Positions 1-64,000 of a stretch of DNA of 64,000 nucleotides are shown piece by piece (the stretch's first letter is position 1; each line of letters opens with the position of its first letter). Source of the DNA: Rhizobium rhizogenes (lineage in GTDB: Bacteria; Pseudomonadota; Alphaproteobacteria; Rhizobiales; Rhizobiaceae); contig NZ_CP019701.2 of assembly GCF_002005205.3 (NCBI RefSeq), positions 1,860,001 to 1,924,000 of the forward strand, read 5' to 3'. The position numbers and the translations under genes were made by a program. The notes beneath the pieces are model-generated. The model did no database searches. It was not told where the DNA came from and worked only from the letters and a program-made list of their open reading frames with translations.

Positions 1-139
1 GAAACGGAAAACCGGCGTCCCGGTTGCAAAAAACGGGGAAGGATTGGCAATCTCAGAATGAATTATTCAGGTTTTCCCATTCCCTCACAAAGAGAATATT
101 TACAGCGCAAGACAGGCACAGGGTGCGAAAGACTAATTC

Positions 140-2692
140 ATGGCATCCATTGACGACAACGTCGACCTGACCAATTGCGATCGCGAACCCATTCACATTC
201 CAGGTTATATTCAACCGCACGGCTGTCTCATCGCCTGCGATAATGCCATGCGCATGGTTCTCAGGCATTCGCAAAACTGCCGCGACCTATTGGGCATGGA
301 GGGCGATATCAACGGCAGGACTGCCGAGGATGTGCTCGGCAAGGATCTGGTCCACGAGCTTCGCAATGCGTTGACCGTGACCGGGCGAACCACACGTCCG
401 GCCATGCTGCCGGGCATGGAAACGAGCGATGGCCGCAAAGTCGATATTTCGCTCCACCGCTACAAATCCACCACGATCATCGAATTCGAGCCGTCGCGAA
501 GCGAAACGCAACCGCTGGGTACCGCGCGTAAGATGGTGGACCGCATCCGCGAGGCGGACAGCGTCGAAAGCCTGATTTCAAGAACGACCCGGCTGATAAA
601 GGCGACTTTGGGATACGACCGGGTGATGATCTACCGTTTCGAGGATGACGGTGCAGGCAAGGTCGTGTCGGAAGCAAAGCAGCCGGAGCTGGAGAGTTTT
701 CTCGGGCAATATTTCCCGGCCAGCGACATTCCCCAGCAGGCCCGCGCGCTTTATCTCAGGAATACGCTGCGCATCATCTCCGATGCCAGCGGCGCGCGTG
801 TTCCCGTGCTGCCCGCCCTCGACGCTTCTGGAGAACCCCTCGATCTGTCCTTCGCGCATCTGCGCAGCGTCTCGCCCATCCATTGCGAATATCTTCGCAA
901 CATGGGGGTTGCCGCTTCGATGTCGATTTCAGTGATTGTCGATGGCGCCCTGTGGGGGCTGATCGCCTGTCACCACTATTCACCGCGCATCCTGACCATG
1001 CCGGTCAGGATCGCCGCCGAAATGTTCGGAGAGTTTTTCTCCATGCATTTGCAGGTTCTCAAGCAGAAACGCCGGCTCGATACCGTCAACCAGGCCCATG
1101 CCGCACTCGACCGCTTTCTGCGGCTTGCCGCCCATCACGCCAACATCGAAGAATTGCTGATCGACAGCTTCCAGGACTTCTCCGATCTCATGCCCTGCGA
1201 TGGCGTCGGGCTCTGGGTCGGAGACAATTGGCACGGCCATGGGGCAACGCCGCCGCATGACGCCATTCCAAGGCTGGCGCGTTTCGTCGCCTCGGCTTCG
1301 GAAGGAAAGGTCTGGGCCACCCATGCCCTTTCGCAGGCGATACCGGAAGCGGAAATTTATGCTGGCACCGCAGCCGGAATGCTCGCCATTCCCCTCTCCC
1401 AGGTCAAGAACGACTATCTGCTGTTTTTCCGCCGGGAGATCGTGCAGAATCTGAACTGGGCCGGCAATCCGGAAAAATCCTATGAGGCCGGTCCGCTGGG
1501 CGACCGCCTCACCCCGCGAAAGAGCTTTGCGATCTGGAAGGAAACGGTTCGCCAGCAGGCGCAGCCCTGGTCGGAAGCCGACCGGGAAATTGCCGAAGCA
1601 GCCAGAATCGCGCTCGTGGAGGTCGCTTTCCATCACAGCGAGCTGATGGCGGGCGAAAGGGAACGCGCGGAAGTGCGCCAGCGCATGCTGAACGAGGAAC
1701 TCAACCACCGCGTCAAGAATGTTCTGGCCATCATCAAATCGCTGGTCGGCAATCCCTCGCAGGAGGGCAAGACCCTGCAGGAATATGTCACCGCACTGAA
1801 AGGCCGCATTCAGGCATTGTCCTTTGCCCATGACCAGATCATTCGCGGTGAAGGCGGCGGTGCGCTTCGCGATCTTCTGGATGCCGAACTGTCGCCGCAT
1901 CGCTCGCCGGAAACGGTTGTGAAACTGACCGGCTCGCAGGTGACGCTCGATTCGCGCGCTTTCTCCGTCATGGCTCTCGTTCTGCATGAGCTGGCGACGA
2001 ACGCCGCCAAATACGGCGCGCTTTCGCAAAATGGCGGGCAATTGCATGTGCGCTGGACCATCAACGAGAACCGCGATTGCGAGATTGAGTGGCGCGAAAT
2101 TCTGCCCACCAAACTGCCCCCGCCATCGCGCGCGGGCTTCGGCACCGCGCTCATCAGCCGCAGCATCCCATACGATCTCGGCGGACGCAGCACGATACGC
2201 TATTTGCCTGATGGGCTGGAGGCGGAAATTCTTCTGCCCTCCCGTCACGTTTCCTCAGCCACGGCAGTCGCCGACACGCAAACCGAAGACGAAACCGCGC
2301 CGCAGCCCAGACGCTATAACCGGGAGGAGCCGTTGAAAGTATTACTCGTCGAAGACCAGATGCTGATCGCCATGGATGTCGAGAACATGCTGGAAGACAA
2401 CGGCATCAAGGCAATCGAAACGGCAACCTCGTCGGCAATGGCCATTGAAAAATTGAAGACCTATGTGCCTGACGTCGCCATTCTCGACATCAATCTCGGC
2501 TCCGACACCTCGATCCCCGTCGCCCGTGAACTCCACCGCCGCGGCATCCCCTTCCTCTTCGCCACCGGTTATGCGGATGGCAGCATGGTGCCGGATGAAT
2601 TCGGCAACGTGCCGGTGATCCGCAAACCCTATGACGAGGATGCGCTGATGGCGGGTATCGGGCTGTTGGTGGGTGATCCGGAGAGGGTGTAA
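140..2692 (+). CDS. agp2: Bathy-type bacteriophytochrome histidine kinase with fused receiver (Agp2-like)
   Basis: Red/far-red photoreceptor of 850 aa. It would bind biliverdin and signal through an HWE-family histidine kinase. Visible domains: PAS (about 17-125), GAF (138-305), PHY (320-500), HWE kinase (510-700) and a C-terminal receiver (732-850). Cys13 sits in the N-terminal extension where bacteriophytochromes attach biliverdin. The PASDIP motif is at 193-198, placing the chromophore-pocket Asp at 196. The likely phospho-His is His523 (ELNHRVKN) and the receiver acceptor is Asp783 (LDINLGS). The single-chain fusion of kinase and receiver, the length and the N-terminal sequence match Agrobacterium Agp2, whose dark state absorbs far-red light. 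The start codon has only a weak Shine-Dalgarno. No heme oxygenase gene lies in the window, so biliverdin must be made elsewhere. Confidence 0.95.
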   Translation: MASIDDNVDLTNCDREPIHIPGYIQPHGCLIACDNAMRMVLRHSQNCRDLLGMEGDINGRTAEDVLGKDLVHELRNALTVTGRTTRPAMLPGMETSDGRKVDISLHRYKSTTIIEFEPSRSETQPLGTARKMVDRIREADSVESLISRTTRLIKATLGYDRVMIYRFEDDGAGKVVSEAKQPELESFLGQYFPASDIPQQARALYLRNTLRIISDASGARVPVLPALDASGEPLDLSFAHLRSVSPIHCEYLRNMGVAASMSISVIVDGALWGLIACHHYSPRILTMPVRIAAEMFGEFFSMHLQVLKQKRRLDTVNQAHAALDRFLRLAAHHANIEELLIDSFQDFSDLMPCDGVGLWVGDNWHGHGATPPHDAIPRLARFVASASEGKVWATHALSQAIPEAEIYAGTAAGMLAIPLSQVKNDYLLFFRREIVQNLNWAGNPEKSYEAGPLGDRLTPRKSFAIWKETVRQQAQPWSEADREIAEAARIALVEVAFHHSELMAGERERAEVRQRMLNEELNHRVKNVLAIIKSLVGNPSQEGKTLQEYVTALKGRIQALSFAHDQIIRGEGGGALRDLLDAELSPHRSPETVVKLTGSQVTLDSRAFSVMALVLHELATNAAKYGALSQNGGQLHVRWTINENRDCEIEWREILPTKLPPPSRAGFGTALISRSIPYDLGGRSTIRYLPDGLEAEILLPSRHVSSATAVADTQTEDETAPQPRRYNREEPLKVLLVEDQMLIAMDVENMLEDNGIKAIETATSSAMAIEKLKTYVPDVAILDINLGSDTSIPVARELHRRGIPFLFATGYADGSMVPDEFGNVPVIRKPYDEDALMAGIGLLVGDPERV

Positions 2693-2730
2693 CGCCGTTG
2701 ATTCGCGAGAACGCTGACGCCGTACTTTAA

Positions 2731-3070
2731 GACATCCTCGGGCTTGTCCCGCTACTGTCCGGTTTGAATTTCCGTGCAGGCTGCGGTCCCCTTGAAGTCC
2801 GTGGTGAAGGGTGCGCATTCTCTCGACGTCATCCTCGGCCCTGTGCCGAGGATCTAATAACGTTGAATGAAATCAATACGTTGGAAGATCCTCGGGACAG
2901 GCCCGAGGATGACGTCGGCGCGATTGGCTCGACTCTTCTTTCCATCTGACGCCGCCGCTCTTCTTTGGTGTCCGGTTAAGGCGGGAATCCTAAAAGCCTA
3001 TTCGAATGAGAGTCTTACGCCTTGTCCGGAAATTTAAACCGGGCAGTAGTGGAACAAGCCCGTGGATGAC
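2731..3070. repeat. MITE-like intergenic element with nested inverted repeats
   Basis: The 425-bp gap after the phytochrome gene holds no convincing gene. The outer ends (about 2731-2774 and 3024-3070) are imperfect inverted copies of each other, about 44 bp long, both containing CCGGTTTRAATTTCCG. Inside, 2825-2855 and 2886-2916 form a second inverted repeat of 31 bp with 3 mismatches, and each arm is itself a small hairpin (ATCCTCGG...CCGAGGAT). A related copy lies at 54990-55143, and a minimal version of the inner part at 14951-15040. Terminal inverted repeats without an ORF resemble a miniature non-autonomous element or rhizobial palindromic repeats. I could not identify target-site duplications. 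Confidence 0.7.
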
Positions 3071-3117
3071 GAAAGAGATGTTGGGAGTTTCACCAGCGAC
3101 CTCAGAATCTGCCGCCC

Positions 3118-4131
3118 TTACTGGAAACGCGTGAAGCCCCGCTTTTTAGCGTCTTCCGGGCTGATGGCCTTCCCGATTTTAAACCGGAATTCCGTGACGG
3201 CGTAATTGTCTAGATCGACGTCACATTGAAATGATACATCATACCAGGTTCCACCCACGTTGAATGCACCGCCAGTCGCGTCGATCGAACTTCCGGAAAT
3301 CTTACGGCCGGTATCCGATGTCGGTATCATGCCACGGGCGGCAAAACCCGCATTTTGAATTTGAGCCAGAGCTTCCGTGCTGCAAAGATTAACAATACGG
3401 CGGCGAGGCGGCAGATCACCGAACATCTGGCGTCTCTGGGCGGGGGAAAGCAGCGACGAGGAAAGCAGACTTTTGGCAGCAGGAAGTTTTGCGGGCTTTT
3501 CTTCCGCCACATCAGCCGGCTTTTCCTCCGTGGGCTTCGCTTGCGGCACGGGCGCTCGATCCGGCTCAACCTCTTGCCTGACCGGCGAAACCGCAATTTC
3601 CCCCTGGTCGGCCGAAGCCTGAAGATCGCTGTTGGCGGCAGCAGGCGCGGGCTTTTCCTCCGCCGTTTTTTCCGGCCGGCTTTCTGGTTGCCCGGAAGGC
3701 TCGGTCTTTTCCGCTTCGTCCGCCTTTCCCGGCTTGTCTTCAGGGTCCGACTGCGCCTCCTCCGGCCGCATGGCAATGGCCGGCAGCGTCGCCTGCGGCT
3801 GCTGTGTCGGTTTTGCTTCCTCCGCCGGCGGGGTGGGTGGTGGTGGCGGAGGTTGCGGTTCTTCCTTTTTTGCTTCCTCCGCAGCGGGCGGCTTTGCTTC
3901 TTCCGCCTTTTTCTCTTCGGGCGGCGGCACAAGATCGACGCTGATGCTTTCCGGTTCCTGCGGTTCGGCTATCGTCGCCGGCAGCTCGAACAAGAAAAGC
4001 GCAACGACGGCAAGATGCAACAGCACGGAGACGGGCACAGCCCATCCCTTCCACCGCCATCCGTTTGCCGAAACCTGTTGCATCTCATCGAACCTGAGCA
4101 TTTCCCGAAAAAGCGGAATGCTTGTTTTCAC
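3118..4131 (-). CDS. TonB-like membrane-anchored protein with C-terminal DUF930
   Basis: Envelope protein of unknown function, 337 aa. One N-terminal membrane segment (about 31-50) is followed by a long low-complexity stretch rich in Pro, Glu, Ala and Lys (about 55-230), as in the periplasm-spanning part of TonB. The C-terminal globular part (about 235-337) matches DUF930, with two conserved cysteines (in NLCSTEAL and FQCDVD) that could form a disulfide. The start is GTG at 4131; an in-frame ATG ten codons later is an alternative. It lies downstream of rpoD on the same strand but is separated from it by a terminator, so it is probably its own unit. The TonB comparison is by architecture only; no ExbB/ExbD genes are nearby. 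Confidence 0.75.
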   Translation of the reverse strand: MKTSIPLFREMLRFDEMQQVSANGWRWKGWAVPVSVLLHLAVVALFLFELPATIAEPQEPESISVDLVPPPEEKKAEEAKPPAAEEAKKEEPQPPPPPPTPPAEEAKPTQQPQATLPAIAMRPEEAQSDPEDKPGKADEAEKTEPSGQPESRPEKTAEEKPAPAAANSDLQASADQGEIAVSPVRQEVEPDRAPVPQAKPTEEKPADVAEEKPAKLPAAKSLLSSSLLSPAQRRQMFGDLPPRRRIVNLCSTEALAQIQNAGFAARGMIPTSDTGRKISGSSIDATGGAFNVGGTWYDVSFQCDVDLDNYAVTEFRFKIGKAISPEDAKKRGFTRFQ

Positions 4132-4169
4132 ACATAAGGCTTGTCGCAGAGTTCGCCAGTGCGGGAAAC

Positions 4170-4206
4170 AAAAAACCCGGCCAGAGCGAACTGACCGGGT
4201 TCAATT
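4170..4206 (-). terminator. Rho-independent terminator of rpoD
   Basis: Read on the minus strand, AACCCGGTCAG and CTGGCCGGGTT pair around a six-base loop and are followed by a run of T. It begins about 18 bp past the rpoD stop codon. Confidence 0.85.
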
Positions 4207-4223
4207 TTAAAGGAAGCGGAAGC

Positions 4224-6278
4224 TTAGCTGTCGAGGAAGCTGCGCAGCTTTCTCGAGCGGCTGGGATGCTTCAGCTTGCGCAGCGCCTTCGCTTCGATCT
4301 GACGGATACGTTCGCGCGTGACCGAGAACTGCTGGCCGACTTCTTCCAGCGTATGGTCGGTATTCATGCCGATGCCGAAACGCATGCGCAGAACACGCTC
4401 TTCACGCGGCGTCAGCGACGCCAGAACGCGGGTCGTCGTCTCACGCAGGTTCGCCTGAATGGCGGCGTCGATCGGCAGCAGCGCGTTCTTGTCCTCGATG
4501 AAGTCACCGAGATGCGAATCCTCTTCGTCACCCACGGGGGTTTCGAGCGAGATCGGCTCCTTGGCGATCTTCAGAACCTTGCGTACCTTTTCAAGCGGCA
4601 TGGCCAGCTTCTCGGCCAGCTCTTCCGGGGTCGGCTCGCGGCCGATCTCGTGCAGCATCTGGCGCGAGGTGCGAACGATCTTGTTGATCGTTTCGATCAT
4701 ATGCACCGGAATACGGATCGTGCGGGCCTGGTCGGCGATCGAACGGGTGATCGCCTGCCTGATCCACCATGTCGCATAGGTCGAGAACTTGTAACCGCGA
4801 CGGTATTCGAACTTGTCGACCGCCTTCATCAGGCCGATATTGCCTTCCTGAATGAGATCGAGGAACTGCAGGCCACGGTTGGTGTATTTCTTCGCAATCG
4901 AGATCACCAGACGCAGGTTGGCCTCGACCATCTCCTTCTTGGCGATGCGCGCTTCGCGCTCACCCTTCTGCACCATCGAAACAATGCGGCGGAATTCGGC
5001 GATGGAAATGCCGGTTTCCGTGGAGAGATTCTGGATTTCCTGACGGATTTCCCGGATCGTGTTGCTTTCCTCGCGGGCGAATTCCTTCCAGCCGCGGGCG
5101 GCCAGATTGGCAATCGACTTCATCCAGTTCGGATCGAGTTCCGCACCGTGGTACTGCTCAAGGAAGCTGTCGCGCTTGACGCCATAGGATTCGGCAAGAC
5201 GCAGCAAGCGGCCTTCATTCTGCATCAGGCGCTTGGAAATGTCGTAGAGCTGCTCGACAAGGCTGTCGATACGGTTCTGGTTCAGCGACAGCGACTTGAC
5301 GGCCGTGATCAGCTGATCCTTCAGTTCCTTGTAACGGCGCTCCTGACCGGAGGACAGCGTACCCGTGCAGGCGAGACGCGCTTCCACCTGCTGGTCCTGA
5401 AGCTTGCGCAGCTTCTTGTAGGTGTCGGCAATGGTGTCGAGCGTTTCCATGACCTGCGGGCGCAGTTCGGCTTCCATCGCGGCAAGCGAAAGATTGGACT
5501 CGTCGTCGTCCTCTTCTTCCTCTTCCGGCGGCAGGCCGTCACCACCCACATCGGTCACATCGTCGTCGCCGGTCGGCGCGCGCAGCTTGCGGGTCTTTTC
5601 CTTTTCTTCGGCGGCCTTGCGGTCGGCCTCGATCTTTTCCGGGCTCTGGAACTGCGGCGCGGCCTTGGCTTCCGGGCCGGAATAGGTGGTTTCGAGATCG
5701 ATGATCTCGCGCAGCAGCGTCGTGCCTTCGTTCAGTTCGTCGCGCCAGATGATCAGCGCCTGGAACGTCAGCGGGCTTTCGCACAGGCCCGAAATCATCG
5801 TTTCGCGGCCGGCCTCGATGCGCTTGGCAATGGCGATTTCGCCTTCGCGCGACAGAAGCTCGACGGAACCCATTTCGCGCAGATACATGCGCACCGGGTC
5901 GTCGGTACGGTCGGTCGGTTCTTTCTTCTTGGCGGTCGCAAGCGCGGTGCCGCCGGAAGGGGCAAGTTCGCCGCCCTCGGAATCGTCACCGTCGGAATCG
6001 CTGTCGTCGTCGCTTGCCGCTGCTTCCTCGGCGTCCTCGTCCTCGATCACGTTGATGCCCATATCGGACAGCATCGCCATCGTGTCTTCGATCTGCTCGG
6101 AGGTCACCTCTTCGGACGGCAGGACGGAATTCAGCTCGTCCATCGTCACATAGCCGCGCTTCTTGGCGGCCTTGATCATTTTCTTGACCGCGTCATCCGA
6201 AAGGTCGAGAAGCGGGCCGTCCGTCGCACCGTCGCGTTCGTTTTCTGCTTCTTCGTTTTCTTTGACTTTGGTTGCCAT
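4224..6278 (-). CDS. rpoD: RNA polymerase primary sigma factor RpoD (sigma-70)
   Basis: Housekeeping sigma factor of 684 aa that directs core RNA polymerase to -35/-10 promoters. Region 1.1 is at the N terminus, followed by an acidic, Glu/Asp-rich non-conserved region (runs of E and D around residues 230-260), typical of alphaproteobacterial RpoD. Region 2 carries [19 protein letters not shown], the -10 recognition and melting segment. Region 4 near the C terminus carries the -35 helix-turn-helix ([20 protein letters not shown]). It follows yqeY and dnaG on the same strand, the classical macromolecular-synthesis order. A 393-bp gap after dnaG leaves room for its own promoter. Confidence 0.98.
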
Positions 6279-6671
6279 TTATCTCGTCGCTTTCCCTGAC
6301 GCTAACACCTGTTCCGCCGCATCGCCGTCCGCCCCTTGAGCATCCAGCGGTTTGCCGCGAATCACTGTCAGACACCTAACGGAGTGATCTTTAATTGCCG
6401 ATTAACCACGGCAGCCTCAGGCAGAATGCAAAGACAGTGCACCCGGAAATGCTTGCTCATGCAATTTCTATCCGCCAAGGCTCATTCCACCTTACTTTTC
6501 CTGAAATGGTGATTCCCGCTATTTCCCCTCCCGTCAAGCCTTTGAGGGCGAGACAGCCAAGGAAATTCTTAAAAAGAGCCGCAATTTGCGGGTTATCACC
6601 AGACTATCCCCTATTTAGGACGCCTGCCGCAAAAGGCAACCCCAGACGCCTTTCAATTCTGCCGACCATCC
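6279..6671. other. rpoD-dnaG intergenic region with a weak terminator
   Basis: A 393-bp gap. On the minus strand, 6571-6592 reads CCGCAAATTGCGG followed by CTCTTTTT, a short hairpin with a U tract that could terminate or attenuate dnaG transcripts before rpoD. The rest should hold the rpoD promoter and leader, but I could not place -35/-10 boxes confidently. No gene is seen. Confidence 0.45.
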
Positions 6672-8657
6672 TCAGCCATGACCAAAGGCCGGCCCCTTCA
6701 CCCGGCCGGACATGACCCCGAAACCGTCGATGATCGCCTCCTGATTTTCCATCCGGCCGATTTCCAGCTGCACTTCGGCCAATGCCCGCACCAGAAGCGT
6801 GCCGCGTTCGTCATCCGTCGCCTCGGCGATTTCCCGCTCCAGTTCGCGTTTCTGCCAGAGCAGGGATTTCGTTCTCTTGTGCAACGAAAGCGCCTGCACG
6901 TAACCCTCACGCGCATCCTCCATCGCCGCCTGCTCCGTCGCGGTCCACAGACGGGCATTGCGCACCTGCTGGTCCATGGCCTTCAAAAGTGCCTCGAACC
7001 CCTGTTGCGACAGCCGCTCGATGAGGCCTGCCCGCGAAATCTCCGCTGCACTTTCCGCCGCATAGGTCAGCACCGTCGACCACAGACGCTGCAGATCACG
7101 GTTCTCGTAATCGATGGCGGCGATCTCGTCATATTCCTCAAGCAGCAATTCGGGGTGGTTGACGATAGTGATGGCGAGCACGCTTTCCCGGAGCGAAGGC
7201 TTGGTCTGATAGCCCCTGACGAGACCCGATTGCGCCAGCCGGTCGGAAATGCTGCTGGCCGGCGCCGCCATGGCCCCGCCCCGCCCCGGCGCATTGCGCT
7301 GGAAACCGCGTCCCGCCGGCTGCGCGCCGTTGCGGCGGAAATTGCCGTTCTGGCCCCCGCCCTGCTGAAAACGCGGCTGGAAAAAGCCGTTCAGCCTGTC
7401 GCGCATATCCTGCTGGTAAAAACGGCGCACCGTCTCGTCGCCGATCACGGCAACGATCTGCCGCAGCCGGCTTTCAAGCTGCGCACGTTTTTCCGGCGTA
7501 TCGAAAGTGACGCCCGATGTCTCGCGGCTCCAGATCATCGCCGCAAGCGGCTTGGCTTCGGAAAGCACCCGGTCGAAAGGCGCACGCCCCTCCAGCCGCA
7601 CGAGATCGTCCGGGTCCTTGCCGTCGGGCAGGAGCGCGAAGCTGACGGAGCGATCCGGCTTGATATGCGGCAAGGCGAGATCGGCCGCGCGGTTGGCGGC
7701 GCGAATGCCGGCACCGTCGCCATCAAAGCAGAGGATCGGCTGCGGCGACATTTTCCAGAGGAGATCGAGCTGGCTTTCCGTCAGCGCCGTGCCGAGCGGC
7801 GCGACGGCATTTTCCACACCCGCCTGATAAAGCGCGATGACATCCATATAACCTTCGACGGCGATGACCGAACCGCCGGCCGCCTGCGAGGCGCGCCGGG
7901 CGCGGGCGAAATTGTAGAGAACATTGCCCTTGTGAAAGAGCTCTGTTTCGTTGGAGTTCAGATATTTCGCCACTGCATCCGCCGCCATGGCGCGGCCGCC
8001 GAAGGCGATCACCTTTTCCCGCGACGACAGGATCGGGAACATGATGCGGTCGCGGAACCGGTCATAGGAGACGGGCACGTTTTCATGCACCACCAGCCCG
8101 CAGGCCTCCATCTGTTCCTTAGTCACTCCCTTGCTCGCCAGATGCTCTTTCAGCGCGTTGCGGCTGTCCGGCGCATAACCCAGCCGGAAGGTCTCGATGG
8201 TGCGCCCGGTCAGCCCGCGATCGCGCAGGTAAGCCCGCGCCCGCGCACCGAGCGCCGTTTGTAACTGGTCCTGAAAGAACAGCGTCGCCATTTCCATGAC
8301 GTCCTGAAGCGAGGTGCGCTCGCGCTCGCGCTTTTCCGCCTGCGGATCCGGCTGGGGCATGGAAATACCAGCCATATCGGCGATTTGCTGCACGGCTTCC
8401 GGAAAACTCAAACCTTCAAGCTCGGTCAGAAAGCGGAAGTGATCGCCGGAAACGCCGCAACCGAAGCAATGATAGCGCCCCTTGCGATCCTCGCAGTGGA
8501 AGCTCGGACTTTTTTCGCCATGGAACGGGCAGCAGGCCCAATAATCCCCGCGCGACGTGTTGGTCTTCTTCTTGTCCCAGGACACACGTCGGCCGATCAC
8601 ATCGGAGATGTTCACGCGGTCGCGTATCTCATCAAGGAAAGAGTTGGAAAAGCGCAT
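6672..8657 (-). CDS. dnaG: DNA primase DnaG
   Basis: Primase of 661 aa that makes RNA primers at the replication fork together with DnaB helicase. The N-terminal CHC2 zinc finger is intact: Cys43 and His46 (CPFHGEK), Cys64 and Cys67 (HCFGCG). A TOPRIM catalytic core follows (about 260-345, with VIAVEGYMDVIALY and the DGDGAG metal motif). A glycine/arginine-rich linker (about 425-470) precedes the C-terminal helicase-interaction domain. Length is slightly above the roughly 580-650 aa usual in the family because of that linker. It sits between yqeY and rpoD on the same strand. Confidence 0.98.
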   Translation of the reverse strand: MRFSNSFLDEIRDRVNISDVIGRRVSWDKKKTNTSRGDYWACCPFHGEKSPSFHCEDRKGRYHCFGCGVSGDHFRFLTELEGLSFPEAVQQIADMAGISMPQPDPQAEKRERERTSLQDVMEMATLFFQDQLQTALGARARAYLRDRGLTGRTIETFRLGYAPDSRNALKEHLASKGVTKEQMEACGLVVHENVPVSYDRFRDRIMFPILSSREKVIAFGGRAMAADAVAKYLNSNETELFHKGNVLYNFARARRASQAAGGSVIAVEGYMDVIALYQAGVENAVAPLGTALTESQLDLLWKMSPQPILCFDGDGAGIRAANRAADLALPHIKPDRSVSFALLPDGKDPDDLVRLEGRAPFDRVLSEAKPLAAMIWSRETSGVTFDTPEKRAQLESRLRQIVAVIGDETVRRFYQQDMRDRLNGFFQPRFQQGGGQNGNFRRNGAQPAGRGFQRNAPGRGGAMAAPASSISDRLAQSGLVRGYQTKPSLRESVLAITIVNHPELLLEEYDEIAAIDYENRDLQRLWSTVLTYAAESAAEISRAGLIERLSQQGFEALLKAMDQQVRNARLWTATEQAAMEDAREGYVQALSLHKRTKSLLWQKRELEREIAEATDDERGTLLVRALAEVQLEIGRMENQEAIIDGFGVMSGRVKGPAFGHG

Positions 8658-8980
8658 GGGTTACCTATTCGAGGCCAGTCTTTCATATAAGCGTGGAAAG
8701 AGGCCAGCACAAAACTTAAAGAACAGGAATACCCGATATTCACAGGCCACGACGGCGAAATCACATCGCCATTGCGCTCGCTTCGGGCAAATTTATGGCA
8801 CCGCAGCATCACCGAAAATTATGTTTTTGTAATTTGAGCCGGCCGCAGCGGCGATGTAAAAACATAAACGAAGGCAGCAATTGACCTCCGTATAATCTGC
8901 CGACGCCCGCAGGCACGTCCCCCGAAAAAAGCCTGTGAAGGATCGCATTTTGATCCGCCGGAATGCGTTTTCGTCGGCAG
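8658..8980. other. dnaG upstream region
   Basis: About 320 bp between dnaG and the yqeY terminator. It should contain the dnaG promoter (minus strand). I see no conserved small gene, RNA or repeat here. Confidence 0.4.
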
Positions 8981-9024
8981 AAAAAAGGCAGGGCAGCCCA
9001 CATCTGCCCTGCCTTTACTTTTTT
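8981..9024 (-). terminator. Rho-independent terminator of yqeY
   Basis: On the minus strand AAAGGCAGGGCAG pairs with CTGCCCTGCCTTT across a short loop and is followed by TTTTT. It lies just after the yqeY stop. Confidence 0.85.
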
Positions 9025-9038
9025 AAGGATGCCCGAAC

Positions 9039-9491
9039 CTACTTCAGCAAATCCTTGACGACGCCGGAGGCCTTGGCGAAATCGATCTGGCCGGGATAAC
9101 GCTCCTTCAGCGTGTTCATGCACTTGCCCATGTCACGCAGGCCAGAGGCGCCGGTCTCGGCGATGACGGCCTGGCACAGTTCGCGCACCTTCTCGGCCGG
9201 GATTTCTTCCGGCATGAATTCCTTGATGATGACGATTTCCTCGCGCTCCTGCGCGGCAAGCTCGGGACGGCCGGCACCTTCATAGATGCTGGCGGATTCT
9301 TCCCGCTGCTTTACCATCTTGGTCAGAATCTGCATGATATCCTCATCGCTGACGGGGTCCTTGCCCACGCCGCGATTGGCGATATCGCGATCCTTGATGG
9401 CCGTCTGGATGAGACGCACGGTCGAGGTGCGGCGTGCATCACGAGCCTTCAATGCGTCCTTCAAAGCGTTTGCGAACGTGTCGCGCATCAT
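9039..9491 (-). CDS. yqeY: GatB/YqeY domain protein
   Basis: Cytosolic protein of 150 aa of the YqeY family, which shares the helical tail domain of the amidotransferase subunit GatB. In GatB this domain contacts tRNA; the role of free-standing YqeY is not settled. The entire length is the family domain (start MRDTFANALKDALKARD, centre EEIVIIKEFMPEEI, end FAKASGVVKDLL). Conserved gene order with dnaG and rpoD is widespread in bacteria. Two adjacent Met codons at the start; a GAGAAG Shine-Dalgarno lies upstream. Confidence 0.92.
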   Translation of the reverse strand: MMRDTFANALKDALKARDARRTSTVRLIQTAIKDRDIANRGVGKDPVSDEDIMQILTKMVKQREESASIYEGAGRPELAAQEREEIVIIKEFMPEEIPAEKVRELCQAVIAETGASGLRDMGKCMNTLKERYPGQIDFAKASGVVKDLLK

Positions 9492-9826
9492 TTTTCTTCT
9501 CCTTGGGAAAGCGCTTTCCGCAGCGTCCTGATACGGAAACTTTCCACCTCATTTTGCGAAACGACATAAACGAGCAGACACACTCAAGCAAATCAAATGC
9601 ATAAGACCTTGAAAATACGGTGGTTTAATTCCGCGTAAATCTTGGCCGTGCGGTTGACCGCTTGGGCTGCTTTCGTTATTTTCCGGCACCTGCACGAGAT
9701 TTTAACGAAGGGTCGGAACGCGAGCTTTATCGCGCGCCCCTTTATGTCACGAAGCCTGCGACAAAAATGGCCCCTTACCCCCTGCCTTTCAAGAGGCGGG
9801 GTGCGAAGCGGCAGAAACGGAACGAG
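9492..9826. promoter_or_regulatory. Divergent yqeY/carA promoter region
   Basis: A 335-bp gap between divergent genes, so it must contain both promoters. About 25 bp before the carA start, 9777-9802 can fold into a bulged hairpin (ACCCC..GCCT / AGGCGGGGT, loop TTCAAG), which might influence carA translation. There is no U tract, so it is not a terminator. I see no recognisable ArgR or PyrR site. Confidence 0.45.
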
Positions 9827-11032
9827 ATGACCGAGACAGCGCCCTGGACTACCCGCAAACCGACCGCAATGCTTGTTCTTGCCGATGGCACGGTCATTGA
9901 AGGAACGGGCATTGGCGCAACCGGCAAGGTTCAGGCCGAAGTCTGCTTCAATACGGCGCTGACGGGTTACGAGGAAATCCTCACCGACCCATCCTATCTC
10001 GGCCAGATCGTCACCTTCACCTTCCCGCATATCGGCAATGTCGGCACCAATGAGGAAGACATCGAAGACCTGACACCCGCCGCCCGCCGCGGCGCCGTCG
10101 GCGTCATCTTCAAGGCCGATATCACCGACCCTTCGAACTTCCGCACTGTCAAGCATCTGGATGCCTGGCTGAAGGCCCGCGGCGTCATCGGTCTCTGCGG
10201 CATCGACACCCGCGCGCTGACGGCATGGATCCGCGAAAATGGCGCACCGAACGCGGTGATCGCCCATGATCCGAACGGCGTCTTCGACATCGAGGCGCTG
10301 AAGGCGGAAGCCAAGGCCTGGAGCGGCCTCGTCGGCCTCGACCTCGCCATCGAAGCCACCTCCGGCCAGTCCTCCACCTGGGCTGAAACGCCGTGGGTCT
10401 GGAACAAGGGTTACGGCACGCTCGGCGAAGCCGATGCCAAGTACCACGTCGTCTGCGTCGATTTCGGCGTCAAGCGCAACATCCTGCGCCTCTTCGCGGG
10501 TCTCGATTGCAAGGTGACGGTGGTTCCGGCCCAGACGTCGGCCGAAGATATCCTGGCGCTGAAGCCGGATGGCGTGTTCCTGTCCAACGGTCCGGGAGAC
10601 CCGGCCGCGACCGGCGAATATGCCGTGCCTGTTATCCAGAACCTCATCAAGAGCGAGCTGCCGATCTTCGGCATCTGCCTCGGCCACCAGATGCTCGGTC
10701 TCGCCGTTGGCGCAAAGACCGAAAAGATGCATCAGGGCCACCACGGCGCCAACCATCCGGTCAAGGACTTCACGACCGGCAAGGTGGAAATCGTCTCCAT
10801 GAACCATGGTTTTGCCGTCGATACCAAATCGCTGCCCGAGGGCGTCGAGGAGACCCATATCTCGCTGTTCGATGGCACCAATTGCGGCCTGCGCATCGTC
10901 GGCAAGCCGGTCTTCTCCGTCCAGCACCATCCGGAAGCATCGCCCGGCCCACAGGACAGCCACTATCTCTTCCGCCGCTTCGTTAACCTGCTGCGCGAAA
11001 GACAAGGTGAGACAGCGCTCGCCGAGCGCTGA
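9827..11032 (+). CDS. carA: Carbamoyl-phosphate synthase small subunit
   Basis: Glutamine amidotransferase subunit, 401 aa, which hydrolyses glutamine and channels ammonia to CarB to make carbamoyl phosphate for arginine and pyrimidine synthesis. The N-terminal CPSase small-chain domain (about 1-150) is followed by a class I GATase domain. The catalytic triad is Cys284 (GICLGHQ), His368 and Glu370 (QHHPEASPGP). I chose the ATG at 9827 rather than the longer frame because family members start at MTETAPWTTRKPTAM-like sequence and the upstream extension looks non-coding. carB is 7.2 kb downstream on the same strand, not adjacent. Confidence 0.97.
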   Translation: MTETAPWTTRKPTAMLVLADGTVIEGTGIGATGKVQAEVCFNTALTGYEEILTDPSYLGQIVTFTFPHIGNVGTNEEDIEDLTPAARRGAVGVIFKADITDPSNFRTVKHLDAWLKARGVIGLCGIDTRALTAWIRENGAPNAVIAHDPNGVFDIEALKAEAKAWSGLVGLDLAIEATSGQSSTWAETPWVWNKGYGTLGEADAKYHVVCVDFGVKRNILRLFAGLDCKVTVVPAQTSAEDILALKPDGVFLSNGPGDPAATGEYAVPVIQNLIKSELPIFGICLGHQMLGLAVGAKTEKMHQGHHGANHPVKDFTTGKVEIVSMNHGFAVDTKSLPEGVEETHISLFDGTNCGLRIVGKPVFSVQHHPEASPGPQDSHYLFRRFVNLLRERQGETALAER

Positions 11033-11054
11033 TATCTCGTAAAATCAGGAAAGA

Positions 11055-11092
11055 TTATGCGGCCCGCCTTTCAGCGGGCCGTTTGCATTTCG
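11055..11092. terminator. Terminator at the carA / MATE convergent junction
   Basis: ATGCGGCCCGC and GCGGGCCGTTTGCAT flank a six-base loop. The stem overlaps the stop codon of the converging MATE gene. The short T tract favours termination of carA transcripts, but the palindrome may work both ways. Confidence 0.7.
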
Positions 11093-12468
11093 CGCTTCAC
11101 CAGAAGGACGAAGCGCGCGGTCAGCAGAACCGCGGCCGTCGAAAGGCCGATCACGAAACCGAACCAGACGCCGCGCCCGCCAAAGCCGAGCGGAAAGGCC
11201 ATGGTCCAGGCAAGCGCCAGGCCGATCGGCCAATAGGAAATCAGCGCCAGCATCGCCGGGATGCGCGCATCCTTCAGTCCGCGCAGCAACCCCGCCGTCA
11301 CGGCCTGAATGCCATCCACCAGCTGGAAGACGCCGGCGATCACCACGAGGCTGCTGGCATAGGCGAGCACTTCCGCCGCTTCCGGCAATTTTGGATCGAG
11401 GAACCATTTCGCCAGAAAGTCCGGAACGACCGCAAACAAAATGCCGCCGCAAAGGGCGATGCCGCAGGCGATGGCGTAGATCATGATCGAGGCGCGAATG
11501 AGGTTTTTGAAATCACCCTGACCGCGTGCGATGCCCACGCGCACCGTCGCTGCCTGCGACAGGCCGAGCGGGATCATGAAGGCGATGGAGGCAAGCTGCA
11601 GGGCAATGCCATGCGCTGCAAGCTGCACGGTGCCGATCTGCCCCATCAGGATCGAGGCGGCGGCAAACAGCGTCACTTCGGCAAGAATGGTGATGCTGAT
11701 CGGCAGGCCAAGGCGCAGCACTTCAAAGAGCGCATGCCAGTCGGGCCGCCAGAAACGCACGAACAGCTCATATTTCTTCGTTTCCTCCCGCGTCTGCACA
11801 TAAGCGACGATGAAGATGAAGCTGAAGGCATTGACGATGACGGCAACGACGGCCGCGCCATTCATGCCCATCGCCGGCAATCCGAAATGGCCGAACACCA
11901 GCGCATAGGCAAGCACACCGTTCATGACAAGCATGATGATGGTGACATAAAGAATGATGCCGGCGCGCCCGATGGCGCTGACAAGCCCGCGCAGGACATA
12001 AAACAGCAACGCCGGCAAAAGGCCGAACTTGGCAATGGCGAGATAATGGCCTGTCAGCGCCGCCACGTTGGGGTTCTGCCCGAGAGAAATGAGAATGCGC
12101 TCGGCGTTGAAGAAGATCGGCAGGGCGAGCACCCAATAGGCGATAGCCACCCACATGCCCATGCGCAGCGAGCGGCGGGCCGACGTCGCATCCCCCTGCC
12201 CGTAGGCCTGAGCCACCATCGGCACCACAGCCACGGAAAATCCGGAACCGAAAATGAAAACGACAAAGAAGAACTGTCCGGCCAGCACCATGGCCGCCAG
12301 CTTTTCCGCGCCCAGCTGACCGACGATGACCATATCCGTGGTATGGATGCCAAGCTGCGCGAGCTGCGCGCCGATAAGCGGAATTCCCAGCGCAAGCGTA
12401 GCCTTGAAATGCGAAAACCACGACCCCGATCCGGACGGAACGGTTCCTGCAACAACCGACGAAGACAT
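11071..12468 (-). CDS. MATE family multidrug efflux transporter (NorM type)
   Basis: Inner-membrane exporter of 465 aa, expected to use a Na+ or H+ gradient to expel cationic drugs or metabolites. About 12 hydrophobic segments in two MatE halves (about 25-185 and 250-410). Typical motifs include GAQLAQLGIHTTDMVIVGQLG near the N terminus and the VVPMVAQAYGQGD segment. It lies within the carA-carB interval on the opposite strand to both. The substrate cannot be read from sequence. Confidence 0.92.
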   Translation of the reverse strand: MSSSVVAGTVPSGSGSWFSHFKATLALGIPLIGAQLAQLGIHTTDMVIVGQLGAEKLAAMVLAGQFFFVVFIFGSGFSVAVVPMVAQAYGQGDATSARRSLRMGMWVAIAYWVLALPIFFNAERILISLGQNPNVAALTGHYLAIAKFGLLPALLFYVLRGLVSAIGRAGIILYVTIIMLVMNGVLAYALVFGHFGLPAMGMNGAAVVAVIVNAFSFIFIVAYVQTREETKKYELFVRFWRPDWHALFEVLRLGLPISITILAEVTLFAAASILMGQIGTVQLAAHGIALQLASIAFMIPLGLSQAATVRVGIARGQGDFKNLIRASIMIYAIACGIALCGGILFAVVPDFLAKWFLDPKLPEAAEVLAYASSLVVIAGVFQLVDGIQAVTAGLLRGLKDARIPAMLALISYWPIGLALAWTMAFPLGFGGRGVWFGFVIGLSTAAVLLTARFVLLVKREMQTAR

Positions 12469-12796
12469 TGTAATTCACCTGAACCTTGGCCGTTGCCCGC
12501 GAATTGCGCAACGGCAGCCCGGTGATGAATAAAATATTCCCTTCCTGCACGCAACCTTTGCGCATGAATGATCAAAATTTGCGCAGGCAGGCAAAACATT
12601 TCCGGATCGGGCGAAACGGCGTGGAATTGAACAAATTTAGCCGAATTTTACCATTTCACCTTATTAATTAGAACATCGCTTAGTTCTTTTAAATCATAAG
12701 CTGCATGACGCAGAATATTCCCGCCTTTGAGGCATGTCTTTCCCACCATTTCCAAGATAACCCAACCGGGCATATCTGGTTTCAAGGACGTGTAGC
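12469..12796. other. Divergent MATE/chemoreceptor intergenic region
   Basis: A 328-bp gap with an AT-rich centre (about 12620-12700) between divergent genes, so it should hold both promoters. No gene, terminator or clear operator is seen. Confidence 0.4.
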
Positions 12797-14887
12797 TTGC
12801 AAAAAAAATCAAACCTCATGACGCGCATTCTGTTTGCCGCGTCATCACTGGTCGTTGCCGCCTTTGCCGGCTTTTCCTTCTATATCGACAGCCTTCAGCA
12901 CCGGGTCACGACGGAAGCGGTGGCGGAAAACATCGATTCGTCCGGCAAGCAGGCGGCACAGAGCATCGCCAACTGGCTGAACGGTCGCATCATGCTGACC
13001 GACACGGTGGCAAAAACGCTCGCCAAGCTTTCCGATGACGATGCGAAGGTGCAGTTCCTGCAGAACGATGTGCTGACCGCACAGTTCATGTCCACCTATT
13101 TCGGCAATGCCGAAAACGGCGTCTTCACCACATTCCCGAAAACATCGCTGCCGGAAGATTATGACCCACGCAAGCGTCCCTGGTATCTGGATGCGGTCAA
13201 GGCCGGCAAGACGGTTCTGACCGAACCTTACAACGATGCATCGACCGGCGGCCTCATCATCACCGCCGCCATTCCGGTTTCTGTCGACGGCAAGCTGGCC
13301 GGCGTAACGGGAAGCGACTTCTCGCTGGATTCGCTGGTGACGATGATCAAGTCGGTGGATGCCGGCCAGGACGGATATGCCTTCCTCGTCAGCAAGGACG
13401 GCAAGATTCTCATCCATCCCGATCCGAAATTCGTCGACAAGCCGCTGACCGATCTCTTCAAGGTCGATACACCGGCGATTTCCTCGGCGATCTCGCAGAC
13501 CCAAATCGACGGCAAAGGCAAGATCACCAGCTTCATCCCGGTTGCCGGCCTGCCTTCGGTCGACTGGTATCTCGGCTTCGTTGTCGATTCCGATGTCGCC
13601 TACAGCGCGATCGGCCAGTTCCGGCTGGCGGCAACCATTGCCACCGTCCTTGCAGCCGCAATCATGATCGCCCTGCTGGCAACCGTGCTCTCGCGCTTCA
13701 TCGTCCGCCCCGTCACGCAGATGACGTCGGCCATGGAAGGCCTTGCAGCCGGCAATCTCGATGTCGCCATTCCCGGTCAGGAACGCACCGACCAGATCGG
13801 CTCGATGGCCGCGGCGGTTGCCGTGTTCCGGTCGAATGCCATGGAACGCCTGCGCCTTGAGGGCGATGCCGAAGAAAACCGCACGCTCTCCGAACAGGAG
13901 CGCAACGAACGCGAAAAACTGGCGGCAAAAGACGCGGCGGACATCCAGTTCGCGGTCGATTCGCTTGCCCGGGGACTGGCGCATCTTTCGGAAGGCGATC
14001 TCAATTACCGCATCGATACGCCCTTCGTAACCCGCATCGACCGCCTGCGCGACGACTTCAACAATTCCGTCGCCAAGCTGAACGCAGCGCTCAGCACCGT
14101 CGGCCAGAACGCCCGCGCCATCGACGCCGGCGCCGGCGAAATCCGCCAGTCGGCGGACGATCTGGCGCGACGCACCGAGCAGCAGGCGGCCTCCGTGGAA
14201 GAGACCGCAGCGGCGCTTGAGGAGATCACCACGACGGTCAAGGATTCCGCCCGCCGCGCGGAAGAAGTCGGTCGTCTGGTCGACCGCGCCCGCAGCAATG
14301 CCGAACAGTCCGGCATCATCGTCGAAGATGCGGTTCGCGCCATGGAGGGCATCGAAAAATCATCGTCCGAGATCGGCAACATCATCGGCGTGATCGACGA
14401 GATCGCCTTCCAGACCAACCTTCTGGCACTGAATGCCGGCGTGGAAGCTGCGCGTGCCGGTGAAGCCGGCAAGGGTTTTGCCGTCGTCGCACAGGAAGTG
14501 CGCGAGCTTGCCCAGCGTTCCGCCAATGCGGCCAAGGAGATCAAGACGCTGATCAACGCCTCGACATCGCAGGTGCAATCCGGTGTCGATCTCGTCGGCA
14601 ATGCCGGCAAGGCGCTGGAAACCATCGTCCGCGAAGTGCAGGAAATCAATCGCCACATCGACGCCATCGTGACCTCGTCGCGCGAACAGTCGACCGGCCT
14701 TCAGGAAATCAACACCGCCATCAACACCATCGATCAGGGCACGCAGCAGAATGCCGCCATGGTCGAGGAACAGACGGCCGCAAGCCACGGGCTGGCCTCG
14801 GAAGCGGCGGCGCTCAACGAGTTGCTCGCGCAGTTCCAGCTCGCCACGGCCACCCGGCGGCAGGCGGAATATGGGCGGGCTGCTTAA
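12797..14887 (+). CDS. Methyl-accepting chemotaxis protein with periplasmic Cache domain
   Basis: Transmembrane chemoreceptor of 696 aa. TM1 is at about 10-27, a double-Cache-type sensor ([11 protein letters not shown]..., [14 protein letters not shown]) spans about 35-270, and TM2 is at about 275-300. HAMP segments follow (about 300-355 and 385-440), then the cytoplasmic signalling helix bundle with the conserved tip ([21 protein letters not shown]). Cache receptors usually sense small organic acids or amino acids; the ligand is unknown. The start is TTG at 12797, supported by AAGGA eight bases upstream; an ATG seven codons later is possible. It is monocistronic. Confidence 0.95.
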
Positions 14888-14950
14888 GGAGAGAACAATA
14901 TTGGCCGGATCGCTACTGCAACCAGATCACGGCTGGCCGTAACCCACTCT

Positions 14951-15040
14951 CGACGTCATCCTCGGGCTTGTCCCGAGGATCCAACCACGTCTCGTTTAAA
15001 AGATACGTCGCAGATGCTCGGGACAAGCCCGAGCATGACG
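14951..15040. repeat. Paired-hairpin intergenic repeat (minimal copy)
   Basis: Two facing arms, 14951-14982 and 15011-15040, are inverted repeats of each other. Each arm is itself a hairpin: ATCCTCGGGC...GTCCCGAGGAT on the left and ATGCTCGGG...CCCGAGCAT on the right. The right arm differs by paired C/G swaps that keep its stem intact. It corresponds to the inner part of the element at 2731-3070. Confidence 0.7.
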
Positions 15041-15178
15041 GAGGCGAGGTCTTGCGCCTTTCTCACCCTCATGGCTGGAGCGATCCGGCCATTTTTTTGT
15101 CCACCCTCATAATAGTCGGTTCCCGCCACCGGCGCGATCCGCTAGAGCTTGATCGATCATGATCATGCGGAGGGATTC

Positions 15179-15658
15179 ATGCTGGAACTGATTTGGCGCG
15201 GCATTGCCATGGGCATTGGCGGCACCGTGTTTATGGATATATGGGCAATCGTGCTGCACCGGTTCTTCGGCCAGTCCGCGCCAAACTGGGCGCCGGTCGG
15301 CCGCTGGTTCTGGCATGTGCCGAAAGGCCGGATATTCCACGACAGCATTGCTACGGCGGAGCCCTATGAGCATGAACTGGCGCTCGGCTGGATTTCGCAT
15401 TACGCCGTCGGCATTGTTTATGGCGTCATTCTTGCGCTGGTGGTGCCGGCCGCGTGGTTTGCCAATCCCTCCTTCATTGAGCCGTGGATCGTCGGCATCG
15501 TAACGGTCGGCGCGGGCTGGTTCCTGTTGCAGCCGGGGCTCGGCATTGGCTGGGCGGCGTCGAAGACGCCCAACCCGAACAAGGTCCGCTTTCTCAACCT
15601 TGTTGCCCACACGGTTTTCGCCCTCGGCATGTATGCCGTGGCGCTTTTGATGCGCTAA
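15179..15658 (+). CDS. DUF2938 family integral membrane protein
   Basis: Membrane protein of 159 aa and unknown function. About four hydrophobic segments; conserved family features include GTVFMDIWAIVLHRFFG near the N terminus and the GIGWAASKTPNPNKVRFLN segment. I chose the ATG at 15179, which has CGGAGGG six bases upstream, over an in-frame ATG ten codons earlier that lacks one. It is followed by a terminator shared with the converging metallopeptidase gene. Confidence 0.8.
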   Translation: MLELIWRGIAMGIGGTVFMDIWAIVLHRFFGQSAPNWAPVGRWFWHVPKGRIFHDSIATAEPYEHELALGWISHYAVGIVYGVILALVVPAAWFANPSFIEPWIVGIVTVGAGWFLLQPGLGIGWAASKTPNPNKVRFLNLVAHTVFALGMYAVALLMR

Positions 15659-15659
15659 T

Positions 15660-15686
15660 GAAAAAGGGGGCTGAAAAGCCCCCTCT
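15660..15686. terminator. Bidirectional terminator between DUF2938 and metallopeptidase genes
   Basis: AGGGGGCT and AGCCCCCT form a tight stem, preceded by an A run and followed by a T/C-rich stretch, so it can serve both converging genes. Confidence 0.8.
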
Positions 15687-15698
15687 CCTGTCCGGTTC

Positions 15699-16631
15699 TC
15701 AGATATTCGCCGAGAAGGTGTCGCAATCCTCGACACGGCCGCTCTGGAAACCGCGCTTGAACCATTCCATGCGCTGCGCCGAGGTGCCGTGGTTAAAGCT
15801 GTCAGGTACCACATAGCCCTGCGTCTGCTTCTGCAGCGTATCGTCGCCGATCTGGTGGGCGGCATTCAGCGCTTCCTCGAGGTCGCCGGTTTCGAGAATG
15901 CCCTTCTGTTCGGTGAACTTGCCCCAGATGCCGGCATAACAATCCGCCTGAAGCTCGACACGCACGGACATTTTGTTGGCATCCACCTGGCTCATCGACT
16001 GGCGGCGGCGGTTGAACTCCGGCAGGACGCCGGTCAGGTTCTGGATGTGGTGGCCGACCTCATGCGCAATCACGTAAGCCTGCGCGAAATCGCCGGCCGC
16101 GCCGAAACGCTGGTCCAACTCCTTGAAGAAGCTGGTATCGAGATAGACCTTGCGGTCACCCGGGCAATAAAACGGGCCGCTGGCGGCGGAAGCATAACCG
16201 CAGGCGGAAGACACCTGACCGGAGAACAGAACCAGCGTCGGCTTCTGATAAGTCTGACCGGCGGACTGGAAAATGCCGCTCCACGTATCTTCCGTCTCGG
16301 CCAGCACGGTGCGCACGAAAGCCGTCGTCTCGTCCGACGACTGGCCCTGCGGACGCGTACCCGCCTGCTGGCCGCCGGATTGCTGCGTCGTACCGCCGCC
16401 ATCCAGTGAAATATCGCCGCCCGAAAGCAGCGTCAGCGGATTGATACCGAGCACCCAGCTTATCAGCAGGATGACAAGAATGCCGCCAATGCCGATACCG
16501 CCGCCGCGCCGCCCGATCGGCACACGCATTCCACCACGGGAAAAAGGATCGTTGCCCGACGGCCCCGATCCCGCCGACATGCCGCGCCGGTCCTCGATAT
16601 TGTCCGACTGGCGGCGCCCTCTCCATTCCAT
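15699..16631 (-). CDS. ypfJ: YpfJ-family neutral zinc metallopeptidase
   Basis: Membrane-anchored putative metalloprotease, 310 aa. The N terminus is Arg/Gly-rich and cytoplasmic, one TM follows (about 45-65), then a Gly/Gln-rich linker and the conserved YpfJ domain (about 105-305). The zinc motif HEVGHH has ligands His190 and His194 and catalytic Glu191. Cysteines in SACGYAS, FYCPGD and the C-terminal VEDCDTF fit an oxidising extracytoplasmic location. The substrate is unknown for the family. It converges with the DUF2938 gene. Confidence 0.9.
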   Translation of the reverse strand: MEWRGRRQSDNIEDRRGMSAGSGPSGNDPFSRGGMRVPIGRRGGGIGIGGILVILLISWVLGINPLTLLSGGDISLDGGGTTQQSGGQQAGTRPQGQSSDETTAFVRTVLAETEDTWSGIFQSAGQTYQKPTLVLFSGQVSSACGYASAASGPFYCPGDRKVYLDTSFFKELDQRFGAAGDFAQAYVIAHEVGHHIQNLTGVLPEFNRRRQSMSQVDANKMSVRVELQADCYAGIWGKFTEQKGILETGDLEEALNAAHQIGDDTLQKQTQGYVVPDSFNHGTSAQRMEWFKRGFQSGRVEDCDTFSANI

Positions 16632-16729
16632 GCTATTCTCCCGGCGGATATCGCCTTAACAAGCTGCCTTATAACGGCACTATAATACATCTTGTTCCGG
16701 AAGGAAGCAGAGGTGGTAAACGGAGTCTG

Positions 16730-17218
16730 TCATGCGGCTCTGCGTCTTTGTTTCAGCACGGCCAGAAACAGGAAGGCAAACACGAAGGCGCCGGCGGAAA
16801 GGGCCGCAAAACCAGCCCTGCCGTCTCCGAAAGCAACTTCATGCATGATGCGTCCCGGAACAAAGGTGAAGCCACCTGCAATCACGATACCGCCGAGATA
16901 AACGCTCTGCATGATCCGCATATGACGTGCGATATCGCCGCGCCGCGCAAAATAGACCGATTGCAGACAGCCATAGAGGGTGAAGATGGAGAGCAGGTGG
17001 ATCGGGCTGAAACCGTAAAACACCTTCAATTCATGGATGAAGAAGGTCGAAACTGATGTCGTGACCATCAGCACCACCCAGATCTTGCCCAGCAGCCGGT
17101 GGATGGCGGTGCCCTTGGGGCGCAGGAAAATGAAGGCCCCGAGAATGGCTGCGGGCACAACGGTGGCGACATGGAATTGCACGGCAAGCGGTGCGTCTAA
17201 CAATGGCTGGAGTGACAT
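16730..17218 (-). CDS. DUF2306 family membrane protein
   Basis: Predicted four-TM inner-membrane protein, 162 aa, matching the DUF2306 family (AIHRLLGKIWVVLMVTTSVSTFFI, then HARRMRIMQ-like HMRIMQSVYL). Histidines in both motifs lie near membrane boundaries, which might suggest heme or metal binding; this is inference. I chose the ATG at 17218 (MSLQPLLDAPLAVQFH) because the longer frame has a non-conserved, non-hydrophobic N terminus that would run into the divergent gene. It is divergent from the LytTR regulator and is a plausible target of it. Confidence 0.75.
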   Translation of the reverse strand: MSLQPLLDAPLAVQFHVATVVPAAILGAFIFLRPKGTAIHRLLGKIWVVLMVTTSVSTFFIHELKVFYGFSPIHLLSIFTLYGCLQSVYFARRGDIARHMRIMQSVYLGGIVIAGGFTFVPGRIMHEVAFGDGRAGFAALSAGAFVFAFLFLAVLKQRRRAA

Positions 17219-17310
17219 GGCTGCTGTTTCTGCTCTGTTGAAATCACCGGCAATTTCGGCAAAACATGCGCTCAGGAAAAACCGATTGGCGCCATCAGCA
17301 GGAAAATTTC

Positions 17311-18132
17311 GTGGATCACCCGTATCTGCAATCCACGCTTCGTGAAATGCACGCCATCCTGCAATCGCGCAGGCTGTGGCTGACATTTCTCGCCGTGCTG
17401 GCGATCTTCATCGTGACCGGGCCTTTCGGAACGAGCGAAACCATGAGTTTCGCCGACCGGCTGCTTTACTGGACAATCATACAGGCTGGCGCCTGGACCT
17501 TTGCCATATCCTTTTCCGTCATCGCCAACCGCATCTTCGCCGATAGCATCAGGAATATGCTGGCGCGCATGATGATCGGCTCGCTGGCGGCAGCCCTGCC
17601 GATCGGATTGCTGCTGACTATCACCAACCGGGTCTTTTCAGGCGCGGAAATGGGTTTCGGACCCTTTGTGCAGAGCAGCCTGTCGTCCCTGCCTCTTTGC
17701 GCCATCTTTTGCCTGCTGAGCTATCTCACCGCCAGCCAGTCGCCTGAAACAGTGCCAATCGCCGCAACGGACATAGGCAAAAACACCGCATGCGAAGTGA
17801 AAAGCACCGTGCCGCTGCTGGAGCGGCTACCACCGCAAAAGCGCGGAGAATTGCTGCGGCTGTCAGTGCAGGACCACTATACTGAAATCGTCACCACGCG
17901 CGGGCATCAGCTCGTTCTGCTGCGTTTTTCCGATGCGCTGAAGGAAGTCGGCCAGACGGAGGGCTTGCAGGTGCACCGGTCGCACTGGATTGCCGATGCC
18001 GACGCCGTCTCGCTGCGCAAACAGGCCGGTCGTCTGCATGTCATTACAAGAGACGGCACGGAAATCCCCGTCAGCCGCTCCTATAATGCAGCGGTACAGG
18101 CCCGTTTTGCGGCCCTTGCCCCTGCCCGTTAA
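17311..18132 (+). CDS. Membrane-bound LytTR-family transcriptional regulator
   Basis: Regulator of about 273 aa without a receiver domain. Four hydrophobic segments (LWLTFLAVLAIFIV, IIQAGAWTFAISFSVIAN and two more) occupy the N-terminal half, and a LytTR DNA-binding domain (SVQDHYTEIVTTRGHQLVLL to the end) the C-terminal third. The start is uncertain: GTG at 17311 has AGGA seven bases upstream, ATG at 17266 would leave only 47 bp to the divergent gene, and ATG at 17347 lacks a ribosome site. Membrane-tethered LytTR proteins often act with small membrane partners that inhibit them; the divergent DUF2306 protein is a candidate, by position only. Confidence 0.85.
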   Translation: MDHPYLQSTLREMHAILQSRRLWLTFLAVLAIFIVTGPFGTSETMSFADRLLYWTIIQAGAWTFAISFSVIANRIFADSIRNMLARMMIGSLAAALPIGLLLTITNRVFSGAEMGFGPFVQSSLSSLPLCAIFCLLSYLTASQSPETVPIAATDIGKNTACEVKSTVPLLERLPPQKRGELLRLSVQDHYTEIVTTRGHQLVLLRFSDALKEVGQTEGLQVHRSHWIADADAVSLRKQAGRLHVITRDGTEIPVSRSYNAAVQARFAALAPAR

Positions 18133-18290
18133 GAGTTTCTGTCGATTCCGGAATTTATGGGGTTCCGTTCTCAAAAACATTTGCCTATAAGCCGCTTCTA
18201 GCCTGAAAACATTTGAATTGCGCTCCCCGGCCGGTGATCTTCCACCCTGGCCGGTGTTTTGCGCAACCAAAAAGCGGAACGAGAGAGCCC

Positions 18291-21200
18291 ATGCCGAAGC
18301 GCCAAGATATCAAGTCCATCCTCATCATCGGCGCGGGACCGATCGTCATCGGTCAGGCATGTGAATTCGACTATTCCGGCACGCAGGCCTGCAAGGCGCT
18401 GAAGGAAGAGGGTTACCGGGTCATTCTGGTCAACTCCAACCCGGCGACCATCATGACCGATCCGGGCCTTGCCGACGCCACTTACGTCGAGCCGATCACC
18501 CCTGAGGTCGTGGCCAAGATCATCGCCAAGGAGCGCCCGGATGCGCTGCTGCCGACCATGGGCGGCCAGACCGCGCTCAACACCGCGCTCTCTCTCAAGC
18601 GCATGGGCGTTCTCGACCGCTACAATGTCGAAATGATCGGCGCCAAGCCGGAAGCCATCGACATGGCCGAGGACCGCGCCCTCTTCCGCGAAGCCATGGC
18701 CCGCATCGGCCTTGAAACCCCGCGCTCGATGCTCGCCAATGCCACAGAAATCAAGGACGCCGACCGCAAGAAGCACGAGGCCGCCCGCACCGAACTGAAG
18801 GGCAAGCTTTCCGGCCCTGAACTCGACAAGGCGCTGGACGATCTCGAAAACCAGTGGAACCTCGGCGAAACCGACCGCAAGCAGCGTTACATGGCCCATG
18901 CCATGGCGATTGCCGCCCAGGCCATCGATCATGTCGGCCTGCCCGCCATCATCCGCCCGTCGTTTACGCTCGGCGGCACCGGCGGCGGCATTGCCTATAA
19001 CCGCTCGGAATTCTTCGACATCGTCTCGGGTGGTCTCGACGCCTCGCCGACGACAGAAGTACTGGTCGAAGAATCGGTTCTCGGCTGGAAGGAATATGAG
19101 ATGGAAGTCGTCCGCGACAAGGCGGACAATTGCATCATCATCTGCTCCATCGAAAACATCGATCCGATGGGTGTCCACACGGGTGACTCGATCACCGTCG
19201 CGCCGGCGCTGACCTTGACCGACAAGGAATACCAGATCATGCGCAACGCCTCGATTGCGGTGCTGCGCGAGATCGGCGTGGAAACCGGCGGCTCGAACGT
19301 GCAGTTCGCCGTCAACCCGAAGGATGGCCGCCTCGTCGTCATCGAAATGAACCCGCGCGTGTCGCGCTCCTCGGCTCTGGCCTCCAAGGCAACCGGCTTC
19401 CCGATCGCCAAGATCGCCGCCAAGCTCGCCATCGGCTACACGCTGGATGAGCTTGAGAACGACATCACCGGCGGTGCGACGCCTGCTTCCTTCGAACCGT
19501 CCATCGACTACGTCGTCACCAAGATCCCGCGTTTCGCCTTCGAAAAGTTCCCCGGCGCGTCCCCGATCCTCACCACCGCCATGAAGTCGGTCGGCGAAGT
19601 CATGGCGATCGGCCGCACCTTCGCGGAATCGCTGCAAAAGGCGCTGCGCGGCATGGAAACCGGCCTTACCGGTCTCGATGAAATCGAAATCCCCGGCTAC
19701 GAGGAAGGCGAAGGCTCCAAGAATGCCATCCGTGCCGCCATCGGCACGCCGACGCCCGATCGCCTGCGCATGGTCGCCCAGGCGCTGCGCATGGGCATGA
19801 GCGAAGAAGAAGTCCACGAAAACTCGAAGATCGACCCGTGGTTCATCGCCCAGTTCAAGGCCATTGTCGACATGGAAGCCCGCATCCGCGAGCATGGCCT
19901 GCCGCAGGATGCCGAAAACCTGCGCATGCTCAAAGCCATGGGCTTCTCCGACGCCCGCCTCGCCAGCCTGACGTCCAAGCGCCCGAAAGAAGTGGCCGAG
20001 CTGCGCAACAGCCTGAACGTTCGCCCGGTCTTCAAGCGCATCGACACCTGCGCTGCCGAATTCGCTTCGCCGACCGCTTACATGTATTCGACCTATGAAA
20101 TTCCCTTCGTTGGCGCAGCCCGTTCGGAAGCGCAGGTTTCCGACCGCAAGAAGGTCGTCATCCTCGGCGGTGGCCCGAACCGTATCGGCCAGGGCATCGA
20201 GTTCGATTATTGCTGCTGCCACGCCGCCTTCGCGCTGAAGGATGCCGGCTTCGAAGCGATCATGATCAACTGCAACCCGGAAACGGTTTCCACCGACTAC
20301 GACACCTCCGACCGCCTCTATTTCGAGCCGCTGACGGCCGAAGACGTGATCGAGATCATGCGCGCCGAACAGGAAAAGGGCGAGCTGGTCGGCGTCATCG
20401 TGCAGTTCGGCGGCCAGACCCCGCTGAAGCTCGCCGAAGCGCTGGAAAAGAACGGTATCCCGATCCTTGGCACCGCGCCCGACATGATCGACCTTGCCGA
20501 AGACCGCGACCGCTTCCAGAAGCTCTTGATGAAGCTGGATCTCGCCCAGCCGAACAACGGCATCGCCTATTCGGTCGAGCAGGCTCGCCTCGTAGCCTCC
20601 GAAATCGGCTTCCCGCTGGTTGTTCGCCCGTCCTACGTTCTGGGTGGCCGCGCCATGCAGATCATCCATTCGGAAGGCCAGCTGCAGACTTACCTGCTCG
20701 ACACGGTTCCGGGCCTCGTACCCGAAGACATCAAGCAGCGTTACCCGAACGACAAGACCGGCCAGATCAACACCCTGCTCGGCAAGAACCCGCTGCTGTT
20801 CGACAGCTACCTGACCAACGCCGTCGAAGTCGACGTCGATGCGCTCTGCGATGGTGAAAACGTCTTTGTGTCAGGCATCATGGAGCATATCGAAGAAGCC
20901 GGCATCCACTCGGGCGACTCGGCCTGCTCGCTGCCGTCACGTTCATTGAGCAAGGAAACCCTTGACGAGCTGGAGCGCCAGACGACGGCTCTTGCAAAAG
21001 CGCTGAATGTCGGCGGCCTGATGAACGTGCAATATGCCATCAAGGACGGCACGATCTACGTTCTCGAAGTCAACCCGCGCGCCTCGCGCACCGTGCCTTT
21101 CGTCGCCAAGACCATCGGCGCGCCGATCGCCAAGATCGCCGCTCGCGTCATGGCCGGTGAAAAGCTCAATACGGCGATTGCCGCCTATGGCGAAAAGCCT

Positions 21201-21779
21201 GATCCGCGCAACCTGAAGCACATCGCCGTCAAGGAAGCCGTCTTCCCCTTCGCCCGCTTCCCCGGCGTCGATATCCTGCTCGGACCGGAAATGCGCTCGA
21301 CCGGTGAAGTCATCGGCCTCGATACGGATTTTGCGCTGGCCTTCGCCAAGAGCCAGCTCGGCGCCGGTGTCGACCTGCCCCGCTCCGGCGCAGTCTTCGT
21401 CTCGGTGCGTGATGAGGACAAGGAAGGCGTTCTGCCCGCCATCCGCATTCTCGTGGAAAGCGGCTTCAAGGTGCTGGCCACCGGCGGCACCCAGCGTTTC
21501 CTCGCTGAAAAGGGCATCAACGCCGAAAAGATCAACAAGGTGCAGGAAGGCCGTCCGCATATCGAAGACGCCATCCGCAACCGTCAGGTCCAGCTCGTCA
21601 TCAACACCACCGACAGCAACAAGGCGATTTCGGACAGCAAGTCGCTGCGTCGCGCGACGCTGATGCAGAAGGTGCCGTACTACACGACGATGGCCGGCGC
21701 GGAAGCGGCAGCCCTCGCCATCAAGGCGCTGAAGGCCGGCAATCTGGAAGTGAAGCCGCTGCAAAGCTACTTCCAGTAA
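18291..21779 (+). CDS. carB: Carbamoyl-phosphate synthase large subunit
   Basis: Synthetase subunit, 1162 aa, with two homologous ATP-grasp halves that phosphorylate bicarbonate and carbamate using ammonia delivered by CarA. Each half begins with the biotin-carboxylase-like fold ([21 protein letters not shown] and [21 protein letters not shown]). The C-terminal MGS-like domain ([22 protein letters not shown]) is the allosteric site. I chose ATG 18291 ([14 protein letters not shown]), the conserved family start. At 1162 aa it is longer than the enterobacterial enzyme (about 1073), the extra length lying in the first half. A terminator follows. Confidence 0.98.
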
Positions 21780-21824
21780 GCGCGCCGCGGAAAATCCGCG
21801 CCATCATGTGTTGAATGAAAACGA

Positions 21825-21856
21825 AACGCCGCGGCCCGCCATGCCCGCGGCGTTTT
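21825..21856 (+). terminator. Rho-independent terminator of carB
   Basis: AACGCCGCGG and CCGCGGCGTT pair around a ten-base loop and are followed by TTTT, about 45 bp after the carB stop. Confidence 0.85.
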
Positions 21857-21924
21857 GCATTGCGTAATCCCGCTGCAATCCGTTTCCGATATCGGGAAGA
21901 CGTCATTCCCACATGAGGCCCGTG

Positions 21925-22062
21925 ATGTCCCTGTCCACCACCGAAAAACCATCCTCAGCCAATGGCGGTTACATCGCGCCGGCGTGCGCCATCCCGATCA
22001 TCGGTATTCATGCTCCCGTCAATGCAACTCCGGTGGCCAACACCACCATCTTGCGGAGTTGA
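21925..22062 (+). CDS. Possible small protein (45 aa) upstream of an RHH protein
   Basis: A short frame starting ATG TCC CTG TCC, with GAGG seven bases upstream, encodes 45 residues and ends with TGA at 22060-22062. The next gene starts five bases later, and its ribosome site GGAG lies inside the last codons of this frame, an arrangement that usually means translational coupling. The product (MSLSTTEKPSSANGG..., ending NTTILRS) has no motif I recognise. It could be a real small protein or a coupling leader. Confidence is limited because the frame is short and composition alone cannot prove coding. Confidence 0.4.
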   Translation: MSLSTTEKPSSANGGYIAPACAIPIIGIHAPVNATPVANTTILRS

Positions 22063-22066
22063 AGCC

Positions 22067-22255
22067 ATGGCTGGACGTCCGCCGGGACCGGAGCGGGTGG
22101 CTTTTCCGCTGCGTATCGAACCCGCAATATTGAACGTGATCCGTCACACCGCGAATGGAGAACTGCGCAGCATCAATGCCCAGATCGAGATTCTGCTGAA
22201 AGAAGCCCTGCACCACCGCGCCGCAGCGGATGAGGTAAACGCGCGGCAGGACTAG
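22067..22255 (+). CDS. Arc-like ribbon-helix-helix DNA-binding protein
   Basis: Small protein of 62 aa. The pattern FPLRIEPAILNVIRHTANGE followed by SINAQIEILLKEAL is the beta strand plus two helices of an Arc/MetJ-type fold, which binds DNA as a dimer. Such proteins are often antitoxins or autorepressors, but no toxin gene follows; the next gene is a converging diguanylate cyclase. The start is ATG at 22067 with GGAG eight bases upstream. Longer in-frame starts would overlap the upstream small frame and are less likely. Confidence 0.65.
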   Translation: MAGRPPGPERVAFPLRIEPAILNVIRHTANGELRSINAQIEILLKEALHHRAAADEVNARQD

Positions 22256-22331
22256 ACCCGAAAACCTGTCCATGACCTGAAGAACAATGCGGTGCGGGCT
22301 TACCGAAGATCGCAGGAACCAGCGGCTGACC

Positions 22332-23468
22332 TCAAGCCGCCAGCGCCTCGCGCACACAATTGCGGCCCTCGCTCTTGGCACGGTAGAGGGCGCGATCCGC
22401 CATGTCGGCCAAGGTCAGGAGATCGCAGCGCATTTCGCCGCTGGTCGCAACGCCGATACTGATCGTCACGCCAACGCGCAGGCCACCGCAATCGACTTCG
22501 TCCAGCGCCACGGCATTGCGGATACGTTCGCCGATCATGGAGGCTTTCTGCACACCCGCACCCGGCAGGTAGATGATGAATTCCTCGCCGCCATAACGCG
22601 CCAGCACATCGCCACCACGGATACTGCCGCCAATGCGCTTTGCGACTTCCTGAAGGACGCTGTCGCCGACAGCGTGCCCGAAACGGTCATTGATCGATTT
22701 GAAGTGATCGATATCGAGCAACATGGCCGCATCGGCGGGATCGGGCACCGCCGGCATGGCCTGGAAAAAGAACCGCCGGTTTTTCACCCCTGTCAGCGGA
22801 TCGGTGTTGGCGAGAACCAGCAGTTTCCGCTCGGAGCGCTCGGCCACCAGCATCATCACGAACAGCGCAATGGCGAAGTTGAGCATGATGATAAAGAAGA
22901 AGGCGTTGACCAGATTGATGGTGGTATAATCGGGGAAAAGCATGCTTTTCAGCACCGACAGCGAGATCAGGCCGGAAATACCGGTAATCGCGGCCAGCGC
23001 CAGACGGGACAATAACGGTTCCCTGCGCCATCTGGCGAGAAGCACGCCCGCCCCCGCAAGATAGGCGAGCGCCGCGCAGCCATTGAACAGGGCGGCGCGA
23101 TAGGCATTGTTGTCCGCAACCTGAAATGCGGCAATGACCGCCATCAACGCGACGAGACAGAGGGGGACAATGGTGCCCCGCCCCGTGGAGCGGCCGTCGC
23201 TCAGAACCTTCAGACCGAGCCAGATCAGCGAATAGCCCGCAATGCCGAAGACGACGCTGCCGAGTTGCCACAAGACCGGCGACACGATTCCCCATTCACC
23301 GTAACCGGCAAGCGTGGAGCCTATCGTCATGGCCGCAAAGCCGCCCGCCAGGGGGAGCGGCCCCCGCAAACCGCGATTGGTCATCTTCAGATAAACAAAA
23401 CTCATGAGACCCACGACATAAGAGCATTTCTGCATCAATATGACTGTCGCGAGATCGAGTTCACCCAA
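22332..23468 (-). CDS. Membrane diguanylate cyclase (GGDEF domain)
   Basis: Makes the second messenger c-di-GMP. An N-terminal membrane region of about six or seven segments (residues 10-210) is followed by a GGDEF domain with an intact active-site signature RYGGEEF (near residue 295), metal-binding ANTDPLTGVKNRRFF and DIDHFKSINDRFGH. No extra sensory domain is seen and no RxxD inhibitory site just before the GGEEF. The start is uncertain: TTG at 23468 (MGELDLATVILMQ), TTG at 23486 or ATG at 23435; none has a good ribosome site. Upstream DNA is an unusually AT-rich stretch that must hold its promoter. Confidence 0.88.
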   Translation of the reverse strand: MGELDLATVILMQKCSYVVGLMSFVYLKMTNRGLRGPLPLAGGFAAMTIGSTLAGYGEWGIVSPVLWQLGSVVFGIAGYSLIWLGLKVLSDGRSTGRGTIVPLCLVALMAVIAAFQVADNNAYRAALFNGCAALAYLAGAGVLLARWRREPLLSRLALAAITGISGLISLSVLKSMLFPDYTTINLVNAFFFIIMLNFAIALFVMMLVAERSERKLLVLANTDPLTGVKNRRFFFQAMPAVPDPADAAMLLDIDHFKSINDRFGHAVGDSVLQEVAKRIGGSIRGGDVLARYGGEEFIIYLPGAGVQKASMIGERIRNAVALDEVDCGGLRVGVTISIGVATSGEMRCDLLTLADMADRALYRAKSEGRNCVREALAA

Positions 23469-23487
23469 TATAATAGGCCCACGCAAT

Positions 23488-23620
23488 AAATAAATCTAAC
23501 CGCATCAATTATAATCTTAAGTATAAAATTTCAATAAAAATAAAAAATCAACAAATTGTAAATTAAATCATCAAAATTTAAAATATCAATAAATTATAAT
23601 GTATGAATTCGAAATGTAAC
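23488..23620. other. AT-rich island between diguanylate cyclase and udgX
   Basis: About 130 bp of visibly very AT-rich sequence, with long A/T runs, in otherwise GC-rich DNA. It is upstream of the diguanylate cyclase and downstream of the udgX stop. An inverted repeat ATTCGAA / TTCGAAT at about 23606-23630 overlaps the udgX stop and may terminate that operon. The stretch itself has no gene. Confidence 0.6.
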
Positions 23621-25075
23621 TTATTCGAATAATCTTATAAACTCCATATCTTTTTTGAATCGGAGAATTTCCCGCTCCTTCGCCAGCGCATCCGGCAGGC
23701 GCAGCAGATAGGATGGATGCACCGTGACAAAAAGCGTCCGCCCCTCCTGCATGGGAAGAGGACGGCCACGAAGCTCGGTGAGCTTCTCCTTGCCGCCGGT
23801 CAACGCATAGAGCGCGGTCGCACCCATGGCGACGATGAGCTTCGGTTGAACCAGCGCGATTTCCTGATTGAGCCACCAGCGGCATTGCTGCACTTCGCCC
23901 GCATCCGGCCGCTGGTGGATGCGCCGCTTGCCGCGTGTCTCATATTTGAAATGCTTGACAGCATTGGTGACGTAAAGCTGTCTGCGTTCCACCCCGATCT
24001 CACCAAGCGTCCGGTCAAACAGCCGGCCTGCGGGGCCGACGAGAGGTTGCCCGGCAAGATCCTCGTGGTCACCGGGCTGTTCGCCGACGATCATGACATC
24101 CGCATTTTCCGGCCCCTCGCCGAAAACCGTCTGCGTCGCCCTGCAATGCAGGGGGCATCGCGTACATTGGTCAGCCTGCCGCTTCAATGAGGAAAGCCCG
24201 TCGGCTGGGGCCGGTGGGGACACTTCCCGCGCCGCGGCCGCCACGGCCTGCAAACGATGGTGAAACGGCTGCGGCTGGCTTGCCTGCCTGGCCGCCATGT
24301 CGAGCACCCGTGCTTCCGCACCGAGAACAAGGCTGGGAATGAGTTCCGCTTCAGGCAGGTTCTTCCAGTATTTCTTCGGCATCTCCGCCGTCATCGCCTT
24401 GATTTTCAGGCGAGCCGGATTGAAAATATTGGCATAATAGGTCCGCCAGAGGTCATCCGTTTCATCCGTCAAATCGGGTTTGACTGCCGCCTCCCGCGAC
24501 GTCTGCAGCACGCTTCCGTCCCATCGCGCCGACCCTTTCGGCGTCGCGATCAACCAGTCCATGTCGGTGAAGCGCCGCTGGAAAAACGGCGCCGCACGCT
24601 CGACGATGAAATGATCCGGCTCGAACCAGGCGACAAAGCGCCGTCGCCCGCCCTGTCCCTGCGGCAACGGCAATTCCTTGAAACGAACGAAGGCCGTCAT
24701 CTTGTGACAATCGCGGCGAACGGATTTTTCGAGCAGTCGCGCCTGCGAAACATCCGCATCGGACTTGAACTGCAGCAGGGCGCGATCCTGTCCCAGCCGC
24801 CACAACAGCCGGTAAAGCAGCGCGAAACGACCCCGATCACCGTGGCAGATCACAGCCTGCGCCAGTGCCACGAAAGAGGCGGGAACAGAAACCCGGGCAG
24901 CATCCGCCGACGCCACCGGCAAGGGCTCGCCGGTACAATCCAGAAGTCCGGCCCCGTCATCGCGCAACCGCCAGTCAATTGCCTCGGGCGGTATGCTGGC
25001 GGCAAGCGCCGCGCGCGCGGCATCGCGCCACTCGCCGAAATCACCCCGCCCTTCGAGAACCGGGCCATATGTCAC
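23621..25075 (-). CDS. udgX: DUF4130/TIGR03915 - UdgX fusion, uracil-DNA binding protein
   Basis: A 484-aa fusion. The N-terminal half (about 1-250) is a DUF4130/TIGR03915 domain of unknown function, containing MPKKYWKNLPEA near its end. The C-terminal half (about 285-480) is a uracil-DNA glycosylase superfamily domain with Cys-rich iron-sulfur elements (CTRCPLHC), motif A GEQPGDHED and the KRRIH loop at 383-387. In characterised UdgX this loop's His attaches covalently to the DNA abasic site after uracil removal, giving an irreversible complex; here that is His387. It overlaps the upstream radical SAM gene by four bases, so the two are translationally coupled. TIGR03915/TIGR03916 pairs are known as a conserved two-gene operon with unresolved chemistry. 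Confidence 0.9.
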   Translation of the reverse strand: MTYGPVLEGRGDFGEWRDAARAALAASIPPEAIDWRLRDDGAGLLDCTGEPLPVASADAARVSVPASFVALAQAVICHGDRGRFALLYRLLWRLGQDRALLQFKSDADVSQARLLEKSVRRDCHKMTAFVRFKELPLPQGQGGRRRFVAWFEPDHFIVERAAPFFQRRFTDMDWLIATPKGSARWDGSVLQTSREAAVKPDLTDETDDLWRTYYANIFNPARLKIKAMTAEMPKKYWKNLPEAELIPSLVLGAEARVLDMAARQASQPQPFHHRLQAVAAAAREVSPPAPADGLSSLKRQADQCTRCPLHCRATQTVFGEGPENADVMIVGEQPGDHEDLAGQPLVGPAGRLFDRTLGEIGVERRQLYVTNAVKHFKYETRGKRRIHQRPDAGEVQQCRWWLNQEIALVQPKLIVAMGATALYALTGGKEKLTELRGRPLPMQEGRTLFVTVHPSYLLRLPDALAKEREILRFKKDMEFIRLFE

Positions 25076-26304
25076 AACAGCGACAATTGTTCGGGCTGCG
25101 GCGCAAACATCGCCCGCAGATCCGGCCGTTCGGTCAGCTTGCCGGGTGTCCAGCCCTCCGCCACGATAAAGGCTTTCACCTTCTTGAGGGACACGCCGAA
25201 GCGGGCGATATCCTCCAGCCGCAACCGGCGGAAGCGTCGCGACGACAGGATGGAGGCGACCGTCTTCGTACCGAAACCCGGCACGCGCAGCAGCATCTCC
25301 CGATCCGCCACGTTGACATCCACCGGGAAACGCTCGCGATGTTTCAGCGCCCAGGCAAGCTTCGGATCGATATCGAGATCGAGCATGCCATCACCGCCAG
25401 CCGCGGTTATCTCGCCAATGTCGAAACCGTAAAAACGGTAAAGCCAGTCGGCCTGATAAAGCCTGTGCTCGCGCATCAGGGGCGGCTTGATCAGCGGCAG
25501 GTTCTTTGAGGAATCCGGAATGGGGCTGAAGGCCGAATAATAGACGCGCCGCAAACCGTAACTGCCATAAAGCCGGGCGCTGGTGGAGAGAATGGTGCTG
25601 TCATCAGCACCGTCCGCGCCGACGATCATCTGCGTGCTCTGCCCGGCGGGCGCGAAGCGCTTGGTCCGGCGCGTGCGTACCGTCGGCTCCCCCGCTTCCT
25701 CGATCTTCAGGCGTATATCGGCCATGGAGCGGCGAATATTGGCAGGCTGCTTTTCCGGCGCGAAACGGCCGATGCCGCTATCGGTGGGCAATTCGATATT
25801 GATCGACAGCCGGTCCGCGTAAAGCCCCGCCTCCTCTATGAGTTTCGGCGATGCTTCGGGAATGGATTTCAGGTGGATATAGCCCCGAAAACCATGCGTG
25901 ACACGCAACTCCCGCGCCACACGCACCATCTCTTCCATCGTGTGATCTGAGGAACGGATGATGCCGGAGGACAAAAACAGTCCCTCGATATAGTTGCGCC
26001 GGTAAAATTCCAGCGTCAGCCACACCACCTCCTCGGCGGTGAACCGTGCCCTCTCCACATTGCTGGAGGAGCGGTTGATGCAATAGGCGCAATCGTAAAT
26101 GCAGAAATTGGTGAGCAGGATTTTCAGGAGCGAAATGCAGCGCCCATCCGGCGCATAGGCATGGCATATGCCCGAGCCCTCCGTGGAGCCCAGCCCGCCT
26201 GACGCTGCGGAGTTGCGTTTCACCGTGCCGCTCGACGCACAGGACGCATCGTATTTCGCCGCGTCAGAGAGAATGGCCAGTCGCTGCCTGATTGACTTCT
26301 TCAT
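25072..26304 (-). CDS. Putative DNA modification/repair radical SAM protein (TIGR03916)
   Basis: Radical SAM enzyme of about 410 aa. The [4Fe-4S] motif CxxxCxxC is intact (NFCIYDCAYC, Cys68/72/75 from this start), and the N-terminal AKYDASCASSG and GICHAYAPDGRC elements are typical of TIGR03916. The C terminus has a helix-hairpin-helix-like segment (NVADREMLLRVPGFGTKTVASIL), which suggests DNA contact. The reaction is unknown. I chose the ATG at 26304 (MKKSIRQRLAIL): the earlier ATG at 26328 would place a LexA operator and probable -10 box inside the gene. If so, the transcript start falls within a few bases of the ATG, implying a nearly leaderless mRNA. It is first gene of the operon with udgX. 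Confidence 0.88.
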   Translation of the reverse strand: MKKSIRQRLAILSDAAKYDASCASSGTVKRNSAASGGLGSTEGSGICHAYAPDGRCISLLKILLTNFCIYDCAYCINRSSSNVERARFTAEEVVWLTLEFYRRNYIEGLFLSSGIIRSSDHTMEEMVRVARELRVTHGFRGYIHLKSIPEASPKLIEEAGLYADRLSINIELPTDSGIGRFAPEKQPANIRRSMADIRLKIEEAGEPTVRTRRTKRFAPAGQSTQMIVGADGADDSTILSTSARLYGSYGLRRVYYSAFSPIPDSSKNLPLIKPPLMREHRLYQADWLYRFYGFDIGEITAAGGDGMLDLDIDPKLAWALKHRERFPVDVNVADREMLLRVPGFGTKTVASILSSRRFRRLRLEDIARFGVSLKKVKAFIVAEGWTPGKLTERPDLRAMFAPQPEQLSLL

Positions 26305-26310
26305 AATAAT

Positions 26311-26341
26311 GTTCACTATATGTTCCATTGAAAAATGTCAA
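26311..26341 (-). promoter_or_regulatory. LexA (SOS) box and promoter of the radical SAM-udgX operon
   Basis: GTTCACTATATGTTC at 26311-26325 is a perfect GTTC-N7-GTTC, the alphaproteobacterial LexA operator. On the minus strand a perfect -35 TTGACA (26341-26336) is followed, at 15 to 17 bases, by TATAGT or TAGTGA. The operator therefore covers the -10 region, where a bound repressor would block polymerase. The match and position are seen directly; SOS control is inferred. Confidence 0.8.
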
Positions 26342-26448
26342 TCATATCGCTTAAGCCTATGAATAGACGCGGGAATATGCCCTCCTCAAATTTGCTGGCA
26401 TTTCGCTGTCGTCTTCTGATATAGTCGGCTCAGTTATGATTTTGGCAT

Positions 26449-26485
26449 GGTTCCGGAGTTCCTCTCCGGAACCTGTTTCTTTTTG
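26449..26485 (+). terminator. Intrinsic terminator in the greA leader
   Basis: GGTTCCGGA and TCCGGAACC form a perfect 9-bp stem with a seven-base loop, followed by TGTTTCTTTTTG. It lies 41-77 bases before the greA start codon and on the same strand, while the upstream gene is divergent. It therefore cannot be a 3' terminator of another gene and looks like an attenuator or the end of a short leader RNA. Confidence 0.7.
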
Positions 26486-26525
26486 TGTCTGCAAGTAAAG
26501 CGACCGGAATGCGAAGGATAAAAAA

Positions 26526-27002
26526 ATGGTAGAAAAAGTACCGATGACTCAGGGTGGATTCGTCAAGCTGCAGGAGGAGCTGCGCTGGCGTCAGCAGGAG
26601 GAACGCCCCCGTATCATCGAGGCGATTGCCGAAGCGCGCGCCCATGGCGACCTTTCGGAAAACGCCGAGTACCATGCTGCCAAGGAAGCCCAGAGCCACA
26701 ATGAAGGCCGCATCACCGAACTCGAAGACCTGACCGCGCGCGCGGAAGTCATCGACCTTTCCAAGATGTCGGGCTCGAAGATCAAGTTCGGCGCCACCGT
26801 GAAGCTGGTGGACGAGGACAGCGACGAGGAAAAGACCTATCAGATCGTCGGCGACCAGGAAGCCGATGTGAAGGCCGGCCGCATTTCCATTTCCTCGCCC
26901 ATCGCCCGTGCCCTGATCGGCAAGGAAGTCGGCGACAGCATCGAAGTCAACGCCCCGGGCGGCGCCAAGGGTTACGAAATCCTCGCGGTACAGTGGGGCT
27001 GA
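26526..27002 (+). CDS. greA: Transcription elongation factor GreA
   Basis: Protein of 158 aa that enters the RNA polymerase secondary channel and stimulates cleavage of backtracked transcripts. The N-terminal coiled coil (about 1-75) ends with the acidic tip residues in [14 protein letters not shown], and the C-terminal FKBP-like domain (about 80-158) has the family signature [17 protein letters not shown]. Start ATG with GAAGGA upstream. The leader contains a strong terminator-like hairpin. Confidence 0.97.
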
Positions 27003-27088
27003 TGAGCCTCGCGCAATGCGCCCCTCGCGGGCGCATTGCTCTCTGACATATAGAACTGCCAATCCAGCCGCAGAGACGGAAGCCCATC

Positions 27089-28144
27089 TTGTCCCACATC
27101 AGTCTGAAAGATGTGCAGGTGCTTGCACCGAACTTCAAGCGCAGGCTTTCCGGCGTTACCTCCACCATCGTTCAGCTCATCCCGGTGCAGAACCGGCTGG
27201 GACAGAAAGTGGCCGTCATCGGCCCCGGCCTGCCGCCGCATCTGCCGCATGTGCGCTTTCGCGATCTGTGGCATCTGTGGCAAAACGGCCCGCTCGGCGG
27301 CCCGCGCATCTGGCACGCCCGCCGCAATCTGGAAATGTTACCGGGCATTTTCATGCGCGATGTGCTGCGCATGAAGGTGAAGCTGCTGTTCACCTCGGCG
27401 GCACAGAGGCGACATTCCGCCTATACCCGATTTCTGATTTCGAAGATGGATGCCGTGGTTGCGACCAGCACCCGCTCCGGCTCGTTTCTGGAAGTGCCCC
27501 ATGGCGTCGTCATGCATGGCGTCGATACCGACCTGTTTCACCCGGCAACCGGCCCGGAAGACACGATCGCGGCGACAGGACTGCCGGGACAATATCTGAT
27601 CGGCTGCTTCGGGCGGGTGCGCCACCAGAAGGGCACCGATCTCTTCGTGCGCGCCATGATCGAACTTCTGCCTCGCCACCCGCAATGGACGGCCGTGGTT
27701 TCCGGCCGTGTGACGGCGGAACACAAGGCCTTTGGTGACGCGCTCAAGGCCGATGTCGCCGCCGCCGGCCTTTCCGACCGCATCGTGTTTCAGGGCGAAG
27801 TCGATGACATCAAGCCCTGGTACCGGCGGCTGACGCTTTATGTCGCGCCGTCGCGCAATGAGGGTTTCGGTTTGACGCCGCTTGAGGCCATGGCGTCGGA
27901 AACCGCCGTCGTCGCCAGCACTGCCGGCGCTTACGAGGAAATGATCGTCAAGGGTGAGACCGGTGCGGTTGTTGAAGCGGGTAACTATGCGTCGCTGAAA
28001 GATGCAATAGAGACCTATCTGGCCGACCCGGCTCTGGCGTTGAACCATGCCCGTGCCGGACTTGCGCATGTGCGCACCCTATTCCCGCTAGAAAAAGAGG
28101 CGACAAGCCTCGGTGCGGTCTATGACGCGCTACGGCGCGGATAG
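27089..28144 (+). CDS. lpcC: LPS core glycosyltransferase LpcC/LpsB
   Basis: Family GT4 glycosyltransferase of 351 aa that adds a mannose to the inner core of lipopolysaccharide in rhizobia. The retaining GT-B fold is seen in GCFGRVRHQKGTDLFVRAM (donor domain) and the E-x7-E motif EGFGLTPLEAMA. The N-terminal half carries the acceptor-side sequence with the Arg/His-rich GGPRIWHARRN. In Sinorhizobium and Rhizobium the orthologue also lies next to lrp and trxB. The start is TTG at 27089, 86 bp after greA; co-transcription with greA is possible. Confidence 0.88.
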   Translation: MSHISLKDVQVLAPNFKRRLSGVTSTIVQLIPVQNRLGQKVAVIGPGLPPHLPHVRFRDLWHLWQNGPLGGPRIWHARRNLEMLPGIFMRDVLRMKVKLLFTSAAQRRHSAYTRFLISKMDAVVATSTRSGSFLEVPHGVVMHGVDTDLFHPATGPEDTIAATGLPGQYLIGCFGRVRHQKGTDLFVRAMIELLPRHPQWTAVVSGRVTAEHKAFGDALKADVAAAGLSDRIVFQGEVDDIKPWYRRLTLYVAPSRNEGFGLTPLEAMASETAVVASTAGAYEEMIVKGETGAVVEAGNYASLKDAIETYLADPALALNHARAGLAHVRTLFPLEKEATSLGAVYDALRRG

Positions 28145-28165
28145 GGCGCGCAAGGCTGCCGCCGT

Positions 28166-28633
28166 TCAGATTTCCACCAGACCAACGCGTTTCACCTGAC
28201 GGATGGTGAGCATGGTGCGCACCGTATCGACATTCTCATCCGCCGTCAGAACCTCGATGACGAAATCCTGAAATTCTGTCAGGTTTTTCGCCACACAATG
28301 CAGCAGGAAATCGCTTTCGCCCGAGACCATCCAGGCCTGACGCACCAGCGACCAGCCGGCGGTCGCCGCCGCAAAGGCCTTCAGGTTGCTGTCCGACTGG
28401 CGCTTGAGGCCGACCATGCAGAAGGCGACGAGATCAAAACCCAGCCTCGGCGCGTTCAACATGGCGTGATAACCCTCGATCACACCCGCCTCCTCCAGCT
28501 TGCGGACGCGCCTGAGGCAGGGCGGAGCGGAAATACCGACCCTTTCGGCCAGTTCCACATTGGTCATGCGCCCGTCGCGCTGCAATTCGCGCAGGATTTT
28601 CAGATCGATGGCATCGAGTTCGACGCTGGTCAC
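28166..28633 (-). CDS. Lrp/AsnC family transcriptional regulator
   Basis: Feast/famine regulator of 155 aa. The N-terminal helix-turn-helix is DRLDLKIL-type (LDAIDLKILRELQRDGRMTNVELAERVG, SAPPCLRRVRKLE), and the C-terminal half is a RAM ligand-binding domain (GESDFLLHCVAKNLTEFQDF). I chose GTG at 28633, with AGGA eight bases upstream, because the conserved family start lies there. Longer frames would cover a pair of direct repeats that look like operator sites. It is divergent from trxB. Confidence 0.9.
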   Translation of the reverse strand: MTSVELDAIDLKILRELQRDGRMTNVELAERVGISAPPCLRRVRKLEEAGVIEGYHAMLNAPRLGFDLVAFCMVGLKRQSDSNLKAFAAATAGWSLVRQAWMVSGESDFLLHCVAKNLTEFQDFVIEVLTADENVDTVRTMLTIRQVKRVGLVEI

Positions 28634-28635
28634 GG

Positions 28636-28669
28636 AGAAGTTCCTCGTTAAGCCGTAGAAGTTCCTTGT
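28636..28669. promoter_or_regulatory. Direct repeats upstream of the lrp-type gene
   Basis: AGAAGTTCCTYGT occurs at 28636-28648 and again at 28657-28669, a spacing of 21 bp or two DNA helical turns. It lies directly before the GTG start and includes its ribosome site. This could be an autoregulatory site of the Lrp-type protein; Lrp octamers prefer helically phased sites. Inferred from position. Confidence 0.45.
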
Positions 28670-28884
28670 ACTATTCGGCACGGGATTCGCAACAATATGC
28701 CGCCAGCGGGTCACAAAATTGCGCGCGCATCCACAACTGCCTTGTTGGTAACGCAAGGCTGCCCTTGAATAAAGGCACTAGACAACCTTAAATACCTGCC
28801 AACGAAGGGGTTGTGGCCCGTCCGCCGTCCTGCGGCTGGAAGGCCCCCGACCAAGAGACCCCGCTATTGAGAAGGAATGTTTCC

Positions 28885-29859
28885 ATGTCTGCCCGCCACA
28901 CGAAGGTATTGATCATCGGCTCCGGTCCCGCCGGCTATACGGCGGCGATCTACGCGGCCCGCGCAATGCTGAAACCCGTGCTGATTGCCGGCATGGAACA
29001 GGGCGGCCAGCTGATGATCACCACCGATGTCGAAAACTATCCGGGCTTTGCCGATCCGATTCAGGGCCCGTGGCTGATGGACCAGATGCTGAAGCAGGCA
29101 ACCCATGTGGGCGCGGAAATCGTCAGCGACCTCGTCACCGAAGTTGACACCACGACCCGGCCTTTCGTGGTCAAGACCGATTCCGGCCAGGTCTGGACAG
29201 CCGACACGCTGATCATCGCCACCGGCGCCAAGGCCAAGTGGCTCGGCATCGAAAGCGAGCAGCATTTCCAGGGCTTCGGCGTTTCCGCCTGCGCCACCTG
29301 CGACGGTTTCTTCTATCGCAACAAGGATGTGATCGTGGTCGGCGGCGGCAATTCCGCCGTGGAGGAAGCGCTGTATCTCGCCCATATCGCCAGATCCGTG
29401 ACAGTCGTGCATCGCCGCGACAGCTTCCGTTCGGAAAAAATCCTGCAGGAACGGCTGTTTGCCAAGGAAAACGTCAAGATTCTCTGGAACACCGAAGTCG
29501 CCGAAATCACCGGCGCACCCGCAAAGCCGCCGATGCCGCCTTCCGTCTCGGGCGTGAAGCTGCGTGACACCAAGACCGGCGCGATCAGCGACATGCCCAT
29601 CGACGGCGTCTTTGTCGCCATCGGCCATGCGCCGGCGGTCGAACTCTTCAAGGGCAAGGTGAAGCTGAAAGACAACGGCTATATGTGGACCGCTCCCGAT
29701 TCCACGGCAACCGACGTGGAAGGCATCTTCGCGGCCGGCGATGTCACCGACGACATTTACCGCCAGGCGATCACCGCCGCCGGCATGGGCTGCATGGCCG
29801 CCCTCGAAGCAGAACGTTATCTGACCGCGCAGCAGCCGCTTGCGGTAGCAGCCGAATAA
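28885..29859 (+). CDS. trxB: Thioredoxin-disulfide reductase
   Basis: FAD/NADPH enzyme of 324 aa that keeps thioredoxin reduced. FAD-binding GSGPAGYTAAIYAARA is at the N terminus, the redox-active CATC at Cys136/Cys139, the NADPH site at VVGGGNSAVEEALYLA, and the second FAD motif at GIFAAGDVTD. I chose ATG 28885 (MSARHTKVLIIG), which has GAAGGAA upstream; the upstream part of the longer frame is not conserved. lsrB follows 18 bases later, so the two are probably co-transcribed. Confidence 0.97.
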   Translation: MSARHTKVLIIGSGPAGYTAAIYAARAMLKPVLIAGMEQGGQLMITTDVENYPGFADPIQGPWLMDQMLKQATHVGAEIVSDLVTEVDTTTRPFVVKTDSGQVWTADTLIIATGAKAKWLGIESEQHFQGFGVSACATCDGFFYRNKDVIVVGGGNSAVEEALYLAHIARSVTVVHRRDSFRSEKILQERLFAKENVKILWNTEVAEITGAPAKPPMPPSVSGVKLRDTKTGAISDMPIDGVFVAIGHAPAVELFKGKVKLKDNGYMWTAPDSTATDVEGIFAAGDVTDDIYRQAITAAGMGCMAALEAERYLTAQQPLAVAAE

Positions 29860-29877
29860 CCGAAAGGCAGGGTGGGC

Positions 29878-30780
29878 ATGGCAATGCCATTGGACTGGGA
29901 TAAACTGCGCATTTTTCATGCCGCCGCCGAAGCAGGGTCTTTCACCCATGCTGCCGACAAGCTGCATTTGTCCCAGTCGGCCATCAGCCGTCAGGTCAGC
30001 GCGCTGGAGCAGGATGTCGGCGTCAAGCTGTTCCATCGCCATGCCCGCGGCCTGATCCTGACCGAACAGGGCGAATTGCTTTATCGCACCGCCCATGACG
30101 TGCTGCTGAAGCTCGAAACCGTCAAGATGCAGCTCACCGAAACGACGGAGAAGCCGAGCGGCAAGCTGCGCGTGACAACGACGGTCGGTCTCGGCCAGGG
30201 CTGGCTGACGGACAAGGTGCAGGAATTCCTGCAGCTCTACCCGGAAATGTCGATCCAGCTCATCCTCGACAACGAGGAGCTGGACGTGAACATGCGCCAC
30301 GCCGATTGTGCCATCCGCCTGCGCCAGCCGCAGCAGTCGGACCTCATCCAGCGCAAGCTGTTCACGGTGCATATGCACGTCTATGCCGCGCCGTCCTATA
30401 TCAACCGCCATGGTGAGCCGCAGTCGGTCGAAGATCTCGACAATCACCGCATCATCTCCTTCGGCGAACCGGCGCCCAACTATCTGCTGGATGTCAACTG
30501 GCTGGAAAACGCCGGGCGTTCCTCAGACAATACGCGCACGCCGCATCTGCAGATCAACAGCCAGACCTCGATCAAGCGCGCCTGCCTGCTGGGAATCGGC
30601 ATTGCCTGCTTGCCGGATTATATCGTCGGCCGCGATCCCGGCCTCATCCAGCTGTCGCTCGCCGCAGATATTCCGTCATTCGATACCTACTTCTGTTATC
30701 CGGACGAGATGAAAAACGCCGCAAAGCTGAAAGCCTTCCGCGACTTCATCGTCGCCAAGGCGCGCAACTGGAACTTCTGA
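29878..30780 (+). CDS. lsrB: LysR family regulator LsrB
   Basis: LysR-type transcription factor of 300 aa. Winged helix-turn-helix at about 8-66 (LDWDKLRIFHAAAEAGSFT, SQSAISRQVSALEQ), effector domain about 92-300. In Sinorhizobium and Agrobacterium the gene downstream of trxB is lsrB, a regulator of oxidative-stress response, envelope traits and host interaction, reported to sense redox through cysteines. Cysteines are present here (DCAIRL, RACLLGIGIACLP, YFCYP). I chose ATG 29878 for the 300-aa length; GTG 29872 and ATG 29884 are alternatives. The tandem sRNAs follow. Confidence 0.88.
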   Translation: MAMPLDWDKLRIFHAAAEAGSFTHAADKLHLSQSAISRQVSALEQDVGVKLFHRHARGLILTEQGELLYRTAHDVLLKLETVKMQLTETTEKPSGKLRVTTTVGLGQGWLTDKVQEFLQLYPEMSIQLILDNEELDVNMRHADCAIRLRQPQQSDLIQRKLFTVHMHVYAAPSYINRHGEPQSVEDLDNHRIISFGEPAPNYLLDVNWLENAGRSSDNTRTPHLQINSQTSIKRACLLGIGIACLPDYIVGRDPGLIQLSLAADIPSFDTYFCYPDEMKNAAKLKAFRDFIVAKARNWNF

Positions 30781-30842
30781 CGTAAAAATAATCGACGCTC
30801 AGAGACAATCATTTAAATTCAAAGACTTACAAGGACACAAGC

Positions 30843-30868
30843 AAGAGGGGGGCGCAGGCGCCCCTCTT
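30843..30868 (+). terminator. Probable terminator of trxB-lsrB
   Basis: AAGAGGGG and CCCCTCTT pair around a GC-rich loop about 60 bp past the lsrB stop. There is no strong T run, so efficiency is uncertain. Confidence 0.5.
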
Positions 30869-30977
30869 CAGCATTGCACATAAAATATACCGGAAATATC
30901 GAGGTCTGCGCAGCTTGCATGCCTGACCTGCACAAAAAAGAGTTGTTTCGTGCACAAAAAAGCACCATATCGCTCTC

Positions 30978-31094
30978 AGCTGATGCACACGGTGGCTTTT
31001 CCTCCCAGTTCCACCGCATCAGCTGTTCCCCTCTGGAGGTTTTTGACCTTCACACTTAAAGGGCCCTGGATCCTTCCGGCGGCCCTCTTTTTTT
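30978..31094 (+). ncRNA. abcR1: AbcR-type trans-acting sRNA, upstream copy
   Basis: Predicted 117-nt Hfq-dependent sRNA. A promoter is visible: TTGTTT (30943-30948), 17-bp spacer, CATATC (30966-30971). A 5' hairpin (GCTGATGC...GCATCAGC, 30979-31023) precedes the unpaired GTTCCCCTCTGGAGGTTT block, a typical anti-Shine-Dalgarno seed. It ends in a strong intrinsic terminator (AGGGCC...GGCCCT plus seven T). Tandem position between lsrB and an arsR gene, the size and the seed match the AbcR (alpha-r15) family, which represses many ABC-transporter mRNAs in Agrobacterium, Sinorhizobium and Brucella. Which copy is called 1 or 2 is by order only. Confidence 0.82.
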
Positions 31095-31177
31095 ACCCGC
31101 AAGAATTTTCTCCATTTTGGCGAAATATCGCATGATGCAACCTTGTTTTGCATTATCGCCGCTCCCATATTTCAATT

Positions 31178-31278
31178 GGCTGTCACGCTCGCCCAAGGCA
31201 CGCGACAGCTGTTCCCCTCTGGAGGTTTTGACCTTCAAACTTATCAGGCCGCGGAAATATCCAGCGGCCTTCTTTTTT
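31178..31278 (+). ncRNA. abcR2: AbcR-type trans-acting sRNA, downstream copy
   Basis: Second copy, about 101 nt. Its promoter boxes TTGTTT (31143-31148) and CATATT (31166-31171), again 17 bp apart, lie exactly 200 bp after those of the first copy. A different 5' hairpin (GCTGTC...GACAGC) precedes the same seed block (31206-31237, one T shorter than in copy one), and a terminator closes it (AGGCCGC...GCGGCCT with a T run). The seed and promoter are conserved while stems have diverged, which fits two sRNAs with overlapping but separate target sets. Ends are predicted from promoter and terminator positions. Confidence 0.8.
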
Positions 31279-31317
31279 ACCGCTACCGCCGAAGCAGCCT
31301 CACGGATACGTGACTTG

Positions 31318-31339
31318 TATATCGACAATCATCGATATA
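31318..31339. promoter_or_regulatory. Inverted-repeat operator before arsR-type gene
   Basis: TATATCGA, a six-base gap, then TCGATATA: a perfect 8-bp inverted repeat ending 10 bp before the first possible start of the ArsR-type gene. A further half site ATATCG follows at 31341. Winged-helix ArsR repressors bind such AT-rich palindromes; autoregulation is inferred. Confidence 0.6.
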
Positions 31340-31349
31340 AATATCGCTC

Positions 31350-31664
31350 ATGCCAGATATTGAAGAAGCACCGATGAACCCGGAGGAAATCCTCAAAGCC
31401 CTTTCGCACCCCGCAAGGCTGAAGTTTCTTGAATGGCTGAAAAGCCCCGAAAGCCATTTCTGCCAGGACCATCCGCTAAGCATGGGGGTATGCGCCAATC
31501 AGTTCCAGATCAGCGGCCTGTCCCAATCCACCGTCTCGTCGCATCTGGCGGTGTTGCAGGCGGCCGGGCTGATAAGGTCGAAGAAAGTCGGGCAATGGGT
31601 GTTTTTCGAACGGAACGAAGAAACCATCGACGCTTTCCGCAACTATCTGCAAGCCAATCTCTGA
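31350..31664 (+). CDS. ArsR/SmtB-type helix-turn-helix repressor
   Basis: Winged-helix regulator of 104 aa (ILKALSHPARLKFLEWL, then SQSTVSSHLAVLQAAGLIRSKKVGQWVFFERN). The classical ArsR metal motif CxCxxC is absent; two cysteines lie in HFCQDHP and GVCANQF, so it may sense electrophiles or redox rather than arsenic. Start at 31350 or at the ATG at 31374, which has a weak GAAG upstream. It precedes an Old Yellow Enzyme gene by 125 bp on the same strand, consistent with repressor and detoxifying enzyme. The same gene type follows lsrB in Sinorhizobium. Confidence 0.88.
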   Translation: MPDIEEAPMNPEEILKALSHPARLKFLEWLKSPESHFCQDHPLSMGVCANQFQISGLSQSTVSSHLAVLQAAGLIRSKKVGQWVFFERNEETIDAFRNYLQANL

Positions 31665-31789
31665 GCCTCCCAAGCTTTGAGCCCCGGGGTGCCGGACCGG
31701 AAACCGCAAGGCGGTTTTCTGGCCGGCACCCGCAAAAAGACAGCGCGCCTGCCGCGCAATTTCGCCAACCGACCAGAAAGTGAAGTCGC

Positions 31790-32902
31790 ATGACCAGTCT
31801 TTTCGAACCGGCACAGGCCGGCGATATCGCACTCGCCAACCGTATCGTCATGGCCCCCCTCACCCGCAACCGTTCGCCGGGTGCAATTCCCAACAATCTC
31901 AACGCCACCTATTACGAACAGCGCGCCACAGCAGGATTGATCGTCACCGAAGGCACGCCGATCTCCCAGCAGGGTCAGGGTTATGCCGATGTTCCCGGCC
32001 TCTATAAGCGGGAAGCGATCGAGGGCTGGAAAAAGGTCACCGACGGCGTGCATTCGGCAGGCGGCAAGATCGTCGCGCAGATCTGGCACGTGGGCCGCAT
32101 TTCCCACACCTCGCTGCAACCGCATGGCGGCCAGCCGGTTGCCCCTTCCGCCATCCCCGCCAAGTCGAAGACCTATATCATCAATGATGACGGCACCGGC
32201 GCCTTTGCCGAAACCTCCGAGCCCCGCGCGCTCACCATCGACGATATCGGCCTCATCCTCGAGGATTATCGCAGCGGCGCACGCGCAGCGCTTGAGGCCG
32301 GTTTCGACGGTGTCGAAATCCATGCCGCCAACGGTTATCTGATCGAGCAGTTCCTGAAATCCAGCACCAACCAGCGCACAGACGATTACGGCGGCTCGAT
32401 CGAAAACCGCGCCCGCTTCCTGCTGGAAGTTGTCGATGCGGTGGCGGAAGAGATCGGCGCAGGCCGCACCGGCATCCGCCTTTCGCCGGTCACCCCTGCC
32501 AACGACATTTTCGAGGCCGATCCTCAGCCGCTTTATGATTACGTGGCCGAACAGCTCGGCAAGCGCAATCTCGCCTTCATCCACGTTGTGGAGGGGGCAA
32601 CGGGCGGCCCGCGTGATTTCAAGCAGGGCGACAAGCCCTTCGATTACGCGGCTTTCAAGGGCGCTTATCGCAATGCAGGCGGCAGGGGCCTGTGGATCGC
32701 CAATAATGGTTATGACCGTGGGAGCGCCATCGAAGCCGTGGAAAGCGGCAAGGTCGACGCTGTGGCCTTCGGCAAGGCATTCATCGCCAATCCGGATCTG
32801 GTGCGCCGCCTGAAAAACGACGCGCCGCTGAACGAGCCGAACCAGCCGACCTTCTATGGCGGCGGCGCCGAGGGCTATACCGACTATCCGGCACTTGGCT
32901 GA
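31790..32902 (+). CDS. Old Yellow Enzyme family NADH:flavin oxidoreductase (NemA-like)
   Basis: FMN-dependent ene-reductase of 370 aa forming a TIM barrel. It would reduce activated alkenes, quinones or nitro-esters such as N-ethylmaleimide. Conserved features are NRIVMAPLTRNRS at the N terminus, QIWHVGRISH, substrate-binding VEIHAANGYLIEQF, and NQRTDDYGGSIENRARF. The C-terminal FMN phosphate site is around LWIANNGYDRGSA. With the upstream ArsR-type gene this resembles a reactive-electrophile response module, as for nemR-nemA in enterobacteria, though the regulator family differs. Confidence 0.93.
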   Translation: MTSLFEPAQAGDIALANRIVMAPLTRNRSPGAIPNNLNATYYEQRATAGLIVTEGTPISQQGQGYADVPGLYKREAIEGWKKVTDGVHSAGGKIVAQIWHVGRISHTSLQPHGGQPVAPSAIPAKSKTYIINDDGTGAFAETSEPRALTIDDIGLILEDYRSGARAALEAGFDGVEIHAANGYLIEQFLKSSTNQRTDDYGGSIENRARFLLEVVDAVAEEIGAGRTGIRLSPVTPANDIFEADPQPLYDYVAEQLGKRNLAFIHVVEGATGGPRDFKQGDKPFDYAAFKGAYRNAGGRGLWIANNGYDRGSAIEAVESGKVDAVAFGKAFIANPDLVRRLKNDAPLNEPNQPTFYGGGAEGYTDYPALG

Positions 32903-32917
32903 TAGTCGATAAACCAG

Positions 32918-32950
32918 ACGCCGCACTGCTTTTCCGCAGTGCGGCGTTTT
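32918..32950. terminator. Terminator after the Old Yellow Enzyme gene
   Basis: ACGCCGCACTGC and GCAGTGCGGCGT form a 12-bp stem with a six-base loop, followed by TTTT. It sits between converging genes and may serve both. Confidence 0.88.
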
Positions 32951-32955
32951 CCGTT

Positions 32956-33348
32956 TCAGGATAAGGCACGGGCCTGCCGCGCGGCGTAATCGGAAAACGC
33001 GCCCATGACAAAGGCATTGGCAACATGAAGCGCCTGCAGAAAGCCGTTGCCCGTTTCCCGGCCGATGCTCATCAACGCCACCTGCAGACAATAGAGGGAG
33101 AGCAGCACGAGCGCGCGGCCAAGGTTCGGCCGCACCTCTTCATGGCGCAACGCAAGGACCACAAGCGACGCGACGGGAACCGCGATAAAGATGCCTAGCC
33201 CCTTGTGCACCGGAAGCAGCGACCCGTCATAATAGATCGATAGCCCGGCCAGCAGCACCTGCGCGAAAATCAGGACCGGCACACCCGCCGAAATCACAGC
33301 GAACACGCGACGCCGTGGAGATAGCCCATTCGCCACCGTCGCCATCAC
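32956..33348 (-). CDS. Small four-TM membrane protein (DUF6220-like)
   Basis: Membrane protein of 130 aa with four hydrophobic segments (FAVISAGVPVLIFAQVLLAGL, GIFIAVPVASLVVLAL, and two more). The histidine in LLPVHKGLG and that in LQALHVANAF fit a heme-binding or DUF6220-type bundle, but I am not certain of the family. Its start overlaps the end of the epimerase gene by four bases, so it is co-translated with it. Confidence 0.65.
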   Translation of the reverse strand: MMATVANGLSPRRRVFAVISAGVPVLIFAQVLLAGLSIYYDGSLLPVHKGLGIFIAVPVASLVVLALRHEEVRPNLGRALVLLSLYCLQVALMSIGRETGNGFLQALHVANAFVMGAFSDYAARQARALS

Positions 33349-34382
33349 ACCCTGCCCCCGGTATCGGCCGAACGGTGAAGACCGGCCGGCTCCCGTGTCT
33401 GCTCAAGGCAGCCAAGGCTTGCCAGCGTCGCCGATACCGCAATATCAACAGGGGTTTTCGGCTCTGCCCCAAGAAAATCCACAAGCTTGCGGTTGCTCAT
33501 GCGGATCGGCATCTGCCAGAGATATTGCATTTCCAGCACTTCCCGGAACAACGGAACGAAGGGTGCGGCCAGCCTTATGCCCGGCCAGAAAAGCCGACGC
33601 ATCTTGACCGGGTGACCGGCGGCCCGCTCGATCGCCCCGACCAGTTGCAGCCCGTCGAAATCCCAGAAACCTTCCATGTGATAAACGGCGAAAGCGGGAA
33701 GTTCGCCCGAACGATCAAGCAGCCGCCCGATCGTTTCAGCCACATCAGGCAGATAGGCCCATTGATGCCCCGCATGGGGCGCCGCAGGATTCTGAACACT
33801 GCGGACCGGCTTTCCCGGCCGCACCAGCATCTGTGAAAACCAGTTGTTTTTCGCATCCGGCCCAAAGAAATCGCCGGCACGGACGATCAGGACCGGTACA
33901 CCGCGCATCGACGCCATTTTCAGCCGCCGTTCCATTTCCACGCGCAGGGCACCCTTGCGGGTAAAAGGCTTTTGCGGGCTATCCTCCGTCAGAAGCGGAA
34001 AGGCGTCGGCCCCGAAGTTATAGACGCTACCAGGAAAGACGACCCGCGCTCCGCAGCCCTCGGCGGCGGCGATGGTATTGTCCAGCATCGGCAGTACCTG
34101 GCCGTCCCAATCGCGATATCCGGGAGGATTGACCGCATGGACGATGAGCGAAGCGCCTTTTGCAGCCTCCGCCACATCCTGCCGGTTCATGGCATCGCCT
34201 TTCACGCGTTCCATGCCATCCGCCATGGCTGCCGAAGCCGGATGGCGTGTCAGCACCCTCAGCCGCCAGCCCCGTTGCAGCAACATCTTCGCCACGTGGC
34301 TGCCGACGCCGCCGTTTGCCCCGACGATCAGGGCCAGAGGTTTGTCATTCTCTGCTGTATTCGCGTGGTTTTCATATATCAT
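33345..34382 (-). CDS. NAD(P)-dependent epimerase/reductase family protein
   Basis: Extended short-chain dehydrogenase of about 345 aa with an N-terminal Rossmann motif LIVGANGGVGSHVAKMLLQRG. Substrate-side features are VFPGSVYNFG and a reduced active site; the usual YxxxK is not clear, so it may be an NmrA-like or atypical member. The C-terminal part (from about 230) lacks a domain I can name. I chose ATG 34382 with GGAG eight bases upstream. It forms an operon with the four-TM protein and is divergent from a LysR regulator, its likely controller. Confidence 0.82.
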   Translation of the reverse strand: MIYENHANTAENDKPLALIVGANGGVGSHVAKMLLQRGWRLRVLTRHPASAAMADGMERVKGDAMNRQDVAEAAKGASLIVHAVNPPGYRDWDGQVLPMLDNTIAAAEGCGARVVFPGSVYNFGADAFPLLTEDSPQKPFTRKGALRVEMERRLKMASMRGVPVLIVRAGDFFGPDAKNNWFSQMLVRPGKPVRSVQNPAAPHAGHQWAYLPDVAETIGRLLDRSGELPAFAVYHMEGFWDFDGLQLVGAIERAAGHPVKMRRLFWPGIRLAAPFVPLFREVLEMQYLWQMPIRMSNRKLVDFLGAEPKTPVDIAVSATLASLGCLEQTREPAGLHRSADTGGRV

Positions 34383-34408
34383 CACCGAAACTCCTTTTCT
34401 GACTGGAG

Positions 34409-34428
34409 TATCGTCCCGTCCTGCGATA
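34409..34428. promoter_or_regulatory. Candidate LysR-type operator between divergent genes
   Basis: TATCG, ten bases, CGATA: an inverted repeat of LysR-box geometry in the 61-bp gap between the epimerase and LysR genes. A repeated GATATAC at about 34425 and 34456 flanks the regulator start. Position and symmetry are observed; binding is inferred. Confidence 0.45.
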
Positions 34429-34443
34429 TACGAAATTGTCGAA

Positions 34444-35415
34444 ATGAGTGGATCAGATATACAAAAATTTATGATCAAAAGCCGGGATGTCAGTTGGGAT
34501 TTTTACCGCACCTTCCTCAGCGTTCTGCGTGACGGCTCGCTGTCCGCCGCCGCGCGTGAACTGGGCATCACCCAACCGACGGCGGGGCGCCATATCGGCG
34601 CGCTGGAAGAGGCCGTCGGCTTTCCGCTGTTCATCCGCTCACCGCACGGGCTGATGCCGACGGAAGCAGCGCTTGCGCTCCGGCCCTATGCGGAAAATCT
34701 GGCGGCAACGGCCGCCGCCCTCATGCGCGCGGCCTCCGGCGAGGTCGGCAAGATCGAAGGCACGGTGCGCATCAGCGCGTCAGATATCATTGGCGTGGAA
34801 ATGCTGCCGCCCATCATCGCGACACTGCAGGACGTGCACCCGCGGCTCGAAATAGAGCTTTCGCTGTCCGATACGCTGGAAGACCTGCTGCGGCGCGAAG
34901 CCGATATCGCCATCCGCATGACCGAACCGCAGCAGGATGCGATTGTCATGCGCTACATCGGCAATTTCCGTCTGGGCTTTCACGCGACGCGCGATTATCT
35001 GGCGAAAGCCGGCATCCCAAAGGTCATGGAGGAACTGAACGGGCACCGGATGGTCGGTTTCGACCGCAAGACGCCGTTCATCAGGGCTGCCATCCAGCGG
35101 ATGCGCGCCCTGGATCCGGAAATACCTGATGTTGAAGACATCTGCTTCGAAATCCGCGCGGACAGCAATCTCGCCCAGCTTGCCATGATCCGCGCCAGCG
35201 CCGGCATCGGCGTCTGTCAGATCGGCCTGGCGCGCAAGGACCCGCGGCTGGTGCAGGTTCTTCCGAAAATCGACATTCCGCTGCACACATGGGTGGCGAT
35301 GCATGAAAATCTCAAGACCTCACCGCGATGTCGCGCCGTTTTCAGCGCCCTGGTCGAAGGCCTGAAAGCCCATCTCAAGGAAACCGACCCGAACGCCCCG
35401 CCGCAGCGGCGCTGA
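34444..35415 (+). CDS. LysR family transcriptional regulator
   Basis: Regulator of about 323 aa. Winged helix-turn-helix near the N terminus (DFYRTFLSVLRDGSLSAAAREL, TQPTAGRHIGALEE) and a periplasmic-binding-like effector domain. I chose ATG 34444; ATG 34471 (MIKSRDVSWDFY) is an alternative. The longer upstream frame runs antisense through the epimerase gene and is not credible. Divergence from the epimerase operon and the shared 61-bp promoter gap suggest that it regulates that operon. Effector unknown. Confidence 0.9.
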   Translation: MSGSDIQKFMIKSRDVSWDFYRTFLSVLRDGSLSAAARELGITQPTAGRHIGALEEAVGFPLFIRSPHGLMPTEAALALRPYAENLAATAAALMRAASGEVGKIEGTVRISASDIIGVEMLPPIIATLQDVHPRLEIELSLSDTLEDLLRREADIAIRMTEPQQDAIVMRYIGNFRLGFHATRDYLAKAGIPKVMEELNGHRMVGFDRKTPFIRAAIQRMRALDPEIPDVEDICFEIRADSNLAQLAMIRASAGIGVCQIGLARKDPRLVQVLPKIDIPLHTWVAMHENLKTSPRCRAVFSALVEGLKAHLKETDPNAPPQRR

Positions 35416-35519
35416 GACTGTCCGGACATTGGATCACGCGGCCGCGCGCAATCGCGCAGAGCAAACCGGCGGGACAGGGAGGGCCATACCGTTTTCACCG
35501 GGAATTTCCAACCTTCCCG

Positions 35520-35786
35520 TCAAAACGGTTCGGCCTGCTGCGAAGTCTTGTCCACCACCTCGGCTTCCGGCCGGTCACCGCCCTGGCTATATTCCTCGTG
35601 CCATTGGCCGCGCTCGTCCTGATAGCTGATTTCCTCGTCATCGCCACCCACCTGCTGCTCGGCGGCAACGATACGTGCGGCTTCGACGGCATCGGCATAG
35701 GAAGGGAAGGTTTCGGAATAGGCGCCATTCATGCGGTAAGCGAAGCCCCCGTCATGTTCGACGATTTCATACACCACTTTGGTCAT
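35520..35786 (-). CDS. DUF2188 family small protein
   Basis: Acidic protein of 88 aa; the first half (VVYEIVEHDGGFAYRMNGAYSETFPSYADAVEAAR) matches DUF2188, a short beta-alpha domain of unknown function. The C-terminal tail is rich in Glu, Asp and Gln. I chose ATG 35786, which has AGGAGG seven bases upstream. It sits alone between a LysR gene and the divergent antiporter gene. Confidence 0.78.
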   Translation of the reverse strand: MTKVVYEIVEHDGGFAYRMNGAYSETFPSYADAVEAARIVAAEQQVGGDDEEISYQDERGQWHEEYSQGGDRPEAEVVDKTSQQAEPF

Positions 35787-35980
35787 GCATGTTCCTCCTG
35801 TTTCGGTAGGCGACATGGCAACCACAACCGCGCTTCAAGCATTGCACCCGACGGGGACACCGCGGCATGAGCAGCATGTCCTGCGACATCACTATCCTAC
35901 CAAAAGCATTCAAGCGCAAATCCTGCTTGATCTGGAGGACGATACGTCACAGCCTGCGACCGACAGGGGAAGGGAAATCA

Positions 35981-37087
35981 ATGGCGGGTTCTATTCTGAA
36001 ACAGGAGCGGATGCTGCTGCTCGCGATACCGGCGGCAATCGTCGCCTACTTGGCCGAGCATGCAATATTCGAAGCCGGAAAAACGGCGGCACTCATCGCC
36101 GCGGTCGTGCTCATCGGGCTTATCGTTCTCGTCTCGATGCGGGTTGCCCATCATGCGGAGATTCTCGCCGCCAAGGTCGGCGATCCCTATGGCACCATGA
36201 TCCTGACGCTCTCGGCGGTCGCCGTGGAAGTGCTGATCCTCGCCATCATCATGAGTGAATCCAGTTCGCCCACGCTGGTGCGCGATACGATCTATTCCGC
36301 CGTGATGATCGACATCAACGGCATTCTCGGCCTTGCGGCGCTTCTCGGTGGCCTTCGCCACGGCGAGCAGCCCTATAATGACGATTCCGGCAAGACCTAC
36401 GGCGTGATGATCCTGACGGCGATGGGCATATCGATGATCGTGCCGGAATTCATTCCGCAACAGAGCTGGCACGTCTATTCCGCCTTCACCATCGTCGCGA
36501 TGATCGCGCTATATGCGCTTTTCCTCAAAATGCAGGTCGGCCCGCACAGCTACTTCTTCAGCTACGCCTATCCCCGCAAGGCGCATCCGGCCGGTCAGCC
36601 GTCTGACAGCCATGCGGAAGAGGAGGACGAGGGCAGCGTGCCGCTCTCCATCGGCCTCATCATCGCCGGTGTGGTGCTGATCGGCGCACTGGCCGAATTC
36701 ATGTCGGCCTTCCTCAGCGAAAGCCTCGAGGGCACGAGCGCACCGCCGGCGCTGATGGCGGTGGTGGTGGCGACGATCTCGGCATCGCCGGAAATCCTCA
36801 CCGCGCTCCGGTCCGCCTTGCGCAACCGCATGCAGGCCGTGGTCAATATCGCCATGGGCGCATCGCTCTCGACGGTGATCCTGACCGTGCCTGTCATGGA
36901 GGGTATCGCGCTCTATACCGGCCAGCCATTCATCATGGCGATGACGCCGGTTCAGACCGTCATGGTCTTCATCACCCTCATTGCCGCAGCCATCAACCTC
37001 AATGACGGTGAGACCAACGCAATCGAGGGAATGACGCATTTCATTCTCTTCGCCACCTTCATCATGCTGCTGTTTCTGGGGCTTTAG
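35981..37087 (+). CDS. chaA: Calcium/sodium:proton antiporter (ChaA type)
   Basis: Inner-membrane cation exchanger of 368 aa with two Na/Ca exchanger domains and about 11 hydrophobic segments. Conserved acidic repeats are visible (LSAVAVEVLILAIIM and VATISASPEILTAL). A short charged cytoplasmic loop (SHAEEEDEGS) divides the halves. I chose ATG 35981 with AAGGGAA upstream; the longer frame adds a Lys/Arg-rich unconserved stretch. Expected to export Ca2+, Na+ or K+ at alkaline pH. Confidence 0.87.
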   Translation: MAGSILKQERMLLLAIPAAIVAYLAEHAIFEAGKTAALIAAVVLIGLIVLVSMRVAHHAEILAAKVGDPYGTMILTLSAVAVEVLILAIIMSESSSPTLVRDTIYSAVMIDINGILGLAALLGGLRHGEQPYNDDSGKTYGVMILTAMGISMIVPEFIPQQSWHVYSAFTIVAMIALYALFLKMQVGPHSYFFSYAYPRKAHPAGQPSDSHAEEEDEGSVPLSIGLIIAGVVLIGALAEFMSAFLSESLEGTSAPPALMAVVVATISASPEILTALRSALRNRMQAVVNIAMGASLSTVILTVPVMEGIALYTGQPFIMAMTPVQTVMVFITLIAAAINLNDGETNAIEGMTHFILFATFIMLLFLGL

Positions 37088-37094
37088 CCGAAAT

Positions 37095-37126
37095 GAAAAA
37101 AGCCCGGCATCGCTGCCGGGCTTCCT
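37095..37126. terminator. Terminator between chaA and aspartate aminotransferase
   Basis: AAGCCCGGCA and TGCCGGGCTT around a short loop, preceded by a run of A. On the minus strand the A run becomes a U tract, so it is best suited to the aminotransferase gene, but it may act in both directions. Confidence 0.82.
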
Positions 37127-37146
37127 CGTTCAAGATCGCAGGCCGA

Positions 37147-38361
<1,215 letters not shown>

Positions 38362-38477
38362 CTATTGGGGTTGACATCAGCAGAGGCTGGAAAACTTGTC
38401 TTCTGCGGCACTTTCTATGTCGAAAGACAGGCCTTCTTTCAAGGTCAAAAGCCGGCTTATGTGCAGCAGCGGAGAAT

Positions 38478-38493
38478 TTAAGTCTTCCTTAAC
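38478..38493 (+). promoter_or_regulatory. CtrA-binding box upstream of the EAL gene
   Basis: TTAAGTCTTCCTTAAC is a perfect TTAA-N7-TTAAC, the consensus site of the alphaproteobacterial cell-cycle regulator CtrA. It lies 68 bp before the EAL-domain start, a normal promoter distance. Chance occurrence is possible, so this needs binding data. Confidence 0.55.
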
Positions 38494-38560
38494 CCGGAAG
38501 TAACGCTTGATACGCTACATTCGCGAGCCTAGGGGTCGTATCTCTATAGCTGGTTGAAAA

Positions 38561-39490
38561 ATGGCGCCCAAAAGCATCTTTTCCAGTCTTGTCCGCGAGG
38601 TCGATGGCACATGGTCCACGGCCTATCAAACCTTCAACCTGAAATCGGCCCTGCAACCCATCTTCCGGCGAACGGCAAGCGGCGCGCTCGATATCGATTC
38701 CTTCGAGGGTCTGGTGCGACCCCATCGCAATGGCGAGCCGGTGACCCCCGGTGAATTCTTCTCGCTGGTGGCGTCGGAAGACATCGAAAACATCGATAGC
38801 ATCCTGCGCACGATCCATATTCTCAACACCGGCAGGCTCAACCGTTCCCGCGCCCGCATCTTCGTCAACTTCCATCCGGGCCTGTTCCAGACACCGGCCA
38901 AGATGCGGCAGGAAGTAGAGCGTATGCGGCTTGCCGCCCACGAGGCCGGCATGACGGCGGAACGCATCGTCTGCGAAATCTCGGAAAAAAAGGCATCCGA
39001 CACGCAGATCGTCGCCGACTTCGCCTACCACATGCACGACATCGGCTTTCGTGTGGCGCTGGACGATTATGGCGCCGGTGATTCCGACATCGACCGGGTA
39101 AAGCTCATCAAGCCGGATTATGTGAAATTCGAAGCGGCCTGGGTACGCGATTTCATGCAGAATTCGGCAGGTGCCGCCCTTCTGCGCGTCATCGTCCACC
39201 AGTTCCGCGAGGATGGAATAGAGCCGGTATTCGAAGGGCTGGAGACGGGCTGGCAGGTCGATCTGTGCGAAGAACTCGGCGTCCTGCTGATGCAGGGCTA
39301 CGTTCTGGCCAAGCCCGAACTCGCCCCCACAAGTTTCGACGCGCGCTTTCCCGAACTCGGCAGCGCCTATTTCAACGCCCCGCCGCGAACCGACAGGCCA
39401 GGCACGATACCGCCATTTTTCCGGGAAGAGCGCCCCGCCGACCCCCATCCCCTACGCCAGACCCGGACCTTCGGAAAACGCGGTCTTTGA
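38561..39490 (+). CDS. EAL-domain protein, putative c-di-GMP phosphodiesterase
   Basis: Stand-alone EAL domain of 309 aa with no sensor or GGDEF partner. The signature EAL is EGL here (SFEGLVRP), but other catalytic positions are kept: Asn in FVNFHP, Glu in CEISE, the paired Asp in ALDDYGAGDSD, Lys in PDYVKFE, Glu in FEGLETG and Gln in LLMQGY. It may thus be active despite the Ala to Gly change. The C-terminal 45 residues are Pro/Arg-rich and probably disordered. Upstream lies a CtrA-type box, which would tie c-di-GMP breakdown to the cell cycle. Confidence 0.85.
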   Translation: MAPKSIFSSLVREVDGTWSTAYQTFNLKSALQPIFRRTASGALDIDSFEGLVRPHRNGEPVTPGEFFSLVASEDIENIDSILRTIHILNTGRLNRSRARIFVNFHPGLFQTPAKMRQEVERMRLAAHEAGMTAERIVCEISEKKASDTQIVADFAYHMHDIGFRVALDDYGAGDSDIDRVKLIKPDYVKFEAAWVRDFMQNSAGAALLRVIVHQFREDGIEPVFEGLETGWQVDLCEELGVLLMQGYVLAKPELAPTSFDARFPELGSAYFNAPPRTDRPGTIPPFFREERPADPHPLRQTRTFGKRGL

Positions 39491-39634
39491 GGCCATCCCC
39501 GGCGAAGCAGGCTCCGCAGCAACCGCTGCCACAATATTGCCGCAATAAATGCCGCGGAACGCCAGAATTCGGTCGCCAAGCCGTCCATTTCGAAGCCTTT
39601 TATCCTTCAGGAGCAGGGACAAGAGGCGATCGCC

Positions 39635-39946
39635 ATGTTTACCAACGACCGGACTTCCGTTGAAAGGTTAAGGGCGCAGAGAACGCTGTTTTCCCTCTGG
39701 ATGGCAGTGGCTGCCTTTCTTGTCATCGTCACCATGGCCGCAGGTATCGCGACATCCGCCAACGCGGCAACGCAGACCGTCGATACGCTGCACACCGCCG
39801 CAATCCCGCAAGCAGCGACATCGCGGGCGGGCGGCCACATGCTGCTGCTCATCATCCTTTCGGCCGCGGCCTTCATCGGTCTCGGCATAGGCGGCCTCAC
39901 GCTCACCCGGCGAAGCCTCAAGGATGAGGCCCGCCGCTACAAATAG
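39635..39946 (+). CDS. Small two-TM membrane protein, unknown
   Basis: Protein of 103 aa with two membrane segments (LFSLWMAVAAFLVIVTMAAGIA and MLLLIILSAAAFIGLGIGGLTL) and a basic C terminus. I recognise no family. GAGG eight bases before the ATG supports the start. Coding potential is supported by the hydrophobic pattern, which the opposite strand lacks. Confidence 0.6.
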   Translation: MFTNDRTSVERLRAQRTLFSLWMAVAAFLVIVTMAAGIATSANAATQTVDTLHTAAIPQAATSRAGGHMLLLIILSAAAFIGLGIGGLTLTRRSLKDEARRYK

Positions 39947-40118
39947 GCCGTTGCCCGACAGCCTATGCCTGCCGGCCACCGTCTTTCGCCGACTTGCGGC
40001 ACCAGCAGCTTGCTGCTAAAGCATCCGGGAAAACGTCGGATCGACATTTCAAAAAATCCCCGAATTGCCAAGGCCGTGCTCGAATGATCCTCCGGCCCCT
40101 GCTGTGCTGGTGCCTATC

Positions 40119-41021
40119 ATGACGCGTATTCAGGCCAATATGCTGCTTCTTCTCGCCGCAGCAATCTGGGGCGGCGGCTTTGTCGCGCAATCCTCCGCCA
40201 TGGCCTCGATCGGCCCGTTCTGGTTCGCCGGCCTGCGTTTTGCCATCGCCGCAATCGCCGTGCTGCCCTTCGCGATGCTCGAAACCCGGTCGAAAAAATC
40301 GCCGCCGCGCCGCAAGGAAATCGGCAGCTTCATCCTCGTTGGGCTCGCCCTGTTCGGTGGCGCCACCACCCAGCAGGTCGGGCTTTTGACCACCACCGTC
40401 ACCAATTCCAGCTTCCTGACCGGGCTTTACGTCATCTTCGTGCCTGTCATCGCCGTCGTCCTTTATCGTCGCCATCCGCACTGGATCGTCTGGCCCTGCG
40501 CCCTGATGATGCTGGGTGGCATATTCCTCCTGTCCGGTGGCGCATTCGAGGCACTGACACAGGGGGATATTCTCAGCATCATCTGCGCCTTCTTCTGGGC
40601 AATCCAGATCACGCTGGCGGGGCGTTTCGTCTCCGAAAGCGGGCGGCCGCTCGCGCTTTCCTGCACACAGTTTGCGGTTTGCTCCCTTCTTAGTTGCATG
40701 ATCGGCGTCTTCTTCGAACCCATCAGCATGGCGTCCATCGAGGCGTCACTGGCGGAAATCCTTTATGTCGGCCTCGTTTCCTCCGGCCTCGCCTTTGTTC
40801 TGCAGGTCATCGGCCAGCGCTACACCACGGCGCCGCAGGCGGCGATATTCCTGTCCTCGGAGGCGCTTTTCGGCGCATTGCTGGCCTCGATCTTTCTGCA
40901 GGAGACCATTTCAAACGCAGGCTATGTCGGCTGCCTGATCATATTCGTCGCCATATTGATTGTGGAACTCGTGCCTGAACTGACCCGCAAGCGGCAAAAA
41001 ACCGTGGCCGGAACGGCGTGA
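40119..41021 (+). CDS. DMT/EamA family exporter
   Basis: Inner-membrane protein of 300 aa with ten predicted TM helices in two EamA repeats (about 5-135 and 150-285). Typical motifs are AAAIWGGGFVAQ near the start and SSEALFGALLASIFLQE in the second half. Family members export amino acids or metabolites; the substrate is unknown. I chose ATG 40119 (MTRIQANMLLLLAA), since the longer frame is not hydrophobic or conserved. Confidence 0.9.
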   Translation: MTRIQANMLLLLAAAIWGGGFVAQSSAMASIGPFWFAGLRFAIAAIAVLPFAMLETRSKKSPPRRKEIGSFILVGLALFGGATTQQVGLLTTTVTNSSFLTGLYVIFVPVIAVVLYRRHPHWIVWPCALMMLGGIFLLSGGAFEALTQGDILSIICAFFWAIQITLAGRFVSESGRPLALSCTQFAVCSLLSCMIGVFFEPISMASIEASLAEILYVGLVSSGLAFVLQVIGQRYTTAPQAAIFLSSEALFGALLASIFLQETISNAGYVGCLIIFVAILIVELVPELTRKRQKTVAGTA

Positions 41022-41466
41022 CGCGAAAAGAACCGTTTTTTCTCCATCTTCGGAAAAACACGGTTTAGCGTTCAAAATTTTGCCGGCAATACCCGCCGCA
41101 ACCGGCAATTATTTCATCAATTATCGATTATGCGGAAAAAATATGCGATCCCACGTCGTAATTCTACCGCAGGTTTTTTATCTGACAAAAAGCCCGTGAA
41201 AACTTTTGCTTGCCAATTTTCGATAAACGCATCACTCTACCGCGGTTCGGGCAATTTGCGAGCATGGGAAGGCCTATAAATTTGCGCACCGGGGACGCTA
41301 TAAACCCTGGGCGGTGGGACGAAAAACGTTGGATGAGAACGCCATTACTTCCTGCTGCGAAGGTCCATTTTCTCAATAGTCAAGAACTGCCTGCCAACGC
41401 CCTCGCGGGGCAAAACTGTAATGCTGCCTGTAGCTGAACGCGGGCAGAGCGAAAAGGACCTGATGC
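41022..41466. other. Long cspA leader region
   Basis: A 445-bp gap. Near its start, 41031-41066 forms an inverted repeat (AACCGTTTTTTC...GGAAAAACACGGTT), a possible end for the DMT exporter transcript. The last 150 bp before cspA are likely the cold-shock 5' leader: an inverted pair CTGCC...GGCAG (41427-41455) lies just before the ribosome site and could sequester it. No gene is seen. Confidence 0.45.
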
Positions 41467-41682
41467 ATGGCCGAAACTGGCACCGTAAAATTCTTCAATA
41501 CAGACAAAGGCTTCGGCTTCATCAAGCCAGACAATGGTGGCGCTGATATCTTTGTTCACATCTCTGCTGTACAGGCTTCTGGCCTGTCCGGACTTTCAGA
41601 AAATCAGAAAGTGAGCTTCGACACGGAACCGGATCGTCGCGGCAAGGGCCCGAAGGCAGTCAATCTGCAGATTGCTGGCTGA
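41467..41682 (+). CDS. Cold-shock domain protein (CspA family)
   Basis: Single cold-shock domain of 71 aa, an RNA/ssDNA chaperone. RNP1 (KGFGFIKP) and RNP2 (DIFVHIS) are intact. Slightly longer than E. coli CspA because of a basic GKGPKAVNL tail. Ribosome site AAGGACCTG precedes the ATG. A long leader upstream may allow temperature-dependent control, as in other csp genes. Confidence 0.95.
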   Translation: MAETGTVKFFNTDKGFGFIKPDNGGADIFVHISAVQASGLSGLSENQKVSFDTEPDRRGKGPKAVNLQIAG

Positions 41683-41709
41683 CCCTAAAACGGCTTTCTT
41701 TTCTAGTTG

Positions 41710-41738
41710 AAGCCCGGCAGGAATGCCGGGTTTTTTTG
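41710..41738 (+). terminator. Rho-independent terminator of the csp gene
   Basis: AGCCCGGCA and TGCCGGGT flank a short loop and are followed by seven T. Confidence 0.9.
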
Positions 41739-41768
41739 TGCGTTCTGCGGGCCTCAATGGGCCGGCAC

Positions 41769-42413
41769 TCAGAGCCCCTTGAGATAGGGGTTGGTGAGCC
41801 GTTCCTCACCCAGCCGTCCACCCGGGCCATGGCCGCAGATGAAACCGACATCGTCACCCAGCGGCAGGAGCTTGTCGCGAATGGACGCCATCAATTGCTC
41901 GTGGTTTCCGCCCGGCAGGTCCGTGCGCCCCACCGATCCCGAAAACAGAACGTCGCCGACATGGGCGAAGTTCTGGTCACGATTGTAATATATGACGTGA
42001 CCGGGCGCATGGCCCGGGCAATGATAGACCTCGAAGACGTGGTCTCCAAAGGAAACTTTGTCGCCTTCCTTCAACCATGTATCAGGCACCACATTCTTCA
42101 AGCCGCTGATGCCGTATTTCTCCGCCTGCACCTCGATCCTCTCCAACAGAGGCCGGTCATCCTCATGCGGCCCGATGACCGGCAAGGAGAGTTTCGCGCG
42201 CAGTTCGTCCGCGCCGCCGGCATGGTCGAGATGCCCGTGCGTCAGCCAGATTTCCTTCAGCGTTATGCCGTTTTCGGCAACCACCTGGAGAATGACATCG
42301 ACATCTCCGCCGGGATCAACGACGACACCTTCCTTGGTATCCTGGTCGAAGAGAACGGTGCAATTCTGCTCGAACGGCGTGACCGGAATAATGCCCGCCT
42401 GCAACTTTCCCAT
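41769..42413 (-). CDS. MBL-fold hydrolase, glyoxalase II-like (YcbL type)
   Basis: Metallo-beta-lactamase-fold hydrolase of 214 aa. The metal motif THGHLDHAGG gives His59, His61, Asp63 and His64; further ligands are in CPGHAPGH, HVGDVLFSGS and ICGHGPGG. It is shorter than true glyoxalase II and lacks its C-terminal glutathione-binding helices, fitting the YcbL-type thioesterases with broad or unknown substrates. Its own transcription unit on the minus strand. Confidence 0.88.
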   Translation of the reverse strand: MGKLQAGIIPVTPFEQNCTVLFDQDTKEGVVVDPGGDVDVILQVVAENGITLKEIWLTHGHLDHAGGADELRAKLSLPVIGPHEDDRPLLERIEVQAEKYGISGLKNVVPDTWLKEGDKVSFGDHVFEVYHCPGHAPGHVIYYNRDQNFAHVGDVLFSGSVGRTDLPGGNHEQLMASIRDKLLPLGDDVGFICGHGPGGRLGEERLTNPYLKGL

Positions 42414-42646
42414 GTCCGTATCTCCCTGTCTGACAAATTCCGCCTCCTATAGCCTGCAGCCGGTTTCCGCACAATGGCGGAGGACCATCCGCGCTTTTCA
42501 GCCCTGCGGCCACCTCAAAAAATAACGATAAAATTCAATTGGATATTTGGGAAAGCACCATGGCGGACGGGCATCGCCGCCGAAAAAATGTGGAACGCCC
42601 CCGTGCCTGTGGCGTTGTAGCTCCAGTCTTGAAAGGAGTGAGACAC

Positions 42647-43252
42647 ATGGACAAGACGCTTAAAATGCTCATGGCTGGCGGCGCCTTCGCCTTGACGGCC
42701 GGTTACGCAAACGCCGCCATGGTCGCCACCACCGCATCGGACATTTCCGTTCGCTCGGGCCCCGGTGAAGACTATCCCGAGCTGGGTCTGGCAACACGGG
42801 GCAGCAATGCCGTGCTGGATGGCTGCATGGAAGGCAGCAGCTGGTGCCGCATCGAGGTCAACGGCATGCGCGGCTGGGCCCATGCCGATTATCTGAATGT
42901 CATGTACGAAGGTTCGCCGGTCATTCTGGAAGAGCGCCGCACGGAACTCAGCGTGCCGGTCGTGACCTATGAAAAGACGGCAAGCGTGCAGGCGGAACCA
43001 AATCCCGGTGACCAGAACCTCGGCCGCGTCGGTGATGTCGACATCACCCCACCGGACGCTGTCATTACCTATATGGATGAACATCCGGCCGAAACCATTA
43101 CCTATGACGGCGATATTGCCGTAGGCAGCACTTTGCCGCGCGATACCCGCCTCGTGGAAATCCCCGATTATCAGTATCGTTATACAAGGGTGAACGACGT
43201 GCCGGTTCTGGTCGAACCGTCAACCCACCGGATCGTCTACGTCTATCAGTAA
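42647..43252 (+). CDS. Exported SH3-domain protein with DUF1236
   Basis: Periplasmic or surface protein of 201 aa. An N-terminal signal peptide (MDKTLKMLMAGGAFALTAGY, cleavage near ANA) is followed by a bacterial SH3 domain (about 25-85; ISVRSGPGEDYPELG, WCRIEVNGMRGWAHADYL) and a C-terminal DUF1236 segment (DYQYRYTRVNDVPVLVEP). SH3_3 domains often bind peptidoglycan. I chose ATG 42647 with AAAGGAG upstream. A strong terminator follows. Confidence 0.85.
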   Translation: MDKTLKMLMAGGAFALTAGYANAAMVATTASDISVRSGPGEDYPELGLATRGSNAVLDGCMEGSSWCRIEVNGMRGWAHADYLNVMYEGSPVILEERRTELSVPVVTYEKTASVQAEPNPGDQNLGRVGDVDITPPDAVITYMDEHPAETITYDGDIAVGSTLPRDTRLVEIPDYQYRYTRVNDVPVLVEPSTHRIVYVYQ

Positions 43253-43299
43253 ACATCCGGCGGTCACTGGACTGACCGGGACCGACAGCATGAAAAGAG

Positions 43300-43335
43300 A
43301 AAAGAGCGCGGGCTTCCCCGCGCTCTTTTCTATTT
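43300..43335 (+). terminator. Rho-independent terminator after the SH3 protein gene
   Basis: AAAAGAGCGCGGG and CCCGCGCTCTTTT form a 13-bp stem with a short loop, followed by a T-rich tail. A symmetric A/T flank means it may work both ways. Confidence 0.9.
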
Positions 43336-43471
43336 CCGGTAAATGCCGCTCAGGATTCCAGTTGCACCCGCCCCCGCAGCATATTATCCACCGCAACAGA
43401 AAATGATCGGCGGCATTCTCCCGAGCGGACGCATTTTCGGCTATGTTTACAGAATATTGGCGCATCGACGC

Positions 43472-43999
43472 ATGTCAGCCGCAGAATATGAAGGAACCGC
43501 AGTGCCACCGCAATCGCTCAAAACCGCCGCCGCCCGACAGATACCGGCACTCCCGAAGGTTGACGACGGCAAGATCGACTTCGATACGATCGAGGCGCTG
43601 TTTTTCGCCTATCGCGATTTCGTCTCCGATCCCGACGTCATCCTGTCGAAGCTGGAATATGGCCGCGCACATCACCGGGTGGTCTATTTCGTCAGCCGGC
43701 AGCCCGGCATGACGGTGGCGGATCTGCTCGACACGCTGCAAATCACCAAACAGAGCCTTGCCCGCGTGCTCAAGCAGCTGATCGACGACGGCTATATCCG
43801 CCAGATGGCCGGCCCGGAAGACCGCCGCCAGCGCAGGCTCTATCCGACACTGACGGGCCGCGAACTGGCGCTCGCACTGAGCGAGCCGCAATCGCGCCGC
43901 ATCGATCGGGCACTGGAAGGGCTAGGACCCGACGCCCGCGCCTGCGTGCGCAAATTCCTGGCGCAGATGCGCAGCCCGGCAACCGGCGAAGGTGACTGA
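43472..43999 (+). CDS. MarR family transcriptional regulator
   Basis: Regulator of about 175 aa with a MarR winged helix (HRVVYFVSRQPGMTVADLLDTL, TKQSLARVLKQLIDDGYIRQ, wing PEDRRQRRLYPT). The start is uncertain: ATG 43472 lacks a clear ribosome site, while GTG 43502 has GAAGGA six bases upstream; a longer frame from 43343 has a Pro-rich unconserved N terminus. The response regulator gene begins just after its stop, so all three downstream genes are likely one operon. A MarR-OmpR pair recalls petP-petR of Rhodobacter; that comparison is by layout only. Confidence 0.87.
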   Translation: MSAAEYEGTAVPPQSLKTAAARQIPALPKVDDGKIDFDTIEALFFAYRDFVSDPDVILSKLEYGRAHHRVVYFVSRQPGMTVADLLDTLQITKQSLARVLKQLIDDGYIRQMAGPEDRRQRRLYPTLTGRELALALSEPQSRRIDRALEGLGPDARACVRKFLAQMRSPATGEGD

Positions 44000-44000
44000 C

Positions 44001-44714
44001 ATGGCGACAGCAACGACAAAGCGCCCGCCGGCGGATGACGACGCCGCACATCTCCTGATCGTCGACGACGATGCACGCATCCGCGATCTTCTGCAGCGCT
44101 TCCTGGGCGACAAGGGTTATCGCATCTCCGTTGCCGCCGATGCGGCCGAAGCGCGCCGCAAGATGGTCGGTATCCGGTTCGACCTCCTCATTCTCGACGT
44201 GATGATGCCGGGGGAAAACGGACTTTCTCTCACACGGTCGCTGAACGAGGACAAATCCGTGCCGGTCATTCTTCTGACCGCCCGCTCGGAAGCGGATTCC
44301 CGCATTGCAGGTCTGGAAGCCGGCGCGGATGACTATCTCGCCAAGCCCTTTGATCCGCGCGAACTTGTCCTGCGCATCAACAATATCCTGCGGCGCAACA
44401 CCTCGCCGGATACGCCCAAGATCGAACAGATCATGTTCGGCCCCTACAGCTTTTCCATTCCCAAGAAGGAATTGCGGCGCGGCCCCGAAACGATCCGCCT
44501 GACGGACCGCGAACAGGAGATCATGCTGCTGTTTGCGCTCCGCGCCGGCGACACCATTCCGCGGCACGAGCTGGTCGAGGCGGAATCGGAAGTGGGCGAA
44601 AGAACCATCGACGTGCAGATCAACCGTCTTCGCCGCAAGATCGAGGACGACCCTGCCAATCCGGTCTATCTGCAAACCGTGCGCGGCATCGGCTACCGGC
44701 TGAGCGTGGACTGA
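44001..44714 (+). CDS. OmpR family response regulator
   Basis: Two-component regulator of 237 aa. Receiver domain (about 20-135) with acidic pair IVDDD, phospho-acceptor Asp66 (LLILDVMMPGE) and Lys in YLAKPFDP; C-terminal winged helix (about 155-235) with VQINRLRRKIEDDP recognition helix. I chose ATG 44001 with GAAGG eight bases upstream; a GTG at 43992 would overlap the MarR stop. It lies between the MarR gene and its likely kinase. Confidence 0.93.
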   Translation: MATATTKRPPADDDAAHLLIVDDDARIRDLLQRFLGDKGYRISVAADAAEARRKMVGIRFDLLILDVMMPGENGLSLTRSLNEDKSVPVILLTARSEADSRIAGLEAGADDYLAKPFDPRELVLRINNILRRNTSPDTPKIEQIMFGPYSFSIPKKELRRGPETIRLTDREQEIMLLFALRAGDTIPRHELVEAESEVGERTIDVQINRLRRKIEDDPANPVYLQTVRGIGYRLSVD

Positions 44715-44744
44715 CAGGCACCAAACGAAAGGCGGGCTGACGGC

Positions 44745-46124
44745 ATGGCGAGCCTCGATTTTCTCAGCACGGTCAGAAAAAGCGCCATAGTGAGAGCCTG
44801 GCGCACATCCGGCAGATGGCTGCGCCACTGGCTGCCCACCGGCCTTTATACCCGCTCCCTGCTGATCATCATCTTGCCGATGATCCTGCTTCAGGCCGTG
44901 GTTGCCGCCGTCTTCATGGAGCGCCACTGGCAGCTGGTGACGGAACGCCTTTCCGCCGCGGTGACCCGCGATATCGCCGCCATCATCGAACTGCTGCAAA
45001 CCGACCCCGAGGAAGACGATTACCAGCGTGTCATTCGCATTGCCCGCGACAAGCTGGATCTCAGCGTCTATATCGAGCCCAAAACGGACCTGCCCGCCCC
45101 CAGGCCGGAACCGCTGTTTTCAATCCTCGACAGGATTTTGGCCGACCAGTTGGCGCAGCAGATCGGCAGACCGTTCTGGATCGACACCTATGGCAACGGT
45201 TCGCTGGTCGAAATCCGTATCCAGCTGGAAGACAAGACGCTGCGCGTCTTTACCCGCCGCAGCGCCGCCTATGCCTCCAATACGCATATCTTCCTTGTCT
45301 GGATGGTCGGCGCATCGCTGGTGCTGATTGCCATTTCCATCCTCTTCCTGCGCGGACAGATCAAGCCCATCGAAGCGCTTGCCAAGGCGGCTGAAAATTT
45401 CGGCAAGGGTCAGAAGATCAGCGCCTATTCCCCGCGTGGCGCCGATGAAGTCCGGCGGGCGGGCCTTGCCTTCATTCTGATGCGCGAACGCATTGAACGG
45501 CAGATGGAACAGCGCACCGCCATGCTGAACGGCGTCAGCCACGACCTGCGCACCATCCTCACCCGTTTCAAGCTGCAACTGGCTCTGGCAGGCGACAATC
45601 CGGACCTCGAAGGACTGGACAAGGATGTCGAGGACATGCAGTCGATGCTTGAGGCCTATCTGACCTTTGCCCGCACCGATGTCGAGGAGGATGTCGGTAC
45701 GCTGGAGCTTCCGGTACTTCTGGAAAAGATCGGCCATGATTTCGAGCTTCACGGCAAAAAATTCAGCTACGAACTCTATAATGTCGACAGGATCATCGCA
45801 CGACCAAATGCCCTTTCACGCCTCGTCGCCAATCTGGCGGAGAATGCCAGGCGTTACGCCAGCAATCTGCATGTCGATATCCGCAAGGCGCCGCGCTCCA
45901 TCATCATGACATTCGATGATGACGGCCCGGGTATTCCGGAAACCTCCCGCGAGGATGTCTTCAAACCGTTCTTCCGGCTGGACGAGGCACGCAACCTCAA
46001 CGCCTCGGGCACAGGTCTCGGCCTCTCCATCGTCCGCGACATTGCCCGCGGCCACGGTGGCGACGTGTCTCTGGATGACAGCCCACTGGGCGGTTTGAGG
46101 GTAATCGTCAAAATACCGGCGTAA
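44745..46124 (+). CDS. Sensor histidine kinase (EnvZ-like)
   Basis: Membrane kinase of 459 aa. TM1 (about 40-62) and TM2 (about 184-204) frame a periplasmic domain of about 120 residues, then HAMP, dimerisation/phospho-His domain (His266 in GVSHDLRTILTRFKLQL) and ATP-binding domain (N box NLAENARRYA, G1 DDGPGIP, G2 GTGLGLSIV). A cytoplasmic N-terminal extension of about 40 residues precedes TM1. It pairs with the preceding OmpR-type regulator. The signal is unknown. Confidence 0.93.
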   Translation: MASLDFLSTVRKSAIVRAWRTSGRWLRHWLPTGLYTRSLLIIILPMILLQAVVAAVFMERHWQLVTERLSAAVTRDIAAIIELLQTDPEEDDYQRVIRIARDKLDLSVYIEPKTDLPAPRPEPLFSILDRILADQLAQQIGRPFWIDTYGNGSLVEIRIQLEDKTLRVFTRRSAAYASNTHIFLVWMVGASLVLIAISILFLRGQIKPIEALAKAAENFGKGQKISAYSPRGADEVRRAGLAFILMRERIERQMEQRTAMLNGVSHDLRTILTRFKLQLALAGDNPDLEGLDKDVEDMQSMLEAYLTFARTDVEEDVGTLELPVLLEKIGHDFELHGKKFSYELYNVDRIIARPNALSRLVANLAENARRYASNLHVDIRKAPRSIIMTFDDDGPGIPETSREDVFKPFFRLDEARNLNASGTGLGLSIVRDIARGHGGDVSLDDSPLGGLRVIVKIPA

Positions 46125-46202
46125 GACACCGGGCAGAAAACTGTAATGAAGACTTCGGGGTCTCGTGCTCAACCTGAGAGATCGAGCGGCCATGGTGCTG
46201 TA

Positions 46203-46544
46203 TCAGCACATTTTCTCGCCGTTCGGCACTGGTCGTTCAACGGCGGCAAGCACGATATCGCCGTTGCTGTCGGCAAAACCCAGCGTCAGGACCTCAGAAC
46301 GGAACGGGCCGATCTGGCGCGGCGGAAAATTCACCACACCCAGCACCTGCCGGCCGACAAGACTCTCCGGCGTATAATGCACCGTAATCTGTGCCGAAGA
46401 TTTCTTGATGCCGATGTCGGGCCCGAAATCGATCTTCACCTTGATTGCCGGTTTGCGGGCTTCGGGAAAGGGTTCCGCCTCGACGATCGTGCCAACGCGA
46501 ATATCGACCTTCTCGAAATCGGCGTAGGAAATTTCACCGCTCAT
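46203..46544 (-). CDS. csaA: tRNA-binding domain protein CsaA
   Basis: Small OB-fold protein of 113 aa of the CsaA family ([43 protein letters not shown]), related to the tRNA-binding domain of methionyl- and phenylalanyl-tRNA synthetases. CsaA homologues have been described as secretion-related chaperones. It is downstream of proC on the same strand with a 44-bp gap, probably co-transcribed. Confidence 0.9.
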
Positions 46545-46588
46545 GCCCTGCTCCCGTTTACCCGCAATGCTTCAACCCCGCCCGCTCT

Positions 46589-47407
46589 TCAACCGGCAAG
46601 CTCTTCGGCGCGTTTTTTTGCCGCCGCAACCGCCTTGTCGAACAGCGGCTGCATACCGTCGTCAGCCATCAGCACCGAAAGCGCCGCCGCCGTCGTGCCG
46701 CCCGGAGAGGTCACGTTCTGGCGCAGCCGCGCCGCCTCATCGGAGGATTGGTGCAGCAACTCGCCCGCCCCCGCCACTGTCTCGCGCGCCAGGCGCATGG
46801 CGACATCCGCCGGCAGACCAGCCTTGCGGCCCGCTTCCGCCATGCATTCCACGAGATAAAAGACATAGGCCGGGCCACTGCCCGAAACCGCGGTCACGGC
46901 ATCGATATCGTTTTCGGTTTCCACCCATTCGACCGGACCACTGACCTTCAGAAGCCCGTCCACCACGGCTCTAAGTTCCGGGGTGACCAGTTCATTGGCA
47001 TAGGCTCCCGTCACACCGCGCCCTACCATGGCCGGCGTGTTGGGCATGGCCCGCACGGCGGCAACCGCGCCGAAACAGGAAACGAACGTACCGATGGTGG
47101 TGCCGGCCGCAATCGAGACGACGACGGTATCCGCTCCCAGGAGCGGTTTGAGGGACGGCAACACGGCTTCCATCATCTGCGGCTTCACCGCCACGAAAAG
47201 AATGCCGGCCTTGATACCATCCGGCACGCTTTCATGATGGACCGCACCGGCTTCGGCAATCGTCGTGCGCATCGCGTCGGAAGGGCGCGGGTCGACAACG
47301 ATCACCTGCGATCCCGCGACGCCCTTTTTCAGCCAACCCGAAAGCAGGGCGCCGCCCATATTGCCGGCACCGACGAGGACGAGCGGGCCGGAAGCCTTGT
47401 ATACCAT
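46589..47407 (-). CDS. proC: Pyrroline-5-carboxylate reductase
   Basis: NADPH enzyme of 272 aa that performs the last step of proline synthesis. Rossmann motif LVGAGNMGGALLSGWL, FVAVKPQMMEAVL, VRAMPNTPA, and the C-terminal dimerisation helix with SGSGPAYVFYLVE and TSPGGTTAAAL. I chose ATG 47407, three bases after the ybjN stop; a GTG two codons earlier would overlap that stop. GGAG in the end of ybjN provides the ribosome site, so translation is coupled. Confidence 0.95.
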   Translation of the reverse strand: MVYKASGPLVLVGAGNMGGALLSGWLKKGVAGSQVIVVDPRPSDAMRTTIAEAGAVHHESVPDGIKAGILFVAVKPQMMEAVLPSLKPLLGADTVVVSIAAGTTIGTFVSCFGAVAAVRAMPNTPAMVGRGVTGAYANELVTPELRAVVDGLLKVSGPVEWVETENDIDAVTAVSGSGPAYVFYLVECMAEAGRKAGLPADVAMRLARETVAGAGELLHQSSDEAARLRQNVTSPGGTTAAALSVLMADDGMQPLFDKAVAAAKKRAEELAG

Positions 47408-47409
47408 CT

Positions 47410-47910
47410 TCACGCTTCTCCGACGGTCTCGAACATGACCGCTTCGATTGCACTTTTTGCATCCAGCCCCGACCAGACGACGAACTGGAATGCCTGATAA
47501 TATTGCTCGCAGGCCTCCAGCGCGCTGGAAAGCAGCACTTCCACCTGCTGGTTGTTCGGCTCCGCGCCACCCGCCAGAAGCAGGGACTGCCGGAAGATCA
47601 CCACATCCTCCTGCCGCCAAAGATCGAAATGCCCCATCAGCACCTGGCCGTTGACCTGCGAGAGCAGGCGAATGACTTCGTTGACCCGTTGGTCAGGCAC
47701 CTTGATATCGAAGGCGCAGGCCAGATGCAGCGCCTCGAACTCTTCCATCCATGAAAAGGAAACGTGATAATCGGCCCAGTGGCCAGCCACCGTCATGGCG
47801 ATCTCGTCTTCGCCGGAACGCTCGAAAGACCAGTCGTTCGACGCAGCGACAATCTCGATCATGTCCACGGGATTGGACTGACGCTCGACTTCAAATTCTA
47901 TCAGACTCAT
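47410..47910 (-). CDS. YbjN domain protein
   Basis: Cytosolic protein of 166 aa of the YbjN family (DWSFERSGEDEIAMTVAGHWADYHVSFSWMEE, then a conserved acidic beta domain). YbjN proteins resemble type III secretion chaperones in fold and are linked to stress and motility traits in enterobacteria; no molecular function is agreed. In alphaproteobacteria it commonly sits directly before proC, as here. Start ATG 47910 with GAAGGTG upstream. Confidence 0.88.
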   Translation of the reverse strand: MSLIEFEVERQSNPVDMIEIVAASNDWSFERSGEDEIAMTVAGHWADYHVSFSWMEEFEALHLACAFDIKVPDQRVNEVIRLLSQVNGQVLMGHFDLWRQEDVVIFRQSLLLAGGAEPNNQQVEVLLSSALEACEQYYQAFQFVVWSGLDAKSAIEAVMFETVGEA

Positions 47911-48282
47911 GCGGCACCTTCTCAGCCGGTATGGAATGTTCTGTTTTGAACGCCGGGCACAAAACGCACACACAAACCGGATTCAATATTTGAGACGATT
48001 GCCCGACACCGACAGAATTACGCATTCACCCTGTCTGGAGCTTACCAGGTCGTTTCGAATCATCATTTAAAATCAGTGTATAATGGCCGAGTCCCGCTGC
48101 CACCCCTCGGCTGCCATTTTTGCTTTTTGAGCAGTGGATATCTCCTCCCCCATCACCTCAGGCGAGATACATAAGCGACTCTGGCAATTGTGTTTTTTGG
48201 AAGTGTCCACAGGCCTTAAAAAAATCGCGCTGGAGACCGGCCGGCGGCAACCGGAGATAATTTCAGGTTGCACCGCCTGAAA
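47911..48282. other. Gap between ybjN and the ubiK terminator
   Basis: About 370 bp that should hold the ybjN promoter. On the plus strand TATAAT at 48079-48084 is followed by GCCGAG...CTCGGC (48086-48111) and T-rich sequence to about 48128. This could be a very short RNA or a stray terminator. No protein-coding gene is convincing. Confidence 0.4.
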
Positions 48283-48315
48283 ACAAAAAGCCCCGGAATC
48301 GCAGGCGATCCGGGA
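48283..48315 (-). terminator. Rho-independent terminator of ubiK
   Basis: On the minus strand CCCGGATCG and CGATTCCGGG pair and are followed by GCTTTTTG, about 25 bp past the ubiK stop. Confidence 0.8.
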
Positions 48316-48339
48316 CCATCAGGAAAAAGCGCGGAAAAA

Positions 48340-48603
48340 TCAGTCCTTGGTGGCGGAGAGCTTTGCTTCCAGGGCCTCGATGCGGGCACGCAGCGCGTCG
48401 TTTTCGTCACGCGCCTGAATGGCCATTTCGCGCACCGCGTCGAATTCTTCGCGCCGCACCACGTCCAGGCTGTTCAGCCAGCGGTCGGCCTGCGCGTGAA
48501 AGGCCGCCTCCGCTTCCTTGCGCACGCCCTGCGCCGCGCCGGCCGCATCGGTCATCAGCTTGGCGAATTCATCCAGAAAACGATTGGTGCCTGTCGTGCT
48601 CAT
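48340..48603 (-). CDS. ubiK: Ubiquinone biosynthesis accessory factor UbiK (BMFP family)
   Basis: Small amphipathic coiled-coil protein of 87 aa. The whole length matches the UbiK/BMFP family: N-terminal NRFLDEFAKLMTDAAGAAQG, then LDVVRREEFDAVREMAIQARDENDALRARIEALEAKL, a C-terminal coiled coil. UbiK binds membranes and the UbiJ-COQ metabolon in enterobacteria and supports aerobic ubiquinone synthesis. It is divergent from lgt, as is usual in Rhizobiales. Confidence 0.88.
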   Translation of the reverse strand: MSTTGTNRFLDEFAKLMTDAAGAAQGVRKEAEAAFHAQADRWLNSLDVVRREEFDAVREMAIQARDENDALRARIEALEAKLSATKD

Positions 48604-48910
48604 GGCGCTGTTCCTTCGTCGGTTCAGGGAGCATCCCGTTCCCTGCTGTTGATGCCTTTCAGGTAGGCACTCGACAGCCGCCTTGCAAGCGAAATCGAAA
48701 AATGCGGCCTCTCACTGCGGCGCCCGCCATCGCCATCCCATCACGAAAAATCACCTTGACCGCCGCCTCGGCAATCGCCATTTTCCTTGGCGTCAGGGAG
48801 ACCGGTGAGCATCATCGCCCGGCCCCATAAGGCAATGGATCATTCTGTTGTCGCCCAGCAACGATGACGGAATATACGGATTGTTAGCCGCTCCCACCCA
48901 ACTCGCCATC
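48604..48910. other. Divergent ubiK/lgt promoter region
   Basis: About 307 bp holding the two divergent promoters. I see no gene, terminator or clear operator. A TTG at 48848 could extend lgt upstream by 21 codons, but that stretch is not conserved-looking. Confidence 0.4.
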
Positions 48911-49723
48911 ATGCCATTTCCCAATATTGACCCGGTTGCGCTCTCCATAGGGCCTCTGGCGATCCACTGGTATGGCATTGCCTATGTTGCCGGCATCATG
49001 CTCGGCTGGTTTTATGCCCGCCGTCTCGCCCGCACCGATCGCCTGTGGCCAAACGATACGTCGCCGATCTCGGCCCAGCATCTTGACGATTTCATCCTCT
49101 GGGCCGCCGGCGGCATCGTGCTCGGCGGACGCATCGGCTATATCCTGTTTTACGACCTTGCCGCCGTCGCCGCCAATCCCATCAGGGCAATCGAGATATG
49201 GAACGGCGGCATGTCGTTCCATGGCGGACTGATCGGCACCACCATCGCCATGATCCTCTTCGCCCGCAAGAATGGCATCCCGGTCTGGAGCATGTTCGAC
49301 ATCATCGCCGCTGTCGCGCCCATCGGCCTGCTGTTCGGCCGCATCGCCAATTTCATCAACGGTGAATTGTGGGGGCGTATCGCCGACGTTCCGTGGGCGG
49401 TCGTATTCCCCACCGGCGGCCCTTTCGCACGGCATCCGAGCCAGCTTTATGAGGCAGGCCTCGAAGGCCTCGTACTCGTCGTCATTCTGGCCATTGCCAT
49501 CTATGCCCTCAGGGCGCTGAAAACACCCGGCCTCATCACCGGCATATTCGTTTGCGGTTATGCGCTGTCACGCATCTTCGTGGAATTCTTCCGCGAGCCG
49601 GACGCGCAGATCGGTTATCTCGCCGGCAACTGGCTGACCATGGGCATGGTGCTTTCCACACCGATGTTCCTTCTGGGTCTGTGGGCGGTCCTGCGCGCGC
49701 ACGGCGCGGCAAAAAGCGCCTAA
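48911..49723 (+). CDS. lgt: Prolipoprotein diacylglyceryl transferase
   Basis: Inner-membrane enzyme of 270 aa that transfers diacylglycerol from phosphatidylglycerol to the lipobox cysteine, the first step of lipoprotein maturation. Seven TM helices; signature [14 protein letters not shown] holds the essential Arg, and HGGLIG is the second conserved motif. The start ATG 48911 ([14 protein letters not shown]) matches the family start. It heads a plus-strand run with midA and pgeF. Confidence 0.95.
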
Positions 49724-49738
49724 GCGGTATGGCCTGCC

Positions 49739-50839
49739 ATGACGACACCGCTTGCGCAACGCATCAAATCCCTTATCCGGCTCAACGGTCCGCTCAGCGT
49801 CACCGATTATTTCTCGCTTTGCCTCGCTGACCCAGAGCATGGTTATTACAAAAGCCGCGAACCCTTCGGCCGTTCGGGTGACTTCATCACCGCGCCTGAG
49901 GTGAGCCAGCTTTTCGGCGAGATGCTCGGTGTCTTCGTGGTCCATGCCTGGCAGCGGCACGGCGCACCCGCTGAACCCCGGCTGGTGGAAATCGGCCCCG
50001 GCCGTGGCACCATGATGTCGGACATGCTGCGTGTCATCCGCCGCATCGCGCCGCCGCTTTACGAGACGATGCGGGTGCATCTGGTGGAAACCAGCCCCCG
50101 CCTTTCCACGATCCAGAGAGAAACGCTGGCCGACCATGCCGACCGGCTGACATGGCATGAAAGTTTCGACGATGTGCCGGAAGGCTTCCTGCTTCTCGTC
50201 GCCAATGAGCTTTTCGACGCCATTCCGATCCGGCAATTCGTCAAGACGCCACAGGGTTTCCGCGAAAGGGTGGTGAGCCTTAATGCGGAAGACGAACTCG
50301 TGTTCTCGACCGGGCTTGCCAGCATCGACCCGGTCCTGTTGCCGCCGCAGCCCGAACGGCAGCCGCCTGGCACCATATTCGAGATTTCCCCTGCCCGCGA
50401 AGCCGTGATGACGGCGATCTGCCAGCGCCTGTCGACCCATGGCGGCACGGCGCTTGCGATCGATTACGGTCACCTCGTCGCCGGTTTTGGCGACACCCTG
50501 CAGGCCATGCGCAACCACGCCTTCGATCCGCCGCTCGCGAATCCCGGCGAAGCCGATCTGACCAGCCATGTCGATTTCGAAAGCCTCGTCAGAACGGCCG
50601 AAGCGACCGGTGTTCACGTCAACGGCGCCCTAAGACAAGGTGATTTTCTCTACGGCCTCGGCCTCAAGGAGAGGGCGAGCGCACTCGCCGCCAAGGCAAC
50701 CCCCGATCAGACGCTTGCGATTGCGGAAGCGGTCAACCGTCTCGCCGGTGAAGGCGCCGGCAAGATGGGGGAACTTTTCAAGGTCGTCGCCGTTTCAAGT
50801 CCCGCGCTTCATCTCATGCCGTTTCGCGCGGTGGATTGA
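49739..50839 (+). CDS. SAM-dependent methyltransferase, MidA/NDUFAF7 family (DUF185)
   Basis: Protein of 366 aa homologous to mitochondrial NDUFAF7, which methylates an arginine of a complex I subunit during assembly. Family motifs: GDFITAPEVSQLFGEMLG at the N terminus and the SAM site EIGPGRGTMMSDMLRV, then NELFDAIPIRQF. It begins 15 bp after lgt, so they are likely co-transcribed. A role in respiratory complex I assembly is inferred from homology. Confidence 0.88.
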   Translation: MTTPLAQRIKSLIRLNGPLSVTDYFSLCLADPEHGYYKSREPFGRSGDFITAPEVSQLFGEMLGVFVVHAWQRHGAPAEPRLVEIGPGRGTMMSDMLRVIRRIAPPLYETMRVHLVETSPRLSTIQRETLADHADRLTWHESFDDVPEGFLLLVANELFDAIPIRQFVKTPQGFRERVVSLNAEDELVFSTGLASIDPVLLPPQPERQPPGTIFEISPAREAVMTAICQRLSTHGGTALAIDYGHLVAGFGDTLQAMRNHAFDPPLANPGEADLTSHVDFESLVRTAEATGVHVNGALRQGDFLYGLGLKERASALAAKATPDQTLAIAEAVNRLAGEGAGKMGELFKVVAVSSPALHLMPFRAVD

Positions 50840-50998
50840 CAGCGCAATCACCTCTGGGCCAACATCGCCGCAACGCGAAGCAGGCAAACTGCATCAGACA
50901 AGCGCCGCGCAACGCCGCGGCAACAGGAAACATCTCGCTTACGACAACTCTGGCACAACACAGGCCAACAGCGATATTCTCCAAGGAACTCCCGCACC

Positions 50999-51793
50999 AT
51001 GCAGAACCCAACGCTGCCGCTCCCCATCCAGAGCCCCCTGCTCGCCGCCTTCGGCGAAAACCGCGTCCGCCACGGCTTTTTCACCCGGCAGGGCGGCGTG
51101 TCGGAGGGGCTTTATCAAGGCCTGAATGTCGGCCTCGGCTCACATGACGAACCGGAACGGGTGCAGGAAAACCGGCGGCGTGTGACGCAATGGTTCGGCC
51201 TGTCCACAGAGCGACTCGCCACCGTCCATCAGATCCATTCACCCGATGTCCTCGTGGTCGATGAAACCTATGACGGCAGCCGCCCGCAGGCGGATGCGAT
51301 GGTGACGGCAACCCCGGGCTTCGTGCTTGGCGTGCTGAGTGCCGATTGCGGCCCGATCCTGTTTGCGGATCCGCAGGCGGGCGTTGTCGGTGCGGCCCAT
51401 GCCGGCTGGAAGGGCGCATTGTTCGGCGTGCTCGAAAACACCATCGAGACCATGACGAAGCTCGGCGCCGGCCGCGAGCGCATCGTCGCTTCGCTCGGCC
51501 CCTCCATCAGCCAGAGCAATTATGAGGTGGGGCCGGAATATGTCGCGCGCTTCACCGATATCGACCCGGCCTATGCGGATTATTTCGCCACGACGGACAA
51601 GCAGGGACACGCGCTGTTCGACCTCAAGCAATTCACAATAGACCGCCTGACCCGGGCCGGTGTGAAGGCGGAAAACCTCGGCCTCTGCACCTATCCGGAC
51701 GAAGAGCGTTTCTATTCCTATCGCCGCACGACCCACCGCGCCGAACCGGATTACGGCCGGCAGATTTCCGCAATCGCAATTCTGGAGGACTGA
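50999..51793 (+). CDS. pgeF: Peptidoglycan editing factor PgeF (laccase-domain, YfiH family)
   Basis: Protein of 264 aa. Conserved zinc/catalytic signatures: HGFFTRQGG, TVHQIHS, SADCGPILFAD and AAHAGWKGALFG, containing the His-Cys-His set. In E. coli PgeF removes mis-incorporated residues from peptidoglycan precursors; relatives act as purine nucleosidases (FAMIN-like). The stop is one base from the next start, so it is coupled to the M24-type gene. Confidence 0.92.
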   Translation: MQNPTLPLPIQSPLLAAFGENRVRHGFFTRQGGVSEGLYQGLNVGLGSHDEPERVQENRRRVTQWFGLSTERLATVHQIHSPDVLVVDETYDGSRPQADAMVTATPGFVLGVLSADCGPILFADPQAGVVGAAHAGWKGALFGVLENTIETMTKLGAGRERIVASLGPSISQSNYEVGPEYVARFTDIDPAYADYFATTDKQGHALFDLKQFTIDRLTRAGVKAENLGLCTYPDEERFYSYRRTTHRAEPDYGRQISAIAILED

Positions 51794-51794
51794 C

Positions 51795-52946
51795 ATGGCC
51801 CTGCACTTCGAGCCTTCGGAATTCGAGGCCCGCCGCGAGCGGCTGCTTGCGAAAATGGCGGAAGAGAAACTGGACGCCCTGCTGCTTTTCGCGCAGGAAA
51901 GCATGTACTGGCTGACCGGCTACGATACTTTCGGCTACTGCTTCTTTCAGACGCTGGTGGTCAAGTCGGACGGCTCCATGACGCTGCTGACCCGTTCGGC
52001 CGATCTTCGTCAGGCGCGCAATACCTCGATCATCGACAATATCCTCATCTGGGTCGACCGGCCCAACGCCGACCCGACGCTCGATCTTAAAAATCTTCTC
52101 AGCGATCTTGATCTGCTCGGCGCAAAGGTCGGGGTGGAATACGACACCCACGGCATGACGGGGCGCGTCGCCCGCCTGCTGGACAACCAGCTTGCCAGCT
52201 TCTGCCAGATGAGCGACGCCTCCTATCTGGTCAGCACCCTGCGGCTCGTCAAAAGCCCTGCCGAGATCGCTTATGCCCGCAGGGCCGGCCAGCTGGCCGA
52301 CGAAGCGCTGGAAGCGGCTTTGCCGCTCATCAGGCCCGGCGCGGATGAAGCCGCAATTCTCACGGCGATGCAAGGCGCGATTCTGGCTGGCGGCGGCGAT
52401 TATCCCGCCAATGAATTCGTCATCGGTTCGGGAGCGGACGCGCTTTTATGCCGTTACAAGTCCGGCCGCCGCAAGCTCGACACCAGGGATCAGCTGACAC
52501 TGGAATGGGCAGGCGTCAGCGCCCACTACCATGCGGCCATGATGCGCACGGTGGTGATCGGCGAACAGGATTTCCGCCAGAAGGAGCTTTACAGCGCCTG
52601 CCTGCAAAACCTCACCGCCATCGAGGACGTGCTGCGTCCGGGCAAGACCTTCGGCGATGTCTTCGACATGCACGCCCGCGTCATGGACGAGCGCGGTCTG
52701 ACCCGCCATCGGCTGAACTCCTGCGGTTATTCGCTGGGCGCGCGCTTCTCCCCGTCCTGGATGGAGCATCAGATGTTCCATGCCGGCAATCCGCAGGAAA
52801 TCACAGGCGATATGACGCTGTTCGTGCACATGATCGTCATGGATTCCGATTCCGGCACCGCCATGACGCTCGGCCAGACCTATCTGACCACGGACGGCGC
52901 TCCGGAGCCCCTGTCGCGCCACGGCCTCGATCTTCTCACAGCTTAA
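51795..52946 (+). CDS. M24-fold (creatinase/prolidase-like) hydrolase with altered metal site
   Basis: Protein of 383 aa with an N-terminal creatinase domain (about 5-145) and a pita-bread C-terminal domain. In metal-dependent M24 peptidases two Asp, one His and two Glu bind metal. Here the first Asp region reads LEWAGVSAHYHAAMMRTV (no second Asp) and the His region SCGYSLGARFSPSWMEHQMF, closer to creatinase or ectoine hydrolase (DoeA). It is probably not a standard Xaa-Pro peptidase; it could cleave an amidine or ring substrate without metal. The substrate is unknown. Co-transcribed with pgeF. Confidence 0.82.
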   Translation: MALHFEPSEFEARRERLLAKMAEEKLDALLLFAQESMYWLTGYDTFGYCFFQTLVVKSDGSMTLLTRSADLRQARNTSIIDNILIWVDRPNADPTLDLKNLLSDLDLLGAKVGVEYDTHGMTGRVARLLDNQLASFCQMSDASYLVSTLRLVKSPAEIAYARRAGQLADEALEAALPLIRPGADEAAILTAMQGAILAGGGDYPANEFVIGSGADALLCRYKSGRRKLDTRDQLTLEWAGVSAHYHAAMMRTVVIGEQDFRQKELYSACLQNLTAIEDVLRPGKTFGDVFDMHARVMDERGLTRHRLNSCGYSLGARFSPSWMEHQMFHAGNPQEITGDMTLFVHMIVMDSDSGTAMTLGQTYLTTDGAPEPLSRHGLDLLTA

Positions 52947-53036
52947 ATCGCCGCCGGGTTTGACAGAGCGGGAAAACCGCCCTTACATTGCCGCCACCTT
53001 GGGCAAGAAGGAGCGGAACATGAGAGGAAACGTCAC

Positions 53037-53804
53037 ATGAGCCGGAGGGGGCTTACCTCCCCTTGTCCAGCCTTTGCCTTTCCGGCTCTCGTCGTTCCGG
53101 CGCTGCTGCTGGCTCTCTCGGGCTGCAACACCACGGAGGCGCTGACACCGCAGGTGGATGTCGGCCACAATACCTCGCAATCGACGCCGGTGACGCAGGG
53201 CGATCTCGACCAGATGGCCGCCGCCGCCGACCGCGCGCCGGCAGGCGCCCCGGCAACCGCATCTTCCGTGCCCGCCTATGCGCCGCAGAATTCCCTGCAG
53301 GCGCAGGCACAGGCGCTTTCCAGCGGCAACCAGTATGGCGAGCCGCTGCGTGGCCAGAACCAGCCATCCGCGCCATCTCCCGCAGGCGCCCAGCCACCGC
53401 CCTCGCAGCAGACGGCGTCGCTTGCACCCGCTACCTCCGGCAATACCATCCGCTTCCTGCCGATCATCGGTGCCCCCGTTCAGGCCGTCACGCCATTGTC
53501 GCGGCAGCTCGGTGCGGAAGCCCGGGCCAAGGGGCTGACCATCCGCGCCTCGAACGACAATTCTGCCGAGAACATCCTGAAGGGATATTTTTCCGCCTTC
53601 GCCGATGGCAGCAAGGTCAACGTCGTTTACGTCTGGGATATTCTGGACGCCAATGGCGTGCGGCTGCACCGCCTTCAGGGACAGGAAACGGTGACGGCCA
53701 GGGGCAGCGATCCATGGGCCGCCGTAACCGACAGGGTCATGCAGGATATCGCCGCAAAAACGCTGAACGACTATTCGTCATGGAAGCAAACTCAACGGGG
53801 ATGA
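53037..53804 (+). CDS. Predicted lipoprotein, unknown function
   Basis: Lipoprotein of 255 aa. The signal sequence ends in the lipobox LSGC (Cys30), the substrate type of the nearby lgt product. A Pro/Ala/Gln-rich region (about 60-130) is followed by a compact C-terminal domain (about 140-255; LPIIGAPVQAVTPLSRQLG, YFSAFADGSKVNVVYVWDILDANGVRLHR). I do not recognise the domain. Ribosome site GAGGAAA precedes the ATG. Confidence 0.72.
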   Translation: MSRRGLTSPCPAFAFPALVVPALLLALSGCNTTEALTPQVDVGHNTSQSTPVTQGDLDQMAAAADRAPAGAPATASSVPAYAPQNSLQAQAQALSSGNQYGEPLRGQNQPSAPSPAGAQPPPSQQTASLAPATSGNTIRFLPIIGAPVQAVTPLSRQLGAEARAKGLTIRASNDNSAENILKGYFSAFADGSKVNVVYVWDILDANGVRLHRLQGQETVTARGSDPWAAVTDRVMQDIAAKTLNDYSSWKQTQRG

Positions 53805-53867
53805 GGTGAAACGGCGGGAGAAGTCACAGAGATTTCACGAAAATCATTGCGAAAGCGCGGAGTCCTC

Positions 53868-53895
53868 TTGCAATCGGAAGCAACAGCGCTATTAA
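53868..53895 (+). promoter_or_regulatory. Probable prs promoter
   Basis: TTGCAA (53868-53873) and TATTAA (53890-53895) are 16 bp apart, close to sigma-70 consensus, 130 bp before prs. There is no other candidate nearby of equal quality. Confidence 0.5.
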
Positions 53896-54024
53896 GGCGC
53901 GCATGGCAACAAGGCGTATCCGGCAAAGGCTTTTCAGCCGGATGTTCCTCCCCTTGAACGACGCTTGGTTACGGCGGATTAAGCCCCGTGGCGCAAGGCG
54001 ATGGCATGGAAACAGGCGGCCGCA

Positions 54025-54957
54025 ATGAAGGTTTTCGCAGGCAATTCGAACCGGCACCTTGCCGAAGCGATCTGCAAGTATCTTAATGTTCCTCTCGGAA
54101 ATGCCACCGTAAAGCGGTTTGCCGACCAGGAAATATTCGTAGAAATCGGTGAAAATGTACGCGGTGAGGACGTTTTCGTCGTCCAGTCCACGTCCTTCCC
54201 GGCAAATGATCATCTGATGGAACTGCTCATCATGATCGATGCCATGCGCCGCTCCTCGGCAAAGCGTATCACAGCGGTGCTTCCCTATTTCGGATATGCC
54301 CGTCAGGACCGCAAGGCTGGCCCCCGCACCCCGATTTCCGCCAAGCTCGTCGCCAATCTGATCACCGAAGCCGGCGCCGACCGCGTTCTCACCCTTGATC
54401 TCCATGCCGGCCAGATCCAGGGCTTTTTCGATATTCCGACCGACAACCTCTTTGCAGCGCCCATTCTCGCCCGCGACGTGAAGGACCACTACGACACAAA
54501 CAATGTCATGGTCGTTTCGCCCGATGTTGGCGGCGTGGTTCGCGCCCGCGCGCTGGCCAAGCGCCTCGACTGTCTGCTGGCCATTGTCGACAAGCGTCGT
54601 GACCGTCCAGGCGAATCCGAAGTCATGAACGTCATCGGTGACGTCGCCGGCAAGGATTGCATCCTGATCGACGACATCGTCGATTCCGGCGGCACGCTTT
54701 GCAATGCGGCGGAAGCGCTGCTGAAGAAGGGCGCAACCAGCGTCACCGCCTATATCACCCACGGCGTGCTTTCCGGCGGCGCTGTTGCCCGCGTGGCCTC
54801 CTCGAAGCTGCGTGAACTCGTCATCACCGACAGCATCCAGCCGACCACCGGCGTGCAATCCGCGCACAATATCCGCGTGGTCAGCACGGCCGGCCTGCTC
54901 GGCGAAGCGATCAACCGCACCGCGCAGGAACAGTCGGTTTCCGGCCTGTTTGACTGA
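54025..54957 (+). CDS. prs: Ribose-phosphate pyrophosphokinase (PRPP synthetase)
   Basis: Makes PRPP from ribose-5-phosphate and ATP for nucleotide, histidine and tryptophan synthesis. Protein of 310 aa with two phosphoribosyltransferase-type folds. Signatures: [22 protein letters not shown] (ATP site), [15 protein letters not shown] and the PRPP loop [12 protein letters not shown] chose ATG 54025 ([16 protein letters not shown]), the conserved start; a further ATG at 54001 adds eight unconserved residues. Confidence 0.96.
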
Positions 54958-54989
54958 AAGCTTCAGCAATCCCCCTGGGGACTGACAAC

Positions 54990-55143
54990 CGCTGTCCGGT
55001 TTAAATTTCCGGGCAGGCTGCGGCCGGCCCTGAGGTCCGGGCAGATATTCTCGATGCCATCCTCGGCCCTGCGCCGGGGATCTGATCGCGTCGAATAGAA
55101 TCACCAGGCTGCAAATCCTCGGAACAAGCCCGAGGATGACACG
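54990..55143. repeat. MITE-like intergenic repeat, second copy
   Basis: Shares CTGTCCGGTTTRAATTTCC, the GCAGGCTGCGG segment and the inner arms (CATCCTCGGCCCTG.GCCG.GGATCT and AATCCTCGG..CAAGCCCGAGGATGAC) with the element at 2731-3070. It appears shorter because the inverted end copy on the right is not evident. It lies between prs and the converging phosphatase gene. Confidence 0.68.
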
Positions 55144-55199
55144 GGAGTGCCCAGCGCGCTTCACCTTTCATCTCATTGATGCCGCGCCCCGACTTCCTC

Positions 55200-56048
55200 T
55201 TAAGACGAGGCAGCACCCGCATCCGGTGGCCGTTGCAGCCGGGAGGCGGCGGCCTTGATTTTCGGCCACCAGCGCCGAACCCGCGTCAGCACAGCATGGC
55301 GACCGTTGCGCCAAATGCTCACCGTATCGGCCGAGACGGCAGTGCCGGTGAACAGGTGGCGGTGGCGGCTTATTGCCAGAACCCGGTAAAGAAACAGCGT
55401 CGTGAGGGCGGAAAACAGCACGGACATCACCACATCGCTAAGGAAATGTCCTCCGGCCGCGATACGAAGGCCGGACATGAGAACGACGGCTCCGGCGGCG
55501 ACTGTGCCCACCACAAACCGGCCGCGCGACCGCAGGCGGGGCCAGACAAGCACACAAAGCGGCAGGAAGAAGCTCGCGATCAGCGCGGTTTCGCCCGAAG
55601 AAAACGAACAGTTCGAATAACATTGCGTGCTGAACTGGAAAGGCGGCGTGAAGAGCTGCTGCCCGCCAAATTCGGTGATGCTGAACGGGCGCGCCCGGCC
55701 GATCGTCGCCTTCAGCACGCCATTGACGAGAAGCCCGGCGCACAGGATCACCGGCCCGCACAGGAAGGCCCAGACCCGCCAGCCGGTTCTTTGCAGGGTA
55801 CCCAGCCGCAGATTACCGACGAGGACTACAAAAGCCAGAAGAGTGGCGAGCTCCGTGCCTTCGCGCAGCGTGTCCCGCAACCATTCGGGAAATGGTTCGC
55901 GACCGGACCAGGGCTGCTCAACCGGAGAAAAAAACAGGGCGGAGAACCGGAGGTCGATAGAGGGAAAGGTCGCGAACAGGATGACGATCGCCAATGTCGC
56001 GAGTGTCACCCAGATGGTAATCCTCATATGGGAAAGATCATTGTCCAT
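55200..56048 (-). CDS. PAP2-family phosphatase, candidate lipid A phosphatase
   Basis: Membrane phosphatase of 282 aa with about six TM helices. The lipid phosphatase motifs are KATIGRARP, CSFSSGETA (in place of the common PSGH) and GLRIAAGGHFLSDVV with the catalytic His. The Cys/Ser-rich SSGE variant is seen in LpxF-like lipid A 4'-phosphatases, and the partner genes point to LPS. The ATG at 56048 has GGAGG seven bases upstream and overlaps the preceding glycosyltransferase gene by 11 bp. Phosphatase class is sure; lipid A as substrate is inferred. An undecaprenyl-diphosphate phosphatase role is the main alternative. Confidence 0.82.
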   Translation of the reverse strand: MDNDLSHMRITIWVTLATLAIVILFATFPSIDLRFSALFFSPVEQPWSGREPFPEWLRDTLREGTELATLLAFVVLVGNLRLGTLQRTGWRVWAFLCGPVILCAGLLVNGVLKATIGRARPFSITEFGGQQLFTPPFQFSTQCYSNCSFSSGETALIASFFLPLCVLVWPRLRSRGRFVVGTVAAGAVVLMSGLRIAAGGHFLSDVVMSVLFSALTTLFLYRVLAISRHRHLFTGTAVSADTVSIWRNGRHAVLTRVRRWWPKIKAAASRLQRPPDAGAASS

Positions 56049-57546
56049 TGGCGCCCTCCGGCATGCATTGCGGCAGCAGGCGCCACAGCCCTATTTCCCG
56101 GCCCTCGAGGAAACCCGGTCCGGCGGTCCAGCGCGCAACCGGCGCCTCGCCGGCAAGGCAGGACGGCAGACCATCCGCGCTTGCCAGAAACAGGGGATTT
56201 TCAGCTTCGCCGGCTTTCAACGGGTAAAGAAGCGCATAGTGGCTGGAAGGCACGCCCGTTTCGGGCAAGGCGCGCGTCAGGACCTGTTTCTCGTCCCGCA
56301 GCTGATAAAAAAGCTCGGCCAGTATGGAACGGTCGGAAGCAACGATGGCATCCGCCCCCGCCTCACGTGCCCGCGACAGGCCGGTCGATACCAGCTCGGA
56401 CCGACCGAGATACCGCTTCATCGCCAATTCGCCGCTCGGCAGACGCAGTTCCGTCCCGGCAATCGTCATGACAGGCAGCGCGACGGCGACGATGCCGCCC
56501 AGAACGAGCGTGGAAACAGTCAGCCAGCGTCGGGATGCCAGGACCGGCACCGCCAGCAGCACACCGGCCGCATAGGCACCCACCGCCCAGTTGGCGAGCG
56601 CCCGCGACATCAGCCCCTGCGCCGTGATCAAAAGAACGATCGGCACGGAAAGCGCCACCAGCGCCCGGGTTTCAGCATTCTTCGCACGGATTGTCGCGAT
56701 GATCATGGCAACGAAGACGAAAGGCCCGACAACGCCCGCCTGAGAGAAGAAAAACTCGAGCGCCGGACCGATCTTCAGCTGAATGCCATGCCAGTTCGCA
56801 TTGTCTGCCGTATGACGCGCGGTCATGAAATCATGCGCGGCGTTCCACCACAGATTGGGAGCGATGACGGCGACACAAACCAGGGCCGCGACCCCCGCGT
56901 CACGCAGCCGGATGCGCCATGCCTCGCAGAGCCAGCCGGCCGCAATGAAGCAGGGCAGAAAATAGATCATCGCATATTTCGACATCAGGCCGAGGCCGAA
57001 ACAGAGACCGAGCGCAAGGCTCCAGAGCATCGCCCCCCTGCCCTCGCTGCGGGCCTGCGCCAGCTTGCGCACCGCGATCATCGACAGCACGATGAACAGC
57101 ATCATCGGCGTATCGGTCGAGATCAGCAGACTGCCGAGCGTCACGGCAGGCAGCGTCAGATAGACGACCGCGGCAAGCGAAGCCAGCCTGACGTCGTAGA
57201 TCATCCGCCCGAGAACGAGAATGGCCGCCGCCGCGACGCCATGCACCACGGGTGCGGCCAGCCGTACCTGAAAAGTGCCCTCGCCGCCGCCAAGAATGGT
57301 TGCCGCGCGAATGAGCCAGCCGATCAGCGGTGGTTTGGAATAGGCCCCCAGAGCCATCTCGCGGCCCCACAGCCAATATTGCGCCTCATCGACGAAAAGA
57401 TCAGTGCGGTTAAAGGCAAGCCCGAGGATACGCAGCACCGTCACCAGCACGATGGCCGCAAGCGCCAGCGTCATCCATTGCCGCTGCCCGCCCGCCTGCG
57501 CATAGGGCAACGTGGCCCCGTTATGCGTGCTGGCGGCGTTCTGCAT
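56038..57546 (-). CDS. ArnT/RgtD-like membrane glycosyltransferase (GT83/PMT_2)
   Basis: Polytopic protein of 502 aa with about 11-13 hydrophobic segments. GT-C features: acidic loop motif FVDEAQYWLWG after TM1 and SKPPLIGWLIR, as in ArnT and the rhizobial lipid A galacturonosyltransferases. The C-terminal ~130 residues form a soluble periplasmic domain. Such enzymes use a polyprenyl-phosphate sugar donor, which the GT2 gene of the operon would supply. It overlaps the LAB_N gene by 26 bp. Sugar identity cannot be read from sequence. Confidence 0.85.
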   Translation of the reverse strand: MQNAASTHNGATLPYAQAGGQRQWMTLALAAIVLVTVLRILGLAFNRTDLFVDEAQYWLWGREMALGAYSKPPLIGWLIRAATILGGGEGTFQVRLAAPVVHGVAAAAILVLGRMIYDVRLASLAAVVYLTLPAVTLGSLLISTDTPMMLFIVLSMIAVRKLAQARSEGRGAMLWSLALGLCFGLGLMSKYAMIYFLPCFIAAGWLCEAWRIRLRDAGVAALVCVAVIAPNLWWNAAHDFMTARHTADNANWHGIQLKIGPALEFFFSQAGVVGPFVFVAMIIATIRAKNAETRALVALSVPIVLLITAQGLMSRALANWAVGAYAAGVLLAVPVLASRRWLTVSTLVLGGIVAVALPVMTIAGTELRLPSGELAMKRYLGRSELVSTGLSRAREAGADAIVASDRSILAELFYQLRDEKQVLTRALPETGVPSSHYALLYPLKAGEAENPLFLASADGLPSCLAGEAPVARWTAGPGFLEGREIGLWRLLPQCMPEGANGQ

Positions 57547-57832
57547 GGATCAACCAGAGATTTCGGGCATAGATGAACAGGCCGGATGCCTGACCCAGAA
57601 TGAAGACCGGATCGCGCCGCCAGATTGCGTAGGACAAAAGCACAAGCCCACCGAGAACGGAAAAATACCAGAAGGCCACGGGGATGACCGAGCGGTTTGC
57701 CCGCTCCGAGGAAATCCATTGAACCAGAAAACGCATGGTGAACAGCATCTGCCCCATGAAGCCGGTCAAGACCCAGATGAATTCCTTCCAGCTGTTCACA
57801 TGCAGCATGGACCATAAAGCCGGTGCATTCAC
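57521..57832 (-). CDS. Lipid A biosynthesis N-terminal (LAB_N) domain membrane protein
   Basis: Protein of 103 aa with three to four TM segments, matching the LAB_N domain (FIWVLTGFMGQMLFTMRFLVQWISSER, then SVIPVAFWYFSVLGGLVLL). Free-standing LAB_N proteins often sit between an ArnC-like and an ArnT-like glycosyltransferase and may help flip or channel the polyprenyl-linked sugar; the role is not proven. The start is GTG 57832 and shares four bases with the end of the GT2 gene. Confidence 0.88.
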   Translation of the reverse strand: MNAPALWSMLHVNSWKEFIWVLTGFMGQMLFTMRFLVQWISSERANRSVIPVAFWYFSVLGGLVLLSYAIWRRDPVFILGQASGLFIYARNLWLIHAERRQHA

Positions 57833-58581
57833 GGCAATGTCTCCGTTTTGAAAGTCTCGGCCCAGCTTGCCCGCTTGCGCCGGCGCAGCAGCCAGGCGAC
57901 GCCGATCAGATCGTGGATGCCGACGAGCGCGCGTCCGATATTGGTGTAATGGGAATTGCCATGCAGCCGCGCCCGGTGCGTGACATCGACATGGGCCACC
58001 TGCCAGCCGTCGCGGTTGAACAGCGCCGGGAAATAGCGGTGGTGATGATCGAAATAGGGCAAGGCAAGATAGGCATCGCGACGGAAGGCCTTGAGGCCGC
58101 AGCCGGTGTCCCGCGTGCCGTCCTTCAAGATGCGCGCCCGCAGGCCATTGGCGAAGCGCGAGGAGAGCCGTTTTCCAAGCGTATCGCGCCGGCCGACGCG
58201 CTGGCCCGCCACGAGGCCGAGCCGGCCCGGCGCATTGGCGGCGAGCAGCGGTGCAAGAAGCGCGGGCAGATTGTCCGGGGGGTTCTGCCCGTCTCCGTCC
58301 AGCATACAGATGACGGGCGCGCGCGCCGCCTGCACGCCGCTGTGGATTGCCGCCGATTGCCCGCCCTGGCGGTCGTGCCGCACCAGCCGCAGCATGGGAT
58401 AACGGTTGCCGAGCGCGAGAACGGCCTCCGCCGTGCGGTCCGAGGATGCGTCATCCACCACGACGATCTCGAACCGGCCGACCGGCTGGCACGCAGCCAC
58501 GATCTCCGCCACGAGTGTTTCGACACTCGCTTCTTCATTGTGCATGGGCACGATAACGGCGAAATCCGGGATAGATCTCAC
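57829..58581 (-). CDS. GT2 family polyprenyl-phosphate glycosyltransferase
   Basis: Glycosyltransferase of about 250 aa of the dolichol-phosphate mannose synthase/ArnC type: VIVPMHNEEASVETLV, VVVDDASSDRTAE, CMLDGDGQNPPDNLP (catalytic DxD-like), RDTGCGLKAFRRDAY. No C-terminal TM helices are present, so membrane anchoring must come from partners such as the LAB_N protein. The start is uncertain: GTG 58581 has GGAG six bases upstream, while ATG 58662 and ATG 58782 add residues not typical of the family. First gene of the operon; divergent from the chemoreceptor. Confidence 0.87.
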   Translation of the reverse strand: MRSIPDFAVIVPMHNEEASVETLVAEIVAACQPVGRFEIVVVDDASSDRTAEAVLALGNRYPMLRLVRHDRQGGQSAAIHSGVQAARAPVICMLDGDGQNPPDNLPALLAPLLAANAPGRLGLVAGQRVGRRDTLGKRLSSRFANGLRARILKDGTRDTGCGLKAFRRDAYLALPYFDHHHRYFPALFNRDGWQVAHVDVTHRARLHGNSHYTNIGRALVGIHDLIGVAWLLRRRKRASWAETFKTETLP

Positions 58582-58795
58582 GGTGGCTCCGTCATATCCG
58601 TCTGCGCGGGTTCCGCAAACATCATCGATAGTGGCAGGAGATGGAGCGCGAAAAGCTTGCATGAATATGAACGACCGTTGAACTTCGCACGGTATGCGCC
58701 CGTTCTGTTGCAGTTTTATTACGGGCGCGGCACCCCTGCCGGTCAGCGATTTTTTCACGGTATGCGGGAAATAATCATACAAATTTCAGCCCTTT

Positions 58796-58840
58796 AACGT
58801 GGCCGTAAACAATTGTTGCGACGCTGCGGCCACGTTTTTT
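58796..58840 (+). terminator. Intrinsic terminator in the chemoreceptor leader
   Basis: AACGTGGCCG and CGGCCACGTT form a perfect 10-bp stem with a 21-base loop, followed by six T. It ends 15 bases before the start codon and just before the GGGGGGAGG ribosome site. The upstream gene is divergent, so this sits within the leader of the chemoreceptor and is probably an attenuator. Confidence 0.65.
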
Positions 58841-58855
58841 GGGGGGAGGAAACAG

Positions 58856-61120
58856 ATGCCGGGTGTAAATCCGACTGCTGTCAAAGCTAAATCATTGTCA
58901 ATCAAGGCCAAATTTGCGGCGCTCGTCACGGGCGCCACTCTGGTTTCATGCCTGTCCGTCGGGCTCCTGTCCTATGAGATAGGCAAGTCCGGTCTGATCG
59001 ACGCCAGCGAGATCCGGCTGGAGACGGTTGCGGGAAACCAGTCCAAGCAGCTGGACGCCTATACGCTGCGGGTTGAACAGAGCATTTCCGAACTGTCGCA
59101 GAATGCCGCGATCGCCCAGGCACTGGAAACCATGACCAATGTCGTGCCGACGGAAAAGGATGCGATCATCCAGGCGTTCCGCCGCGAAGGTGTCTCCGAG
59201 GAGGAGCGCGCCTCCTTCAACGGCGAAGGATTGCGGCTGCTCTATGCCATCCGCCACGCCACCATCAATTCCACCATCGCCAGCGTCTGGCGCAACACCC
59301 GGGTCAGCGACATCTATGTGATCGACAAGACCGGCCTCATTATTTACACCGTCACCAAGGGAAAGAACTTCCTGACCAACGTGACGGAACCGCAGAACGC
59401 CGCGATCAAGGACCTGTTCGACCGTATCGAAGCCGGCAAGGACGGCGTCGTCAGCACCACGGGCTTCAGCAACGGCGCCGATGACTCGGCCATGATCGGC
59501 ATGCCGCTCGCCGTCTCCAACTGGGGCCAGCTCCAGCGCAAGGGCGCCGTCATCATGCGCATTTCGGCCGACCGCGTCGGCGCGGTCGTCACCCCTGAGG
59601 AAACCGGTAAGACCATCGATGACGCCGTTCTTCTGAGCGCCGAGGGCAAACGCCGCGCCGGCGTGCTCTCCGGCGGCGCGGATGCCGCCGTTTCCGAAAG
59701 CCTCGCCGCCCTTGCGGGCGCAAGCGAGGCGGGAACCTTGATGGCGCAGACGCCTGCAGGCAATATTTTCTATGCCTATCGTCCGGTCTCCGTCTTCGGG
59801 CAGAAACATCTTCTGGCCATCGGCCAGCAGGAAAGCAAGGTTCTCGCGGCCGCCAACGATCTCGCCTTCTGGGCAACGCTTGCCACGCTTGCCGTGCTCG
59901 GTGTCATGACGCTTGTTGGCATTTTCGTTTCCGCGAGCCTCACCAAACCGCTGACCGGCCTTGCCGGGCTGATGCAGCGCCTCAACGGCGGTGAGAACGA
60001 TATCGAGATCAAGGCGGTTTCCCGTGGTGACGAGATCGGCACCATGGCACGCGCGCTGGAATCCTTCCGCCAGGGCATTCTCGACAAGCAGCGCATGGAG
60101 ACCGAAGCCCAGCGCAAGGGCGAGGAGCTGGACGAGGAACGCGCCCAGCGGGAAATGGAAAAGGCAAGAAGCGCCAGGGAACTGGAAGAAGCCGTCGACG
60201 CGCTCGCGACCGGTCTTGCCAATCTGGCCGCCGGCAGGCTCGATCTTCGCATTGAAAAACCCTTCGTGCCGTCACTCGATCATCTGCGCGTCGACTTCAA
60301 CAATTCCATGGCCGGGCTGGAGGCGACGATCTCCAATATCGGCGAAAGCGCCAACGCCATCCGCTCCGGCTCCGGCGAGCTGAAAAGCGCATCGGAAGAC
60401 CTGTCACGGCGCACGGAACGCCAGGCCGCAGCCCTGGAGGAAGCCGCAGCGGCACTCGGAGACATGACGCAGGCCGTCAATCTTTCGCTGTCGCGCTGCA
60501 ACGTCGCCGTCGCGGCGACGGCGGACACCATGCAGGATGCGCACAAGTCCACGGCCGTCGTGAAAGAGGCGATCGTCGCCATGGAGCGTATCGAAACCTC
60601 GTCGTCCAAGATCCGCCAGATCATCGACGTCATCGACCAGATCGCCTTCCAGACCAATCTGCTGGCGCTGAATGCCGGTGTGGAAGCCGCGCGCGCCGGT
60701 GAAGCCGGAAAGGGCTTTGCGGTCGTGGCGCAGGAGGTTCGCGAACTGGCGCAGAAATCCGCCGCCGCCGCGCGTGACATCACGACGCTGATCGCCACCT
60801 CGGCGGGCGATGTGGAAAGCGGTGTGGCGCTGGTGCTGAAGACCGGTGAAAGCCTGGAGCAGATCCAGAAGCGCATCCAGTCGGTCAACGACCAGATCGG
60901 CGAAATCGCCACCGCGTCGCGCGAACAGTCCGGTCGCCTCAGCGAGATCAATGCCTCCGTCAACGAACTCGATCATGTGACGCAGCAGAACGCGGCGATG
61001 GTGGAGGAAACCACCGCCTCCGCCTTCTCGCTGGCAAGCGAGGCGGATGGGCTTACCGAACAGGTCGGGCAATTCTCCGTCGGTGATAGCCGGCAACGGG
61101 ACCAGCGCTACGCGGCGTAA
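58856..61120 (+). CDS. Methyl-accepting chemotaxis protein
   Basis: Chemoreceptor of 754 aa. TM1 at about 20-42, a large Cache-like periplasmic domain (about 45-340, with ISDIYVIDKTGLIIYTV-like DIYVIDKTG), TM2 at about 345-370, HAMP (about 370-425), a second HAMP-like stretch (LANLAAGRLDLRIEKPF) and the signalling tip [24 protein letters not shown] 58856 has GGAGGAAA upstream; an earlier in-frame ATG would fall inside the leader hairpin. Similar to but clearly distinct from the receptor at 12797-14887. No C-terminal CheR-binding pentapeptide. Confidence 0.95.
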   Translation: MPGVNPTAVKAKSLSIKAKFAALVTGATLVSCLSVGLLSYEIGKSGLIDASEIRLETVAGNQSKQLDAYTLRVEQSISELSQNAAIAQALETMTNVVPTEKDAIIQAFRREGVSEEERASFNGEGLRLLYAIRHATINSTIASVWRNTRVSDIYVIDKTGLIIYTVTKGKNFLTNVTEPQNAAIKDLFDRIEAGKDGVVSTTGFSNGADDSAMIGMPLAVSNWGQLQRKGAVIMRISADRVGAVVTPEETGKTIDDAVLLSAEGKRRAGVLSGGADAAVSESLAALAGASEAGTLMAQTPAGNIFYAYRPVSVFGQKHLLAIGQQESKVLAAANDLAFWATLATLAVLGVMTLVGIFVSASLTKPLTGLAGLMQRLNGGENDIEIKAVSRGDEIGTMARALESFRQGILDKQRMETEAQRKGEELDEERAQREMEKARSARELEEAVDALATGLANLAAGRLDLRIEKPFVPSLDHLRVDFNNSMAGLEATISNIGESANAIRSGSGELKSASEDLSRRTERQAAALEEAAAALGDMTQAVNLSLSRCNVAVAATADTMQDAHKSTAVVKEAIVAMERIETSSSKIRQIIDVIDQIAFQTNLLALNAGVEAARAGEAGKGFAVVAQEVRELAQKSAAAARDITTLIATSAGDVESGVALVLKTGESLEQIQKRIQSVNDQIGEIATASREQSGRLSEINASVNELDHVTQQNAAMVEETTASAFSLASEADGLTEQVGQFSVGDSRQRDQRYAA

Positions 61121-61195
61121 AGCAACAACAAAAAAAAGCCGGAGATCTTATCTCCGGCCCCAGACCAAGGACAAAAATCCATCATCCGCACACCG

Positions 61196-61308
61196 TCACC
61201 CCGGACTTGATCCGGGGTCCAGCGCGGTCAAGTCCTTGATCGCGAGAGAATCTTTCACGGCGCAGACGCGCCGTGGCTGGATGCCGGATCTAGTCCGGCA
61301 TGACGGAG
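61196..61308. repeat. Two-hairpin intergenic repeat, CCGGAC type
   Basis: Two arms facing each other: CACCCCGGACTTGATCCGGGG and TGCCGGATCTAGTCCGGCATG, each a hairpin, separated by about 60 bp that also contains the short inverted pair GGCGCAGACGCGCC. The architecture matches the elements at 2825-2916 and 14951-15040 but the sequence is a different family, common between genes in Alphaproteobacteria. Confidence 0.65.
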
Positions 61309-61334
61309 GAGGCTTCGATCCCTGCCATCATTAA

Positions 61335-61400
61335 GGCCGGAGGCAATCCTCCGGCCTTTTTGTTTGTAACCGGGCTCCCAGGGGCCGAAGCCCCTGGGAA
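61335..61400. terminator. Terminator pair between chemoreceptor and aldehyde dehydrogenase genes
   Basis: GGCCGGAGG and CCTCCGGCC followed by TTTTT (61335-61364) terminates plus-strand transcripts. A second strong stem, CTCCCAGGGGC and GCCCCTGGGA (61376-61400), follows and may end the converging dehydrogenase transcript. An additional GCCGGAGA/TCTCCGGC hairpin after an A run lies at 61137-61159. Confidence 0.75.
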
Positions 61401-61454
61401 CACGCCGGCGTCCTGGACATCACGATGATCCGTCGCCGGCTTCCGGGGAGGACC

Positions 61455-62972
61455 TCAGAAGAAGCCAACCTTGTTCGGGCTGTAGGAAACCAGCAGGTTC
61501 TTGGTCTGCTGGTAATGATCGAGCATCATCTTGTGGGTCTCGCGACCGATGCCCGACTGCTTGTAGCCGCCAAAGGCCGCACCCGCCGGGTAGACGTGGT
61601 AGCAATTGGTCCACACGCGGCCCGCCTCGATGCCCCGGCCAGCCCGGTAGGCGATGTTGGTATCACGGCTCCAGACGCCCGCACCCAGACCGTAAACCGT
61701 GTCATTGGCGATTTCGAGCGCCTCTTCCACCGTCTTGAAGGTGGTGACGGAAACAACCGGACCGAAGATTTCCTCCTGGAAAATCCGCATCTTGTTGTTG
61801 CCTTCAAAGACGGTCGGCTGGATGTAATAGCCGTCCTTCAGATCGCCGGTCAGCGTCTTGCGGTCGCCGCCGGTCAGAACCCTGGCGCCTTCCTTCTTGC
61901 CGATCTCCAGATAGCTCATGATCTTGTCGAACTGTTCCTGCGAGGCCTGTGCGCCCAGCATGGTCGACGGATTGAGCGGATCGTCCTGGCTGATGGCCTG
62001 AACGCGCTTGATGGCCTTTTCCATGAAACGGTCATAGATCGATTCATGCACCAGCGCACGCGACGGGCAGGTGCAGACCTCACCCTGATTGAGCGCGAAG
62101 AAGGCGAAACCTTCGAGCGCCTTGTCGAGGAAGGCGTCGTCCTCGTTCATCACATCGGCAAAGAAGATGTTCGGCGACTTGCCGCCCAGTTCCAGCGTGA
62201 TGTTGGTGACGTTGTCGGCGGCATAACGCATGATTTCCTTGCCGACCGAGGTGGAACCGGTAAAGGCGATCTTGGCGATGCGGTTGCTCTGCGCCAGCGG
62301 CTTGCCGGCTTCGAGGCCCGTACCGTTGACGATGTTGAGGACGCCGGGCGGCAGCAGGTCTTCGATCAGTTCCATCACGATGAGAATGGAGGCCGGTGTC
62401 TGTTCCGCCGGCTTCAGCACCACGCAGTTGCCGGCGGCAAGCGCCGGTGCGAGCTTCCACGCGGCCATGAGGATCGGGAAGTTCCACGGGATGATCTGGC
62501 CGACAACACCGAGCGGCTCATGGAAGTGATAGGCGACCGTGTCGTTGTCGATTTCGCCGATCGTGCCTTCCTGGGCGCGGATGCAGCCCGCGAAATAACG
62601 GAAATGGTCGATGGCGAGCGGAATATCCGCATTGGTGGTCTCGCGCAGCGGCTTGCCGTTGTCCCAGGTTTCGGCCCGGGCGATGAGGTCGAGATTGTCC
62701 TCGATCCGCTGGGCGATCTTGAGCAGGATGTTGGAGCGCTCGGTAATGCTCGTCTTGCCCCATTTGTCGCGGGCCTTGTGGGCGGCATCCAGCGCGAACT
62801 CGATATCGGCCGCATCCGAACGCGGCACTTCGCAAATCTTGTGGCCCGTGACCGGCGAAAGATTGTCCATGTAGCGGCCGGATTTCGGCTCCACCCATTT
62901 TCCGCCGACGTAATTGCCGTATTTCAGCTTGAAGGGCGCTTCGCCGGCTTTCTGCTGAACCTGAATATTCAT
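61455..62972 (-). CDS. NAD-dependent aldehyde dehydrogenase (AldA/AcoD-like)
   Basis: Enzyme of 505 aa oxidising aldehydes, probably acetaldehyde or a related short aldehyde. NAD-binding Rossmann segment [12 protein letters not shown], catalytic Glu in [12 protein letters not shown], catalytic Cys in [15 protein letters not shown] (second Cys is the usual nucleophile position in this subgroup), and the FGPVVSV motif. High similarity in pattern to AcoD/ExaC of acetoin and ethanol catabolism. I chose ATG 62972 ([12 protein letters not shown]), with GGGAGGATG upstream. The adjacent GAF-Fis regulator is transcribed from the same strand upstream. Confidence 0.93.
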
Positions 62973-63079
62973 GGTTTCATCCTCCCTGATGAAAACGATC
63001 CGCGACGGATCGCATGAGAGGAAGGTGGGCCCAGATGGTGCGGTTCGGTAGAGGGGTGGCGCGGTTCCGCAGCGCACAT

Positions 63080-63097
63080 TGTCTCACATCTGCGACA
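63080..63097. promoter_or_regulatory. Palindrome upstream of the aldehyde dehydrogenase
   Basis: TGTCTCACATCTGCGACA: the outer TGTC..CA and TG..GACA are symmetric around four bases. It lies about 108-125 bp before the dehydrogenase start, as activator sites of AcoR-type regulators do. I found no clear sigma-54 -24/-12 pair between it and the gene, so promoter class is open. Confidence 0.45.
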
Positions 63098-63124
63098 GAC
63101 ACGCGGCGGGACGGCTGAAACAGC

Positions 63125-63985
63125 CTAATGCACGGCCAGCTTCTTCATCTTGCGGTGCAGTGTGGCGCGGCTGATGCCAAGCAGGGAAGCGGCCTGCGTG
63201 ACATTGCCGTTGGTGCGCGACAGCACCCGGCGCAGCGCCGAACGCTCCGCTTCAGCAAGGTCGGAGCCGCTGTCATGGCGCTGTTCCTGCAGAATATCCG
63301 CGGCCGGCAAACCCTGTGCGATGGCGTGATCGTCGAGCTTCAGCGCAAGGCGTGCGGCGCGTGTCGCACCCAGCACGAGATCGTCCTGATCCACGGCCAG
63401 CAGCGAAAGCGCCGCGCCGAAACCGGTCGGCACGACAACGATACGCGCGCCGGGAAAGGCGCGGCGGAAAAGATTGCCCTCGATGCGTTGCGCCGCATCC
63501 TTCACCGCCTGCGTGACGAAGGAGAAGGTCATCTCGTTGATATCATCGCGGCAGGTGGAAATATCGAGCGCCCCCGTCACCCGGCCGGTGTGATCGCGGA
63601 TCGGCGCGGTGGTGCAGCAGAGCTCGGTATTCGACGTGAAGAAGTGCTGGTCGCGATAGACGACCACGGAGCGCTCGTCGACAAGCGCCGTACCGATGCC
63701 GTTGGTACCCACGCTCGCCTCGCTCCAGACCGCGCCGGACCAGAGACCGAGGGCGCGGAAATCACGGTCGTCGCCGGCAGCGCCACGCCGCTCCAGCGCA
63801 ACACCCTGCGCATCGGTCAAAAGCAGGCAGCAGCCGGCCCTGCCGACGCTGTGAAAAATCCGGTCCAGTTCATCCGTGCTTTCGGCGATCAGGCCGGCTG
63901 CGCTTTCACGGGCGCGGCGAAACTCGAAATCGCTGAGAAAGATCGGCTTGCGGTTTTCCTCCGGCGCAAGACGGTGCTTGACCAT
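63125..63985 (-). CDS. AcoR-like GAF-Fis regulator without AAA+ domain (5' end may lie outside the window)
   Basis: Regulator of at least 286 aa. An N-terminal GAF sensory domain (about 45-165; VGTNGIGTALVDERSVVVYRDQHFF is typical of AcoR) and a C-terminal Fis-type helix-turn-helix (AERSALRRVLSRTNGNVTQAASLLGISRATLHRKMKKL). The central sigma-54-interacting AAA+ module (GAFTGA, Walker A) is absent: only about 80 residues separate the two parts. The frame stays open through the last codons of the window and the ATG at 63985 has no ribosome site, so the true start may be upstream. Likely regulates the adjacent dehydrogenase. Confidence 0.82.
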   Translation of the reverse strand: MVKHRLAPEENRKPIFLSDFEFRRARESAAGLIAESTDELDRIFHSVGRAGCCLLLTDAQGVALERRGAAGDDRDFRALGLWSGAVWSEASVGTNGIGTALVDERSVVVYRDQHFFTSNTELCCTTAPIRDHTGRVTGALDISTCRDDINEMTFSFVTQAVKDAAQRIEGNLFRRAFPGARIVVVPTGFGAALSLLAVDQDDLVLGATRAARLALKLDDHAIAQGLPAADILQEQRHDSGSDLAEAERSALRRVLSRTNGNVTQAASLLGISRATLHRKMKKLAVH

Positions 63986-64000
63986 GCAGCGGCGCCACGA

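What the first reader, a model, noticed from the sequence alone, without database searches (positions are those of the whole stretch)
23621..26341. SOS-type operon pairing a radical SAM protein with a DUF4130-UdgX fusion
A perfect alphaproteobacterial LexA operator (GTTC-N7-GTTC) covers the -10 region of a two-gene operon. The first gene is a radical SAM protein with intact CxxxCxxC and a C-terminal helix-hairpin-helix. The second is a fusion ending in a UdgX domain with the KRRIH loop. Known: UdgX captures uracil-DNA covalently through that His, and TIGR03915/TIGR03916 occur as a gene pair without known chemistry. Inference: DNA damage turns on a system in which one protein tags or traps a damaged base and the radical SAM enzyme repairs or processes it.
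Basis: partly seen in the sequence, partly recalled or inferred. Interest (0 to 1): 0.85.

Follow-up and report, generated by a model that had tools for sequence, protein, structure and literature searches.

The report
SOS-controlled radical-SAM, DUF4130 and UdgX operon
A two-gene operon with a conserved SOS-repressor site pairs a radical enzyme with an uncharacterised protein that carries an optional uracil-capturing domain; the gene pair and its SOS control were already in print, but comparison of genomes shows which parts belong together, which sharpens how its unknown repair chemistry could be tested.

Summary
A TIGR03916 radical SAM gene (25072-26304, minus) overlaps by 4 bases a DUF4130-UdgX fusion (23621-25075) with KRRIH and His387; a GAACN7GAAC box ends 6 bases before the start codon. 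Window-wide one exact box is chance level (3 found, 2.06 expected), but the box recurs upstream in 78 of 80 relatives, with 6 matches in the other 704,277 bases of those loci; two relatives outside the class carry CTGTN8ACAG instead. LexA control is very likely, and not new: a 2021 paper reports SOS control of a UDG-COG4277 pair. Radical SAM and DUF4130 form the core (all 53 radical SAM genomes of 299 sampled have DUF4130); UdgX is separable: missing from 13 of the 53, and kept in five genomes of one genus where the core is deleted. Best reading: a LexA-controlled repair module whose radical chemistry needs DUF4130, with UdgX an optional capture domain. Substrate and chemistry are unknown.

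The parts
26336..26341 (-). possible -35 element TTGACA (inferred)
   Evidence: sequence; TTGAC 5-25 bases before the box in 40 of 78 relatives, most often at -16 (26 occurrences)
26311..26325 (-). LexA-type operator GAACATATAGTGAAC; holds the possible -10 TATAGT (26315-26320)
   Evidence: exact box upstream in 78 of 80 relatives
25072..26304 (-). radical SAM protein, 410 aa, TIGR03916
   Evidence: AlphaFold2 model mean pLDDT 85.9, closest folds lipoyl synthase and HydE
26080..26103 (-). CxxxCxxC (C68, C72, C75) of the SAM-binding 4Fe-4S cluster
   Evidence: invariant in 49 aligned sequences
26137..26241 (-). conserved C22, C47-H48, C56: possible second metal or Fe-S site (inferred)
   Evidence: invariant in 49, 90% or more of 54; residues 22-46 have pLDDT under 50
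25234..25323 (-). C-terminal helix-hairpin-helix (residues 328-357), probable
   Evidence: sub-cut-off Pfam hits, weak profile hits to ComEA and RuvA
25072..25075 (-). 4-base overlap of the two genes
23621..25075 (-). DUF4130-UdgX fusion, 484 aa, GTG start
24341..25075 (-). DUF4130 domain (TIGR03915), residues 1-245
   Evidence: model mean pLDDT 91.5
24350..24394 (-). conserved C-terminal motif of DUF4130 (residues 228-242, MxxEMPKKYWKNLPE), possible docking site for the radical SAM partner (inferred)
   Evidence: lost in 2 of 3 relatives that lack the radical SAM gene
23636..24214 (-). UdgX domain, residues 288-480
23915..23929 (-). KRRIH loop, residues 383-387, His387
   Evidence: aligned with solved UdgX; His at this place in 68 of 68 UdgX-bearing relatives
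24071..24085 (-). GEQPG motif, residues 331-335
23699..23719 (-). HPSYLLR motif, residues 453-459

Best explanation
This is a LexA-controlled DNA-repair module. Shown by comparison: radical SAM protein and DUF4130 form a co-inherited core, adjacent and in one direction, under a conserved LexA-type site; UdgX is a domain fused to that core in many Proteobacteria, lost several times, and able to persist alone. Inferred: LexA is cleaved on DNA damage and the operon is transcribed, probably from a start at or within a few bases of the ATG, so with almost no leader; the radical SAM enzyme, brought to DNA by its helix-hairpin-helix, uses a 5'-deoxyadenosyl radical, perhaps with a second metal site (C22, C47, H48, C56), to change or remove a lesion; DUF4130 is its partner, DNA-binding or lesion-presenting, docking through the conserved C-terminal motif; UdgX, where present, caps uracil or abasic sites and so holds the complex at, or protects, the damaged stretch. 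The lesion is unknown.
For: LexA site in 78 of 80 relatives, 6 matches in the other 704,277 bases, and in 62 of 70 loci of other searches (the window's own included), with the other LexA motif CTGTN8ACAG in two of the eight misses. Partner just downstream in 80 of 80. Phylum sample of 299: radical SAM in 53, DUF4130 in all 53 of these; class sample of 289: 18 and 18, 17 shared. UdgX over its cut-off in only 40 of the 53. At least 6 changes of the UdgX state on a radical SAM tree of 125 labelled rows, 3 forced by well-supported branches. Five genomes of one genus have lost radical SAM and nearly all of DUF4130 but kept UdgX behind the same upstream flank, with at least three kinds of junction; in G388 the LexA box now lies just before the UdgX frame. 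Bacteroidota and Fusobacteriota relatives have radical SAM and DUF4130 without UdgX. DUF4130 that lost its partner has also lost the C-terminal motif in 2 of 3.
Against: No biochemistry or expression data. LexA binding is inferred from sequence. DUF4130 persists without radical SAM in G508, G524 and G592, so dependence is not absolute. The second metal site is not seen in the model (pLDDT under 50 at residues 22-46). The helix-hairpin-helix is below Pfam's cut-off. Two genomes of the window's own genus (G007, G013) lack the core and UdgX. Eight of 70 loci lack the alphaproteobacterial box, one of them (L028) in the same class. In G388 the first ATG after the box is out of frame with UdgX, whose frame opens with a GTG.
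Confidence: 0.58

Rival explanations
1. One reading: UdgX captures a damaged base covalently and the radical SAM enzyme repairs or resolves the protein-DNA crosslink.
For: Fusion and operon in the window; the loop His is conserved in 68 of 68 UdgX-bearing relatives.
Against: 13 of 53 radical SAM genomes have no UdgX over the cut-off anywhere; 12 of 52 UdgX genomes lack the radical SAM protein, counting G508 and G524, which keep DUF4130, and G388, which keeps a remnant of it.
Confidence: 0.1
2. The module serves mutagenesis or damage tolerance (with error-prone polymerases) rather than repair of a lesion, as suggested for DUF4130 in 2013.
For: PMC3765255 figure legend calls DUF4130 a predicted mutagenesis-related enzyme.
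Against: None found here: the neighbours were not scanned for polymerase genes.
Confidence: 0.15
3. The enzyme writes a DNA modification (a mark) during SOS rather than removing damage.
Against: LexA control is typical of repair (recalled); no modification-sensing partner was looked for.
Confidence: 0.1
4. A spore-photoproduct-lyase-like enzyme that reverses a thymine dimer.
For: The 2013 paper calls the associated radical SAM proteins SplB-like.
Against: At E 0.01 no other NCBIfam model matched the window's protein except HydE, 16 bits against a cut-off of 254.6; no conserved Cys after C75 in 49 sequences, whereas spore photoproduct lyase needs a hydrogen-donor Cys (recalled).
Confidence: 0.07

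Closest known systems
TIGR03916 / COG4277 radical SAM (rSAM_link_UDG) with TIGR03915 / DUF4130
   Same: Both window proteins score far above the family cut-offs; adjacent pair, as in the relatives.
   Different: Nothing at family level. That COG4277 is TIGR03916 is recalled, from no call.
SOS-regulated COG1573-COG4277 operon (PMC8565304, passages seen)
   Same: Two-gene operon of a UDG and a COG4277 protein under LexA; that paper cites earlier reports in Verrucomicrobia and Alphaproteobacteria.
   Different: That paper reads it as UDG-based base excision repair; the genomes here point to radical SAM plus DUF4130 as the core.
UdgX (PDB 6ail and others; M. smegmatis, source recalled and from PMC10359453)
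   Same: GEQPG, KRRIH and HPS motifs, E 7e-46.
   Different: Here fused behind DUF4130; the UdgX chains listed have 205-229 residues, with no room for it.
Spore photoproduct lyase (SplB)
   Same: Radical SAM enzyme linked to DNA damage.
   Different: No such family match was listed; no conserved downstream Cys.
RecJ / DHH-DHHA1 phosphoesterases, against DUF4130

Membership tests
TIGR03916 radical SAM | score over the curated cut-off 343.5 | tested here: met
   568.9 bits
TIGR03916 radical SAM | CxxxCxxC cluster motif | tested here: met
   C68, C72, C75, invariant in 49
TIGR03915 / DUF4130 | score over the curated cut-off | tested here: met
   213.2 against 112.25; PF13566 132 against 27
UdgX | TIGR03914 score over cut-off and GEQPG, KRRIH, HPS motifs | tested here: met
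   337.5 against 189.95; motifs at 331, 383, 453
UdgX | covalent capture of uracil-DNA through the loop His | not testable with these tools
   needs purified protein
Alphaproteobacterial LexA regulon | GTTCN7GTTC-type box in the promoter, conserved in relatives | tested here: met
   78 of 80; 62 of 70 loci of other searches
Alphaproteobacterial LexA regulon | LexA binding and induction by DNA damage | not testable with these tools
   needs footprinting and RNA measurement
Spore photoproduct lyase | match to an SPL family model | tested here: inconclusive
   none among NCBIfam hits at E 0.01; presence of an SPL model in the library was not checked
Spore photoproduct lyase | conserved hydrogen-donor Cys after the cluster motif (recalled) | tested here: not met
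   no invariant or nearly invariant Cys after C75 in 49 sequences
DHH-DHHA1 superfamily (DUF4130) | shared fold | tested here: inconclusive
DHH-DHHA1 superfamily (DUF4130) | sequence-profile relation to RecJ | tested here: not met
   hhalign probability 0.2% against 20 RecJ proteins; no Pfam DHH match in 53 members

The most novel reading that the evidence does not exclude
The radical SAM-DUF4130 pair is a second, widespread class of radical DNA-lesion repair enzyme besides spore photoproduct lyase, induced by SOS from Bacteroidota to Alphaproteobacteria; DUF4130 is a catalytically reduced RecJ-like (DHHA1-type) DNA-end or gap binder that docks on the radical enzyme, and UdgX is a later add-on that clamps abasic or uracil sites next to the lesion.
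Probability: 0.2. Interest if true: 0.85.

Novelty: new member of a known kind. Interest (0 to 1): 0.5.

Why it matters
Two open questions meet here: what UdgX does in cells (PMC10359453 says its precise physiological role remains largely unknown) and what the radical SAM-DUF4130 pair does to DNA. The comparison separates them: deletions of the core can be studied in species without UdgX, and UdgX in species that lost the core. If the chemistry is repair, it would be a widely distributed radical repair enzyme for which I found no substrate in print (searches under Tried and rejected).

Tried and rejected
Radical SAM activity on UdgX crosslinks as the main function: disfavoured because the two parts separate in both directions. 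A DHH/RecJ identity for DUF4130: the fold search is suggestive but within noise, RecJ profile comparison and Pfam gave nothing; kept only as part of the novel reading. The second metal site could not be checked in the model. Solved-structure profile searches gave no relative of DUF4130 (best E 0.32). Neighbouring genes were not scanned for polymerases or modification genes. Two wide protein searches were used only to see the families' names; the listed best 120 of 8000 are nearly all close relatives. Papers: ten searches used. 'UdgX' with 'radical SAM' in one paper: none; DUF4130: 1 paper; COG4277: 1 paper; TIGR03914-03916: 1 paper, naming only TIGR03914 (listing only); a fitness-screen search found none. 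Papers seen by passages only: PMC3765255, PMC8565304, PMC9380542, PMC12700426, PMC6473078, PMC10359453, PMC10776899, PMC12907096. The earlier reports of 2004, 2008 and 2016 are not held, so they are known here only as cited by PMC8565304. Other LexA-type boxes of the genome were looked at in seven stretches and not pursued further than lexA, ssb and two unknown genes.

Full report
What is there. On the minus strand, a box GAACATATAGTGAAC (26311-26325) ends 6 bases before the ATG (26304) of a 410-residue radical SAM protein of family TIGR03916, which overlaps by 4 bases a 484-residue fusion of DUF4130 (TIGR03915) and UdgX (TIGR03914).

Is the box real? A single exact match proves nothing in the window (3 found, 2.06 expected) and the genome has 170 (74 forward, 96 reverse; 74 for the reversed control). 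The two others (L088, L089) show GAACAAAACGTGAAT, one base off. The rest of the same 80 loci hold 6 matches in 704,277 bases, 0.002 per 250 bases. Of 70 loci from other searches (one is the window's own, 21 more are from its genus, and some repeat species of the 80), 62 have the box; of the eight misses, two (L158, L161, same phylum but other class) instead have CTGTN8ACAG, the LexA motif of other Proteobacteria (motif name recalled), and six (L028, L136, L154, L180, L181, L183) have neither. A site that is kept while its motif changes with the repressor is strong evidence for LexA control. The genome has lexA, with an exact box upstream, and one before ssb; recA has only one-mismatch sites. 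A TTGAC lies 5-25 bases before the box in 40 of 78 relatives. With TATAGT inside the box, transcription would begin at or near the ATG; this is inference.

What belongs together. In an even sample of 299 genomes of the phylum (the window's included), 53 have the radical SAM protein over its cut-off and all 53 have DUF4130. DUF4130 occurs without it in four: G388 (a remnant), G508, G524 and G592. In the class sample of 289 the counts are 18 and 18, 17 shared; the two odd ones are a contig end (G085) and a genome where the radical SAM gene is a fragment (G222). UdgX over its cut-off is in 52 of the 299, in 40 of the 53 with the core; 13 have the core but no UdgX: G292, G346, G365, G391, G398, G491, G498, G504, G532, G544, G567, G591, G602 (intersections made by hand from the listed rows). 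Of the 80 named relatives, 68 have UdgX fused, 11 have DUF4130 alone and 1 (L070) is cut by a contig end; the loop His is there in all 68, and nine of the 11 keep the exact box. Among nine genomes with unfused DUF4130 that were checked by handle, two (G073, G300) have a UdgX elsewhere and seven have only weaker UDG matches with GEAPG and a gap where the KRRIH loop would be. Parabacteroides, Spirosoma and Fusobacterium relatives have radical SAM and DUF4130 with no UdgX domain found. A Gemmatirosa relative had no DUF4130 found within the stretch fetched. On a radical SAM tree of 127 rows (125 labelled; L152 and L001 left unlabelled because their flanks were cut; labels of L032, L153 and L156 set; left out were the window's genus, repeats, fragments, L070 and the Gemmatirosa row), fused UdgX needs at least 6 changes, 3 forced by well-supported branches (quick method; long branches at the root make the first gain uncertain).

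A natural experiment. G388, G370, G374, G480 and G580 belong to the same genus code as G435, whose operon is intact. All five keep UdgX behind the same upstream flank, but lack the radical SAM gene and nearly all of DUF4130. The junctions differ: matches to the intact locus end at 844/2699, 913/2668, 783/2790, 578/2790 and 583/2786, at least three kinds. In G388 the box stands just before the UdgX frame, though the first ATG after it is out of that frame; the other four have no exact box in the stretch. UdgX thus has a use without the core. Conversely, in G508, G524 and G592 the radical SAM gene is gone, the box and DUF4130 remain, and the otherwise conserved C-terminal motif of DUF4130 is lost in two of the three. 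This suggests, on very few cases, that the motif docks on the radical SAM protein.

Known or new. PMC3765255 (passages) describes DUF4130 as associated with SplB-like radical SAM proteins and UDGs, in a paper on SOS gene neighbourhoods. PMC8565304 (passages) reports a LexA-linked COG1573-COG4277 operon in Bacteroidetes and cites its SOS control in Verrucomicrobia and Alphaproteobacteria. PMC9380542 (passage) lists one LexA-bound radical SAM gene in Streptomyces, family not stated. So pair and regulation are known; I found no paper on its chemistry in the searches listed under Tried and rejected.

Verdict. A real, conserved, ordinary-in-kind SOS operon with unknown chemistry. The repair reading is likely but inferred; the crosslink-processing reading is disfavoured.

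Noticed in passing
L205-L209 (G388, G370, G374, G480, G580): Deletion series in one genus: radical SAM and most of DUF4130 gone, UdgX kept, differing junctions; in G388 the LexA box now precedes the UdgX frame.
   Followed up: yes
L211, L212, L213 (G524, G592, G508): DUF4130 without radical SAM but with the LexA box; the C-terminal motif is lost in two of the three.
   Followed up: partly
L194 and L195 (G073, G300): Genomes with unfused DUF4130 that carry a separate UdgX with KRRLH elsewhere.
   Followed up: partly
L218:1915-2134: An identical box GAACATATAGTGAAC 31 bases (start to start) before a 62-residue frame with no Pfam match: possible small SOS gene in the same genome.
   Followed up: partly
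L220:1888-2373: An exact LexA-type box overlapping the start of a 158-residue DUF5680 frame.
   Followed up: partly
L156:2636-3079 and L001:4249-4776: In some relatives a hemerythrin-domain gene follows the radical SAM gene; in G548 and G536 DUF4130 lies some kilobases further on.
   Followed up: partly
L025/L026 (G010): Radical SAM gene broken near its C-terminal end in one genome of the window's genus; G007 and G013 lack the operon.
   Followed up: no
L001: A contig filed as viral carries the radical SAM gene with a LexA box; it may be a bacterial fragment.
   Followed up: no
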